A program made the translations under genes and the position numbers. The notes under the pieces are model-generated. The model was given only the letters and a program-made list of their open reading frames with translations, was not told where the DNA came from and did no database searches. A stretch of 64,000 nt of DNA from Pseudovirgaria hyperparasitica (Eukaryota; Ascomycota; Dothideomycetes; Acrospermales; Acrospermaceae): contig NW_022985563.1 in the NCBI RefSeq assembly GCF_010093815.1, positions 636,247 through 700,246 of the forward strand, given 5' to 3'. The first letter of the stretch is position 1. Each line of letters begins with the position of its first letter. Positions 1 to 64,000 of the stretch are shown here, one piece after another.

Positions 1-379
1 TGAAAGGGGAGGAGCGCAAGAGACACGTGAGGAAATCTGCGATAGCTTATAATGAATATACATATAAATATATGATGGTAATGATATATGCTAGCTTGGC
101 TGAATTGTTCCTATAACCCGCCGAAAGAGGACGATGAAAAGAGGTATAACGACACAAGTACTACAAATTAATTCATGTTGGGATACTTGCAAGTCTATTG
201 ATTGAAGTAATTAACCTAAGACCCCACGCAGAAGGCTTCGTCATTCAAGGCGTGACTCGCGCAACCCCACAGCATGACTCGCTACGACGGCCCCACCAAA
301 AATCCAAGACCTCCAATCTCTCGAGCAGCATTAAATACTCCGATAACCTCACCGCCTCCACCTTTCTCCAGCGACGAAG
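1..379. other. upstream region of NCS6
   Basis: No supported gene. The first 100 bases are AT-rich with TATA-like stretches. The remainder is the probable promoter and leader of the gene that starts at 380. Confidence 0.5.
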
Positions 380-1654
380 ATGCCAGCATCCCCTTGTGCC
401 CTCTGTAAAACCTCGCGCGCCCTTATCGTTCGACCCAAGAACCACCAAAAGTTGTGCAAACCGTGCTTCCTGCATGTCTTTGAGACCGAGATCCACCACA
501 CAATAACCACAAACGCCCTCTTCCACCGCGGTGAACGGATCGCCATAGGCGCCTCCGGTGGTAAAGATAGCACCGTCCTTGCATCAGTCCTCAAGACCCT
601 CAATGAGCGCTACGACTACGGCCTCGAACTCATCCTTCTCTCTATAGACGAGGGCATCACCGGCTACCGTGACGACAGCCTTGAGACAGTGAAGAGAAAC
701 GCCGTGCAGTATGGCATGGAGCTGAAAATTGTGGGCTATGGAGAGCTATATGGGTGGACGATGGACCAGGTCGTTAGCCAGGTGGGCAAAAAGGGCAATT
801 GCACCTACTGTGGGGTGTTCAGACGGCAGGCATTAGACCGCGGAGCGGCGATGCTCGGTGTCAGACATGTAGTGACGGGGCATAATGCAGATGACATGGC
901 AGAGACAGTGCTCATGAACCTACTCCGAGGTGATCTGCCGAGGTTAGCAAGGACAACGAGCATCGTCACTAAGACGCCGAACGCGGCCGCGAAGATGGAC
1001 ACAAAAGACGGCAGAACAGACGATGGCATAGAAATCATCCCGGACGTAATCTCGCACACCGACATCATCCGCTCTAAGCCGCTCAAATACGCTTACGAGA
1101 AGGAAATCGTCCTCTACGCACACCACAAGAGCCTCGACTACTTCAGCACTGAGTGCATTTACTCACCCGAAGCCTTCCGCGGCAGCGCACGAGCTCTGAT
1201 CAAAAATCTCGAGCGTATCCGTCCCAGCGCGATTCTAGATGTCGTGCGTAGTGGCGAGGACATGGCGAAGCTTGTGCCCGCAGAATTCGGGGGCGCACAG
1301 ACCGAAGAAGAAGGCGAAGGTGGCTGTGGAGCCGCGCAAGGCCGGACGGGGGGCGGGAGTATGGGATCATTGGAGGCAAAGCTGAGGGAGGATGAAGGTG
1401 CAAAGATGAGAGAGGTGGAGGCCCTGGAGACAGAGATCACACTACCCATCCGCACAAAGGGGAAACCGAAGAGTAAGCCGAAGAAGGGAGCGCCGACGCA
1501 GGCGAAGAAATACCAGAAGCAGGTCATGGGCCAGTGTGAGAGGTGCGGATATCTGTCAAGTCAGAGCGTGTGCAAGGCTTGTACGCTGCTCGAAGGGCTG
1601 AACAAGGCTAGGCCGAAGGCAGACATTGGGATTGTGGTTGGACTGGATACGTGA
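380..1654 (+). CDS. NCS6: cytoplasmic tRNA 2-thiolation protein 1 (Ncs6/Ctu1)
   Basis: A single-exon protein of 424 residues. It carries an N-terminal zinc-ribbon-like part (C6, C9, C26, C29), the PP-loop ATP pyrophosphatase motif SGGKDST at 59-65, a CTYCGVFRR segment near 140, and a C-terminal CERCGY...VCKAC zinc module. This arrangement is diagnostic for Ncs6/Ctu1/TtcA-type enzymes. With Ncs2, the family thiolates the wobble uridine of cytosolic tRNA-Lys, tRNA-Glu and tRNA-Gln using sulfur from the Urm1 pathway. The region from about 305 to 375 is Gly/Glu/Lys-rich and looks like a lineage-specific insert before the last zinc module. The gene converges on the DUF1992 gene at 2162. Start: first ATG of the frame, directly before the Cys module. 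I am confident of the family. Confidence 0.95.
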
Positions 1655-2161
1655 AAGAGTAAAGAAAGGTATAACGACTACGCTTCTGATGCTCTAGGAG
1701 CGCATAGATTCAGTAGAGTCCGGGGCCCGCACGACTGATACAGCAATAACGCCGGTGGTCCTTCGTGCTTCGATCAAAGTTACGACGACTGAACAAAAGT
1801 GAGGCCTCGACAACAGCACTGGCAGCCATGAAGATCCGTATCTTCGATAGCGCCAGAGCACAGGCACGTCTGCGCCTTATCCTCGAGGTTCATATAGACA
1901 AACCATACAGCAATTTTTTTGCTTTGCTATACAGCGGCCGAATAAGATAATATCCCAAGATCCCTTTATATAGAGTTTAGAGAGCCTATTTACCATCGCC
2001 GCTACGGTATATACATACACGCTCGTATATATAATGAGACACACACAATACAAACGTCCGCATCCAAACGAACGCTCTTCTCATTGATGAATAGCAATGC
2101 TGCTTGGGCTATACTTTACCCATTTCCCGCAAGATGTCCCCGAAGAGGCAATATCCCAACC
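1655..2161. other. intergenic, convergent 3' ends
   Basis: Space between two converging genes. It contains AT-rich, TATA-like runs around 1900-2040. I see no supported gene or RNA. Confidence 0.5.
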
Positions 2162-3862
2162 CTACCCCGTTCCTCCACCCCATAAATCCCTCCAAAACTG
2201 CCTCATCCCATACCTCTTCCCACCCTCTTCATCTCTGACTCTGACAGCCGCACCCGTTCCCACAACTCGATCGAGTAAACCTCCCCGTACACCACCATCA
2301 CTAATGACACTACTCCGCGCCCTGGGCGCCAGCGCACGCATTCTTATCTCAGGTGCCAGCTGAGGCGCGACGTCGGTGTAGCACGCGCGCAATTCGCGCT
2401 CGAGGTGGAAATAGGGCTTTTGTGCGACGCGGGGTGCTTGTAGGTTGTAAGTGCGTGTTAGGGCGTTGAGCGAGGCGATCGCGTGGGTCAGGTAAGCTTG
2501 CTCTGTGGAAAGCCAGCTGGGGTCGCGGAAGGGGTGAACTGTGGGGGGAGATGTTGGTAATGTTGCGGCGGTATCTGGAGAGGTGATGGGTGCTGGGGTG
2601 CTATCTGCGGTTACGGCGTCTGTGGTAACAAGGATTTCTTCGTCAATGACGTTGGCAGTTGGAAAGGGGGTCAACGAGGGCGCATCTGGGACGTGCAGTT
2701 CGCTGGAGGGGGAAATCTGCGATATGTGACCTTCGGCACTGATGGTGTTCATGCGCTCCTCCTTGACACGACTGCTAGGGTTCTCGCGTAGCTCTGCTTC
2801 GGCATACAGCTGCGCACGGCGGATCTGTTCTTCGAGCGTACCACCCTTGCTCGCGATTGTGCGTGCGGCATGGCGCTTCCAGTCGTTCCGTAGACGCGCA
2901 CGGAACTTTGCTGCCGCACTGACAAGTTCCTGTTGTTTCTCAATCCACGGAGGGACGATCTCCTGCTTCTGGATGATCTTGTTCATGAAGTACTCGGTGG
3001 TGTCGAGAAAGGGGCTGCTGGCGGTGTAGTCGCGCTCGATGACTTGGCCACGAGGGAGATTCTTGAACTGGCCACGAGCGATAGCGTCCTCGATGCGTTC
3101 GTTGGCGAGGGAGGCGAGGCCTTGGATAGTGCCTGGGACGACGCTGCGGGCGTGTGGGTGGAATTTGGCACGCATCTCGGCCAGCATCTTCTCTCGCTCT
3201 TCCTTGCTGACAGGAGAGTCCTTGATCTTCTCGTACGTAGCAGTATTCTCCTTTGCTCTTGCAATCACACTGGCAATTCCGGGCTTGTGCTTTGCTCTTC
3301 CGGTGTCTACTGTTTGAGGCATTCGGAATGGCTGTCCTGATGATTGTCGCGAGCTTCGCATGGGTTTATGAGAATCTGTTAGCATCCTGAGCGCAGCATC
3401 TTCGACGCTCTCCATTCCTTGCCACGGTTGTGACATTGCGATATTCCGGGCATGTCTCGGGGTCGTGTTGCCCATCTCAACCTGCGCGAGTGCACTAGCA
3501 TGCTGGTTCCGGAAGTTTGCGCCTGCAATGCGCTCCTCAAGCTGCCGCCGAAGGTCTTCGCTGAAGCCTGCATCCGAGACAGCTCTCGCAGCGCCACGGG
3601 GATTTGACTCCAGCGATTCATTGCTCATTTGTTCGAGCCGAGCTGACATCGCTCCTCGCTCGGCCTCTTTCTCTGTTTCCCTTGCATCATCGCGCTGATT
3701 TGTAGCGTGTGAGGCATCTTGGCCAGCGCTCTCAAGCAGTGGAGAATCTGCGGTCTTGGAGGCGTATCGCCTCGATGGAACTTGGAACGTGGGAGAGAGG
3801 CACTTGGCTCGTATGCAGCGAGCGCAAATATATGGAAAGACACTCTCCGCGGGACGCATCAA
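2162..3862 (-). CDS. DUF1992 (DnaJC28-type) domain protein, probably mitochondrial
   Basis: A single-exon protein of 566 residues. Its central part (roughly 210-350) matches the DnaJ subfamily C member 28 conserved region (DUF1992): it contains ERIEDAIARGQF, an NLPRGQ motif, FLDTTEYFMNKII and PPWIEKQ. There is no J domain, as in most fungal members. The first 35 residues are rich in Arg, Ser and hydrophobic residues with almost no acidic residues and end near SRRYAS, so I infer a mitochondrial presequence. The segment from about 60 to 200 is charged and low-complexity. The role of the domain is unknown. The gene is divergent from centrin, with 344 bases between the starts. Family call firm, location inferred. 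Confidence 0.82.
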   Translation of the reverse strand: MMRPAESVFPYICARCIRAKCLSPTFQVPSRRYASKTADSPLLESAGQDASHATNQRDDARETEKEAERGAMSARLEQMSNESLESNPRGAARAVSDAGFSEDLRRQLEERIAGANFRNQHASALAQVEMGNTTPRHARNIAMSQPWQGMESVEDAALRMLTDSHKPMRSSRQSSGQPFRMPQTVDTGRAKHKPGIASVIARAKENTATYEKIKDSPVSKEEREKMLAEMRAKFHPHARSVVPGTIQGLASLANERIEDAIARGQFKNLPRGQVIERDYTASSPFLDTTEYFMNKIIQKQEIVPPWIEKQQELVSAAAKFRARLRNDWKRHAARTIASKGGTLEEQIRRAQLYAEAELRENPSSRVKEERMNTISAEGHISQISPSSELHVPDAPSLTPFPTANVIDEEILVTTDAVTADSTPAPITSPDTAATLPTSPPTVHPFRDPSWLSTEQAYLTHAIASLNALTRTYNLQAPRVAQKPYFHLERELRACYTDVAPQLAPEIRMRALAPRARSSVISDGGVRGGLLDRVVGTGAAVRVRDEEGGKRYGMRQFWRDLWGGGTG

Positions 3863-4206
3863 GCAGGGGCCTGAGGACGCTACACAGAGCAGATGGCTAA
3901 AGACTAAACATCCATCACGGAATGCAAGTCGTCAAGAACCGGAGCTCGGATTTAGCGGAACCTGCGTATGAATCCTGTGGCGTGCCGAGCCCCGCATAGA
4001 TCGCGCCACACGGGCTTTCCTGGCGCGTCCTTCGACGCGTGAACCTGAAACACCATTACTATCCTGTCCGACTCTAAGCTATACACACCACGCCAGCCCG
4101 ACCGTGCGACGCTCTTTCTTTGTGCTTGCAGTCACACGCTGTCTTTGTCTTCGTCCGACCCAGACGGACCTGAGATTCACATCCCTCTCTACCCTTTTGA
4201 CCCACA
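3863..4206. promoter_or_regulatory. bidirectional promoter, DUF1992 gene / centrin
   Basis: 344 bases separate two divergent start codons, so the region must hold both promoters. There is a pyrimidine-rich leader before the centrin ATG (about 4110-4205). No specific factor site was recognised. Confidence 0.5.
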
Positions 4207-4875
4207 ATGGCATCCTCACACAGCACATTTCCCATTCGCCAACAAACGTATGGCCGCGCCTCCGCGCCTCCACCTACGGCCTATGGCCCAACCAATGCGC
4301 AAGTCCGCGAAACCGCTAGACTCGAACGCGAACGTAACGAACGCCTCGAGCGAGAGCGTGCCGCCCAACCGCACGCCGAAATCTCTGAAGAGCAGCGCGA
4401 AGAAATCAACGAGGCGTTCGCACTCTTCGATCTCGACAAGGACGGTCATATTGACTATCACGAACTCAAGGTCGCGATGAAGGCGCTCGGATTCGACCTG
4501 CCAAAAGCGGAGATTCTAGGCATTCTGCAGAGCCATGGTGTGCCTGCTGGGGGGGTAGGGAATGGGAAAGCCTCGGTGGGCGCGGCAGGAGGGGTGGCGA
4601 CGGCGGGGAGGCTGTTGCTACCGCTGACGGCGTTTCAGACCGTTATGGCAGGTCGGATTGCGAGTAGGGACCCGAGAGAGGAGATTAATAGGGCATTTGA
4701 TCTATTTGACGCCGATCAGAAAGGGTCAATCTCGTTGACTGACCTAAGAAGGGTCGCGAGGGAACTTGGGGAGGGCCTACAAGAGGAGGAGCTGGCGGCG
4801 ATGATTGAGGAGTTTGATATGGATGGAGATGGTGCTATTAGTAGAGAGGAGTTCTTGGGTATTTGCCTTGGTTGA
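4207..4875 (+). CDS. CDC31: centrin (Cdc31-like EF-hand protein)
   Basis: A single-exon protein of 222 residues. An Arg/Glu-rich N-terminal tail precedes EF-hands. Three calcium loops are clear: [24 protein letters not shown] and [12 protein letters not shown]. The second hand is replaced by a Gly/Ala-rich insert (about 113-140), which explains why the protein is longer than the usual 160-180 residues. The segment after the first loop ([12 protein letters not shown]) and the third loop are centrin-like rather than calmodulin-like. Centrins act at the spindle pole body and, in yeast, also in nucleotide excision repair and mRNA export complexes. ATG 4207 is chosen because the tail typical of centrins begins there; an in-frame Met follows only much later. 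Confidence 0.9.
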
Positions 4876-5107
4876 GCAAGCTATTGGAGAACAGACAGAC
4901 ATTCATACAAGCGAGGAGTTGGGAGTCTTGTACTTGGGTTGTACTTTTGAGGACTGTACTTGCAGGCGCGCAATCCGTTGGATTGTGTGATCTGGCTTTT
5001 CGGGTATCGAGCCGAACTTGATGAATATTTTTATCTAGCTGCTCCTAAACTGTACAAAGTGATGTAGCGTAGTCTACAAAGGGAACGCAAAAAATCGAAC
5101 TGTACAA

Positions 5108-6728
5108 CTATTGTCCTGGTGACACCAGTAGACCTTTCTTGCCCGCATCGTGTGTCCAACCACCAGCAAGCGCCTCGCCTCCAGCTTTTTGCGCATTGCC
5201 CTTGATTCTAGCTTCAAGTTCCGGTCTGAAGTGCCTGATCAGGCCCTGCAGGGGCCATGCGAAAGCCTCACCCAAGGCGCAAATTGTGTGTCCTTCTACC
5301 TGCTTTGTAAGCTCCTGCAACATATCAATCTCGCGCTCCCTGCCCTCGCCCTTCTCGAAGCGTTTCATAATTTGGTCGGTCCACTTTGAACCTTCACGGC
5401 AGGGCGTACATTGTCCACAAGACTCGTGGTGGTAGAACTTGGCCAATCTACTAATAGCACGAACGACATCGGTCGACTTATCCATGACGATGACAGCAGC
5501 AGTACCGAGACCAGACTGCGAATCCTTCAAAGCATCGAAATCCATCAGTTGCTCAGTGCACGTTGCAGCCGGGAGGATGGGTGTTGATGAACCACCAGGA
5601 ATGACAGCTAGGAGATTGTCCCAGCCACCTCGTACACCACCGCAATGTTTTTCGAGTAGCTCCTTGAGCGGAATACTCATCTCCTCTTCGACTGTACATG
5701 GGTTGTTGACGTGGCCAGAGATGCAAAAGAGCTTGGTTCCAGAGTTTCTTTCGCGTCCAAAGCTGCTGAACCAGCTGCCTCCACGGCGACAAATCGTAGG
5801 TGCGACAGCAATAGTTTCAACATTAGCGACCGTAGAGGGACAGCCAAAAAGACCGACGGCAGCTGGGAATGGTGGCTTGAGACGGGGCTTGCCGGGCTTT
5901 CCTTCAAGTGACTCGATGAGGGACGTTTCCTCACCGCATACGTAGGCGCCCATTCCACGGTGGAGGTAGACGTCGAAGTCATAGCCAGAGCCGCATGCAT
6001 TCTTTCCGATCAGACCGGCCTGATATGCCTCTTGAATTGCTCTTTGCAAGACTGTCGCTTCGTGATAAAATTCACCACGGATGTAAATATATGCTGCTGT
6101 ACAGTTCATTGCTCGTCCAGCAACGAGACAGCCCTCGATTAGCTTGTGTGGGTCTTTTCGCATGATCTCGCGGTCCTTGCAGGTTCCAGGCTCACCCTCG
6201 TCAGCATTCACGACGAGGTACCGGGGCTTATTGTCCTTGTCCCAATCTTTGAAATTCATGAACGACTGTCCATATCAGCAGCTGCCCGGAACGAGTTTAA
6301 GTGTTCCATACCCATTTCATGCCCGACGGAAATCCAGCACCACCGCGGCCACGAAGGCCAGATGCCTTGATTTCGGAGATGATCTATCCTCTTAATCAGT
6401 ACATGATCCATCAGATTCGCGTTGTAGAGTATAATACCCAGTCATGGCCCTTCAAAATGATCTCTTTAGTCTTGTACCAGTCTCCATACTTCATAGCACT
6501 CTTGAGATCAGCACCATGGTGACCATACAGATTGGTGAATATCCTGTCCTGATCCCTCAAGCCGCCATGTGTCTTCTTTGGTGTGCCTTCTTGTACTGTG
6601 GCGAAGCCTCTTTGCTGTCGGGTCGAAGGAGTCTGTGAGGACGCTCGCGATGCGGTAGCGGCGCACGGTAGGACGCGCTGCGATACAGCAGTGAGGGCCT
6701 GCTTTGAGGGTGCGTGGCGTGCGATCAT
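5108..6728 (-). CDS. NDUFV1: NADH:ubiquinone oxidoreductase 51-kDa flavoprotein subunit
   Basis: Three exons: 6438-6728, 6312-6383 and 5108-6265, giving 506 residues. Introns are 54 and 46 bases with GT-AG ends. The first ~45 residues look like a mitochondrial presequence. FMN/NADH motifs are visible: [10 protein letters not shown] at 109-118 (mostly encoded by the small second exon), then [14 protein letters not shown]. The N3 iron-sulfur cluster ligands are C404, C407 and C410 ([11 protein letters not shown]) plus C450 ([10 protein letters not shown]). The protein is the NADH-oxidising tip of complex I in the mitochondrial matrix. Length matches the fungal family. An upstream in-frame ATG at 6785 would add 19 residues; I prefer 6728 because a targeting peptide starts there. 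NDUFA1, another complex I subunit, lies 2.6 kb away on the same strand. Confidence 0.95.
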
Positions 6729-8249
6729 CGTAGCTGGTATCAATTGACTCTGTCTAGGAGATGTCGGCCAGCAGATTCGCCTCAAACCAGGTGTGATACA
6801 GCCGATTCGGATGAGGTCGTGAATGGAAGACGTCGACGATTTGCGCTAATGCTGATTACATGCCACCGAAATCTGGGAGCATTGATTGGCTGTAAGCTAG
6901 CATCCATTAGGGATCTCCGAAATCTGGCCGCTCTGGAAAATGCTATCATCATCACACTCACTCAGCGTCGCACAAAAAAGAACATAGTCATTTAAGACTG
7001 GTCCTATTGTCATTGTCAGACTTGACTTATGCACTTTCCGTCATACAAATAGGGAGTCTCGCAGATATTGGCTCTTTTCATACGAAAGCATACTACTAAT
7101 TATCATTACTTGACTACGATGATGAGACTCATCGCTCACAGAGTTTACATTAGGAAGGTAATAGAGCACACGTAGTATTGTCATTATCTTCCATGGTTTT
7201 CTGCACAGTAGTTACTTCAGTGTTTCGAGAATAAAAGTAAGTCTTGGTTGGCTCCGTGTGTTGAGAAAGCAAGTCATAAATTGACATACACAACTGAGGC
7301 TACACGGCACTTCTACGATGGGCCAAGAATACCGGGTATAGAGCCATTTAATATGTCCGCTATATAGCTAGAGAACCAGGTATGTAAGTAAGGCGGCTGA
7401 TTCGTCCTCACTACACTCTTATATAGAGCTGCGTACGGATTCCCACGGGCCAGAGCACCTCTGATGCAGGGCCCGAAGCCAGTCTCGCTATTATGGTATG
7501 CTGCTCTAAACCAAATCAAATGACCCGATGACCGCGACCTTGTGAAGAAGACAGAGATTCCATTATTGTTCGTTCTTCCGATTGATCGGTGTTCATCTTT
7601 TTCATAAACAAGAACATTTACATAAACATGACGATGGGGATGTTTACACAGAAGACTAAAGACCGTGGCCTCAAGAGTCGGGTGAGATTCCACACAGGTC
7701 CATCGTTATTGCCCTGTTGTGGTTTTACTGCCTGATCTGCCAGGGTGCGCCGTCTGAGGTCCTGTACTTTCTCTCAGTGGGATTCATATTGTCAATTTCT
7801 TGAACCGAGTGAACCCACAACTTGCGTCGAGGTATGAGCGTATCAGTTATCCATCAATGCACGAAGACAAATTTACAGGCGCCTCAGAACAACTGACGAT
7901 GATTCTGTGGGCAATAGGTCTCTACTGTCCGACTCCTAAGGAGCTAGGTAGGACCATCACTTGCTATACGTATACTCTTTTGGTTTTCGGGTGCCCTATC
8001 GTAAAAGAACCACTTTTCACAGCGCTGTCGAGCAGATCTATGATTATGTATCATAATTCAAGAACTCAGACCTACAGGCCTAGTCAGCACGCACTATGAT
8101 GATAGCGTCATCGCGGGGCCACCGGTAGAACGCCTTACATAATTAGCACTGCCTGAGCTGATCTGGAAAAGGCATTCAAGGCCCGACATATCAACGGAAA
8201 GCAAGTAATACTTTGATCCAGCGACGAGGTTACAATATTCGCCAGTGCA
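6729..8249. other. intergenic, 1.5 kb
   Basis: Shared upstream region of the complex I 51-kDa gene and the N-acetyltransferase gene. A 126-codon open frame on the minus strand (7313-7693) has no recognisable domain, and I do not call it. Nothing else is supported. Confidence 0.5.
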
Positions 8250-9197
8250 ATGGGCCCATCAGTCATTTACGGCAGAGACCAACTGGACCGCTATTTCAAG
8301 CGCATAAATTTACCGGAACGTCATCAGCACACATCAATCGCGTCTCTCACGGAAGCAGAACAATTACGATACCTATCGCTGCTCCAGCGCTACAACTTAG
8401 TAGCCATACCTTTCGAGAATCTTTCACTCCACTACAGCCAAGCGGGTACAGTGACACTGCATCCCGATGCCTTGTACCACAAAATTGTCGACGATCCTGG
8501 TCGTGGAGGATACTGTATGGAAATTAACCGCCTCTTTGGCACTGTCCTTCTTTCTCTCGGCTTTCAACTCTATTCCGCCGGTGCACGCGTAAAAACAAGT
8601 GGACCCGCGTGGACTGGCTTTTCGCATATGTGCAACATCGTGACGATCGGACAACGAAAGTATATGGTAGACGTTGGCTTTGGTCCTAATTCTGCGATTC
8701 AGCCACTCGAGCTTGTCAAAGACGATCCACCGGTGGTTTCAAACATCGGTCCTGCATCAACGAGATTGATATGGACAGAACTTGAGGAACATACGGATCC
8801 AGATCAACGGGCTTGGGTGTATCAGTTTAGGACAAATGATGACGCCGAGTGGCGCGATTGGTACTCGTTTCCGGAAGTTGAGTTCTTCCCCGCCGATTAT
8901 GAGGTTATGAATCTTTCCACAAGCACGAGCCGAAGGATTTGGTTCACTAGGGAGGTTATTTGTGTCAGCAAGGAAATGAGTGAGGGTTCGGATGATGCTT
9001 TAGTAGGCGAGGTCGTATTGTGGAACGGTTTGCTAAAACGAAGTAGAGGGGGCAAAAATGTAGAAATTATCGAGCTAACGAGCGAGGAAGACCGTATAGA
9101 AGCACTGGAGAGGTATTTCAAGATTACGCTCAGCCGTGATGAGAAAGATGCGATCAAGGGGCTAGCGACTGCACTCAAGGGCCGAGAGACTGGATAG
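8250..9197 (+). CDS. arylamine N-acetyltransferase
   Basis: A single-exon protein of 315 residues. The catalytic triad of the NAT family is complete: Cys89 in RGGYCMEIN, His126 in GFSHMCNIV and Asp141 in VDVGFGPN. The N-terminal IPFENLSLHY block (about 53-62) is also typical. These cytosolic enzymes transfer acetyl or malonyl groups from CoA to aromatic amines. In some fungi they detoxify plant benzoxazolinone breakdown products; whether this one does cannot be told from sequence. The start at 8250 gives the expected N terminus. The gene lies between two complex I genes but shares no evident pathway with them. Confidence 0.93.
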   Translation: MGPSVIYGRDQLDRYFKRINLPERHQHTSIASLTEAEQLRYLSLLQRYNLVAIPFENLSLHYSQAGTVTLHPDALYHKIVDDPGRGGYCMEINRLFGTVLLSLGFQLYSAGARVKTSGPAWTGFSHMCNIVTIGQRKYMVDVGFGPNSAIQPLELVKDDPPVVSNIGPASTRLIWTELEEHTDPDQRAWVYQFRTNDDAEWRDWYSFPEVEFFPADYEVMNLSTSTSRRIWFTREVICVSKEMSEGSDDALVGEVVLWNGLLKRSRGGKNVEIIELTSEEDRIEALERYFKITLSRDEKDAIKGLATALKGRETG

Positions 9198-9329
9198 CTT
9201 TTCAGGCCGACGGAACCATTGCATAGGGATATTCGAGTGTACACAGCGCAATTGAGTATATGAGGGTCATTCTTAGCCCCACCGTCTTTGGAAAAGCGCT
9301 TTCTTCGTCTTGATATATACAGTGATAAT

Positions 9330-9807
9330 CTAGTAGATCCTGCGTTCCAACTGCGTCATGTTAGCCTCTGGACTTGATAGATGCTCTCATGTCATACCTT
9401 CCATGGATTGTTCAATTCAAAGCCATCTGGCGCATGGGGTTTGTCCGTCTGTCCTCGCATAAAGCCTGTCAATCTTTTGTCGCGTTCCATCACTGCGGAC
9501 CGGTCAGCACTCGGGTCGGACTATCACATTGGTACTTTAGGTTTGAGAACGTCGTACTTTGCTACATTCTGGTTAGTATCACTGCCAGTCTCTATAGAGA
9601 TTATGCCTTACCCTGTCCCATTGATCAAGAGTGCGCCTGGGTCTTTTTCCTCCATTTTGTGTGTATCTCAACCAGTTGAGTCCAGCACCGGTGATACCGA
9701 ACATCTGTAGAATGTCAGTCGAATGATTAATTCTCGTAATATCCGAGGCGAAATCGTACGCCAACGATGATTCCATAGGGAATAAGGGCTTCGAAGGGAA
9801 CCGGCAT
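9330..9807 (-). CDS. NDUFA1: complex I subunit NDUFA1 (MWFE-like), with a 4-base microexon
   Basis: Five exons rebuilt by frame and splice sites: 9760-9807, 9612-9704, 9558-9561 (4 bases), 9398-9492 and 9330-9350. They give 86 residues. The product starts MPVPFEALIPYGII, has one short membrane segment, then MQNGGKR-like (here TQNGGKRPRR), LDQWDRQMMERDKRLTG and NNPWKLERRIY at the C terminus, as expected of fungal NDUFA1. The protein is an accessory membrane-arm subunit of mitochondrial complex I. The microexon supplies Gln and the first base of a Met codon. Joining exon 2 directly to exon 4 would give an immediate stop. The introns are 55, 50, 65 and 47 bases with plausible branch sites. The gene is divergent from SAS3. 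Confidence 0.88.
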
Positions 9808-10474
9808 GGTGTAGACAGAAAGGTTGTCTACCTATTAGTAGTATAGTTGACGTGCGACTTTAGTTTCGACGTCAAGCTTGAAGCTGCTGAGGTCGACAAG
9901 TGCAGCTAACGATGACTAACTTGTGGCCTCAAAATTCAGGCTTGAACGCCGCGCGCCAAACAGGCCAGGACGACCACATGCGGAGAAGCGACCAAGGAGG
10001 TCGAGCACGATAACTTTGGTCAATTGTTCACGACCACCCACCACTTCCGACACCTTATCAAGCCGTTTTCTCCTATCGCAAACATCTCCGCTACGATATA
10101 TATTACAAGTCTGGACAAAAGTGCCTCACCAGCAGGACATCCACAGAGCTGAGCTGAACGTTTAACCTGACCTCAGAGACCGCTTTCCATCGAAGGCCCA
10201 TCGCATGCACGTCGATCACGACTCAATCTCGGGTCTAGACACCACTGAACATCGTAAACACCCCATACGTACCGAAATCGCGTCCAGTCCCTTCCCACAA
10301 CTACATAAATCGCGTTCTGCTACGAAGAACGCGCTGTGCCAGATACTTCATGAATGCGAGAGCTGGGCGCACCAGCAAAGTCGTAAGGGCGATAAGCATA
10401 ACAATACAGTCTGAATACGCGTGAGGCTGGAGTTCTTAACGTCCAAGCTTGCTTCGGTGGTAGGCTATGCCTCG
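9808..10474. promoter_or_regulatory. bidirectional promoter, NDUFA1 / SAS3
   Basis: 667 bases between divergent start codons. Short open frames here (for example 10205-10414) have no family resemblance and are probably leader sequence. No specific site was recognised. Confidence 0.5.
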
Positions 10475-13400
10475 ATGGCCACCGAGGTTAGGAGCGCGGT
10501 GAACATTGGTGTGGGACCTATGGAGATGGACATCAGTGATCAAGATGGAGAGTTTGAAGAGGACTACGAGACACCACAAGCACATCCAGCAACCCCTGGA
10601 GATACACAGTCGCGCGACGGACAACAAGAGGTCGATGTCGATGCGGAGGGTGAAAGTGAAGATGCCGAGGGTGAAAGTGAAGATGCCGAGGGAGAAGATG
10701 AGGACGATGGTGAAGCTCCCGGCGCTGTGAAGATACGCGATCGTATCCTTGGGGAGTCAGATTCTGGTGACGAGGACGAAAATAATCACGCGGCCTTTGA
10801 TTCCGACCCAGAGAGCAAGAGCGCGGGAAGTGGGGACGACTCTGGAGCTGATTCTGAAACGGCAGAATCCGAAGCTGAAGAAGAATGGGATGCGCATAGC
10901 GAGTCTACAAAAGATGCACAGGAAGGCGATCCCGATGTAAAGTTCTGCATGTATGTGGAGTAAACCGTAAGGACCTGACGATCCCGTGCTAATGTCAACA
11001 GACACTGTAGACAAAGTGAGGAAGATGATCCAGCAGAAGAGTTTGAAGAACCGCTATCTTGTGCAGTGTGTGGTGACATAGGTAAGTTTTGTATTTCCAA
11101 GCATATCATAACGAATTTAGTGGTTCTGGATATAGGGCTGACATTCACATTCCCACAGCCCACCGGCAATGCGCCCGAGACGCTAATTATTTTAGTGGAG
11201 ACGAGGGTATGTCAACACGTCCTAATCATCCACCAGTGCTTCGACTAAGTGATCAATCAGATCCAGAATCATGGCGCTGTTTGAGCTGTGTCGAAGACAA
11301 CGCCAACCCGAGAGATGAGTCAATCGAGCAAGAGACTCCGAAGCTGTTACGAGATCTAGGGGCCGCCGCCGGAAGAGGAGACTTGGATCCGCCCCCTCCG
11401 TCTATCTTTAAGGAACTCATCCTTGCCGATGATCCGCTGGACGGCTCGCGATCATTGCGAAAAAGAAAGACGACGCCGGATGAGGATGAGGATGACAGCG
11501 CTCCAGCCACTAGAACAACCCGAAAACGCCGGAGAACGTCCACTGTAGCATCAGGCTCTGCCAGGCAAGCGTCAGCTCCGACTACGCCAAGGACTCGGTC
11601 TGGTGCTACCGCTGCAGACGAGGTATCAGATCAAAATGACGGCACCTCGCCTAGGACTAGGTCGACCCGACCAAGGCGATCCATATCAAACAAGCACAAA
11701 CCTGGAGCTTCCATCATTTCTGTTGAGGGTATGGCTATGGTTGTTTGCATTCGTGTCGCAGACAAAGACCGACTCGCAAAGATTCTTGCTGCGCGTCCTA
11801 GGAAAAAGAAGCTACGAACTGATCGGCCACCAAAGGCACAACCGGCATATATTGAACCTGAAATCTCTCACTATCCCGCCATTGACACTAACTACCAACC
11901 ATTCATCCCATACGGAGAGCGCGAAGATGACCCCTCGAAAACCAAACCTTACGGGGGCATCTTGAACGAAATAGAAGCAGACACCTCAAAGACCTTCCCA
12001 GTATCAGTTGACAGGAGGCGCTTTGAGGATGCGCGACTCAAAGCTGAGGAGGATTGGAAACGCAAGATTGCAGCTGCAGCCGCAGCAGGGCCACCAGAGC
12101 CTGTTCGTCCTGTCAACAAGATGTCTGGTCCTCCAAGCAAGATCAAATGCATTAATTTCGGTGGCTACGAGATTGATACATGGCATGCTGCGCCTTATCC
12201 CGAAGAGTACAGCCGCAATAAAGTACTCTACATTTGCGAGTTCTGTCTCAAGTACATGAACTCCGACTACGTAGCCTGGAGGCACAAATTGAAGTGCGCA
12301 GCAAAGCATCCACCCGGAGACGAAATTTATCGTGATGGCAAGTTTTCCTTTTTTGAGGTCGATGGTCGTAAGAATCCAGTCTACTGTCAAAATCTCTGCC
12401 TGCTTGCCAAACTCTTCCTCGGATCAAAGACGCTCTATTATGACGTAGAGCCTTTCCTGTTCTATATCATGACGGAAAATGATGAGTTTGGATGCCATTT
12501 CGTAGGCTATTTCTCGAAAGAGAAACGACCAAGCTCATTGAATAACGTCTCATGTATCCTTGTTCTGCCGATACACCAGCGCAAGGGTTTCGGTCACATG
12601 TTGATCGAATTCTCGTATCTCCTTACGAGGCAAGAGAAGAAGACAGGCAGTCCCGAAAAACCACTCAGCGACATGGGTCTTGTCAGTTATAGGAGCTATT
12701 GGCGACTCATCATGTGTTACCAGCTTCGAGAACTAGAAGGCGCTGTCAGTATCACACAGTTGTCGGAGCGTACTGGTATGACAGGTGACGATATCGTGTC
12801 TGCACTGGAAGGTCTGCGTGCGCTGGTGAGAGATCCAATCACGAAGACTTACGCTTTCCGTCTTGATCTCGGCTATTTCGATCAATTTATCAAGAAATTT
12901 GAGAGCAAGAATTGGCCCAAGATTGAGCCAAAATCTCTAATCTGGACGCCTTTCGAGATTGGCCGTGGAAACCTCTCTCACTACGACGATGGTCCACAAC
13001 TTCACACCGTCGCACCCCGCGAAGAAGAAACCAATGAAGACGCCGTCGCCGAAGAAGGCGTTCAAATGGAAGAAGCTGTCGCCACAAGTCAAGACCCAGC
13101 TGAACTTTGCAACAGCGATACCGCTATTCCTGACGTCGCACCGCCCGCTCAAACTACCACTATAAACCATCATCCTCCAATAGTCCCCTCCACCCCTCTC
13201 TCAAATGGCATCCCGCACACGCCTATCCCTGGCCCCTCAATGTCCACCCCTTCATTCCCCTCGACTCACATTCCCCCCAACCGCTACGAGGTCTTCCCTC
13301 CAATTCCCGGCATGCCAGCAACAAAACGCCGCCCGGGTCGTCCGTTCGGCTCGCGCCGCCGTCCACAGACTCCGCTCCGCCGCAACCACACCGCGCCCAG

Positions 13401-13740
13401 CGGCGGGAAGAACTTGCAGCTGCTCGCACGGTCGCACTCAGGCAAATCCAGTCCTATCGGCAATCCCATCGGGCTAGGAATCAACGGGAGCACGGTGCGC
13501 AGGACGAGGAGTAAATTGGGCGAATTGGTGAACGGGAACGGGACGAATGTAGATGAGGTTGCAGGCAGTGGGAGTCCGCGCAAGAGTTTACGCAGGTTGA
13601 AGGAATTGGCTAAGAGCGAAATGGGCGGCGGGGAAAGTAATGGTGGTGATGATGACGACGCCGAGGCTGAAGACGATGGCGAAGGCGATGAGGATGCGGA
13701 GGGTGAAGAGGAGATGCATGACGAAGCCATGGCTGATTGA
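10475..13740 (+). CDS. SAS3: MYST histone acetyltransferase, Sas3/NuA3 type
   Basis: Exons 10475-10950, 11002-11081 and 11159-13740, for about 1045 residues. An acidic N-terminus has a DAEGESE repeat (about residues 68-90). A PHD-like zinc finger is assembled across the splice junctions at about 157-240 (FCIHC, LSCAVC, HRQC, WRCLSC). The MYST domain starts with its C2HC finger near residue 544 (YICEFCLKY...H-C). It continues with GCHFVGYFSKE and the acetyl-CoA loop HQRKGFGHMLIEFSY near 655, then SPEKPLSDMG with the catalytic Glu. The C-terminal third is Pro/Ser-rich and ends in an acidic tail, as in Sas3. Sas3 acetylates histone H3 in the nucleus as the NuA3 catalytic subunit. The start ATG at 10475 is chosen; the frame is open upstream to a GTG at 10421. 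See the findings for an intron-like 30-base stretch at 11207-11236. Confidence 0.92.
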
Positions 13741-14646
13741 TGCACAGCAGGAGTTGTCGCCTCGTTTATATGGATCATAATTTATACCTGCCCGCCCGTA
13801 GAAAATGGGATGCGCTGGTTCGACTAGAATCGAATCGAATCGAATAATCAAACTAAGCAATGGAGAGGGCTTTGTCTGTATAATTACGCATCTAGAACAT
13901 ACTGTACTATCACCCTTCGGAGGAAGGAACGTACGAACGAACGAAGAAGGGAATGAAAATAAAAGCGTTCGCATATATGCCATTCTTGCTCTGTCTGCAT
14001 ACACAAACTGGCCGCCATTGAGGCATGAAGGCTGTTCTATATTAAGTTGTCGCTTCTCCTGACCTGCTCTATTCAGTAGGTGCGGGCTGGATGTATCCTT
14101 CACAAGAGAGGTAGTGCTAGAATCAAGATGTGAAGATATTACCTGATACGATTTAAGTTTAGGGTTCAAGTTAGGATCATTGGACCTTGTTCTAGTGTAG
14201 GTCTGTTGGTTGTTTAGTTGTCAAGCAGAGCAATGTCCTCGGCCAGGCTAGAGAATGGAAGGGTAGAAGAAGACGCGTGTAAAATATGACTGTATGGATA
14301 CAGTCTAGTGTGGTAAGTGAACAGCGACTTCCAGACATGCATTCTTTGAGTACAGATTAGCGCGCTTTCGTGATGTAGATATATAATATACACAAAAGAC
14401 GTCGATGCAGTGATGCAGTGATGCCCGTCTGTCTATTCCTCCATCTACTCATTCATACGCCCAAACCAACTCCGTGCCCCCTTTGCTTTTATCCTTTCCC
14501 CAGCCTGATCCGCAGAAAATGCTCAAGCGCTAAAACACTGACATTTACGTGGGGAAACCCCGCCCCCCAAAAATAAAACCCCCAGATTTTTCCCCTGCCG
14601 GTCCTACATCCCATACATATGATGTCCGACAATAGTCGTCCAGGAC
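13741..14646. other. intergenic, convergent 3' ends
   Basis: Terminal regions of SAS3 and the SAM-HMG gene. It contains short tandem motifs (TCGAA repeats near 13830; GATGCAGT repeats near 14405) and a poly-C/A stretch near 14560. No gene supported. Confidence 0.5.
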
Positions 14647-17154
14647 TTAATTCGCTGCAACAGTCGTGCTGCCGCTCTCCATCGGGTTCGTGCCGTAGAT
14701 GCTCATGTACGGGTCTAGCAGAATATTTGTGATGCGCTGTACGAGTGCCTTGACGTTGTCGCGAGTGGTGCGGACAAAGTCCTCGTCGATGCTGGGTTGC
14801 AAAGGGCGCGGCGGAGGCGGCATCGAGGACGAAGATGCTGCCGAGGAACTTCCGTGAGAGCCCAGCGGTGTGGGAGAGAATGCAGAGAGCGAAGAGGGTG
14901 TGGAGGGCGGTGGGTTATTCGAGATGCCTGCAAGGGGCGGCGCGTCGAACAAGGTTGCTGAGTCTGCGAGAGAGTTAATTGCGGCTGGTCGGGGGAGATG
15001 GGAGGGGAAATCGAGACAGGAAGAGTTACCAAACATCCTCGCCCCAGGGCTCCTGTGGTCGCTGCTGTTGCCGCTGCCAGTGCCAGTACTGCTGCCCATG
15101 CCGCTTGGCCGGCGCTCGTCGCCGCGCAGCCAGTAGCTGTTCGATATCACTTTAAGCTCCTGGAAGATTGGTGTGACGATGTTCAGACACTTTTGGGCTA
15201 CGGGCCCGGAGGAGGCGCACCATGCGAGGAGCTTGATGAAATTTTCAGCATAACCTAGGTCTTGCTCGAAGCCGCCAAAGGGCTCATAGAGGAGCTTTTG
15301 GGAAGCGGAGAAGAGGAGGATAGAGCAAGCGGAGAAGGATTGGAAAATTGCTACCCAGCAGCGCTTAGGCATTGTGTTGTCTACGCGTAGGAGATTGGCG
15401 ATTCGAGCGGCTTGCTGGGCGGCGAGGAAGCAGTAGTCTTGGTATACACGACACTCTTCTCGACTTCCGTCAAGATCCCAGATTCCTGCTAGACGTGACC
15501 GGGCTATGGCGATGAGCAGTGGCCGGTGCAAGATACTTACGGCGCCCAGGCACATGATATGCACTAGGAGAACACTTCTCTTCTGAAAGTGGCTAAAGAT
15601 CTCAGATTGCTCGCTATTGAGTGTTGCAATACGCATGATGGCTGGCAACTGACGGTACCACATTTCGAGCTTTTCCATATGCGCGCGGATTTCATGAACG
15701 TTCGGTACGTCGTGCGACTTTACATCAACGGCAATACGCACACAGAGAAGGCCAATGCGGTTGACTTGGTCCTGAATCATGTCTTCGAGGGACGAATCTG
15801 AGCCGAAGATCTCGTCACAGCCGGTCTCGACATCTTTGTCCGAGAGACGTAACTGATAGCCCAGCCCGTAGTGTAACCAGGACTCCATGAACACGATACT
15901 ACGGAACACTTTGCGCCAGTCATTCTCCTCTGCGGGATGTGCCTTCTGTGTATTCCAAAGCTCCTGTAATTCAAGGCGGCCTATGAGTAGCGCAGCTTCG
16001 CTAAGCATGCGGCTTCGATGCGGTTGTTCAAGAGTGCTGTAGAATGCGAGAGCAAGGAAAAGACGCATTGCACGGAGATTCCTACGGTCCGGGCATGTGC
16101 GCAGGATCTGCAGGCATGATTGAATGTATTCGATGTGTAAGGATTCAGGAAAGCAATCGGCATCGCAGCAACTACCAATGGCAGCAATAGTAAAGAGGTC
16201 CATGAGAGTCCAAGAGTCTGGCTGGGCGTTGAGTCCGAAGGCAGCTTCGATGAGGGCAAACGCCTCTTCGCGGTCCCAAAGATAGAAGCGTTGTCCTGTT
16301 CCGTTGAAGAATGCAGAGACGGCGAGCATAGTCGTTTCTTTCTGTGGAAATTGGCCTTCAGGCTGGCTTGTTGTGTCCAAGGTTTCGCGTAGGTTTCCAA
16401 TGGATTCATCTACTGCAATAGAGTGTTCGTCCTCAGCTGTCAGTAGTGAGGAAGTGTTGATCTCGTGGGTTGCTGAGTATCTTCTCTTGAAACTAGCTGA
16501 ACTCGTAGAATCGAATCGTTTTTGGGCCCAGTCACTGTGGCGCGATTCATGGATGCGATCGTACTCCTCTAGATAAACCTGGTATGACTGGTACAATTCC
16601 GTTTTACTGTACTCCTTGCTTTTCATTTGATATTCTTCCATAGCCTTGGAAGCTGGCTTAAGCCAATCCTGCAGTCGCGTATGAATTGATAGACGTGACC
16701 AGGTCTGAAATGTTATATGTGCTATCTCGATGAATGACTTTCCTGTATTCTGTGGCTGTTGGTGGATGTATTCTTGGAAATTTTTGTAGGCAGTACATGG
16801 TCTCTTCGGAGCATCTTCATCAGGCCTTGGCTGATGAGCAAAACGGCCTCTTTTGCTAAGTCCTATAGTCGTTCGCTCGCCAATACCAGTTGCACGGTCC
16901 ATGGCTAGCTGAGCGATGCTCATACGGCGATTACGTTCCAAAGAGAGACTGCGAAGCCTGTATGTTTCGATTTCCCGCTGCAGCTTTCGTCGATGACCCA
17001 GCTTAAAGCCGAGCTTATGAAAGTCATTCTCGGTGATGTCCAGGACGCCTTCCCAACTATCAAAGCCATTGCTAACGAGGGCGTCATAATATGCAGTAAG
17101 GTTGAGATTGTTCAAGACAGTTCGGAGGTCGGTCCGCGTAATTGGAGAACTCAT
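14647..17154 (-). CDS. SAM and HMG-box regulator with fungal transcription-factor-like region
   Basis: A single-exon protein of 835 residues. A SAM domain occupies about 5-67 (LNLTAYYDALVSNGF...LGFKLGHRRKLQREI). An HMG box follows at about 116-198 (PKRPCTAYKNFQEY, TFQTWSRLS, LKPASKAMEEYQMK). A long helical region at about 290-690 resembles the middle homology region of Zn2Cys6 activators (AFALIEAAFG, MLSEAALLIGRL, FRSIVFMESWLHYGLGY, SILHRPLLIAIARSR). The C-terminal ~120 residues are Ser/Pro-rich, followed by a conserved-looking helix. No Zn2Cys6 cluster is present, so DNA binding presumably rests on the HMG box. The protein is probably a nuclear regulator; its target is unknown. The start is well set because the SAM domain begins at once. 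Confidence 0.8.
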   Translation of the reverse strand: MSSPITRTDLRTVLNNLNLTAYYDALVSNGFDSWEGVLDITENDFHKLGFKLGHRRKLQREIETYRLRSLSLERNRRMSIAQLAMDRATGIGERTTIGLSKRGRFAHQPRPDEDAPKRPCTAYKNFQEYIHQQPQNTGKSFIEIAHITFQTWSRLSIHTRLQDWLKPASKAMEEYQMKSKEYSKTELYQSYQVYLEEYDRIHESRHSDWAQKRFDSTSSASFKRRYSATHEINTSSLLTAEDEHSIAVDESIGNLRETLDTTSQPEGQFPQKETTMLAVSAFFNGTGQRFYLWDREEAFALIEAAFGLNAQPDSWTLMDLFTIAAIGSCCDADCFPESLHIEYIQSCLQILRTCPDRRNLRAMRLFLALAFYSTLEQPHRSRMLSEAALLIGRLELQELWNTQKAHPAEENDWRKVFRSIVFMESWLHYGLGYQLRLSDKDVETGCDEIFGSDSSLEDMIQDQVNRIGLLCVRIAVDVKSHDVPNVHEIRAHMEKLEMWYRQLPAIMRIATLNSEQSEIFSHFQKRSVLLVHIMCLGAVSILHRPLLIAIARSRLAGIWDLDGSREECRVYQDYCFLAAQQAARIANLLRVDNTMPKRCWVAIFQSFSACSILLFSASQKLLYEPFGGFEQDLGYAENFIKLLAWCASSGPVAQKCLNIVTPIFQELKVISNSYWLRGDERRPSGMGSSTGTGSGNSSDHRSPGARMFGNSSCLDFPSHLPRPAAINSLADSATLFDAPPLAGISNNPPPSTPSSLSAFSPTPLGSHGSSSAASSSSMPPPPRPLQPSIDEDFVRTTRDNVKALVQRITNILLDPYMSIYGTNPMESGSTTVAAN

Positions 17155-18134
17155 ACTTACGACACTTGGCTCACCCCGAGGCCAGGCTGATTTGGTATGA
17201 CAATATCGATGCGCATCGAGACGGGTATCTCAACAATTGGACAGCGGGAAGACATAGGCATTCTGGGTGCTGCTTGAGCGTTTGTGGGGCGTTGTTTCCA
17301 CGTGATGAGCAGGTGCAGCCAGCGGTGACGATGAAAATGCATAGCGGTGCACGAAGCCTACGGACTGTGCTCCGGGCCAATCAGATGAAGTCCAGGGCGC
17401 GGGCTGGAGATGTGAAGGAGTTGAGAGAAAAGTTCATGCTTTGAGGCCTCGGAGGGAGAAAAAGAGACGGCAGGATTGGAAGCGTAAGGAAGACGGGCCG
17501 AAAGCCAAGGCGGAGTCCAGATGTAGCAGGGCAGTCATCGTTAGGGCTGGGATACAGATGCACGAGGGCAAGGTACATGATTGCAGTGTAGCTGTTCGGA
17601 AGTGGCTTATGTGGCAAAGCAACGTAGGTTACGCTTATCCCTATTCATCACCCTCTCCCTGAGTGTAATTAAAGCATTCACATTGCAGAAACAGGCAGTA
17701 CTGAGAGCCACGATGATCCAGGTACAGCGGTCTTCGAGGGAGTTAGAATTTAGAGATAGGATACGAATCGTTGATGTTGATGCTGAGACTGACCATGATG
17801 CTGCTGGTGCTGGTGCTAATGATCATGACAATGATGATCATGATGATAGTACTGATGCTGAGACTGACACCTATACTCATGAAGCTACTGATGTTGATGC
17901 TAGTACGTCCTCATGTTGCGGGTTGGTGGTGAGGATGTAGATAACTAACAGGGTGATATTCATGCCTCAGGCTACTAGTCCGTATTTGGCTGCAGGATCT
18001 TGCTTTGTCCAAGATGTCTCTATCGACGAACAGACCGATACATTGATTAGTTTGTCTCTGTATCTTTGTGTATGCATTTGCATTTGCATCTGCATCTGCC
18101 CTGTAACAATCACTGCTCCAGTTACTCTTGCAGC
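17155..18134. other. intergenic, divergent promoters
   Basis: Upstream region of both the SAM-HMG gene and ribokinase. It holds the imperfect GAT-type repeat listed separately. A 119-codon open frame at 17581-17940 is a by-product of that repeat. Confidence 0.5.
17765..17905 (+). repeat. imperfect trinucleotide repeat (GAT/GCT)
   Basis: About 140 bases built from GAT, GCT and GAC triplets with interruptions, including two copies of a GATGCTGAGACTGA block. It is low-complexity DNA in the ribokinase upstream region. A shorter hexamer run (GCATTT/GCATCT) follows at about 18072-18100. Confidence 0.75.
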
Positions 18135-19243
18135 ATGTCCACACCGTCAATTCCATCCATCGCCGTCATAGGCTCCCTGAACGTCGATCTCGTTACCAGA
18201 ACCCCTCGCATTCCCGCCGGCGGTGAGACATTGGCCTCAAAATCCTTCAACATCGGCTTCGGAGGCAAAGGAGCCAACCAAGCCGTTGCATGTGCCCGCC
18301 TATCCCGGACAAAAGTCCAGGCTGCACAGCACGCGGAGACTGATGTTGCTGTACAGATGGTTGGCGCTGTGGGCACTGATACCTTTGCAGACGACTTCCT
18401 GACCAGTCTGAAGGAGGATGGACTTGATGTGTCGCTAGTGGAGAAAGTCGGCGGATTAAACACGGGCGTAGCGGTGATTCTTGTCGAGGAGGATACTGGC
18501 GAGAACAGAATCCTGATTTCTCCTGGTGCGAATGAGGCGATAAGGCCGCAAGGGCTGTTGCCCAAAGGAGCAGGTGTGGCTGTGTTCCAGTTGGAGATCC
18601 CGAAGGATGTTGTTTTCGCCACAATGGCGGAAGCAAAGAAGAAGGGCACGATTGTAAGTGGAACGCAAGACAAAGGCCTGATGGTATGAGTGGAACTGCT
18701 AATCTGTAAGCAGATCATTCTTAACCCGGCACCCGCTATTCCACTTCCAAAGGAAGTTTTTCATGGCTTGCATCATCTGATTGTCAACGAAAGCGAGGCT
18801 GCAATCCTGTCCCATCGATCTCCCGACCAGATCAATCCAGACGCAGACCTCTCAGCCATTGCTGGGGAATTCATTGATGCTGGAGTTGGCCATGTCATCA
18901 TTACTCTAGGATCACATGTATGCACCCTACCACCTCTGTACATTACACAAGCTGACGAGCCCAGGGGGTCTTCTTCCAAACAGCTACGAAGCATCAACAA
19001 AGGACTGTTGGTACTTTGATACCTGCTGAACCTGTCCCCGTTGTTGATACCACGGCTGCCGGTGATACCTTTGTAGGCGCATATGCTGTGTCCGTGGCTA
19101 GAGCATCGCATGGACCGAATCCTGCAAAGTTCGATATTGCCTCTGCTGTCGCATTTGCGAATCGAGCTGCTTCAATCACGGTCCAACGACCTGGGGCTCA
19201 GTCTGCCATTCCATGGCTAGATGAAGTCTCAATGGTACAATAA
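18135..19243 (+). CDS. RBK1: ribokinase (PfkB family)
   Basis: Exons 18135-18653, 18714-18917 and 18965-19243, for 333 residues. PfkB signatures are clear: GSLNVDLV near the N terminus, GFGGKGANQAVACARL (substrate side), NTGVAVILVEEDTGEN, LIVNESEA, and the C-terminal DTTAAGDTFVGAY block with the catalytic Asp and anion hole. The enzyme phosphorylates ribose to ribose 5-phosphate in the cytosol. Introns of 60 and 47 bases restore the frame exactly. An in-frame ATG at 18066 would add a Cys/His-rich stretch encoded by a simple repeat, so 18135 is preferred. Confidence 0.93.
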
Positions 19244-19477
19244 ATAAAGCAACTGAACAGAACAACGCCACCGAGGTGGTTGTGCAACGAACCACTAATA
19301 ATCCAAAATGCTCGTCCATGACCATAGCATAGCATAGCTTAACATGAAAATAGCTTATTCTGGTTTGACATGTATATATTTTGAGCTAAATCACAGCAAC
19401 AGCTCGAAGAGTCTGCAGTGATCTATGGTATATGCAGTTTCTACAGCTTGACAGGTACAGGCAGGCAGTGGTTATAT

Positions 19478-20243
19478 TTAGTCCTCCTTCTCGTAGATCC
19501 AGCTTTGCTGGGCGGACTTCCAGGAGGTAATCTCGCTCTTGTCGAACCAAAGAGCAATCTCTTTCTGGGCGCTTTCGACAGCATCGGAGCCGTGGCAGAC
19601 GTTACGGCCAACGTCCTAAGGCATTATGTTAGAAGATGAGAAGTGAGAAGGCCAAGCAGAACATACAATGCAGTAGTCACCACGGATGGTCCCAGGGGAC
19701 GACTCGCTGGGCTTGGTGGCACCAAGGATGGCACGGCCAGTCTTGACAACGTCACGTCCTTCCCAGACCATGGCGCAGATAGCACCGCTAGCCATGTCTA
19801 TCCTACCGTCAGTATTATTCGGAGCGTAGGGCTTCTTATCGATGGAATGTAGGGTTGACCGTACAGGAAACAAGGCCGCCAAAGAAAGGCTTGTCACTCA
19901 GGTCGGAATAGTGCTTCTCGAGGTGCTCCTTGGAAGCGACGACCATCTTGATGGCGACCAATTTGAAGCTGATATCTAAATGAGCTCATTTTCGACATAC
20001 AGAGCAAGCAGAGTACTCACCCACGGTTCTCGAAGCGAGAGATGATGGGGCCAATCAGTCCACGCTTGTATGCGTTAATATTTGCTGTCCTTGACATTGA
20101 TGCTGAAGCATACCTGGACACCATCTGGCTTGACGGCGATGAAACTGGCCGTGGTAGTCAGCTCTAGCACTATTCGTCGCTGGTCTGTAACAACTTCCAG
20201 CTTCACAATTGAAAACGTACGTTTGTTCGTTGATGCCACCCAT
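19478..20243 (-). CDS. NDK1: nucleoside diphosphate kinase
   Basis: Six exons: 20221-20243, 20114-20144, 20021-20064, 19865-19968, 19667-19797 and 19478-19615. The product has 156 residues. The sequence reads [29 protein letters not shown], then [23 protein letters not shown], and the active-site block GRNVCHGSD with the phosphorylated His, ending in WIYEKED. The enzyme equalises NTP pools by transferring the gamma phosphate through that His. All five introns (49-76 bases) have GT-AG ends and join codons correctly. The frame is open upstream of the chosen ATG, with a Met at 20372 and another 12 residues downstream of it, so an N-terminally longer form is possible. The start is 368 bases from the divergent glucosidase II gene. 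Confidence 0.93.
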
Positions 20244-20611
20244 TTTGTCTAGTACACCTTTTGCGATATTATCTTTGATTCGAGCTCGATCTTTGGGTCC
20301 GAGATGTTTGAGGAAAGTAGGAGTTTCGCTGGACATGAATAGAGGAGAAAATTTGGTGTGTTGTTCTGCCACCCTAGAACTGCAACTTCCATGAAGGTGG
20401 GGTCGCGGGGCTTCTTGGCAGCCCGTTATCGGTCAAAGGGAGCTAACCTTGAAGCAGCTTGGTACCCGACCTGAAAGATTTCCCGACGTTGAGCCGCTTC
20501 ATGTTGCGCTGTCCCGTCTAGTGAGCAGTCTCGAGGTGTTTTGTTGATAGAGCTTATGCCCGTCTTCTGTATTGTTCAGGAGGCGGTCAATTATCTTTGA
20601 TTCAAACCATC
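20244..20611. promoter_or_regulatory. bidirectional promoter, NDK / glucosidase II alpha
   Basis: 368 bases between divergent start codons. The NDK-proximal ~130 bases are also open in the NDK frame. No specific factor site was recognised. Confidence 0.45.
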
Positions 20612-23600
20612 ATGATTCCACTGAAGGGATCCTCATCATGGACCTCCTGCTTCGTTGCACTGACAGCTGTCAGCTTCCTGATCACCCCAGCGGGTACGTT
20701 TCTTGCTTAAGTCGTGCCGTTGTTTATCGCTTGACTTATGCGTTGTAGTATCGGTCAAGCATGCCAACTTCAAAACGTGCGAGCAGTCAGGATTCTGCAA
20801 ACGTAATCGGCTGTTTGCCGATGCTGCTGACTCTCTTGGGTCCGAATGGCAATCCGGATACGCCCTCGATCCTTCCTCAATCAAACTGACTGGCGGCCAA
20901 TTTACGGGCAACATCTTGAAGTCGATAGTCGGGCTCGAAGAAAAGATTGTACTACCACTGACGGTGTCGTTTTTGGAATCTGGCGTTGCTAGGGTCACAC
21001 TTGACGAAGAGAAGCGCCTGAAAGGCGAAATTGAACTAAGACATGACAGCAAAGCTAGAAAAGAGCGCTACAATGAAGCTGAGAAATGGGCTATCGTTGG
21101 TGGTCTGCAATTAAGCACAAGTGCTGCCATCAATAAGGAAGCTGAGCAAGGTACTACGAGAGTTTTGTATGGGCCGGCCGGAAGCTTCGAGGCAGTCATT
21201 AAACATTCACCCTTCTCAGTCGATTTCAAAAGAGATGGTACTACGCAAATCAAGTTCAGCGAGCGTGGCTTGCTCAGTATGGAACATTGGCGACCTCAGA
21301 TTGAGAAGCCCGCACCGCCTGAGGTCAAAGAGGGTGAAGAAGCGCCACCTCCTCCAGCCGAAGATCCAGATAAGCCTGTGTATGATGAGAGTACATGGTG
21401 GGACGAGTCCTTCGGTGGCAATACAGACTCGAAGCCTCGTGGGCCAGAGAGTGTTGGGCTGGATATCACTTTCCCAGGCTACGAGCATGTATATGGAATA
21501 CCTTCTCATGCAAGTTCTTTGTCATTGAAGGAGACTCGGTATGTCTTAGCATATCTCTAATGGAAGCTGAATTAACTAGGTATCAGTGGCGGCGATGGCC
21601 AATATAGCGAGCCGTACCGCTTGTACAACTCGGATGTCTTCGAATACGAAATGGACAGTCCGATGACTCTCTACGGAGCGATTCCACTTATGCATGCCCA
21701 TCGCAAAGATTCCACTGTCGCCATCTTTTGGCTGAATGCAGCTGAAACTTGGGTGGATATCACAAAATCAAAGTCTACTGCCAACCCTCTGAGTCTGGGA
21801 ATTGGCTCACACACCGATACTCGCACTCATTGGTTTTCGGAGAGTGGGTTGCTAGATGTCTTTGTTTTTCTAGGGCCCACCCCCAAAGACATCACCCAAA
21901 AGTATGGCGAGCTAACCGGATACACACAACTCCCTCAGTCTTTTGCAATTGCATACCACCAATGCAGATGGAATTATGTCAGCGACAACGATGTAATTGA
22001 TGTTGATCGCAAGTTTGACAAGCACAAGATACCATACGACGTAATCTGGTTGGATATTGAGTACACTCAAGAGAAGAAATACTTTACCTGGGACCCAATG
22101 ACTTTCGCCAATCCTATCAAGATGCACGATCATCTTGACAAGAAAGATCGGAAGCTTGTTGCCATCATTGATCCTCACATCAAAAATACTGACAACTATC
22201 CTGTTGTCGAAGAGCTGAAAAAGAAGGAACTCGCAGTGAAGAACAAAGAAGGTAACATATACGAAGGATGGTGTTGGCCGGGTTCTTCCCACTGGATTGA
22301 CTGTTTCAATCCGGCGGCCATTACGTGGTGGAAGACACTGTTCAAGTACGAAAAATTCGCAGGTACAGCGCCAAACACATTCATTTGGAACGACATGAAC
22401 GAGCCTTCTGTGTTTAACGGTCCGGAAACCACAATGCCGAAAGACAATCTGCATCATGGCAACTGGGAGCACCGAGACGTTCACAATATCAATGGGATGA
22501 CATTCGTCAATGCCACATACCAAGCCATGGTCGAGCGCAAGAGAGGAGAGCAACGCCGCCCATTCGTTCTAACTCGTTCCTTTTATGCTGGAAGTCAACG
22601 ATTGGGTGCCATGTGGACTGGAGACAACCAAGCTAATTGGGATCATTTGGCCGCATCAATACCTATGGTGCTAAGCCAAGGCATAGGAGGTTTTCCCTTT
22701 GCTGGCGCTGACGTGGGAGGATTCTTTGGTAATCCAGAAAAAGACCTGCTCACACGGTGGTATCAAGCTGGAATCTTTTATCCGTTCATGCGCGGTCATG
22801 CACACATTGACACTCGTCGACGTGAGCCATATCTTGCTGGAGAGCCGTATACGGGGATTATCAGTCAAGCACTTCGACTCAGATATGCGCTACTGCCCGC
22901 ATGGTACACTGCGTTCCACCAGGCCAGCGTCGACGGCTCGCCAATCGTACGACCTAACTTCTTCGTTCACCCGACCGATGACAAGGGCTTTGCAATCGAC
23001 GACCAGTTGTACCTTGGCGATACTGGTCTTCTGGCCAAGCCTGTAACCAAAGAAGGTGCTGATAGTGTTGACATCTACATCGCCGATGATGAGCCTTACT
23101 ATGATTATTTCGACTACACTATTTACTTAGGCAAAGGGACGAAAACTATCAAGGCGCCTTTGGAAAAGATTCCATTGCTTATGCAAGGCGGGCATATCAT
23201 TCCTCGCCGTGATCGCCCTCGTCGTAGCAGCGGTCTTATGCGTTACGATCCATACACTCTCGTCTTGGTACTTGACAAGGAGGGCAACGCCCAAGGTACC
23301 CTCTACGTCGATGATGGCGACTCTTTTGACTACATATCTGGTGGTTACATTCACAGGAATTTTGAATATAGCTCCGCAACTAGCACCCTCCAATCGACCG
23401 ATCTTAACCCAGATCCTAATGCAAAGGGATCTAAGACGGCCGCATATCTGAAGACGATGTCGAGCGTCACAGTCGAAAAGATTCTCATTATTAGTGCGCC
23501 CAAGGAGTGGAAGCAGCGTACTCAGGTCTCCATTAGCGAAGAGGGTGTCAAAGATAGCTTGAAGAAGCGAACAGTCGAGCTCACGTATCATGAAGGGAGC

Positions 23601-23687
23601 AAAGGTCAAGCCAACTGGGCTGTTGTACGGAAACCAGATCTTTCTATCGGGAAGGGCTGGAAAATCGACTTTGGCGGTACCGAATAG
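20612..23687 (+). CDS. ROT2: ER glucosidase II catalytic alpha subunit (GH31)
   Basis: Exons 20612-20693, 20749-21538 and 21587-23687, for about 990 residues. The first exon encodes a signal peptide (charged start, then CFVALTAVSFLITPA). The mature start VKHANFKTCEQSGFCKRNR is typical of glucosidase II alpha. The GH31 nucleophile lies in WNDMNEPSVF (Asp560) and the acid/base Asp in MWTGDNQANW (Asp637). YHQCRWNYVSDNDV and DVIWLDIEYT are further GH31 landmarks. The enzyme trims the two inner glucoses of N-glycans in the ER lumen as part of glycoprotein quality control. A Pro/Glu-rich insert (about 230-250) separates the N-terminal and catalytic parts, as in homologues. The second intron uses the acceptor ending at 21586 rather than the nearer AG, which restores the RGGDG motif. 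Confidence 0.95.
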
Positions 23688-25673
23688 AGGAGAATTGTAA
23701 CGAGATTGATGTATAAGAGATGTAATAGCAACATAAACACTTGAGCAACACCTCGGATTGAGCAGTACGAGACTACTGTGTGAAGCAATAGACTGTCTGT
23801 AATATACACAATAGACGCCAAGCGCTCAATAGAAACCTCGAAGCCCTTCTGTGATCCGACACAGCTGGAATATGTCTCTGAGCGAATATGAAACAACGCC
23901 GTGCAAAATTGGCGACTGGGCCAATTTACATATCCGTTCCGTCACTAGTGCAATATGTCAACGGTGATACCTAACGTCTTGGCTCAGTGTAGTATTGGAT
24001 GCAGCCCAACAAGCCTGGCTTATATACGCAGTCAATCTAAGAGCCTATAGATCCGCTGCTTGTATAGCACACTACTCTACTTCAACATCACACAAGATCT
24101 TTCTTAGACTTCTGTATATGAGACTTCCTGGTGTCGAGGTCTGTAATTTAGTCTTCCTCTTGTCATCGTTTCCATTGCAAGGTCATCTCATCACACACTT
24201 GCTGCTAACACCTTTTTAAGCAATCGTTATTACGCGAATTCTTCTGTCTCTGTAGCCACAGGTTCAATAGATTATCCACTCATGATCTTGTGTCAATAAC
24301 TATAGAGTTCGTGTCGGAATATACTGCGTATGTACGGACACCCAATGACGTCTCTGTCATGCCATTGCGACTTGACTTTGAGGAACCGTTGCCTTGCTCA
24401 CTCCTAGCGAGGATTTACACTTCACAACCCACTGACAGTGTTTCTGACATGGATTCAGATCAATAATGGCTTCAACACTAGAAGACTTATCCTCCGGAGT
24501 ATTGTGATATTGCGTCTAGTAGCGTATGAACCATGCTTGCAAGTCTAAACAAGTATATATTACCGCATCTTACATGTAAAACCTTATTAATGTCAAAGTA
24601 GATAAATAGTGAGGCAGCAGAAATATGATACAAAAAATTGGCTTCTATGTTCTTGGTAGTGTTGGGTAGGGCGTGTAGGTTTCGAGTCAAGTGAAGCTGG
24701 GTTCAGGTACTCTAAGGAAAGGGGCTTCTGTTGATGTTCCAAAATCGTCATGAACGGGATTCTCAGATGGTGCTTGTATCAGGTTTCATGATTAATTATA
24801 CTTGCATTTCCAAGCTGCGTAGCAGTGATAAATTCCGTTGTCCTCTGCTGCCTTTGATGTTGGGACCGTTCTGCCAATCGTGCCTGCTGCCATGTCGCCT
24901 GTTGTCATTGCACTAAACTCTTTCGGACGGCAGTTTGGCCTCACTTTTCAGAGGACTTAATTAGTGATTGTTTTCTGCTGCCAACTTACCAAAGCCCTCT
25001 ACCAATCCGGTTACGCGGCTTTGCTGCCGCTAAGCTATCATAGGATTAACCTCAGTCAGAAAGATGCTGGCAGAGCAGGGACAATTAATTAGTGCAGGCG
25101 CGTCTTGAAACGCGTCTGCCTTGGTGCATTCCAGTTCCAACACTCGATATCATCTCGCACGACTCACGAGACGACTTCGCTGGACTTCATCCGATCAGTC
25201 GAGCGCTTGGTTTTGTCGACCAGCGAGTGCTCTCGACTAGTCTGCTCACAGCTCTACCATCTTGAGCTATATACGACAACAACAAAATCGCGTACCAATC
25301 CCGTGCGGCGCCGTACTGCCGCCAGTCGTAGACGCTGAGGCGCCCATGTAGGCAGTTTTGGATCTTGAAAGGAGCGCACGCAGGATAGACGTAGCGCGGC
25401 TGACGATCGAAGCAGCGGCCCGCTCCATCCTCCGATCCTTATCTCTTTGAACGTTAGTAGACTTCTGCGCATTTTTTGCACGCGTCGCGTTTGCTCTATA
25501 TGCCGTTCTTTCCTCAAAGTACTCAGAGGAATCAAGTCAGCTTCATCTGCTGTTCTCACTGCCTGCCTCTCACGACTTGTTAGGAGTTGGCCTGTTCAAT
25601 ATAAACTCCACTCACCTGTTTCTCATCACGTCAGCTCGCTTTCTCTCGCCACTTTACAAGCAACATCTATCTT
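23688..25673. other. intergenic, 2 kb
   Basis: No gene supported. The stretch contains scattered short open frames below 100 codons without family features. It is the 3' flank of glucosidase II and the promoter side of the HET gene. A TATA-like element lies near 25598. Confidence 0.5.
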
Positions 25674-28181
25674 ATGGCGGCTCAACCGACCATGCTTCGC
25701 TGGCATGAGCGAGGCTGCAAGCATCCTGAAGTCTCTGCTGAAATTGGCGTGCCGGTTTGCAGATATTGTTTTGCAATGGCTCCCCAGGACACGATTCGAA
25801 TCGGTCAAACGGCAAACAGGCAGCCAAGGAGGAATCTCAGATGGCCACCCGCTGTCGTATATACGACTGGACCAGAAGCATCAGAGACGAGCAACGACAT
25901 GCCTTCGCCTCAAATTACTACGGAACCGAGCGAAAATCAATCAGGATTGAGGCCACTCTTAAGGTCACAGAGTGACATTCGACTGTTTCGCGTGAAGCCA
26001 GGCAGCCCTCACGACTTGATCTATGGAGACATGGAGCTGGTAGATCTTGGAAGCTCTGATATCCCCGCCTATGACACCGTCTCCTATACCTCCGCTGACG
26101 ACTCTGGCGAACAGAGCTCAAGTTCGGCGGCGATATACGTCGGAAAATATTGGGACATAGCATATGTTGCGCAAGCCTGCGAACATGCCCTCAGGAGAGT
26201 GAGGAGCCGTAGAACTTCTCGACTGTTCTGGGTGGACGCGCTTTGCCTTGGCTTCGAGAGCACAAAGGAGAAGGATCATCACATCTTTCAGATGCACAGC
26301 ATCCACGGCAAGGCATCGAAAGCGATTGCGTACATAGGAGAAGCATCGGCAGATAGCGCAGAGGCACTGGCGTTCATGGGTCGAGAAGGGAGCGAGCCCG
26401 AGCAGATCAGCGAAAGCACACGTAAAGCCCTCGAGTCATTGTTTGCGAGACCCTTCTTCTCACGGCTATGGATCCTGCTGGAGATGGTCTTTGCCACAGA
26501 TATCAACATTCTCTGTGGCCCAGATGCAATCATGTGTCCGATGCTCTCATTGGCCACACGCCTTGCCAACACCAACGCCCCTACTTGGATCTCGCAACGT
26601 CCTGTATGGCGTGACACGCTGTCTCACGCACCTCTCATGGAGATCCTGACTCTTACCTCAGGCTATCGATGCCTTGATCCCCGTGATAAGGTGTTCAGCC
26701 TGCTTGCTTTCAGGGTAAATGATGAAATCGCCTCTGACTACTCGCTCGCTGTCGAAGAGGTCTACACCGGTCTGGCCGCTTATCTCATTCAGATTCAGCA
26801 TGCATTCGACATTCTAGTGTTCAGCAGCTCTCACAGCACGCAACACAGCGTGCCCAATTGGTTGCCCAGTTGGGTGCCCGACTGGTCCCAGAAGCTGGTC
26901 ACAACATTACCCACGCAGACAGACCTGGAGCACGAAGACTTTGACATGGAGCATGCCGAGACGGAAACGGCAACTCCGGTCTCCTTCAAAGGCCCGTTCA
27001 GAACCGACATCAGTGACGCTGTCCGGATCGATTCTTCCACCGGCTCGCTACAAGTCTATGCCTTTCGATTGTGCAAACTTGCCGGGCGAAAGGTGTTTGC
27101 AAACGGACAGGCCAAAATTATCATGGAAAGAGGTCAGCGAGGATCACTGGTCGTCACTGTGAAAGACACGGCCTACGAGCCCAGCAGCGATTGGGTATTC
27201 TTACTGCACGGATGGGAGCAGCCAGTCGTCTTAAGGGCTCAGAAGGGCTTGGAATCTTTCACCTTTGTCTCCACATGCATACTGGCAGTTGGAAGAACGT
27301 CAGGAAGTTGTTTCATTTCCTCGAACCAGGGACTCTATGACATGGATGACCGGATCGAAGCGGCACAGTTCTCGCCAGAGGACTGTGCCAGCTTCGAACA
27401 GTTCCATGACGGGCTGACGGAGTTGCATAGAATCCGAGCTATGAACAGTGCAACTTCTGAGGAGAAGATACTCAGAGTCCTGGATTACAAGCTCTTGTCC
27501 CTGACAGGAACTTGGGCGATTGAATCAAGTATGATGAACAAATGGACCCAGCTCGAGCAGCAGCTAGGCTGGATGTTCTTGGACCAGGCCGCCCTGGGAA
27601 ACTTCATCGAGAGTTTGGATCACAGAGACGCGCACCAATACCAAGGAAGCGGTCCAATGCTTGTCGAACCCAATGAGATGGTCGGCTTTTCGAGGTATTG
27701 CGGAGCAGAGCTGCGACAGAGTGTGTCCTGGGACATCCGTCGCTTCTGTTCCACATTTCTTCGACGGCCAGAAGAAACAGCAGCAGCCCCAGATTCGTGG
27801 AGCCCCCTCTTTTCGCGATTGCAATCGTCCCTGCCTCAGATTCAAGACTGGGCGAGTCTGACTGAGCAATTGCTAGGACTTCTGGAGCTATCCAGCATGG
27901 TTCTTAGCCGCAGCTGGCCTTTCCCACCTGGTGGCGAACTGTCTGCAAGGTGGCAGAACTCTTGGGCGGACGGCACCGGAAGTACGGAAGATATCACAAG
28001 TAGCACATGCACATGGGACTGGTCGGAGTTCAAGACCACCATGGCTCTTCGAGCACGGCTGTGGGAGCAATCGTTTCCGGAGCAGCTGGATCCATCAATC
28101 AATCATACAATGGCTGTACAACTTGGCTGCCGGGCCATTGAGTTGAATATAGTCTCGGGCAAGTACATTACGATTGCATAG
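25674..28181 (+). CDS. heterokaryon-incompatibility (HET) domain protein
   Basis: A single-exon protein of 835 residues. An N-terminal Cys motif (C15, C29, C32; HPEVSAEIGVPVCRYC) precedes the HET domain at about 102-275. HET landmarks are DIRLFRVKPG, AYDTVSYTSADD, LFWVDALCLG, IFQMHSIHGKASKAIAYIG and RPFFSRLWILLEM. Downstream features common in the family follow: YRCLDPRDKVFSLLAF, DYSLAVEEVY and WLPSWVPDWS. HET-domain proteins can trigger programmed cell death after fusion of unlike hyphae; most paralogues have no assigned allorecognition role. No second effector domain is visible in the ~430 C-terminal residues. The gene is tail-to-tail with the SRR1-like gene, 112 bases apart. Confidence 0.88.
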   Translation: MAAQPTMLRWHERGCKHPEVSAEIGVPVCRYCFAMAPQDTIRIGQTANRQPRRNLRWPPAVVYTTGPEASETSNDMPSPQITTEPSENQSGLRPLLRSQSDIRLFRVKPGSPHDLIYGDMELVDLGSSDIPAYDTVSYTSADDSGEQSSSSAAIYVGKYWDIAYVAQACEHALRRVRSRRTSRLFWVDALCLGFESTKEKDHHIFQMHSIHGKASKAIAYIGEASADSAEALAFMGREGSEPEQISESTRKALESLFARPFFSRLWILLEMVFATDINILCGPDAIMCPMLSLATRLANTNAPTWISQRPVWRDTLSHAPLMEILTLTSGYRCLDPRDKVFSLLAFRVNDEIASDYSLAVEEVYTGLAAYLIQIQHAFDILVFSSSHSTQHSVPNWLPSWVPDWSQKLVTTLPTQTDLEHEDFDMEHAETETATPVSFKGPFRTDISDAVRIDSSTGSLQVYAFRLCKLAGRKVFANGQAKIIMERGQRGSLVVTVKDTAYEPSSDWVFLLHGWEQPVVLRAQKGLESFTFVSTCILAVGRTSGSCFISSNQGLYDMDDRIEAAQFSPEDCASFEQFHDGLTELHRIRAMNSATSEEKILRVLDYKLLSLTGTWAIESSMMNKWTQLEQQLGWMFLDQAALGNFIESLDHRDAHQYQGSGPMLVEPNEMVGFSRYCGAELRQSVSWDIRRFCSTFLRRPEETAAAPDSWSPLFSRLQSSLPQIQDWASLTEQLLGLLELSSMVLSRSWPFPPGGELSARWQNSWADGTGSTEDITSSTCTWDWSEFKTTMALRARLWEQSFPEQLDPSINHTMAVQLGCRAIELNIVSGKYITIA

Positions 28182-28293
28182 TGGCTAGTGTTTGGAGAAA
28201 TGAGCCCGTTCTGAGGGTATAACAAACGGAGACTATTGAAACGTTCTGCGTGTACCTGGCTTCTTTGCATCGGCCATTTATGTGACGAACTCT

Positions 28294-29495
28294 TCAGGAT
28301 CTCTGAATATCAACATCTTTCTCCGCCGTTGCTCGTTTGACATAAAGCACAGCCTGGCCGAATCTTTCTTGGTCCGCAACGCAGTCGTACTCGTCATAAG
28401 AGCTCTGAAGAAGCTCCAAGGTACGAGGGGAATCTGCGTCAGCCCTTTGAACGGAAGATGTTAATAGGACAGCATCCGCAGAGTCGTTGAACTTACCATA
28501 GATACTTTGGATCGGCTTCTTTCATTCTGTCCCAAAACATAATGGCAGGTCTTGTAAGTTCTAGCGTAACCTGCTTGACGGGCACTTCCGCACTGCATGA
28601 GATGACGAGAGTGGAAGTGTCCACTTTCAAGAATGCCTCCGGGTTGTTCAGAATCGTGATCCCGTGCTTGACGAGTACCGCCATATCTGCCTCGGTGTAT
28701 TCTGGGTCCTGAGCAAAACATTGAACTTGGTTTCCGAGCAATCGTTGCAGAGACAGAATCAATGCATGCTGAGACGCTGACCTCACCTGTCCTTCCATCA
28801 AGTCCCATGAGATATTGCCACATGCAAATGCGACAATCTGTCGGATCGGCGCCGAAGCGTTTGCAGCCTTGACGATCGCATGGAGTAATTTCAATTGGTG
28901 ACTGGCTTCTAAGCTCTTCATGACCGCCATAAAGTGCGCTTCGCACTCATCGACATCCACTAGCTTTTCTGGGACCTCATTAATTATCTCATGTGTCAAC
29001 TTGTCTCGCAATGAAACGTAGTGGTAAATCCTCAAGCTGCAGTATGCAATACGAGGAACAGACATATCGGTGATAGTTGTCAGACTTTGGAAGGTGAAGT
29101 AGTAGATAAATGGAGATTCCCTAAGTCCGTCAGCGAGTGGCCGACCAAGCTTGTGTCAGAAAAAGCGCGGTTAAAGGGGGATCATACACGATGTATTCAT
29201 GCTTCGGACCGATGGGAATCGTAGACCCAGTCTCCACGACAAATTCGACTTCACGTCCATCTAGGCCTCGAATGGACACTGTACCAGCCTCTCCGTCTAG
29301 TGCTCGCAACTGCTTCATGAGCCCTTCTATGGCCTCGCGTTCAAAGATTCGAGCACCGGATCTGTACCATGACTGAATGTTTGACTGGATTTCGGTCAAG
29401 GCTTGAGTTCTCTCGCCATCGTACTCAGGATTATCGGATAACTTGTCGTAAATCCTGAACTCATCTCCCTGGTAGATACTCTTGCCTATGATCAT
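28294..29495 (-). CDS. SRR1-like domain protein
   Basis: Three exons: 29188-29495, 28497-29120 and 28294-28444, for 360 residues. The middle exon carries the SRR1-like core: FACGNISWD, SASQHALILSLQRLL, AQDPEYTEADMAVL, GITILNNPEAFLKVDTSTLVIS and LELTRPAIMFWDRM. The C terminus has the aromatic YDEYD segment common in SRR1-like proteins. SRR1 was defined in plants, where it affects circadian and light signalling. Fungal members are numerous and uncharacterised. At the second intron the acceptor ending at 28445 is used; the nearer AG at 28434-28435 would create a stop codon. The start at 29495 is the first ATG of exon 1, but an extra upstream exon cannot be excluded. Confidence 0.78.
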
Positions 29496-30273
29496 ACTGA
29501 ACCTTACAGATGCTCGTGAGTATCATGGCTCTCGGGGCACTGCAGCCCAAAGCTCGTGTTTGTCGCGCGCGAATTGTTCTTGGCAGCGGTGGCTGCTTGG
29601 CATCTACAAGTCCGTGCGTTCCAACATCTTGGCATCTACAGTATTCTGACATTGAAGGAGGCGGCACAGCTCATTGACAGACTTTCAACCAACACCACGT
29701 CGTACTTACAGCTAATGAGACTTACGAGAGCAACGCCGGCCGCGCGACCAGCGCTTCGCTTCAATCTGCATAGTCTCACAGACTCGCTTGTACCCGAGCT
29801 CAGCGCCAGAGCGCATCGACTTGGCTTGATCGGCGTCGAGCTGCCTCCTTAACAAACTTTTGAGACCAGTCATTCTCAGTCGCTGAGTGAATTCTGATGT
29901 CGGACGTTTTGTTTCAAGCGTTTGATGGCCGCAAAGCGCTTCCCTAGCTCTCCATGAACGCTCATTCGGGAATTTCAGTTGACCATCTTGCTATAAAGCT
30001 GTGGATAGTCAGGCCTCTTGTCTTTCTTTCAATCTCATCTCAATCCAACAAATATACTGGCATCTTCTCTCTCTGAACGAATATCACGCCTCTCGGTCAA
30101 TTCTCAACCCTCAAACACGTGCACCTTTCGGTATCCTTCCTCTAGCATTTTTTCCGAGACCAAGCATCACTTGCACGCGATAAGTATAGCTCTATCTTTC
30201 TTTACAAGTATGGATGATGCAGAAAGTCTCCCACAGCCTTAGCCAGATCGCTGACAAAAGAATAAGATACAAT
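29496..30273. other. intergenic
   Basis: Upstream of the SRR1-like gene and of the small Cys-rich ORF. No supported gene. Short open frames show no family features. Confidence 0.45.
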
Positions 30274-30432
30274 ATGTGCAGCTACGTTCTCACAACCTAC
30301 GACTGCGGACACAGCGTCTGGGGGCAGTTGCTAACCCCCTGCGCTTTCGCACCACAATGCGGCAGGAAACTTCCTCGACATCGACGTAGTGGTGGCCCAT
30401 GCCCGGGCTGTCGGTTGCCAACGCCACCGTAG
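30274..30432 (+). CDS. small Cys-rich protein, CGH...C...C...CxxC
   Basis: An open frame of 52 residues from ATG 30274. The pattern is YDCGHSVW (C11, H13), then C23, C29 and a C-terminal CPGC (C43, C46). This resembles the very small zinc-ribbon-like proteins beginning MC-x-TTY-x-CGH that occur in many filamentous ascomycetes; I recall the pattern but cannot name a family. No signal peptide is present. A pyrimidine-rich leader runs before it (about 30010-30200). The frame is open back to an ATG at 30214, but the Cys-containing part starts at 30274. It may be a real small gene or chance. Confidence 0.4.
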   Translation: MCSYVLTTYDCGHSVWGQLLTPCAFAPQCGRKLPRHRRSGGPCPGCRLPTPP

Positions 30433-33386
30433 CCTTTCGGAGGGCTTCACACATGGGAATAGATACGAAGTGGAGTAGGGGAGGGGTCATCTGGTGTATC
30501 TCAGGTTTTCCTTTGTCTGTTTGAGTCTGCTGTCTTTCCTTATTTTTGTTACGGATATGTCCAAATACGGTCGTTTCCGTTCCTGATTTAGTTGCAATTC
30601 ATTGGGCTGTGCCTGATTATCTACTCAGTGTTGCACTTTTCACGATTCACGATTTCGAATGGGTTAAATGGAGAGCCTAGGCTGGCATGCGAGCTTCTCG
30701 TTCCTGGGTACGCAAAGTCCAAATTTCAGATCTTAGAACCTGGGTTCTAGATACTCGATGGCCAATGACCCGCGGGGCTGCTGTCAGATTTGGCGCCGCG
30801 AACACGCACGATAGGCGCCGCTGACACGATGAAAACCATTAAGCAGGAAGCCGCTAGGTAGACAAATAGTAGAAAGATAGACGGTAGACAGACAGCCGTT
30901 GTGCTCATCCCTCAAGTATCTCTCTGGAGCCTTGATGGACGTTCCGATTGATGCTTATGGTCACTGGTATCGACGGCTATTCTATTGTCATTTTGCTTGG
31001 CTAATCATCAGGTAGAAGACGAGGTCGAATTCCTTTCGTTATGTAGCTCTGTTAAGGCGTCTAGCATAGCCTTCACATGTTCGAGAAGGGTATGATGATA
31101 CAATGGCTCCGACTGCCGTCCGGTCGGCTATCTAAATTTGAACCGGGCTGACTACAGACAATGGACATGACTGAAATAGTGTACATTCCACCTACTTGTC
31201 CAGTATCCTACGAGACAGGAACGAGACAAAGAGACCTCCTAATAGTAAATAAGAGTCTAGTCTAGAATTGCTATATCTTAAGGCCTAGTAGCAATTACTT
31301 GAAGAGCCTTAAGAAAGATCCATCCTATTTGGAGGAAACCACTATTGACAGCACAGTACCGCTCATGTTAGCTTTTAACGCGATGAAAGACCGGCAGTGA
31401 CGTATCGAGGCCGTTATCATTTCGCTTTAGCCAGCCACGAGAATCCTAAGCGTTACGGCGGTAACGGTCTAGGACACCTATCTAAGAGTGCGTGTAGGTA
31501 ATCCGAAATGAGGTGAATGACCGAGGGCGTCGCCGCCTAAGTACCAGCTCTCTTAGGAGAACTGCATCGTTCCCTTACCCCAACTATTACGTCTTATATT
31601 ACTTCGCTTCTGCCGTGATTTTACACATCATTTTAAGCCAACGGTCATTATTGCAATACCTAGAGTCGTTCGATTAGCAGCTATCGAAGGATAGCCATCG
31701 GAACAGCGCAGCCGGAGTAAGGACCGCAATTGGCAAAGGGGTCACAAGTGCAGTCTTCGCATGGATGCTGCACGCCGCTGGTAGCTCGTTGTGGTCGCGT
31801 TTAGAAGCCGCTTATGGGTGCTTTTCACTACGCTCAGCTATGTAAGTCAGCCGCATAGCCACAAGCCGGAGTGGCATTGAGAATGACATAAGTCAAATAT
31901 TGGGCCCTGGTGATGATCCTTGGGGTTGCGGCTGGACAAAAAGCCTTGTGCAGCATCCTTGAGGACATGGATGAGACGGCGACGCCAGTGTATCTTGCAG
32001 TTGGGAAACGTTTGTATGGGATGGGTCAGAAAGTGGTTTCGGAAAGCGACTCAATCGAGTTCACGCAAAGTTCTAGGCCCTGTACAGATATTATGCTCCT
32101 TGAAGTCAAAGTATCTACTGATTGTCCGCAACTGCATGATTTCCGTTACGAGTGATCGGACGTTAGTTAGGATACCTAAAATACAACCCTTAATCGCTAC
32201 AATTCTCTACAATAATTGCAAGCAATCGAGGAGGCCCGCTCACGATTGGTAAGCGGCTGAAACCATACAATGCGCTTGCGTTGAACTGCCTTGCAGAAAC
32301 CCATCTCTGGGTAGACCTCCTCGGTGATGATGTGCATTGTTTACATAGAGTGACGCTTAGGAAGTTTGGACTCGGTTGACGAAGCCAGGGTTTTCGTGAA
32401 ATCGCTTTCTAGACGTGTTAATGAAAGTATGCGTCCGCCGGGTTGTTTCGGTGGTCTGGAGAGGCACAGCCTCATCGGCCGCGTCACGCACTTTAGAGAT
32501 TCGAAAGGGTGTGCAACGTCTTCGTCTTATTAGTCAACAGCGTTGTCGGAGATCTCAGATCCGTCATGTAACTCCGGTGATGTTGTTCATTATCGCCATG
32601 TTAATAGACGTTCTGGATAGGAGTAGCTTGTAGAAGGACGCTAATGATCAGCATCACGCTTTGGTAAAGACTGGCATTTCGTGTGCACTCTGGCAGCACA
32701 ATGCAGAGAACGAGGGCCACGTCAAAATGACACGCAGAAGCGAAATTGTTTGACGACATCCTGTGACCGCGCTGGCAGGGGCACTTATTGAGCAGTCAAG
32801 ATTGAAACTTTCCTCGTTGCTGCAGGCATTACATGGCGGTAAAGGTACTTCTAAGGGAAAGAGAAGTCCGAATAACAGCATTCATTGCTTGTTCATATAC
32901 TATGGATATTAGAAACAGGAGGTCTCGCTGTATTGAACTTGAAGTGTCTATCATAATGCCTAGTGCTGCTACAGCCGTTGTCACATTCCTACATCTGATG
33001 GAGAAAGGGGTCCGGAACACCAAGGAAGCTGCGTAATACAATAAAGCGCACCCCGATACATAATACAATGATAATTGTTAACTTACCGTAATACTGCAGC
33101 TCGCCACCACGCATCAACCCTGACGCGTATCACCGCGCATAAAATTCAACCCACCGTAACCCCTGATCACCAAACACAAACAAAAACACGTCCAACATTC
33201 GAAGAATGGAAACCATCATATACCCAGTCGTTACAGGTCACCAAGTCCACATAAAGGCCTGTTCATGACTTTGTCACATGCAGGTGTGGCTTGACAGACA
33301 GTTTGGTTCCCGCCCATATCATGTCCACAACACCCATCCCAACGAGAGGAGGCTAGGAATGGCGCAACATCATTCACAAAGTCAGA
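30433..33386. other. gene desert, left part
   Basis: Nearly 3 kb without any open frame that looks coding; all are below 85 codons and lack known motifs. There are short inverted repeats: AGAACCTGGGTTCT near 30736 and CGTTACGGCGGTAACG near 31451. I see no tRNA or transposon ends. Confidence 0.5.
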
Positions 33387-33387
33387 G

Positions 33388-33482
<95 letters not shown>

Positions 33483-33492
33483 NNNNNNNNNN

Positions 33493-33590
<98 letters not shown>
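33387..33590 (+). repeat. (GAAA)n microsatellite with a 10-N assembly gap
   Basis: A near-perfect GAAA tetranucleotide tract about 200 bases long, interrupted by ten N at 33483-33492. The left edge is GA-rich (GAGAGA) and the right edge decays into GGAGAAGGAGA. The repeat phase appears to change across the gap, so the true number of units is unknown. Long open frames on both strands here, encoding ERKK or SFFL repeats, are artefacts of the repeat. Confidence 0.97.
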
Positions 33591-36500
33591 GAGAAGGAGA
33601 CGAGCCCAAGAAAACGACGTTGTTACTATACTACACTGGCGTATCCCGGCATGAATTTCACATAATCGTTTGTTCGTCATGTCGTGTGAATGAGTCCCTG
33701 TATACATACAAGTCTACCCGACGTTTAACCCAGGACAATACCGTAGCCAGTATACTATGGTAAGCCAAATGAACTTTTCGAAAATTCCGGAAAAGGACAT
33801 GAAACCTATATTAAGTACCCACCGCAAAGTGTACCCTTCGCAGCCAACGCACCAAGCACATCAATCATATGCCCCTCCCCACCACCAGCATGTATCCAAA
33901 CGAAGCATTACTTATCAACACACACGCGTGCACGCCATGATGATAAAGCGGTATAACATGATGCGGGGATGACACTGGGCATATGCTTGGAGCGGCGAGA
34001 AGGGCCAAAACGTTGTGATATACACATGGATATATACAACTATAAAATAAATCTGTGCGGTATCAAACATGCATAAAACAGAAGTCCTTGTTGAGGTCAG
34101 TTGCTAGAGAAGGATAAGACCGTGGCGATTGATGCTGGATCTGTACTTTGAGATTGGGGTGAGGAGATAGGGAGTTTGGGGTGGGATGTGAGATGGTACA
34201 TGGCGATACAGTATGGTTGTTTGGGAAGGTGGAAATGTTACTTTCTCTTAATTCAACCTCATTTTGGCAGACTATGTATGTGCTCACGACAGAAATCCAA
34301 ATTACTCATCTGTGATGGCGTGTCTGGTGTCCCTATATATACATTACTATTTCAAATATATATGTGTGTGTGAAGCCTATGTGCCAGGTATGAGTGCTTG
34401 AAGGGACATGGATACGTACTTCGAGGGCAAATATATCGATAAGGATTCAAAAATAGATACGTATAAATTAACATCACGTTTCGTGGAGGCCGGTAATAAC
34501 GAAATGAACGATATTAAAGGGATTTAATTCAACTGGAGGTAGACAGGGTTTGGGATATGAGACTACGATTGGGACATAAATGATTTGATAAGATTGACGG
34601 AGGGTGTGCTGTGATATTTATTTAGAGCTCATGTTCGTACTTTATCGTTGAGTCTGCTCTGTTATCTGCTCTAATTGAACCAGACCTCTGGCATTCCGCG
34701 TGATGGTTGGTGAAGTGTAGTGCCTATCGAATGCTATGTTATGTTGAAAGGCCTGGAGTGCTGGTGGTAAGTATTGCTACTGAGTCTGCTACTGGGACTA
34801 ACGTGAGAGGCGAACAGTCTGGAGGCGAAGATGCTTTAAGGATTGAAGGGTTAGATAGACAGGAGCGTGTTGCGTAGTGGGATAAGTGGGAAGGGTGCTT
34901 TCATGGGGATTTTCAATCGGCCCGTTCGCCAGAACTAGATGTACGTATTTGCGCGAAAGCAAGTATGTGTGGTTAGGAGGATGTATTTTGGAGAAGGGCG
35001 TGCCAGTGGCGTGATTCACCAGATGAGTCCCCCTTTTTAAGGCGTGCATAGTGCATGGCCAGCTGCAACCACATCCGTGTGCTTGTACACGATTAGCAGA
35101 GGTAAGCCGTTTCGACAATGCCGCTCATCTCTATACATGGTTGTTGCTGCTGCTGATCATCATTATATACAACGCCTTGCGACGGAACGCAGAGGACATG
35201 GAACACGATGGCCATTCTGACGACGCGGAGCTCAGAATCCGTACCCTTTGCATGTCGATGCAGCCAACATCCTGTTTCTGAATCAAGTAGAGTTGGTATT
35301 GACGGAAGAAAGTATGTCGCCAGTGGGAGGAAGTTGTGGTATTTATAGATTAGTACCAGCGTACGTGCCCACAAGAAAAATGCGGCGTTGTGAACGAGCC
35401 CGGGATGTACGCATGACGTGCAGGACACATTAGAGCTCTCCACACGAAATTAACAACAAAAGATGGAAACGGGGAAAGCGAGAAGGCGTGAATGAAGGAC
35501 CCTGGTTACATGATGCCTCTCCAAAGGATGGCTCGTCAAATTATGCCTCTCCGCGCAACTTTCACAGAGGCCAGATATGTAGAAGTGAAGAAGGAAGACG
35601 TGAAACTGCCGTGATTCGCGGGGAATGTTCTCGTCCTCTAGTCGGTGCTATTACTCCATAGTATAGGTAGCCGTGACTATGGATATCATCCGATTACCTA
35701 TATCAGCCTCAAATAGAAATATAAAGGGCCGAAGTCGTGCGCTCTGGAAACTCACTATCTAGCCGAACTGCTCGGGCCGTATATCCTGGCATCATCCTGG
35801 CGTGGCCGGGTAGGATAGCAGTTGCTATTAAGAAGACGATGTTGATGACAATGAGTTTGACGTTCTAATAGCCATCCTGGCTGGTCCTGGCGGTCCTTGC
35901 TGTTCTGCCGGCGATGGTCAACACCACGGTGGTAGCGGGAGCGCCGGTAAGCAGCCACCACGCAGGACGGTCCCGATCCATCGAACACAGACCCAGGACA
36001 ACAGCAGCACACGACAGCAGCACACAACAGCCCAAGCGATGTCTGGAACGACTGTATTACAAACGTCATGCGCCATACTGGGAAAATGTGGAACAGGAGC
36101 CAACAACCGCTGTCCAGGTCTGCCCAGCAGCGAGGTGAAAAATCTCACACAAATGGTGAGGGATTTAGCACGCATGTACCTTGCGATGATCACTCCGTAC
36201 AGGCTGCACAGTGGAACTTGTTCTGCAGCGATGACAGGCCTTTCTTGTTGGCGCCATGAGCCAATGTGCTGTCGCCGATGAGGTGCTGTTCGCATCGATG
36301 CGCCTCAGCTCAGCGCTGGCGGCAGTTCCTTAATGGCCCGTGTTCTGGGAGCAGTGTGGCTAGATAGACTCCCCGGATTTAGGTCTGCTCACAGACATGA
36401 AAATAGAAGCACAGATTAAAGGACTGGTCGGTGGTCGGCGCAAGATGATGGTTATGATCATACTGGAGACGTTGTGTCGAAAGGCAAGTTGGTGTAGGCA

Positions 36501-39500
36501 GGACGAGAAACTGAGCGCGTGAAGCCGAACCACATGACTTGACAGAATCAACGAGGTTATTGATGCATCGACTGGCTTAACAAATATCATCTTGACGATG
36601 ATCATGATATCTGGGGCAAAGTCGGAAAACACTCCGATACTTTCAAGGTAAGACTGTGGCTACTGCTGCGGCATAAACCGTGGGAAGAACAGAGCAGAGC
36701 AGAGCAGAGACGCGGTTCAACGCCCACCCAGGCGGTTTCTGGGACGGCGTTTTGGTATACGGCTTGCCGGCAAGGCTCTGGCTCTGGTTCTAGCTCCAGA
36801 ATGCAAAGCAAAGGTATTCATAGTACAAAACGTGGGCTACGGTACAACAGTGTTACTATTCTTAGGGTGTAATTGACGGAGTTTGCTAGTATTTAGAGGC
36901 GAGTCGTGTGGTGTATACGCGGCGCCAGTGCCGCAGGTCCCAACCAAGTCCACTCGTCCACTCAGTCACTCATCTCCGCGTCCACTCAACAGACTTGCTA
37001 GCCTGCTGCAACTCGCGCCAGGCATCTCGCTCCTACCTGGCATGAAAAGTCACAAGGAGGAGCCAGAGCCGGAGATGGAAGCCTTCTAGAAAATTAAGTT
37101 TGGGCGCGTGGATCGCCGAAAGCCCATGGTTTCACGACACCCAAAAGGGAAACCTTCTAGAAGACTTCGTTGGTTGCGCACGGCCCGATTGTCGCGGCAT
37201 TTCAGAAATTGCGCCCCCTGGACGCCCCAGCCCCGTGTTTGTCCATCGGTCGTATGTGTAATATGCAACATGCAGGCGTCTCGTATACGGTATGGTATCC
37301 TTGAGTATGTGTCAACTTCTGTATTATCCTGATACGTCTCATTCAGTTGTTCAGTACTGGGAGTGGTAGGCTGTATGTGACTTGCATTTGTATGTAACGT
37401 GCAACGCATATCAACCACATACACAGCAAGTGTCTGCCTGCTGCATGTGCTGCAATGTGAACCTGCCACATAGCCCAAGCGGCACTGGCAACGGCTCCTG
37501 GCTCCTGGCTCTTGTGTCCAGTGGAAGACCGCCAGCGCTGATACCACAGCTTGATACAACTCCAAGCTCTCACTCCCCCCCCCCCCAACAAAACATACTG
37601 AGCTTAGGCCTGCCTCCACGAACGTGAGTGGGAAAGCAATCACCAAAGCTATGATGATCATGACTTCATGTTTGTGTCCACGGCTTGCTGCCTCCGATTC
37701 ATCTGCATATGAGCAGTCGGAAGGGAATCAAAGGAAGGAGAATTGAGGCTGCATACTACCGAGTCACGCGCGTAGTCGATATGCGTCGTATCTGGAATTA
37801 AACTTCCACCGTTCAGAGCGCCTGTCAAATAGCAAGCACGGAGATGAGCCACCTAAGCTCCCGCGAAATGACCATCTTCGCCAGTCTTGTGCCAATCTCT
37901 GGCGCTACGTATAGATCTTTCTAGCGTTACTGAAATGATAATACTTGGCTGTTGGTTCCAAGAAGGTGCAGTTGCAATCCAGTCGATGCGGCTACGTGGA
38001 GAGTCCTGTTGTGTGTCGTGTCGTGTTGTGTTTATACATCGATCTACGGGTCGCTTACCGCATGCATGGCGAGTGCCCAAGGCGATCTGCGTTTTCCAGA
38101 AGTTCTGCATCCCGACATAATATATTAGACTCGCCATTCGGTTTAGTGAGTCTTCAACCCGTGCCTATTATTTCTCTATTTGCCCGGTAGCCTCGAGGTC
38201 TCTATCAAACTCGACAAATAAACTTTTGATATCTGGAAAATCTAAAAATAACAAGCCGGCGCCCAAGAGTCCGAGCGTCAGCCGCGGTAAGGGGCAAGCA
38301 ATTAGGGCGTCTAGTGGCATCAAGTGATATGATCAATTCTATACGTACCACGTAGAAGCAGGATGGTGGGCATCCCGATCTGGATTGATGTCATGACAGT
38401 TATGCCGATTAACTTAAATGACATCCATTTGTTTCCTCCCCGGGCACGGACTCGCGAGGCCCAGCGACAAATGATCAGGCCGGGCCCCTTGCCGAAACCC
38501 TAGCGTGGCGTCTCCCAGAGAAATCTCAAACAAAAGTGTAATATGGGTGGAGTGGGGACATGCTTCTCTGCCGGCGCCGGTCCGGTTCATGCTGCCACTG
38601 GTGACATGACATGGACGACGTTTCGGCACACTCTGTCGACAGTCTCAACTGTCTATTGCTCACAAAACCTGTGAGCCTCCAGACTGGTGCGTCTACATGC
38701 AAGTAGCAACATGGGCAAAAGTTTTATCTCCCATGCCATCCACACGGAAGGCAGTGATTTGCGCGCTGCCGAGTGTCTCCGAGTGACAGCGAATAGCGAA
38801 TCGTAGCTGGATGGTGTCCTCTCGAGTGTACTGCCGAATAGATTGAGGTAAAATGTATTTACCGCACTGCATCAGGTGAGAAGAGAGTGAGCGGTGTACA
38901 CTATACATAGTACGACGCGGACAAGTGTTAGTAGGTTGTTTACTATCTTTGTAGTAGATACATGCCATGCCCAAGCGTATCGCACGCCCATGATGATGCC
39001 AGTGTCAAAGGGTCTGTTGGTCTGCGACGACGGGACCTATTGGAGGACTGTAGTACATACTCACAGTTTAGAACCTGGGTGTGGTGGTCTCAGCGTGATT
39101 TTAGAAACCTTCCTGCATCCTTCTAGCGCGCTTCTAAACGTGGTCATAGCAATTCCCCCAAGGGCTCTTCTTGCTTGGGTATACCTATCTAGGTACCCAC
39201 GTACCTACCTCCTACCCCATCCTCCTGCAGCGCCGCGCGAAGGAGGTGCATCTCAACTATGGCCAATGTGGATAGTCCAGCCTCTCATTACGTGTTGATT
39301 AATATGCTGGAGACCTGGACGGGACAGCGATACTGCAGCGCGCATACGGCCTTGAGCAGTCTTGGTCAGCCGGCTCCTTCCATCGGTGTTCATTCGCCAG
39401 GTGTGTATATATATGTGTGTTGTGTGAAAGACGATTGCTATGGGCGCAGGAGTGCTTCAGCACAGACAGAAACCCCCTTGCCCCCCCCTCCCTGGTAAGC

Positions 39501-41361
39501 CTTTTCTCGTCGCGACGGCACTCTCTAAAACGGCTGCAAGGATGGCTTGCCCATAGTGTAGAGCCATTGTTTCTAGCCGCCATCAGCCACCATGATGCTG
39601 CAATCTCATCTTGACTGTCCTCTCCGCCTGTGATCTACTTAACGAAAGCCTCTGCCACCCTGGCTTGCGCTGTGACTTCTCGTTGTTACACGTACCAACA
39701 TCTTCTGCCTTGGACACGCTGACGACTGAGCGTGGATCTTTGCCATATCTGCCAGCTTCGCCATCTCCAACTTCCTGGGTAACCTTTGTGTACACAACTA
39801 CGCAGCCATATATCGTTTGTGTGCAGTCGGGCATCAGCCATCCCTTACGCCCATTGAAATTGACTACTCAAAAGTCGACTGTGCCAGCCGGGGAACTGGC
39901 ATCGCATAAATGTAAGTCGTCTTATAGAAGACTACGACCCTGCACGTAGCCGTCTTGTCTGGCGCTCACTGTGTTGATTAGCTTTCAGCCCTAAGTCTTT
40001 TCCGACCCGTCCGGGAGGCTGAGTCTTCTAAAAACAACTCCCGCATACAAAGCGCCTACTAAACGTAGCTACCACGAAGAACTTCAGCAAGAAAAAGAGG
40101 TGTGAGCAATCGTCGCTTTTTCACCACCATCGGAAAACGCCCGTGACGGACAGTCATCTCCGAAAACACAGGTCCGAGGAAACAGCTACACCCTTCAGGA
40201 CGAACGGCTGGCCTGAGCTTGCTCAAAGACGGAACTGCAGAGTCACACGAGAATTCTGAAGGTGCCTCGAATCACTAGACCGTGCAGGAATTGGTGAGCC
40301 ACAAAGAAGCCAGACTATATATTATTCTCCGACAAGCGCAGGAACCCGGACTGGAGCAGTTTGGCAGGACACACAGGACACAAAACAGATCGAGAGTTTC
40401 CATCGGGGAAAAAGGCAGCATACTCCAAAGTGACATATACGCCGCGATCAGCCAGCAGATTGAGTAGAAAGCGTATTCAGTGATAAAATCACGACAGAAA
40501 TCTTGGGTGTGGGATCGAGGAATTCCAGCTCTCAAGCTAAAATACAAACTCCACTAGCTTCATTGACAACGTCGCTTTGCCCGCAGGGGAGAGCAAAAAA
40601 ACAGAAGAATCCTTCCTAGCCGATCATTCCACGTTCGGCCTAGCGGGCTTGGCATTAACGCGACTCTTCGCTCTGCAGTGCCCGACAAAAGTACCCACGT
40701 ACTTTCTCTCGTCGAATCTTCGTCACTCTCTACTCACCGTCACTTCTCTCGTGTCTTTGTTTCTTTCTCTTCGCGGCCTCTCTTGCTCTGACCCCTTCAC
40801 TATTTCCATCGAAGAAAGGTATGTCGCCTCTTGCCCTACCCTTCCGTCCTTCTCCGACCGCTCTTGTCTCTCGCGTCAGCCTCTAGCTCACAGAAGCGCC
40901 TCCTTTTCGCCTGCTGGCTGGCTGCGAGAGACGTCAGCATCTACGCCTGGCACCTGCAGAAACATACATTCCTCATCTCTCACATTCTCTATTCCACTCA
41001 ACACCAACACATATTCTTTGGGCTCTTGCGGCCGTTGCTGACTTGGGTCCCTGATAGTTGGAACATTCCTCAGCATTGACCCTCGAGCGATCCGGCACTT
41101 CCAGCTCTATACTGTGACGTTTGGACCCTTCACCCTCCAACGGTCGTTCAAACCACCGTTCGAGTCTGCACGCGACGTCAACCCGCCTACCACTTCACAT
41201 TACGCTCGCATATGCGAGTTGTAGTACCTGAGGGGTCTCTCGTGTCTACATCCCATACCTCTAGTGGTGCGCATCCTCCTTTTCAGGTTTCTTGGAGCCC
41301 GAGATTTACCTCGAATATTCCACTCCTGTCTTCCAGCGAAGACCACTCCGCTCCTCATACG
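33591..41361. other. gene desert, right part, and C2H2 leader
   Basis: About 7.8 kb without a supportable gene. It contains TA and TG runs (about 34325-34375), a C-tract at about 37575-37586, a second C-tract near 39480, and TAGGTACCCACGTACCTACC-type sequence at 39190-39215. The last ~800 bases (from about 40600) are pyrimidine-rich and probably form the promoter and long 5' leader of the C2H2 gene, possibly with a leader intron. Open frames of up to 191 codons (37086-37661, minus) show no domain. Confidence 0.5.
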
Positions 41362-42902
41362 ATGATGCAACTTGGAACCATACTGAACACTAAACTGAAC
41401 GCCATAGCAGGTCGACAAATGTCCTACGAAATGCAACACACAATGCAGCACGAGCTCCAGCAACAGCCGCAATTTGCACCAGCTCCATACATCAACGGGC
41501 GGATAAAATCCGAAAACAACTCTGAACGAGGCGTTTCACCACATCCATCAGATCATTCTTCGCGTTATTCTTCCCAGGCACCGCAGCCGCTGCAGTCCTA
41601 CCCACAACCCATGACCAGCAACATGGCGAATGGTATTCATCGATACCCGTCTCCCACACACATGCAGAGCTCAATGCCGATGCTCAACAACTATGGTATA
41701 CCAAATCCTCCCGATAACGGATATGCCCAACAAGCACAACAAGAGTCGCAAGGGCAAACGCCTGGACGGTCTGAAAACCCCCAAGGTCCCCCAAAAGCCT
41801 TTTCTTGCTCAACTTGTGGGAAAGGATTCGCGAGACGTAGTGACTTGGCTCGTCATGGTGAGTTATCATCACCGCCAAGAACTTGCACACATTTTAACAC
41901 AACAATAGAACGTATTCACAGCGGTGTAAGGCCCCATGTGTGTGACTATCCTGGCTGTGGAAAACAATTTATTCAACGATCTGCGTTGACTGTCCACCAA
42001 CGTGTCCACACTGGCGAGAAGCCTCACATGTGCGAGAGATGTGGCAAGGTAAGCGGTGCGCGACTTGAGGCCTAGGCTCAAATACTGACTCGGTTATTTC
42101 ACAGCCCTTCAGCGATTCCAGCTCCCTAGCAAGACATCGACGAATTCACTCTGGGAAGCGGCCTTATAAATGTCCGTACGCCGATTGCCAAAAAACTTTC
42201 ACCCGTCGTACTACCCTCACTCGCCATCAAAACCACCACACCGGCACTGTTGAGGAAGCAGCCGCTGCAACGGCCGCTGCATTAGCGTCTCGCCAGTCTG
42301 CTCCCAGTCGATCAACACGTTCCGATGTCGATGACTACTCTGAAACGCATTCGCCAATGCCAACGCCTTCGCCTCATGAGAGGCCGATGTCCATGTCACC
42401 TGCTGCTGGAATGCCTGCGGTACCACAGATGCATAGGCAAGCCTCCGACTACAACTATATGGGTAATATGAATGTGCCGCCGCACCTCAGGAACGAGATG
42501 CCTCAACAGAGCCCGCGCGCTTCCCCATCTCTAGCACAGTCCTATGCTTCTGGCATGGCGCCCCAACCTCGAGTCACTTCTCACCCAACTGCCTTCAACC
42601 CTCCACCTATTCTAGAACCTCCAGCCACCTCAAACAATCATCAAGCTGGCAGCGCGAATGCTAGTCCCCATATGGGAACCATGGGATGGCAATCACCAGG
42701 ACATCAATCAATGGCCTCACCTGGTGCCGGAGAGTCGTATGTCTACCCCGAGCACGCATACCAGCCGCACGCCCAAAACCAAAACATGTATTATAACAGC
42801 AACAATAACATCCGCCGACCAAACAGCACAGAGCCGGACCACCAATATGACCCGCGCCAGCAACGAATGCCTAACGATATGTGGGCGCCACCTGTTCAGT
42901 AA
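41362..42902 (+). CDS. C2H2 zinc-finger transcription factor, four fingers
   Basis: Exons 41362-41857, 41909-42048 and 42105-42902, for 477 residues. Four consecutive C2H2 fingers lie at about 145-257, split by both introns: [23 protein letters not shown], a [10 protein letters not shown] finger, the [14 protein letters not shown] finger and a [19 protein letters not shown] finger. They are joined by TGEKP-like linkers ([24 protein letters not shown]). The N-terminal part is Gln/Pro/Ser-rich and the C-terminal part Pro/Gln/Asn-rich, likely activation regions. I do not recognise the orthologue with confidence. The frame is open upstream to an ATG at 41212, which would add 50 residues. I prefer MMQLGTILN at 41362. 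A long gene-free region lies upstream. Confidence 0.85.
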
Positions 42903-43930
42903 ATATGACGAGTTCCATCCATTTTGTTCCTGTTTCATTAGGTGGTAATTGGGTCCAGAGGTTTACGCTATACCCTAGACACACGATTGTGAATTTCGAT
43001 CGCACTTGCGCTACTCCGCGTTTTCCTTTATTGATAACAGATTCTAGCATCTGCAACTGTACCAATGTAGCTTCTTTTGTTTTCCCTAGGTACTCTTTTT
43101 GTTTGCACGCTGTGTTCGTGCCATTGCTTTCTGGGAGTTGGTCACACCTGCTGGAGCCCCAGTTACTACCTTGCCTGTATTAATGTGCTGGCGTCGGACA
43201 ACAAGGTGGGCAGCAGGCGTCTCGGCTCTGAGGTACAGCATGATGTGGGAATCAAGGACAATTTTTTCTGTTTTCTGATAGACTGGGGCCAAAAATGTAA
43301 TCATCACCTGCTCCGTTAACGCGTTGATCTATCGCCAGACCCAAAGTTAGAAAGTGGCCGTGACTGTACACGCATGTACTCTATAATGTCTAATTATGTG
43401 GTTTTATGTTACAACGCAACCCATGTCTCTTCGGTGAGTCACGTGAACAGGAGCCCAAGTGATATCGAAACTTGCCGCAGACCGTGCTCCGAAGTAGACT
43501 AGCTCGTTTGACGCGAGGCTGTATGGGTCCTTGGTCGGTCCCAAGCAATCCCGCCAACATGCGCCCAAAAGCCCAGAAGCCATTACGACTCCTCTATTCG
43601 CCTTCACACGGCCAACCATTTCCTCTTTGCCATCTTCCAACTTCCTTCACCGTCGCCATTGTAACACGATCTCCTGCGCATACCTGCGACTACCACGAAG
43701 CGATCACTGTCTATTTCACCCTCACTCGCTTCGTCCGCTAGAACACTCGCCTCACCAGCCACAACGGAGCGGATCCGGAGCTCGAATCATTAGCCAAAGG
43801 ACTAAATCCGAATTCGCTGGGCTCTCTGCCTCTATTTAGCCTTGTCTTCATAGAGCTGTGATCAGACCTCCATCAGATAATTTACATCACCGCATAGTAG
43901 GATCTAGACGCCCTATCAGACCTACGCACT
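42903..43930. other. intergenic, 1 kb
   Basis: 3' flank of the C2H2 gene and promoter of the epsin gene. Short open frames only. Pyrimidine-rich sequence at about 43600-43740 may be the epsin leader. Confidence 0.5.
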
Positions 43931-45819
43931 ATGTCTGGCGCTTTGAGAAGCATAAAGAATGTCACGAAAGGATACTCCTCAGTAGAAGTAAAGGTTCGCA
44001 ATGGTATGAAATATCTTTCACGACTTGCCGACAGCCCAACTGACGGTATCAGCTACAAGCAACGATCCGTGGGGCCCTCCGGGTTCTGACATGGCCGAAA
44101 TTGCCTCGATGACCTTCAATAGGTTTGTATCTCTTGCAAGTAGAAAGACTAACCTCCCAGCTGATACCGTTATAGCAACACCGATTTCTACCAAATCATG
44201 GACATGCTAGACAAAAGATTGAACGACAAGGGCAAGAACTGGCGACATGTGCTCAAATCCCTCAAGGTACTCGACTATTGTCTACACGAGGGCTCCGAGC
44301 TCGTGGTGACCTGGGCTCGCAAAAACATATATATAATCAAAACGCTGCGTGAGTTCATCTACATCGATGAAGAGGGTCGCGACGTCGGTGCCAATGGTAG
44401 GTCTGCCTCCTAAGAAGCTTGGGAAGCGTGCTAATTCACTCTTTAGTCAGACACTCGGCGAAAGAGCTCACATCACTTATCCTCGATGAAGAACGATTGC
44501 GCACGGAAAGAGCGGACCGAAAGACTTGGAAGTCGCGGGTGACCGGATTGGATGAGTATGGCCCTCCTGGAAGTCATCATCACGAGCCGCCGAAGCGACG
44601 CGAGAGGCCCAGACGGACTGACGAAGAGGATCTCGAGTACAAGCTCGCTATAGAAGCCAGTAAGAACGAGGCAGAGGAAGACCGGAAAAGGCGTGAAAGA
44701 AACGCTGGCGCGGCCGATGACGACGACGATCTTGCAAAAGCAATCAAACTCAGTAAAGAAGAGGAAGAGCTTCGGCGACGAGAGCTGGAGGAGTCGAACG
44801 CAAACTCACTCTTTGATGATACCCCGAGTCAACCTGCTGCGTCGCAACCTACCGGGTTTAATCAGGGGTACCAGCAGCAGGGAGCCGTAGATTGGTATGG
44901 AAATCCAGTAGATCAGCAGCAGTCACAGAACACTGGATTTCTTAACAACGCCTATTCCCAGCCGACCGGAATGCAAGGCCAACAAACAGGCTTTCAGAAC
45001 GGTTTTGGTTATGGGTACCAGCAGTCGCAACAACCCCAACAGACAGGCTTTGACCAGTTTGCTCAGCAGAACTTCATGCAGCCTCAACAGACATCCTTCA
45101 ACATGAATAATCCGTACGGACAACAGATGAATGGGGGTGGTTTTGGCCAACAAGGTTCTTTCGGACAGCAACAGCAACAGGAACAACCACAACAGCCACA
45201 AGAGCAGCAAAGCACGCTGCAAGCTGGCAGCCATAACCCCTGGTCATCAAACCAGCAACAGCAAGATTCCATGAAGCCGCAGCCCACCGGATCCAATAAT
45301 CCATTCGCACCATCGTTCGGTAAGCCGCAGCAACAGCAGCAACAGCACATTCCGACACTGGGTTCCCTCCAGGAGATCCAAGAGCAAAAGACACAAACAC
45401 AATTCAACAATCAAAACTTCAATCCACCCCTGTCTTTTGGCACACCACAGCAAGCACAGCCACAGAAACAAGCTCAACCTCAAGACCCGCATCACGCTCA
45501 ACTCAACGCACTGCTGGCGTCGGGTGACGGCCAGGACACGTTCGGCAATACAGGAAACCTTCGTATTCCCGCACAACACACGGCACCGGGCACGTTTGTC
45601 AATTCGGCTGGAGCTGGCCTGAACCGCTTGAACGCGAACCAGACGGGCAACAATCCGTTCCTCAACTCGCAGTTCACAGGCATGCCCCAACAAACGGGTT
45701 TCACGCAAAATAGGCTGATGCCGGCGCAGACCGGGCCGGCTGGTGGTTTTGGTGGGAACAATCCGTTTGGGAGGCAGCAGGGTCAGCAGCAGCAAGGCGG
45801 GAGCTTGATAGATCTTTGA
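43931..45819 (+). CDS. ENT1: epsin (ENTH-domain endocytic adaptor)
   Basis: Exons 43931-44003, 44053-44122, 44176-44396 and 44447-45819, for 578 residues. The ENTH domain (about 10-140) begins MSGALRSIKNVTKGYSSVEV and includes TSNDPWGPPG, DFYQIMDMLDKRL, GKNWRHVLKSLKVLDYCL and LREFIYIDEEGRDVG. Two ubiquitin-interacting motifs follow (about 182-197 DEEDLEYKLAIEASKNE; 214-230 DDDLAKAIKLSKEEE). The tail is Gln/Asn-rich with many QQTGF or QPTGF units, three NPF motifs (EH-domain ligands) and a C-terminal clathrin box, SLIDL. Epsins bind PI(4,5)P2, ubiquitinated cargo and clathrin at the plasma membrane. All introns restore the frame. A single epsin probably covers the yeast Ent1/Ent2 pair. Confidence 0.95.
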
Positions 45820-46610
45820 GGTTTGCGGTGCATGCGGGGGGCGTGAGGAGTGATGAATAGTGAAGGGATGGTTTGAAAGAGAACTATGCGTCAAGAGCGT
45901 GGGCCTTCCATCTGGCTGGAATATTCTATCATTGGTTGGTGGGTTGGGATTGTACAGATTGAGATTAATTTTGCCCGGATTTGGTGATCGGATTTGTGTG
46001 GCTACTACTAGAGCACACTCGCAGGAGAGAGACACAAACCCTACTACCTAACTACCTACCTACTACTTTGACTACTTAAATACCTATAGCTCTTTTTACT
46101 TTTCTTCTTGGGCTTCATTACACTATCGATGTCTCTCTCTATGCCGTTTCGATCTCATACCGAGTCGTTGTCGGTGTATTTGTGTCTCTGCCTGTCTGTG
46201 CCTGCCGTTCTGTGAGTCTGTGTCTTCCATTTGTGAATCTCACGCGTTTTCAGAGACAATTTTCTTGTCTTGTCTTGTTGTTGGGTTATGCTTGGCTGGC
46301 TCTAGTCTTGTTATTGCTCTGGGCAGACCGTTTTTTTATGGGTTGGCAGGCTGTGCATAGATATGCCTGTTTGCATGTGTGAGAGAGGGATCAGATCCTA
46401 CGGAAGCTGTGTGATGTGTGTTGTGTAGGAGCCGGGGAATTCGAGACTTGTTGTGGTGGTATTGTAAGAGCTGATCTTCCGGATCAAGACAATCAGTTGA
46501 AATGATGCTCTCTACAAGCAAAACACTCTTCTTGGACACGTTTAGCTGCCTGAACAACACCTTGGACTAAGTTTCCGATGTGTGTGACTAAAGTGAATCC
46601 TTCGATAGTT
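45820..46610. other. intergenic, 3' flank of epsin
   Basis: No gene seen. It contains CTAC/CTAA runs near 46040-46090 and TGTCTGTG-type simple sequence near 46180-46220. Confidence 0.5.
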
Positions 46611-47635
46611 TAGATGGATAGAGAAATTCCAACACTTCTTACCAGGCAGAGTCAGTAAAGACTACGATTAATTGGGCTACTCTTATATATCTAAGTTCAA
46701 GGATCTCTCCATGATTCATAAGGATAGCGAGATGCAAGCGTTCTTTACTAGGTAGAGTCACTAAGAATTACCATTAATGGCAGTCTTTTAATATATATAA
46801 CTTATGTATTTTCTCTTTAACTTATATAGATAGTAACGTCCTAGTACTTCTCTTTCGATAGACTTACTACTAACTATAATTAGAGATACTATTATATTAT
46901 ATCTAACGGTACTAATCTCTCTAAAGCTTACATAGATAACATATTCTAAGTATTATCTACTAGATAGAACTAGTAAAGGATATAACTAAAGAAGCTACTC
47001 TAGTAGATCTAACGTATATATTTTCTTTATAGTCTAGATAGATAGTAAACTTCTAGTATTTCTTACTAAATAGATTTACTAATTACTATAATTAGATATA
47101 CTATATTAATATAATTAATATAAGTAATTTCTCTATCATTTCTATAGAGAATAGAATCTAAGTATATTTCTTTAGATAGAATTACTAATTATTCTAATTA
47201 TAGATACTACTCTAGTATATCTAACTTAATATTTCTCTTCTAATTTAGATAGATAATAGAACTTAAGATCTTTCTTTTCTATATAACTACTAAATATTAT
47301 AATAGAAGAAGCTATTCTAAACTATCTAACTTTAATATTTCTCTTTAATCTATATAGATAGTAATAATCTTATATATCTAGCTAGAGTATTTTCTCTATA
47401 GATATTATAGATAGTTATATATTTATATATTTAGCTAGACTATTCTCTCTATACTTTATATAGATATTACTAATATATATTTAATATATAAGTAGATCTT
47501 ATGTCTGGTTATATAGATAGTATAAGTAAATTATATATAAGCTTAAGAGTTGCTTTCTATCTTATATAGATAGTAGAATTTTAGATGGATAAGATTAATA
47601 GAATATTCTCTTAAGTAAATAGATAAGTAGTAACA
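46611..47635 (+). repeat. AT-rich tandem array, ~105-base unit
   Basis: At least seven to eight degenerate units start at about 46611, 46719, 46825, 46931, 47035, 47143, 47246 and 47351 (spacing 103-108). Each begins TAGATAG-like, followed by a CTAGTA-TTTCTTACTA-ATAGA segment, then an ACTATAATTAGA-like segment, and ends in TCTAAC...TTTCTCT. After 47456 the anchor recurs at about half spacing (47510, 47563). Units at the left edge keep more G and C; further right the sequence becomes strongly AT-rich. This looks like repeat-induced C-to-T decay, which is inference. There is no coding potential. Confidence 0.85.
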
Positions 47636-48053
47636 TAGCGCTTTCTAATAGTAGACTACTTTAAATTTCGGTTAACTCAAGTCTACCGTCGTAGTATAAG
47701 ATAATTAAACCTAGCTATGTATGACCTATATCGATTAAGTCTAGTAACTACTTATACAGATTATAAGGACTATAAGAATATTAAAACTACTATTACGTCT
47801 AGATCTAAAGTAATATAACCCTCGTTGAAATGACGAGAATTAAAAGAGTGTCTACTGCATATATTAAGAAAGAATTCATTAGCGAGGCACATACTATGAA
47901 TCGTTATTCATCACGTAGAATCTAGTAACACCGAGAAGGTTATTCAACAATTGCTTCCCCTAAACATAGGGACCAAGGACAGTCATTAGCATAGCTAAGA
48001 TAGCTTCTAGTATACATTTTTGATAGTGCCATCATCATGTACCGTTGCCGGGC
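47636..48053. other. AT-rich flank of the tandem array
   Basis: An AT-biased sequence between the array and the first paralogue gene. No gene or repeat unit could be recognised. Confidence 0.4.
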
Positions 48054-49298
48054 TCAAGTAGACATGTCATCTGCTTTTCTCTTTCTTTCCAGCTCACTAA
48101 GGAAGAGCTCGCTGGTCGCGAACTTCTCCTCCTCGTGTCTTTGGGCGGCGATGCGTAACGCTCGCATCTGTCCAATCAACCGGCGCTTCGACTTTATCTC
48201 TTCTAAGGTCATGTCCGGTGCCAGACTCAGGTATGGAATTACATACTCTGGGTAAAGCGCCATCAGCTCTGTCAAGGTTGTGCGGCTCTGATCAGTCTCT
48301 CCCATCGGGGGGTCGATGCCAAACCCCTGAGGGGCTGGGCCAGCGTCCTCTCCAAAGCCGATGTCAGGCCCAGTGTTGGTATGCTGCTCTTCGTGGACTG
48401 ATCCCCGATTGGATTCATTGTGAGCTCCACTTGGAGCATTGAAGGTATTATGATTGTCAATCGTATTTCTCGCTCCATTCCAACTGTCGTCGTTGTTGTT
48501 GTTGTTACTCCTATTTTTATTGTTTCTCGGAGCTTCGATGCCGTGAAGAGGGAGCGGTGCTTCTTGTACATTGCTACGTGGGGGACTGAAGCTGACTTGC
48601 CGTATTGGGTACCCAGAATCTATATACTGGATTTCGGGTTGGGAAGAATCGTTGCCTGTGAAATTTCGAGGGGACGATACGGTCGATGATTGCATCATGT
48701 GTCCTAGAGGTCTGGTCACGCCGCTGCCTTGAGGTCTTTTACCATCTCTTTGACTTTTGATAGTACTGTTATGCCGTTTGAGGCTTTCGTGAAGAGTCGG
48801 AAGATTCTTGAAGTCGGACAGAGCTTTGTCCACGTGAACTGCTTGTATGCCGAGATAAACCCCTTCTTGATGCTTTTCGGAAGGTAATGAACCATCACTC
48901 TGTGCCTTGGCTAGAACATGTTTGACAATGCCAGCTTTTGCGACGGCTGGATTGTTGATACAGCGTGATAGAACAGAGATGGCTTTACAGAAGTCCTCTG
49001 GCCATTCACCATACTCTTGGTGGACCTTTCCGTCTTTGTACGGAGCGAAGATGCCCGAGTACATTTCATGCAGTTCGGCGTGTGTCAGAGCCCAGTTCTT
49101 GCAAGCTGCTTCCTTATAGATAACAGATTGTGAGTTTGAGACTGTATTGGTGCGATCGTTATCAATATCATTGTTGAGCTGTGAGTTTTCCGCGATCGAG
49201 GGGAGAACAGGAGAATTCTGTTCAGCTTTGATCGAATCGCTTCTAGAGGCAGCCGATGACTGTGCGCGACGGCTTGATGCACGTGTAGTTCTTTTCAT
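48054..49298 (-). CDS. unrecognised protein, paralogue family copy A
   Basis: A single-exon protein of 414 residues with no family I recognise. A Ser/Arg-rich start is followed by a putative domain at about 60-163 with Trp69 (CKNWALTHAELHEMY) and Trp99 (GEWPEDFCKAISVLSRC), ending VYLGIQAVHVDKALSDF. Residues ~170-335 are Asn/Ser/Pro-rich, including a run of Asn near 265. A C-terminal domain at about 340-382 reads LMALYPEYVIPYLSLAPDMT then LEEIKSKRRLIGQMRAL, followed by a charged helix rich in Glu, Lys and Arg. Both domains recur in the genes at 51674 and 54183. A basic start and charged end suggest a nuclear protein, but this is inference. The AT-rich array lies directly downstream. Confidence 0.7.
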   Translation of the reverse strand: MKRTTRASSRRAQSSAASRSDSIKAEQNSPVLPSIAENSQLNNDIDNDRTNTVSNSQSVIYKEAACKNWALTHAELHEMYSGIFAPYKDGKVHQEYGEWPEDFCKAISVLSRCINNPAVAKAGIVKHVLAKAQSDGSLPSEKHQEGVYLGIQAVHVDKALSDFKNLPTLHESLKRHNSTIKSQRDGKRPQGSGVTRPLGHMMQSSTVSSPRNFTGNDSSQPEIQYIDSGYPIRQVSFSPPRSNVQEAPLPLHGIEAPRNNKNRSNNNNNDDSWNGARNTIDNHNTFNAPSGAHNESNRGSVHEEQHTNTGPDIGFGEDAGPAPQGFGIDPPMGETDQSRTTLTELMALYPEYVIPYLSLAPDMTLEEIKSKRRLIGQMRALRIAAQRHEEEKFATSELFLSELERKRKADDMST

Positions 49299-51673
49299 CT
49301 TGATAGAAAAATGGCCGTGATGTTAGAACTTGAGATAGATAAATGCAATGATTGGAGGAGGGTGAGTTTGGGGATAGTGTTTGTAAGACAGGAAAGTAGG
49401 ATCTATATTGAGAAGTGTGGGTTACGGAAGCCGGCATGAGATAACCCGTGAACTTGAGTGTTTTGCCGAACAGTCTTAAGGGGTCGCTGTGTTCCTGTCT
49501 ATCGGACTGTATTTAACCATGGTTTTCACATTATTCCTCGCAAACAGCTCCTTAGCTACCGGTCCTCTCTAATCATAGTTCCAAAGAGTTACACTTAAAT
49601 AGTTGGGACTACGTATCACCAGCAACTTAGACATTATGGCCTTGGAGCCAAAAAAAGCAGCCATAAGTCTTGATATACTTAAAGATCCAAAGCTCGAAGT
49701 AAACATATAAGCACCGGATGGAATTTTTTGAGGCGACGGACGAGCAAGACAAAGGAGAATCTGGGTGGATATGTGATCTGCTTCCACAGAATCTCAGGAA
49801 AGATAATCTCAAAAGATTCTAGTTGATGCTAAGGATATTCTTCCAAAGCGCCTTAAAAAACTTTATGATTCTTCTAAAGTATGACAGTGGACACGAGATT
49901 ATGATCCTATTAGGACAATATAGGTAGATTCAAGCCACTTTTCCCCCTTATAGTTGTGTCCTGAGCTAATGTGACATTCTTAAATGTTGTGATACCAGAT
50001 GAAGTCATTGTTCATCTCTTTCAAGATCCGTGATATGCATCAAATCTAGGCTTTCTCTACGCACGTAACTGTGCAATCAACAATTGACAGTGTCATACCC
50101 CTTTCAGCCACCGAGCTATTGAAACGTTGGGGTAGAAGGATATAGTCAAGGCTTAAGGGGTTATATTAGCTGAGCATACAGATTTGCTAAGAAGAAAAGT
50201 TGAGGTGGAATCTACACGCGTCTTGTTAAGTGTAAACTGACTTGTAAGATTGTGTATGATGACTTTCTCCAATATATGTCGCCTATAATATAATAAGCTT
50301 CGTCTTGTGAATAACCATGAACTAATCTTTTGAGTATATTCTCATTTGTAATAGGCGTCGCTACAATGCGGCATTGTACATCGGAACAGTGGAGTCTGAC
50401 TCTTAGATATCAGAGGTGCTATTTGGACGGTGGGTCGTCGTTAGTCTTCCCATGATTGATCCACCTACTATGTACCGATTACACCGAAAACGAGGCTCTA
50501 ATATCCTGGAGCTACAACGGATATATATCGAACAAAGCATACTAAGGCAGAGCAGCTTCTCGTACCCTCCGATTCGACAATTTTAGCGGTAAAGAAACTA
50601 GACCAGCCATGGCGAACGAACCAAGGGAAAGCGAGAACGGTGAAACTCACGTGGTAGTGGTGATAGGCCTGGCAAGTACAACAGCAGAGATATCCAGCTG
50701 ATCCACTATTGCGTAGAACGCACCACGATAATTAGATATTCCACTGCCAGAGCACCTCAGACGAACCGTAAGTCAATCGTCCTTCATTGCTTCTATCAAA
50801 GGCCTTCCTGACAGTCTCTCCGACCTTTCAGTAGCTCCATGAAGGAAGTCGCTAGAAAACCTTTCTCTAAAATTCGGTAGACACAAATGCTTAGTCTCGG
50901 GTGACTCCTTCTCCACCACTATTAGACGACACGAGAATCTCCTTTCATATCTTCGCAGGACCAAATTATACACACATTGACAATGATGAAGGTGGAATAT
51001 ACATGGCCTAAACAGCCAGCCTCACAAAATTAAAGACTATCATGTCTTTGTACCAGAAGTTCAAGATATCATCCCTGTGTTATGGCGATATAGAGATCTG
51101 ACAGATATCGAGACTATAAAAGCGTTATTGATAACATGATGGCTTTCAATATTACATAACAAGTCAAAGATATGCCCGATGACCTCTCTTTGTACGAGCT
51201 TCGACCTCATTGAAAGAAAAGGATGAACATCATGTGTAGGATACCATTCTGGGTCTGGTCAGGAAGTCAGTGGGAACTATTCTAGATCAAGGTCGGATAA
51301 ATCATTCTGTTATTGAAGAAGCTATCTATGTGCGTTCGTGGGGCAAAAGTCGCCTTCAACGATCTCACTACAGTACATGCTGCTCTGCTAAAGAAGGTGA
51401 GATACTACCAAGTATCTTCTAGTCTTTGTCTAGTGTGCATGTGAAAATACAATATTACATTGAACGAAACCTCGACGTCCTGCCAAAGGGGGATTACAGC
51501 AGGAAACAAAAGCAGCTTAAAGCTCGAATCAATATCGAAGTGACAAGACCTTCAACCAAGATGACAATCCGATATGAACGCCATCAATGACACAACGCCC
51601 TTCCACAGCAACCAATGCCATCAACAGTGCCTAATCTTCACCAATTTTCTTTCAACCCTCAATATACCTATGT
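49299..51673. other. gene-free stretch with probable decayed coding DNA
   Basis: No intact gene. Short open stretches read like protein on the plus strand, for example around 51025-51130 (KDYHVFVPEVQDIIPVLW) and 51310-51570, and also near 49637-49700. Stops and frame changes separate them. I cannot assign them to a family. They may be relics of a mobile element or of a further family copy. Confidence 0.35.
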
Positions 51674-53056
51674 CTATCCCTCGGCAAGTTCTTCATCCCC
51701 AGTTTCATCTCCTGCCATGCTATTATCATTGCCTTCGTCCTCCAATGCTCCAGCAATCCTCTCTCGACCCTCGAGAAAAAGTTTAGAAAGACCGAGTCGA
51801 GCCTGCTCCTCAGGGCTCTCGAATTTCGGCAAGCTCCTCATGTAGTCGATCATGAGGACCTTTGTGTTGAGATCCGTGAAACTCATGGCCGTATCAAGTG
51901 TCAGATACGGAGAGGAGAAGTGAGGGAGGAATCTCGCGAGATCTTCAAGCGTATGGAATGTGTCGTGGTTAGCAAAACGAGCATAGTACTCAGGGAGATT
52001 GTGGCTGGAAGTAGGCACAAGCTGGTTCTTGTTGGCAGTCTCAGAGCTCTGAGGGTCATGGTCGATGGAGCTGCTGGCCCTGTCATTTGAAGGTGGAGAA
52101 GTGGAGCTGTTCTCGCGCGACGCTTCAGAGCTTTCTTGCCTGTTGCTATCGATGGTGTGTTCGTCTGACTGATTCATCAGTAATTGGTCATATGGTGGAG
52201 CATGCACGTTTCCGTTCTGTAGCATTGTCTCACCGGGTTGAGTATCCGCATCTCCATGAATCATTGCCCCGTTATGGAGATGGTCAGACGTAGTAGAATC
52301 ATCTGCATCTCTGATACTGAGTCCATTTTCAGAATTACCATCGTTGACATCACTGCCATGGAGGCTGCGATGTTGATTTCCCTCAGAAGCGTTGGGTCCA
52401 CGACGGGTGCGGGTACGTCTGATGCTTTCGTGATATGGCTGGAGGCCGTCGTTGTCACTCAGTTCGTCGTCCCAACGCGACTTACGCTTCTGGGGCCTGG
52501 GTAAGAAAATTTCGTCTAGTTCTGTTTTGCTCTTTTGGGTAATCTCGTCCAGTAACTTGGGCTCTCTCGCAATTGTATCACAAGCTGCATCGATATCCCC
52601 TCTCTTGACACCACATTGATTTTTGTGGGAATTCTTTCCCTTGCGATCCTTTGTATGCTGGAGGACGACTATCCTTGCGATTTCCGGCAGATTCGTAGTC
52701 AATTTAGACAGAGACAAAAGACTGTGAAACAGAGTTCCCGGCCATTCATGAATGGAAGAGAAAGCTATACCATGCTGATTGACGAATACATCGTCCTTGG
52801 AGAACATAGTTCCTAGGTCTGCCACCGTGAAGTCCCAATTCAGGCAAATCTTTTGTATAATATCGACGATACGCTGTGGGTGAGCTTCTGAAACAGACTC
52901 TATGGTTATCGATGGCCTGCTGTCGCATGATTCATCGTCAGATCTATCTGGTGTTACTTTTGACGTCGAAGTGGACCTCTCGTCGCTCTTGGGAGCAGTG
53001 CTACTCATCAGAGGTGTGGACCCTCCTTCCGAGTGTTGTGGGGATGATGGATCCAT
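51674..53056 (-). CDS. unrecognised protein, paralogue family copy B
   Basis: A single-exon protein of 460 residues. It has the same layout as the gene at 48054. The Ser/Asp-rich start is followed by the N-terminal domain at about 63-165 with Trp74 (CLNWDFTVADLGTMF) and Trp105 (HEWPGTLFHSLLSLSKL), ending CGVKRGDIDAACDTIA. A basic stretch PRPQKRKSR (about 186-194) could be a nuclear localisation signal. The linker (about 195-355) is polar, rich in Ser, Asn, Asp and His. The C-terminal domain at about 368-410 reads LARFLPHFSSPYLTLDTAMS, then DLNTKVLMIDYMRSL, and is followed by an acidic tail. Identity with the other two copies is low, but the Trp spacing and the PYL/MT(S)/K/MR-L pattern line up. 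Function unknown. Confidence 0.7.
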   Translation of the reverse strand: MDPSSPQHSEGGSTPLMSSTAPKSDERSTSTSKVTPDRSDDESCDSRPSITIESVSEAHPQRIVDIIQKICLNWDFTVADLGTMFSKDDVFVNQHGIAFSSIHEWPGTLFHSLLSLSKLTTNLPEIARIVVLQHTKDRKGKNSHKNQCGVKRGDIDAACDTIAREPKLLDEITQKSKTELDEIFLPRPQKRKSRWDDELSDNDGLQPYHESIRRTRTRRGPNASEGNQHRSLHGSDVNDGNSENGLSIRDADDSTTSDHLHNGAMIHGDADTQPGETMLQNGNVHAPPYDQLLMNQSDEHTIDSNRQESSEASRENSSTSPPSNDRASSSIDHDPQSSETANKNQLVPTSSHNLPEYYARFANHDTFHTLEDLARFLPHFSSPYLTLDTAMSFTDLNTKVLMIDYMRSLPKFESPEEQARLGLSKLFLEGRERIAGALEDEGNDNSMAGDETGDEELAEG

Positions 53057-54182
53057 CCTTGAGTAACGACAAAAATTTGATACGTAGAGGTCTATGGTGC
53101 GTATTGAGAGTATAAGAGGCGCGTGGCGGTTCTAATGTCTTGGCAACAAATTTGAAAGCTATGACGGAAGTAAACAAGACAGGGCGTGGGACGTAGGAGA
53201 TCTACAGGAACTGTGTGTATTCCTTCTTTTCCTATAGGTACAGCACATAACAAAGGTGCCCACCACTACAGATCTATGTAGTATACTAGGATACACTTCA
53301 CTTGTATATCAGCACGCACATGTCACTCTGCTTATAGATGAGTTCAATATCGCTGGGTGGAGGAACAGTATACTCCGAATCTGAGGAAGATGAATGCAAA
53401 ATAAAGACTTACTACGAGCAGCTTCTGCAATATGGTAACATAATATCTACAATATGCGCTTATTTACAACCGGGGCGCATCCTGATAGTCCTCTTATCAA
53501 TAGCACAAACTCCTCCAGACTCGAGACAAAAAGTGAGCAAACTTGCTTCGAGGTGTAGATTCCCTCAACTCTATCTTTCCGAGGGTGATATATTGCTATG
53601 ATCTCCACGTTTCAAATCGTCCCGAAGACTGAAATTGTTGAGGATGAACAGTGGACTGTATCAGGCTACCCCTGAGCTATGAAAACTCACTTTGATGATT
53701 CTTGACAAGGGAAGTGGGTACTGGAAAGTTCACCCCAATGAGATCGATTATCATAGAGATGAGAAGAGCAGCTATTGGAAGACAACTGTGTTACCCAACG
53801 GAAGAGCCACTGATGAACTGTGTTCGCACTCATTATTACTTAGAGGGTAATTAGGGTCAGTGATCGATTCAAACTACAAAGTGCTTAGAAATGGATTACG
53901 AGCATAGCATTTCTAGGGAACGAGTTATAGCACGGTCGTGCACGCCGTAGTCATAGTCATGTAGATCTGTTGTCCCGGCGACCCACTTCACTCCGGAGTG
54001 TCTTATCGAGCTACAGGGTTTTCGTCTTGTCAAGTCCTTCCCTGAGCTCCACTAAACAAGTTCATACACTACCAGCCACTCTTCTCAACGACACTCTTAT
54101 GTATGTAACAAGCAGTGATTATGTAAGATCTCAGCACAGTCTAGTCCTAACTTCACGTTTAGCTGCGCTCGTGTTCTCGAAG
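53057..54182. other. intergenic between divergent family copies
   Basis: Upstream DNA of copies B and C. An 87-codon open frame at 53338-53601 has no recognisable feature. The frame of copy C is open upstream to 53970, but without a convincing ATG. Confidence 0.4.
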
Positions 54183-55070
54183 ATGGCCTCTCGCCGCAAA
54201 TGCAAAGATGCTACGGCCGTCCGCATCGACAACGATATCTCCGAAATATGTCGAATTTGGGGTATGACATACTTTGAGCTCGAAAGACTTCTTTCCAGCA
54301 ATGGATTGAGCAACTCCAGTGGCAAACCCACGCCCAATATCAAAGACTGGGCAGTTACAATAAGCAGATATCTGAAGAGATTGGCCACTCTCGAAGCTGA
54401 TCCACAAACTGCTATGGGACTCATTCTTTTCGAATCAAAGAAAAGAAATGATGATGATGCGCGTACTTTCCATGCCTTTAGGGGCATTCTTGGTGTTGAC
54501 GTGGATCGTGCTGTAAAAGCTCTGGAATCTCGCAATGGTGCTGCTCATCGAGTGGGTACTATCACCCGACCCCAGGAGCGCACTACGGGCCCTACGAATG
54601 AAAACATCAATCAAGGCAATCAAAATAGCCACCAGTTGACCGCCCATCAGGCACCACTCAACTCAAACAATCGAAACGGCCAGCCGGCCATTACTGAAGG
54701 TCCTATACGCAACGCAAATGCTCGCCCAAATATTCCTAACATGGCCCCTCCTGTTGATCGCAATGGGCTTCCACCTCTCCACGACGTTTCTCTGCAGATG
54801 GCATTCAGCGAGTTTTGGCCACGTTATGCAATGCCCGCGCTAGGAATTCACGGGGCAATGACGACTAACGAGATTAACGTCAAACTTGAGTTCGTCCAGC
54901 ATTTGATGGACCTGGAAAGGAGTGAGAAAGCAGTGGTACAGAAAGAGGCACAAGCAATACAGAGATTGGTGGACGCGGAAAAGCACCAGGTCACCCTCGA
55001 GAAGTTGGAGCTGAACAAGCAGTATCTGGAGGCGATCAAGAGGGAGAAGCAGATGAGGGGGGAGATGTAG
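54183..55070 (+). CDS. unrecognised protein, paralogue family copy C
   Basis: 295 residues from ATG 54183. A basic start (MASRRKCK) leads into the N-terminal domain at about 15-116: Trp26 (CRIWGMTYFELERLL), Trp56 (KDWAVTISRYLKRLATL) and the closing FRGILGVDVDRAVKALES. An Asn/Gln-rich linker covers about 130-195. The C-terminal domain at about 204-245 reads FSEFWPRYAMPALGIHGAMT then NEINVKLEFVQHLMDL, followed by a long Lys/Glu-rich helix (about 245-295), likely a coiled coil. It is the shortest copy and the only one on the plus strand. The frame continues upstream to 53970 with no ATG at its start and an in-frame ATG at 54099; 54183 is chosen because the domain follows at once. Confidence 0.7.
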   Translation: MASRRKCKDATAVRIDNDISEICRIWGMTYFELERLLSSNGLSNSSGKPTPNIKDWAVTISRYLKRLATLEADPQTAMGLILFESKKRNDDDARTFHAFRGILGVDVDRAVKALESRNGAAHRVGTITRPQERTTGPTNENINQGNQNSHQLTAHQAPLNSNNRNGQPAITEGPIRNANARPNIPNMAPPVDRNGLPPLHDVSLQMAFSEFWPRYAMPALGIHGAMTTNEINVKLEFVQHLMDLERSEKAVVQKEAQAIQRLVDAEKHQVTLEKLELNKQYLEAIKREKQMRGEM

Positions 55071-55499
55071 AGATTGGAAGACGACGTGGCCTCGATAAAT
55101 CCTATGGACATGGCGATGGTCAAGATACGTGTGCTTGCATTAGTAAGGCGAAAGGAAGCTACATCATGCTGCTTACCGCTTTGAAAACAATGTCATCATC
55201 AAGCCTCTGGCTTTTAGGGATCGGAGGCATGTTAAAGAGAGCGTGATCGGATAGTCATTAGAGTTGTAGGTAACTCGTTATGAACAATGATACTTGGCTA
55301 TTGTCGAGATTGACAGTCTTGTGCTTCATGTGAAGCTACTGTAATAGCCAATGCTCTAACAGCACAAGTGCATACGAAATGGATGTGAACTACCTTATAC
55401 TGCTTCACGGAATATGTCAGACGCTTAGTCTTGATCTTCCGTACCACCGCACTGTTGAGACGCGCCTGTGTCTTTCTTTGCTCTTCCGGAGCGTTAATC
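55071..55499. other. intergenic, convergent 3' ends
   Basis: 429 bases between copy C and the membrane-protein gene. No feature recognised. Confidence 0.45.
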
Positions 55500-56770
55500 T
55501 CAAGTCCTTGCCATCAGATCTTGGAAACAACCCCTGGACGACCTATCTGCTCTTTGTACCTCTCTTATGGCCTCAGCATACCCCGTATCCGGGCTTTGTT
55601 GCCTTTGTATGCGCTCGTTGTACTCTTGAATCTCTTCTGACACCGGACTTTCCCTCCCACACGACGCAGTACCTCTATCAGTGCTCGATGGCTCCCCCGA
55701 TTCTGTAGGTTGTAAGCTCTCCATATGCATGTTCGTCATCTTGCTCATCCTCCTGCCATCAAGCCCCTCGCCAGCAAGCGATCTTCCAAAGCTCCACCTC
55801 GAGGTACGCCGCTGCTCCTCGCGATCCCTGAACCGCGCCTCACAGATGGAGTGATCCATTGTCAGGCTGCCCATTTGTCCTAACTTGAGCGCGCGCAAGC
55901 GATCCAGTGCCGTCTTGAAATCGTCCAGCACCACACTGTCCGTTAGACACTTGAATACGAACGACAGCTTGAAAAAGGGATTGATTCCCGTTGGCATCTT
56001 ATCGTCCAAAACACCTGTTACGCTCAATACATCCGGTACAATAAATACCACACTCACTACCATCGCGCTCAGCATCAACACAAATCTTGGGCTAATCCGT
56101 AGCACATCCCACGCACTCAGCTCATATCTCGCCACAATATTCCAGAACAACGCTACGGTCGTGAAGATCCACCATGGGTCACGGCATAAAGGCTCCCACG
56201 GGCGTGTGCGTAGGAATATGTTCCCCCAGCCGTGAAAATATTGAAAATTTGCAAAGATCTCGACGATCCAGTAGGGCTGGGCGAGGACGACGGTGATTAT
56301 GAAGATTAGGGATGCCCAGCGCGGGAGGAAGGGCTTGATTTTCATCCAGGCGATGACATTGTGCAAGGACCAGGAGGCATTGAGGAGAATCGCCGAAACA
56401 GAAAGCCACCAGGTGTAGATGGGTGGGTGGAAGAGGATCCAGAAGCCGTGAGGAATCCCGAGGAGGAGCTTGAGTTGTGTCAGTATATGTTTTGCTCTAG
56501 CATCTTGATTGTGGTCTCCGGATAGAGGCATCGCTGCGCTGGTAAAACATTAAAGCTCACCTCCAATAGAATCAACTTATGCAACAACACCCCTTTTCGC
56601 ATATTTGCTATTGTGATACAGCTCATCACTACGAGGCTCCCGACCAGAAACCCTTGAGCCCAGCCCTCGAGCAGCAATCCGTCCGGATCTGTCGGTCTGC
56701 CCACATCATTCCTCTTCTCCATCGACACACCTTCCGACTGTACAGCCTGGTCAAGTGGAAATGGCGGCAT
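55500..56770 (-). CDS. conserved fungal multi-pass membrane protein
   Basis: Two exons: 56561-56770 and 55500-56468, for 392 residues. The intron is 92 bases. About five to six hydrophobic segments lie between residues 38 and 220 (for example WAQGFLVGSLVVMSCITI, YTWWLSVSAILLNASW, LIFIITVVLAQPYWIVEI, WWIFTTVALFWNIVA and VLMLSAMVVSVVFIV). Short conserved-looking blocks sit between them: SLHNVIAWMKIKPFL, TRPWEPLCRDPWW and PTGINPFFKLSFVFKCL. I recall this pattern from uncharacterised proteins widespread in filamentous ascomycetes. The C-terminal ~130 residues are polar and probably cytosolic. It resembles no transporter family I can name. The first exon supplies the N terminus and first membrane segment and joins in frame at LILLE|LLLGIP. 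Confidence 0.75.
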
Positions 56771-57361
56771 GAATGGTTTACGTGGTCGATCAAACGTGTC
56801 TTGAGAGGCTCAGGGCGGGGGTCGTCAATCCGGGGCACACACTTTTCCACTCCTTTGCGCAGCTCAAGTTGCATTACTTCCAATTCTTTACCTGACCGAA
56901 CCTCGTCCTCATCACGAAGCCAGCATAGACGTTCAAAGACAAAATGCCTCGTTCCCAAGTTCCCCGCCACGCACGCAACTCAGCGGAAAAACCCTCGCCT
57001 TCGTGGGACACTATCTCCACTATAATCCGCAAAGTACACTATTGACACATGCGCATCGAATGAGCGTCACATAGCTTGCGGAGGACATGTAGCAAACGAT
57101 CAATGCCGTATTGCTCAGATATCCGCTGTCGTCCGCGCATCGCTTAGAAAGCATACATGTATTAATTATACAGTACACAGTAAAGCTTACGCCAGGCTGA
57201 ATTAGGCTTAGTCTTAGCTCCACCAGTTCCCGTCCCGTCCTCGGCCTGTCGTAAATTCACGTCGGCATCCGTCTCGACGACCTCTTTACGCGTCTTGATC
57301 TTCCTTCACCTCCACTCGTAACAATGACTTGAAAGGACATAGTTGTCTGTTCATTTCTATC
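56771..57361. other. intergenic, divergent promoters
   Basis: 591 bases upstream of both the membrane-protein gene and the F-box-like gene. No feature recognised. Confidence 0.45.
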
Positions 57362-58411
57362 ATGTCCAAACCGATCGTCTCATTGGCGAGCCTCAGTCCA
57401 GACTTCTCCACGACTCCAATGACGTCTCAACATGCATCCGAACCAGCACCATATTGGCCCTCACCCTCAACCTCAAGCGTTCACGCCTTGACAGCCCAAC
57501 CCTCCATTCCTTCGCACAATCGCAAAGATGTTTTTCCACTCATGGAGCTACCCGCCGAGCTGCGCATCCTCATATACCGGATGTGCCTCAAGCGTAACCA
57601 CCCAATTCACCTCCACATGCCCTTACCGGAACCACCCCCACCCGATAGAGAAATCTCAGTCTTCGATTCTGAAGGCGAAGAAGAACCAACTTGGGCACAA
57701 CCGGCGCTTAGGACGCACATGCGGGTAACACGAAGTCAGAGGACCCAGGTCCATGTAACGAACCCTCGACTTACCGCCGAGCGCCCTAGTACATGCGGCC
57801 GCGACCGTGACGATAACCTAAACTGCGACCCTCTAGTTACTGCAATCTTGCGCATCAGCAAGCAGGTCCATCATGAAGCACGACCCGTGCTGTATGGAGA
57901 CAACGAATTCGTCGTCGGGCTTGACAGTGCTTTACATACGCTATCACGCCTGCATCAGCGCAGCAGGAGCTTGATCAAAGTTCTCATCATCTCGATCAAC
58001 AGCCATCATGATATCTTGGAAGGCTTCGCGGATCTTATACGGATGGGCATGCGGTATTGCTGGGGGTTGGAAATACTACGCTTGAAACTCACGACCGCCT
58101 TTCCCGAAATGGATCATACTGTAGCATTGTCTGGGCCGAGCTGTGTGTACGCGAATGCATTTCATATCTTGCGCTGGCTGCCCAAACCATGCAAGGTCCG
58201 CTTGGAGGGTCGGGTCCCCGAAGTGATTGAGCGGATTGTTCGGGAGAACGAGAGGAGCGCCGAGACTTTGGATGAGGTGAGCGAATGAAAGATCCATGGA
58301 TGTTCGTATGACACTAACGCTGAGCAGCACGCATACCAGAAACGCCAACATCAGATGCCTGAGAAGGGAACGGTTACCAACAGCTACACGCCCAGTGAGA
58401 ATGGGATATAA
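57362..58411 (+). CDS. F-box-like domain protein
   Basis: Exons 57362-58276 and 58328-58411, for 332 residues. An F-box-like motif at about 60-80 reads FPLMELPAELRILIYRMCL, the form common in large fungal families of short proteins with a LPxELRxxIY motif. A second block, ILRISKQVHHEARPVLYGDNEF (about 160-185), is also typical: these proteins carry an L..CR/KQ..EA...LY...F segment after the F-box. The middle is Pro/Glu-rich. Such proteins may link substrates to SCF ubiquitin ligase, but this subfamily is uncharacterised. The frame is open upstream to 57329 without ATG. The second exon adds a short polar tail. Confidence 0.72.
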
Positions 58412-58942
58412 TAGCTTGGATTCAGCGGTCTGTAACAGGGCCAAGGTTTCCGCCAAATAGGCGGTGGAGATAACGGCGATAGGAGGTGAAGACGTATCGA
58501 CATGTCTTTCGCAAGCCCTCATATATATGATACTCCCTCTCCGCGCGTTCAGCTCCCGCGTCATGGTCAATTATGAAACCAAAACCTAGCAGATAACAAG
58601 TAAACATCTCCACGAATATACATGTCAATGGGACTCTGCTGCTTTGTTCCATGACTACATGGCATGGGATACTGACCATTGAATGTTATCTCGCAGTTCC
58701 ATCTCTTTTAACGCGCCAGAGTCTTGGAAGCCTAACTTTTTGGTCAAGGGGTATCAGGGAGTGGACCGTAGACGACACTTAAACCCAGGACAAAGATATG
58801 ATACCTATGAGCATCATTATAATGGCAATCAACAAGGGCTATGTACATTCCTGCGTCGCTATATCTACACATCACTCCTCGCCATCATACCATCGATAAA
58901 CATACTCCTTATCATCACTCGTCAGTAGCATAAACCTCACCG
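58412..58942. other. intergenic, convergent 3' ends
   Basis: 531 bases between the F-box-like gene and pectate lyase. Short open frames only; none supported. Confidence 0.45.
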
Positions 58943-59901
58943 CTAACATCCAGAGGTCTTCACCGCACTCGTCTGACATGTCTTACCATCCGGCGCACTC
59001 GCTGTCTTACTCGGCTCAGCACCACTGTCGTTACCCTTGTATAGCCAGCAAAGCGCAGAGCTCAGCACACACGAATTCGAAATGCTTGTTGTGTCGCCCT
59101 CGTTCCCGTTGATGCCGGCGATGACATCTGCTCCTGACACCTTGACGTTGGAGAATGTTGATTTGCGTGCATATTGTGTGCCACAGTTGCCGCAGCTACG
59201 GTACACTTTGCCGACGTTCGTGGCCTGACCAGAGGGTGTTAGTTCTACGAGAAGCAGCGCGATGAGGGAGGAGATACGCACGTAAAAGTTCTTGACGGCA
59301 ACCGTTCCACCACCGTTGTGCTGCAGGACTTTGTCTTCTGCGTTGCGCGCGCCGCCACCGTTGACGTACGACGTCCCGGATTTCTGCTTGAATGTCGCTG
59401 CGTCCTCGCACACGTCTGTCCACCATATGTTGTTCAGCGTGCACGCGCCGAGACAGTGAACGCCTGAGGTTTGTTAGATGGATGTGTATGTTCTCAGACG
59501 GGGAGACATTACCCTCGCCGTTGTTGGGTCCGATGATGGCGTTGGACAACACAGCGCCTTCTTGGAGGAGGAATACGGCGTCCGAGTCGCCGCCCTCAGC
59601 TTGTTCGTTGCAGGTTGATGCTGTGTGGGTCAGTCTGAGACTTGAGTTCTGGTATATATCTGTTGCAGAGCTTACGGTTGCGGTCCCATTGCTTCATGCC
59701 TCCGTCTGGACTTCTGTGAGTAGTTTACTTGTAGGAGAAATGTGAGAGTAATATACCGAAGCTTGCTCCAGCTGCAACAGTCTTGACAGCGGCAAGGTTC
59801 GTCGTTCCAGATGGGGACGGAAAGGTAGTCTGCAGGCCGGTGTTTGTCGTCGCCGCCAAAGCAGTTGACACAAGAGCCACGAGGAAAATAGCAGGAGTCA
59901 T
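58943..59901 (-). CDS. secreted pectate lyase, polysaccharide lyase family 3
   Basis: Five exons: 59757-59901, 59676-59705, 59513-59620, 59282-59463 and 58943-59224, for 248 residues. A signal peptide (about 1-17, MTPAIFLVALVSTALAA) starts the protein. PL3 landmarks follow: FDGGMKQWDR (assembled over the first splice), [74 protein letters not shown] and GNDSGAEPSKTASAPDGKTC. The Cys pattern is rich and fits disulfides. The enzyme cleaves pectate by beta-elimination outside the cell and is calcium dependent in this family. This points to growth on plant material. The acceptor ending at 59706 is used; the two nearer AG sites would break the frame. Confidence 0.93.
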
Positions 59902-62438
59902 AGCGAAGAACGAAAAAGTCTCTTCCTGATCTAATTAGTATTGTCAAGCTTCCAATGTGTATAACCATCCGACTCCTGGAAATGCATCCTCTCTTAAATA
60001 CACTCTCTCCATAACCCAAAAAGCGCACTATTTAGTATGAATCCCACAACTAATAACACCTTATGACAAAAATTCCAATCCATATTTTTCCGCCTCATCT
60101 ATCCACCAATACCACCATCAATATCAAACCAAACCATATCCACATCTCTCACAGGCGCCTCAGCCGGTCTTCACGCCCAAACAAATTCCCACTGTGCTAG
60201 TGCGCACTATCACCGTCCATTATACCCGCAACGCCGCTCTTATAACCCCCTTAGCCTCTGCTACCTATACACAATATACCACACACACACACACACACCC
60301 ACCCCCTGGCTCACTATTGGACGGACGCCACTACCCCGGATTTTCCGATTCGCGACACCGTCAGCATCTTTGCTTCGCAGATAGATAATAGATTGGCCCC
60401 CGTGGCACGCCCGCGGGCCACAGGGGGAAAGGGGGAAAGAGCACCGGACGAGAAATCTGGGGTAATTTGTGCTGCTGCTTTTGTGGCTATGTTGCGCGGT
60501 GTCGCACTGCGTCAAGTTGCGGTGCGTTGTACTGCGTCAGCAGACGTGTGTGGGGAGTAGGGCTGCGTGCTTGGCGCTCTGGATGTGTGTGTGTTTTGTA
60601 TATACGTATCCCTGTCGTGTGCACGTGGAGGAGGGGGAGGGGGGTTTTTTATCTGACGTATGCCCATGGGTGGTGCATATATCATTTCCACGACGAGGCT
60701 GTTTGGAGTTTGCCGTGCTAGTAACCTAATTAGGTACAAAACTGCAGGTCTTGCAGTAGCAAACGTGCTTAGCTCGGATGTAGCTTCGGACGATATACTA
60801 CAAAGCCGTTAGTCTAGCTCGTTTTGGACCCGCTGTTGGAGAGCGTTATGAGGGCTTGTTATCGACGGATAGATGCGCTAGATTGCGGCTAGAAAGGCCA
60901 TTTGTGCAAGCGAGGTGGGTATGCATTTTCCAGCAATCGGATGTATTGAGTGTGTATATATATTCAGGTGTGAGTCAGGAAAGAGGTAGGTAGGCAGGCG
61001 TCCCACCGGATGATGGAGCTCGTTGTGGTTTGATGCGTGGCGAATGTGCGTTGATCTTCCAATGTAAGTTTGGCATTGAGGAGAGGTTATTGTAGTGGAT
61101 ATTAAACTGCAGCTTGGTTAGCACCTCTCTCTGATGTCCCAGCCATCTTCTTTCACGGTAGTCGAGCTTTTACAATTTATGTAACGGAGCTAGGATATCA
61201 TACTCATTTAGATCCGCCAATGTGAGAATTCCATGCAGGTCATATTGTATATCGCATAATTATGTCATAAGACAGCACCGAAAGCAAAAAGATATTGATT
61301 GTCTTGATAGTATGTGGATAGACAGGATACGGAATAAGTTCAAGCTCAAAGAATGCATTTTAATCTCAATGCGCGTAGTTTGAGGATATGAAGATCGTTA
61401 GCTACGGCTTCTAGCGATATTTAGTATCGAGTGTATACTGCATAGAGAGTGGTTGTAGACGTCAAAGCCCTAAAGACCTGTATCCGTCCCGATCCAAATG
61501 TAAGATTCGTTGACAATTGGATATAAAAAGTTCATCCAATCGCGAAACCTGACCGAACATGACTCAGCTATTCCAAGACAGCAATATCATCATAACCATG
61601 CCATAGCTTGCACCTGCTTCGACGTCTACAAATACTCATGACAAGAAGAGCGACTTGGAACAGGCCGAACATGTCGAACTCGCTGACTATGTAGAAAACC
61701 AAACACGAAGATATATTGCATCCTACACTTTACCATGTAGGTGGAAACGATATCATGAGGATAACAAGTAAGACGGTGCTCACACCGGCTTTGGAAAGGG
61801 GTCGGATATCACAACGTGATTCGATGATATATTGTTTTTTTGAACGATCGAGTGGGCTTAAGCTTAGAAACACAATTAAGAACTGGTATTGGAGTCTCCT
61901 CGAATACCAATAGGATGGTGTTGTAGCTAAGTAAGGTTTGTTTTAAATATACCGCTTGTTGGTAGGTGTAGGGTGGCAGAATAGATATTCTCGACCAGCT
62001 CATCACATGGCGAGTGGAATGTCTAGAAGCTTGGAATACTCGGATTCGTCCTATACATAGGTATATCTATTGCGAAGTAAGGCATGCCTCAGTTGAGATT
62101 ACCATCGTCTATGGAAGTCTGTGCTCAATTTGTCTGGAAATTCTGGCTCTAGATGATAGTTCGTTAAATATGAGTGCTGCAAAACGTACATAGCGCCTTT
62201 GGGATGGGTGAAGCTGTGGTCATGATTTGTGCGCACGTGTGTTAGTAAGGATGCTACTGAAGGAGGATTTTCCTTCCAAAGCTTTATGAAAGTACCATAT
62301 CTCTGTAGAGAGGGGCGAGATAAGTGTGAAAGCACGAGCTCAAAAGTCACTGTGCCTGTAGGATGGATAGCTATGTTGATAGTCGGTGGGGAGGACCAAA
62401 TGAGCGTCGTGACATCAATTGCACTCTCTGTTCTCTAT
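59902..62438. other. intergenic, 2.5 kb
   Basis: No supported gene. It includes the pectate lyase promoter (a TATA-like TTAAATA lies near 59994), a CA-repeat of about 20 bases near 60281, GT-rich sequence near 60585, and AT-rich DNA from about 61180. An 83-codon minus-strand frame at 62099-62350 has no recognisable features. Confidence 0.5.
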
Positions 62439-63569
62439 CTATATGATTCCATATGCTTTCTTCAGCGCCTCCACGATGATCACGTTGTATCGCTTCGCCT
62501 CATCACAAATATCGTCCAGCCCGGCCACTATGTGTGGCATTCCTCTGAGCATGTGGTACTCCGACTGATTGCCCGCTTCTAACAATTTCTTATGATAGGC
62601 TTCGCCCTCTGAGCACAGCGGATCCATCTCAGCAGTCGTTATGAGCGCCGGGGCCAGATTACTCAGATCAGCAGCGCGAATCGGCGACACAGATGGATTC
62701 TAATGTAGGAACACATTCAGCAAAAGCAGCGATTAACAGGGTGCAAGACGTACGTTGTATGTCTCGGCGCGCCTCGGTACGCCCAGAAAGTGCCTTGCGA
62801 AATACTCCATCCGCGCACCACTCAACGGAACCGTCTCGTACATCTTCACATGACTCTTGTACGGTACCGACTGTGAAAGCTTCCCGCTCTCATCATAATG
62901 GTCCATATCGCATACTGGCACGTGTAGAAGCTGCAGCACCAGCTTGATCCCTGCGTCGCGCGCTCGCTGAGACACGACAGCCGAGAGATGACCGCCGGCG
63001 GAGGGACCACCAACAGCTGTTCTTGCTACGTCCAAATTATATTTTGCGATGATGGCGGGCGATAAGATCCATTGTGTCGCCTGCCAGCAGTCGTCCACGG
63101 GCGTGGGGAACGGAAATTCGGGCGCGTGGCGGTATCCAACATCGAAAGCTACAGCGCCCGTCTCGTGTACGATGCGCTTGCAATGTTCTGCTTCAACCAG
63201 GTGGTCGCCAAACACCCAGCCGCCGCCGTGGAAATTTACATATATGGGTCGGCCGTGCCTGTTGTCTATCTGCGTAGTCTTGGGCTGGTATACGCGGATC
63301 GTTATCTGGCCATCTGGGCCAGTGACTTGTAGCTGTTCGTCGCTGATGACGCCCACGTTGGCATCTGGGGCGGGGGCTTTGCCGAAGCGGGTGTTGTATG
63401 CGGAGGGGTCTTTGCGGTAGGCCTCGATAGGGACTTGATGGCCGGCGAGACGACCAGCTGCGTAATGGGTGTGGTACTTTACGTAGGTAGGGTCGAAGCG
63501 GTCAATGAGGTGTGGCGGGATGCTGTTGAGGAGAGGGTGAGAGAGCTGTGCTGGTTTGAGATCAGACAT
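62439..63569 (-). CDS. alpha/beta hydrolase, HSL-type esterase/lipase
   Basis: Two exons: 62754-63569 and 62439-62699, for 358 residues. The oxyanion motif HGGGW is at 114-118. The nucleophile elbow reads GGPSAGG with Ser190; the usual GDSAGG has Pro in place of Asp. The catalytic Asp is probably Asp298 (TTAEMDPLCSEGE) and the His His328 (RGMPHIV). The family is the hormone-sensitive-lipase or alpha/beta-hydrolase-3 group, which hydrolyses short esters; the substrate is unknown. There is no signal peptide, so the protein is probably cytosolic. The 54-base intron restores the frame at TYN|NPSVSPIRAADLSNL. The start at 63569 gives a normal N terminus. Confidence 0.9.
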
Positions 63570-64000
63570 GTTGACAGGTGTAAGAAGATGACGAATGACT
63601 GGTAATGTGAGCTGTCCACCTACTTACGGAAAGTCTTAGAAGGAGTTAATGTATAAGTTAACAATGGTCGCTCAGCTCGGCTTACTATCCAGTTGAGTGT
63701 GAAGATGGAGCCGTTGCATTCATCAGGACGGAGCTGCGGGGACGCGGGGTGGAGTCAAGCCGGTGTGGAGCAACTGTTGGATTGGAGCTGTCAAGGCTGA
63801 GCTAATTAATGCATATACCGTGATTCGTGCAGAAGCGTGGAATGACTCTGCCTAGACATAATGAGGACATTAGTAGTGGAGGATGATTCCGTCTTGTATA
63901 GTTGGGTCATTGGTCGAAAAGAACTGAATCTGATGTTTCGTTGACAAAACGGAGTTACCTACATATGGCTTGAATCATGGCGGCAATAGTTGGAATCACC
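63570..64000. other. window edge, upstream of the esterase gene
   Basis: 431 bases with the esterase promoter. No gene fragment is recognised at the window end. Confidence 0.45.

Follow-up and report, generated by a model that had tools for sequence, protein, structure and literature searches.

Three paralogous genes lie close together in the window, by which is meant the whole 64-kb stretch of DNA analysed here (C15:636247-700246, in an assembly of 35.0 Mb and 59 contigs). Paralogue A (48054-49298, minus strand) is a single open frame of 414 aa, with an N-terminal domain (N-domain) at about residues 51-176, a polar linker and a C-terminal domain (C-domain) at about residues 336-414. Paralogue B (51674-53056, minus strand), also a single open frame, has 460 aa, with an N-domain at about residues 53-184, a linker and predicted C-terminal helices at 393-408 and 415-443. 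Paralogue C (54183-55070, plus strand) has 295 aa counted from its ATG at 54183, with an N-domain at about residues 9-127 and a C-domain at about residues 196-295; as read from its sequence, the linker is short and Asn/Pro-rich and the C-domain contains a long charged stretch. A further in-frame ATG can be read upstream of paralogue C, at 54099.

The surroundings of these genes were as an earlier note on this DNA had described them, i.e., a gene-poor island beside an AT-rich decayed array. Besides A, B and C, only one ORF of at least 180 aa was found between 45819 and the next ORF at 55500; this ORF (45247-46035, minus strand) overlaps, on the opposite strand, an ORF with UIM/DUF1720 matches that ends at 45819. 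The degenerate repeat block (46501-48000) adjoins A and lies outside the family; it has a GC content of 0.186-0.334, a TpA/ApT ratio of 1.34-1.44 and a composite index of 0.79-1.31, values which we take to be RIP-like by the index thresholds assumed here, as well as a tandem period of 212 bp (2.2 copies, 74% match). A single short relative of part of the block is found on contig C26 (81% over approximately 70 bases). The composite index was negative in the intervals that cover A, B and C. This RIP-like DNA and a HET-domain gene elsewhere in the window suggest a filamentous ascomycete as the source. RIP targets similar, recent duplicates, and genes at the present divergence of A, B and C would therefore escape it. 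For the stretch between A and B (49450-51670) a second copy was not reported in the genome, and this stretch is therefore not a recognisable repeat. No decayed extra copies were found near the cluster by a search that is blind to frames broken into pieces of less than 20 residues, with non-member profile rows, duplicate loci of members aside, at E 1.8 or worse.

A genome search with B identified a fourth copy of the N-domain, D, on a different contig (C18) and thus unlinked to the trio. The first frame of D (L003:1375-2379) encodes the N-domain and a polar linker, while a charged, C-domain-like segment (L003:2319-2708) is found in a different reading frame, so that an intron or a break is required between the two; an intron is likely. 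D is flanked by a Uds1/DUF7801 gene on one side and by a gene for the 116-kDa subunit of the V-ATPase on the other, and the GC content around it is 0.42-0.55. Matches within the genome were weak, with E-values between members mostly above 0.01. With B as the query, the non-self matches were D (E 0.026), A (0.031 and 0.097) and C (2.75); the first 148 residues of D, which represent its N-domain, matched B (0.006) and A (0.076), the N-domain of A matched D (0.057), the N-domain of C matched B (0.12) and the C-domain of B matched A (0.002). All non-self matches in these searches were family members. Only self-matches were found in the genome with full-length A at a threshold of 0.001 and with full-length C and the downstream frame of D at a threshold of 10. 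The paralogous relationship of A, B and C claimed in the earlier note thus stood, but its description of a cluster of three is incomplete, as the family has at least four copies; only the best candidates were scored in the search of the genome, and the family may therefore be larger.

Codon use in A, B and C is coding-like. When codon log-odds were derived from a training set of six further long ORFs in the window, including four with Pfam matches, the given frame (frame 0) scored best of the six frames in A (0.099), B (0.126), C (0.121) and the first frame of D (0.067), with small margins of 0.010-0.040 over the next best frame, which was a reverse-strand frame each time (0.071, 0.086, 0.084 and 0.057, respectively). 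The training ORFs scored 0.105-0.190, a range that includes B and C and lies above A and the first frame of D. The linkers are Ser-rich in A, B and D and Asn-rich in A and C. Neither a signal peptide nor a membrane helix was found by hydropathy in A, B, C or the first frame of D, as no 19-residue Kyte-Doolittle window exceeded 0.99. A hydrophobic N-terminus was likewise absent, with the best 19-residue window within residues 1-33 at -0.57 (A), -0.76 (B), 0.23 (C, starting at the 54183 ATG) and -0.31 (D), as judged by hydropathy alone.

The N-domains of A, B and C carry the Trp pairs W69/W99, W74/W105 and W26/W56, respectively, and all three contain the T-x-x-(E/D)-L and G-(I/V)...(V/I)D.A motifs; the ORFs, the Trp spacing and these motifs agree with what had been claimed for the three genes. 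Across all four members, eight N-domain residues (W, T, L, G, W, L, A and G) are invariant, and the feature of two Trp, T-x3-L and a Gly ahead of the last N-domain helix was found in A, B, C and D. Single BLASTP comparisons gave best E-values of 1e-5 (A-B), 0.014 (A-C) and 4e-4 (B-C), and single-sequence hhalign missed the C-D pair of N-domains (E 0.19). Homology was accepted because the profile tests convince, such pairwise BLASTP comparisons being insufficient on their own. In these tests, a kind of comparison that the earlier note had named as able to refute paralogy and that did not refute it, an HMM was built from three members and searched against 2271 six-frame stop-to-stop segments of at least 20 aa, derived from the 64-kb window and a 9.9-kb stretch around D. 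The held-out N-domain was recovered at E 5e-11 (A), 2.3e-9 (B), 1.2e-8 (C) and 2.4e-10 (D), values somewhat favoured by domain limits that were set after the alignments had been seen and by the choice of D through the search with B. In all eight tests (N- and C-domains) the held-out member ranked just below the three training members, and the rows after the members were at E 0.92 or worse. When each member was aligned by hhalign to the profile of the other three, its score was reached by none of 60 shuffles in seven of eight tests; the exception was the C-domain of D (1 of 60). The N-domain is thus shown, at the level of sequence profiles, to be homologous in A, B, C and D.

Evidence for the C-domain, for which homology is likewise shown among A, B and C by sequence comparison, is weaker than for the N-domain. 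The C-terminal pattern claimed for these three proteins was found with its invariant P, P, L, M and K, and the leave-one-out E-values were 2.3e-5 (A), 7.4e-4 (B) and 4.8e-3 (C); the value for D (0.45, against the same 2271 segments) was not significant, and single-sequence hhalign missed the A-D (E 0.53) and C-D (E 0.46) pairs. A charged C-terminal helix had been assigned to A and C only, but a long C-terminal helix is predicted in B too (415-443). The low identity that had been noted extends to D: N-domain identities are 17-24% (A-B 26/118, A-C 20/116, A-D 28/119, B-C 27/117, B-D 23/117, C-D 21/114), and the clustered A, B and C do not resemble one another more closely than they resemble D. 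Maximum likelihood distances among the four N-domains (2.5-3.6 substitutions per site) are saturated; a tree of these domains has a single internal split, joining B and C with a support of 68, and no order of duplication is claimed because of this saturation. A, B and C are therefore supported as genuine, very distant paralogues, and the history of the four copies may be one of either old duplications or fast divergence.

Structure prediction by AlphaFold2, with an alignment of four rows, gave a five-helix fold for the N-domain of A (pLDDT 82.6, pTM 0.75), with helices at 4-18, 22-28, 50-62, 66-84 and 102-114, a short beta element between the second and third of these, and an extra helix at 118-124 modelled with low confidence. 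For full-length B, overall confidence was low (pLDDT 53.5, pTM 0.32), with blocks of residues 61-180 at pLDDT 60-91, blocks of residues 391-440 at 70-83 and the linker (181-334 and 336-367) below 50; helices 393-408 and 415-443 were modelled at the C-terminus. The order of helices is alike in the models of A and B (residues 60-164 of B), although the two runs share alignment rows. The N-domain is thus confidently predicted to be a compact helical fold.

Searches against Pfam and PDB sequences, and structure searches with Foldseek, found nothing significant, in agreement with the earlier description of the family as unrecognised, within the Pfam and PDB sequences searched. The four N-domains matched no Pfam family up to a maximum E of 10, a limit at which HMMER filters drop most rows above approximately 0.1, and no significant match among PDB sequences was found with the N- or C-domain profiles or with A or B singly. 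By Foldseek, none of 185 PDB and 87 BFVD matches to the A model and none of 28 PDB matches to the B model reached E<=0.001. Several weak rows were regarded as chance matches: PF22488 with B (E 0.058; 14.3 bits, where the cut-off is 27), Cut12 and DUF5889 with one C-domain member each, PDB profile rows at E 0.44-1.1 (three) and 0.93-1.6 (three), and one single-protein PDB row at E 0.88. Scans with B as the only query, a single protein that detects close relatives only, found four stretches that fit the pattern in viral contigs and ten in prokaryotic genome contigs, of which none was confirmed. The literature search was narrow, and absence of the family from print does not follow from it. In the libraries searched the shared domain had no significant match, and "undescribed" is used here in relation to Pfam-A, PDB, BFVD structures and the scans of viral and prokaryotic contigs with B.

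From the default reading of this architecture we infer, as a tentative preference that falls short of an even chance, that A, B, C and D are one strongly diverged family of soluble intracellular adaptors with partner-specific copies. The folded N-domain head would bind a partner, and the Ser/Asn/Pro-rich linker would tether this head flexibly to the helical hairpin at the C-terminus, which may self-associate or bind a second partner; the copies would have diverged, with each now serving a different partner. These proteins could instead be nuclear transcription or chromatin cofactors, in which the N-domain would dock onto a chromatin or DNA-binding protein and activation segments would lie in the linker, a role we regard as rather unlikely. 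The linker of D does contain one acidic, aromatic 20-residue segment with a score reached by 25 of 1000 shuffles, and short basic clusters are found in all four proteins. However, no linker window in A or C passed the acidic-hydrophobic limits, the best window of B was reached by 559 of 1000 shuffles, and Pfam identified no DNA-binding domain in A, B, C or D. Strict basic motifs numbered one in A, none in B, one in C and two in D, counts that were reached by 570, 2000, 569 and 67 of 2000 shuffles, respectively; an argument from nuclear localisation was dropped for A, B and C.

Membership in a fungal repertoire for self/non-self recognition or host interaction would explain why divergent copies cluster beside a RIP-like AT-rich block, and a HET-domain (PF06985) gene was found by Pfam in the same window (ORF 25674-28181). 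Such a role is nonetheless improbable, given that A, B and C lack a HET or other recognition domain in Pfam as well as a hydrophobic N-terminus, and that D lies in DNA of ordinary GC content between the Uds1 and V-ATPase subunit genes. It seems quite doubtful, too, that the N-domain is a remote, stand-alone relative of the lid, the helical subdomain of AAA+ ATPases, and works as an adaptor for an AAA+ machine such as p97 or the proteasome base. AAA+ proteins or AAA+-built complexes accounted, by title, for 45 of the 50 PDB matches to the A model listed (of 185), and AAA/ATPase-family names for 10 of the 50 BFVD matches listed (of 87), six of them within the top 11; we infer the lid to be the part of these proteins that was matched, match coordinates not being given. 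Against this, the best E-values were 1.4 (PDB) and 0.47 (BFVD), the query-normalised TM-score was at most 0.40 among the matches listed, only 4 of 28 PDB rows for the B model were AAA+-related by title, and Pfam gave no AAA or lid match, including for full-length A, B and C. Convergence or a low-complexity artefact among unrelated orphan ORFs would fit the weakness of single-sequence comparisons and the mere 20-28 pairwise matches per 114-119 N-domain positions, yet it is highly improbable, since held-out N-domains were recovered at E 1.2e-8 or better from outside the low-complexity linker, with none of 60 shuffles reaching their scores, and since the A and B models, alignment rows shared though they are, agree in helix order.

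Alongside the preferred adaptor role, it is conceivable, though less likely than not, that the N-domain represents a fungal domain not described before, which has either a fold of its own or an AAA-lid-like one that has drifted strongly, in an old family that is still duplicating and diverging, in which D could be the founder, beside the vacuolar ATPase gene, and the fast daughters would lie beside RIP-like DNA. If the family is widespread, it would add a folded domain to the uncharacterised fungal proteome, and the four sequences, the confident model and the second locus between Uds1 and the V-ATPase subunit gene provide handles for finding it elsewhere. The locus also represents a test case for paralogue divergence in a genome with RIP-like DNA, where the signature is found in the AT-rich block and not in the genes.

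Among known systems, the Cut12 conserved domain (PF11500) weakly resembles the downstream frame of D (E 0.14, 12.5 bits) and matches a single C-domain member among the four (best E 0.023); the match to D falls short of the curated cut-off (24.5 bits), and a generic charged helix is the best reading of the resemblance. The AAA+ helical lid of p97/Cdc48 and the proteasome Rpt subunits is, like the N-domain model of A, a compact helical bundle, but differs in that the structural match to the A and B models is not significant and the Pfam AAA/lid match is absent. Families that are diverging and undescribed are frequent in filamentous fungi, and A, B and C share low identity, disordered-looking linkers and nearby RIP-like AT-rich DNA with the category of uncharacterised paralogous families that are specific to lineages of filamentous ascomycetes. 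Unlike that category, A, B, C and D have a confidently modelled common domain, and D is located between the Uds1 and V-ATPase subunit genes.

The fourth member of the family, D (L017:4864-6197), encoded on contig C18 and unlinked to the three clustered paralogues, is flanked by a Uds1 gene and a V-ATPase subunit gene. Its C-terminal part is found in a reading frame that differs from that of the remainder, implying an intron or a break between the two parts.

Near the cluster, an ORF on the plus strand (57329-58288) showed matches to DUF7730, 2EXR and F-box-like, each of which fell under its curated cut-off. Another plus-strand ORF in the window (25674-28181; 835 aa) carries a HET domain.

At 46798-47264 the window also contains a degenerate AT-rich tandem array, in which a unit of 212 bp is present in 2.2 copies that match at 74%. 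Its dinucleotide indices are RIP-like, and it has one short relative, on contig C26. For 5.8S rRNA, the sole match reported in the assembly, where 39 of 965 candidates were scored, was G000:C40:7541-7694. This match and its flanks (L022) read in the order 18S-ITS-5.8S-28S; judged by eye, the stretch seems TA-rich, which gives the impression of an rDNA copy hit by RIP.
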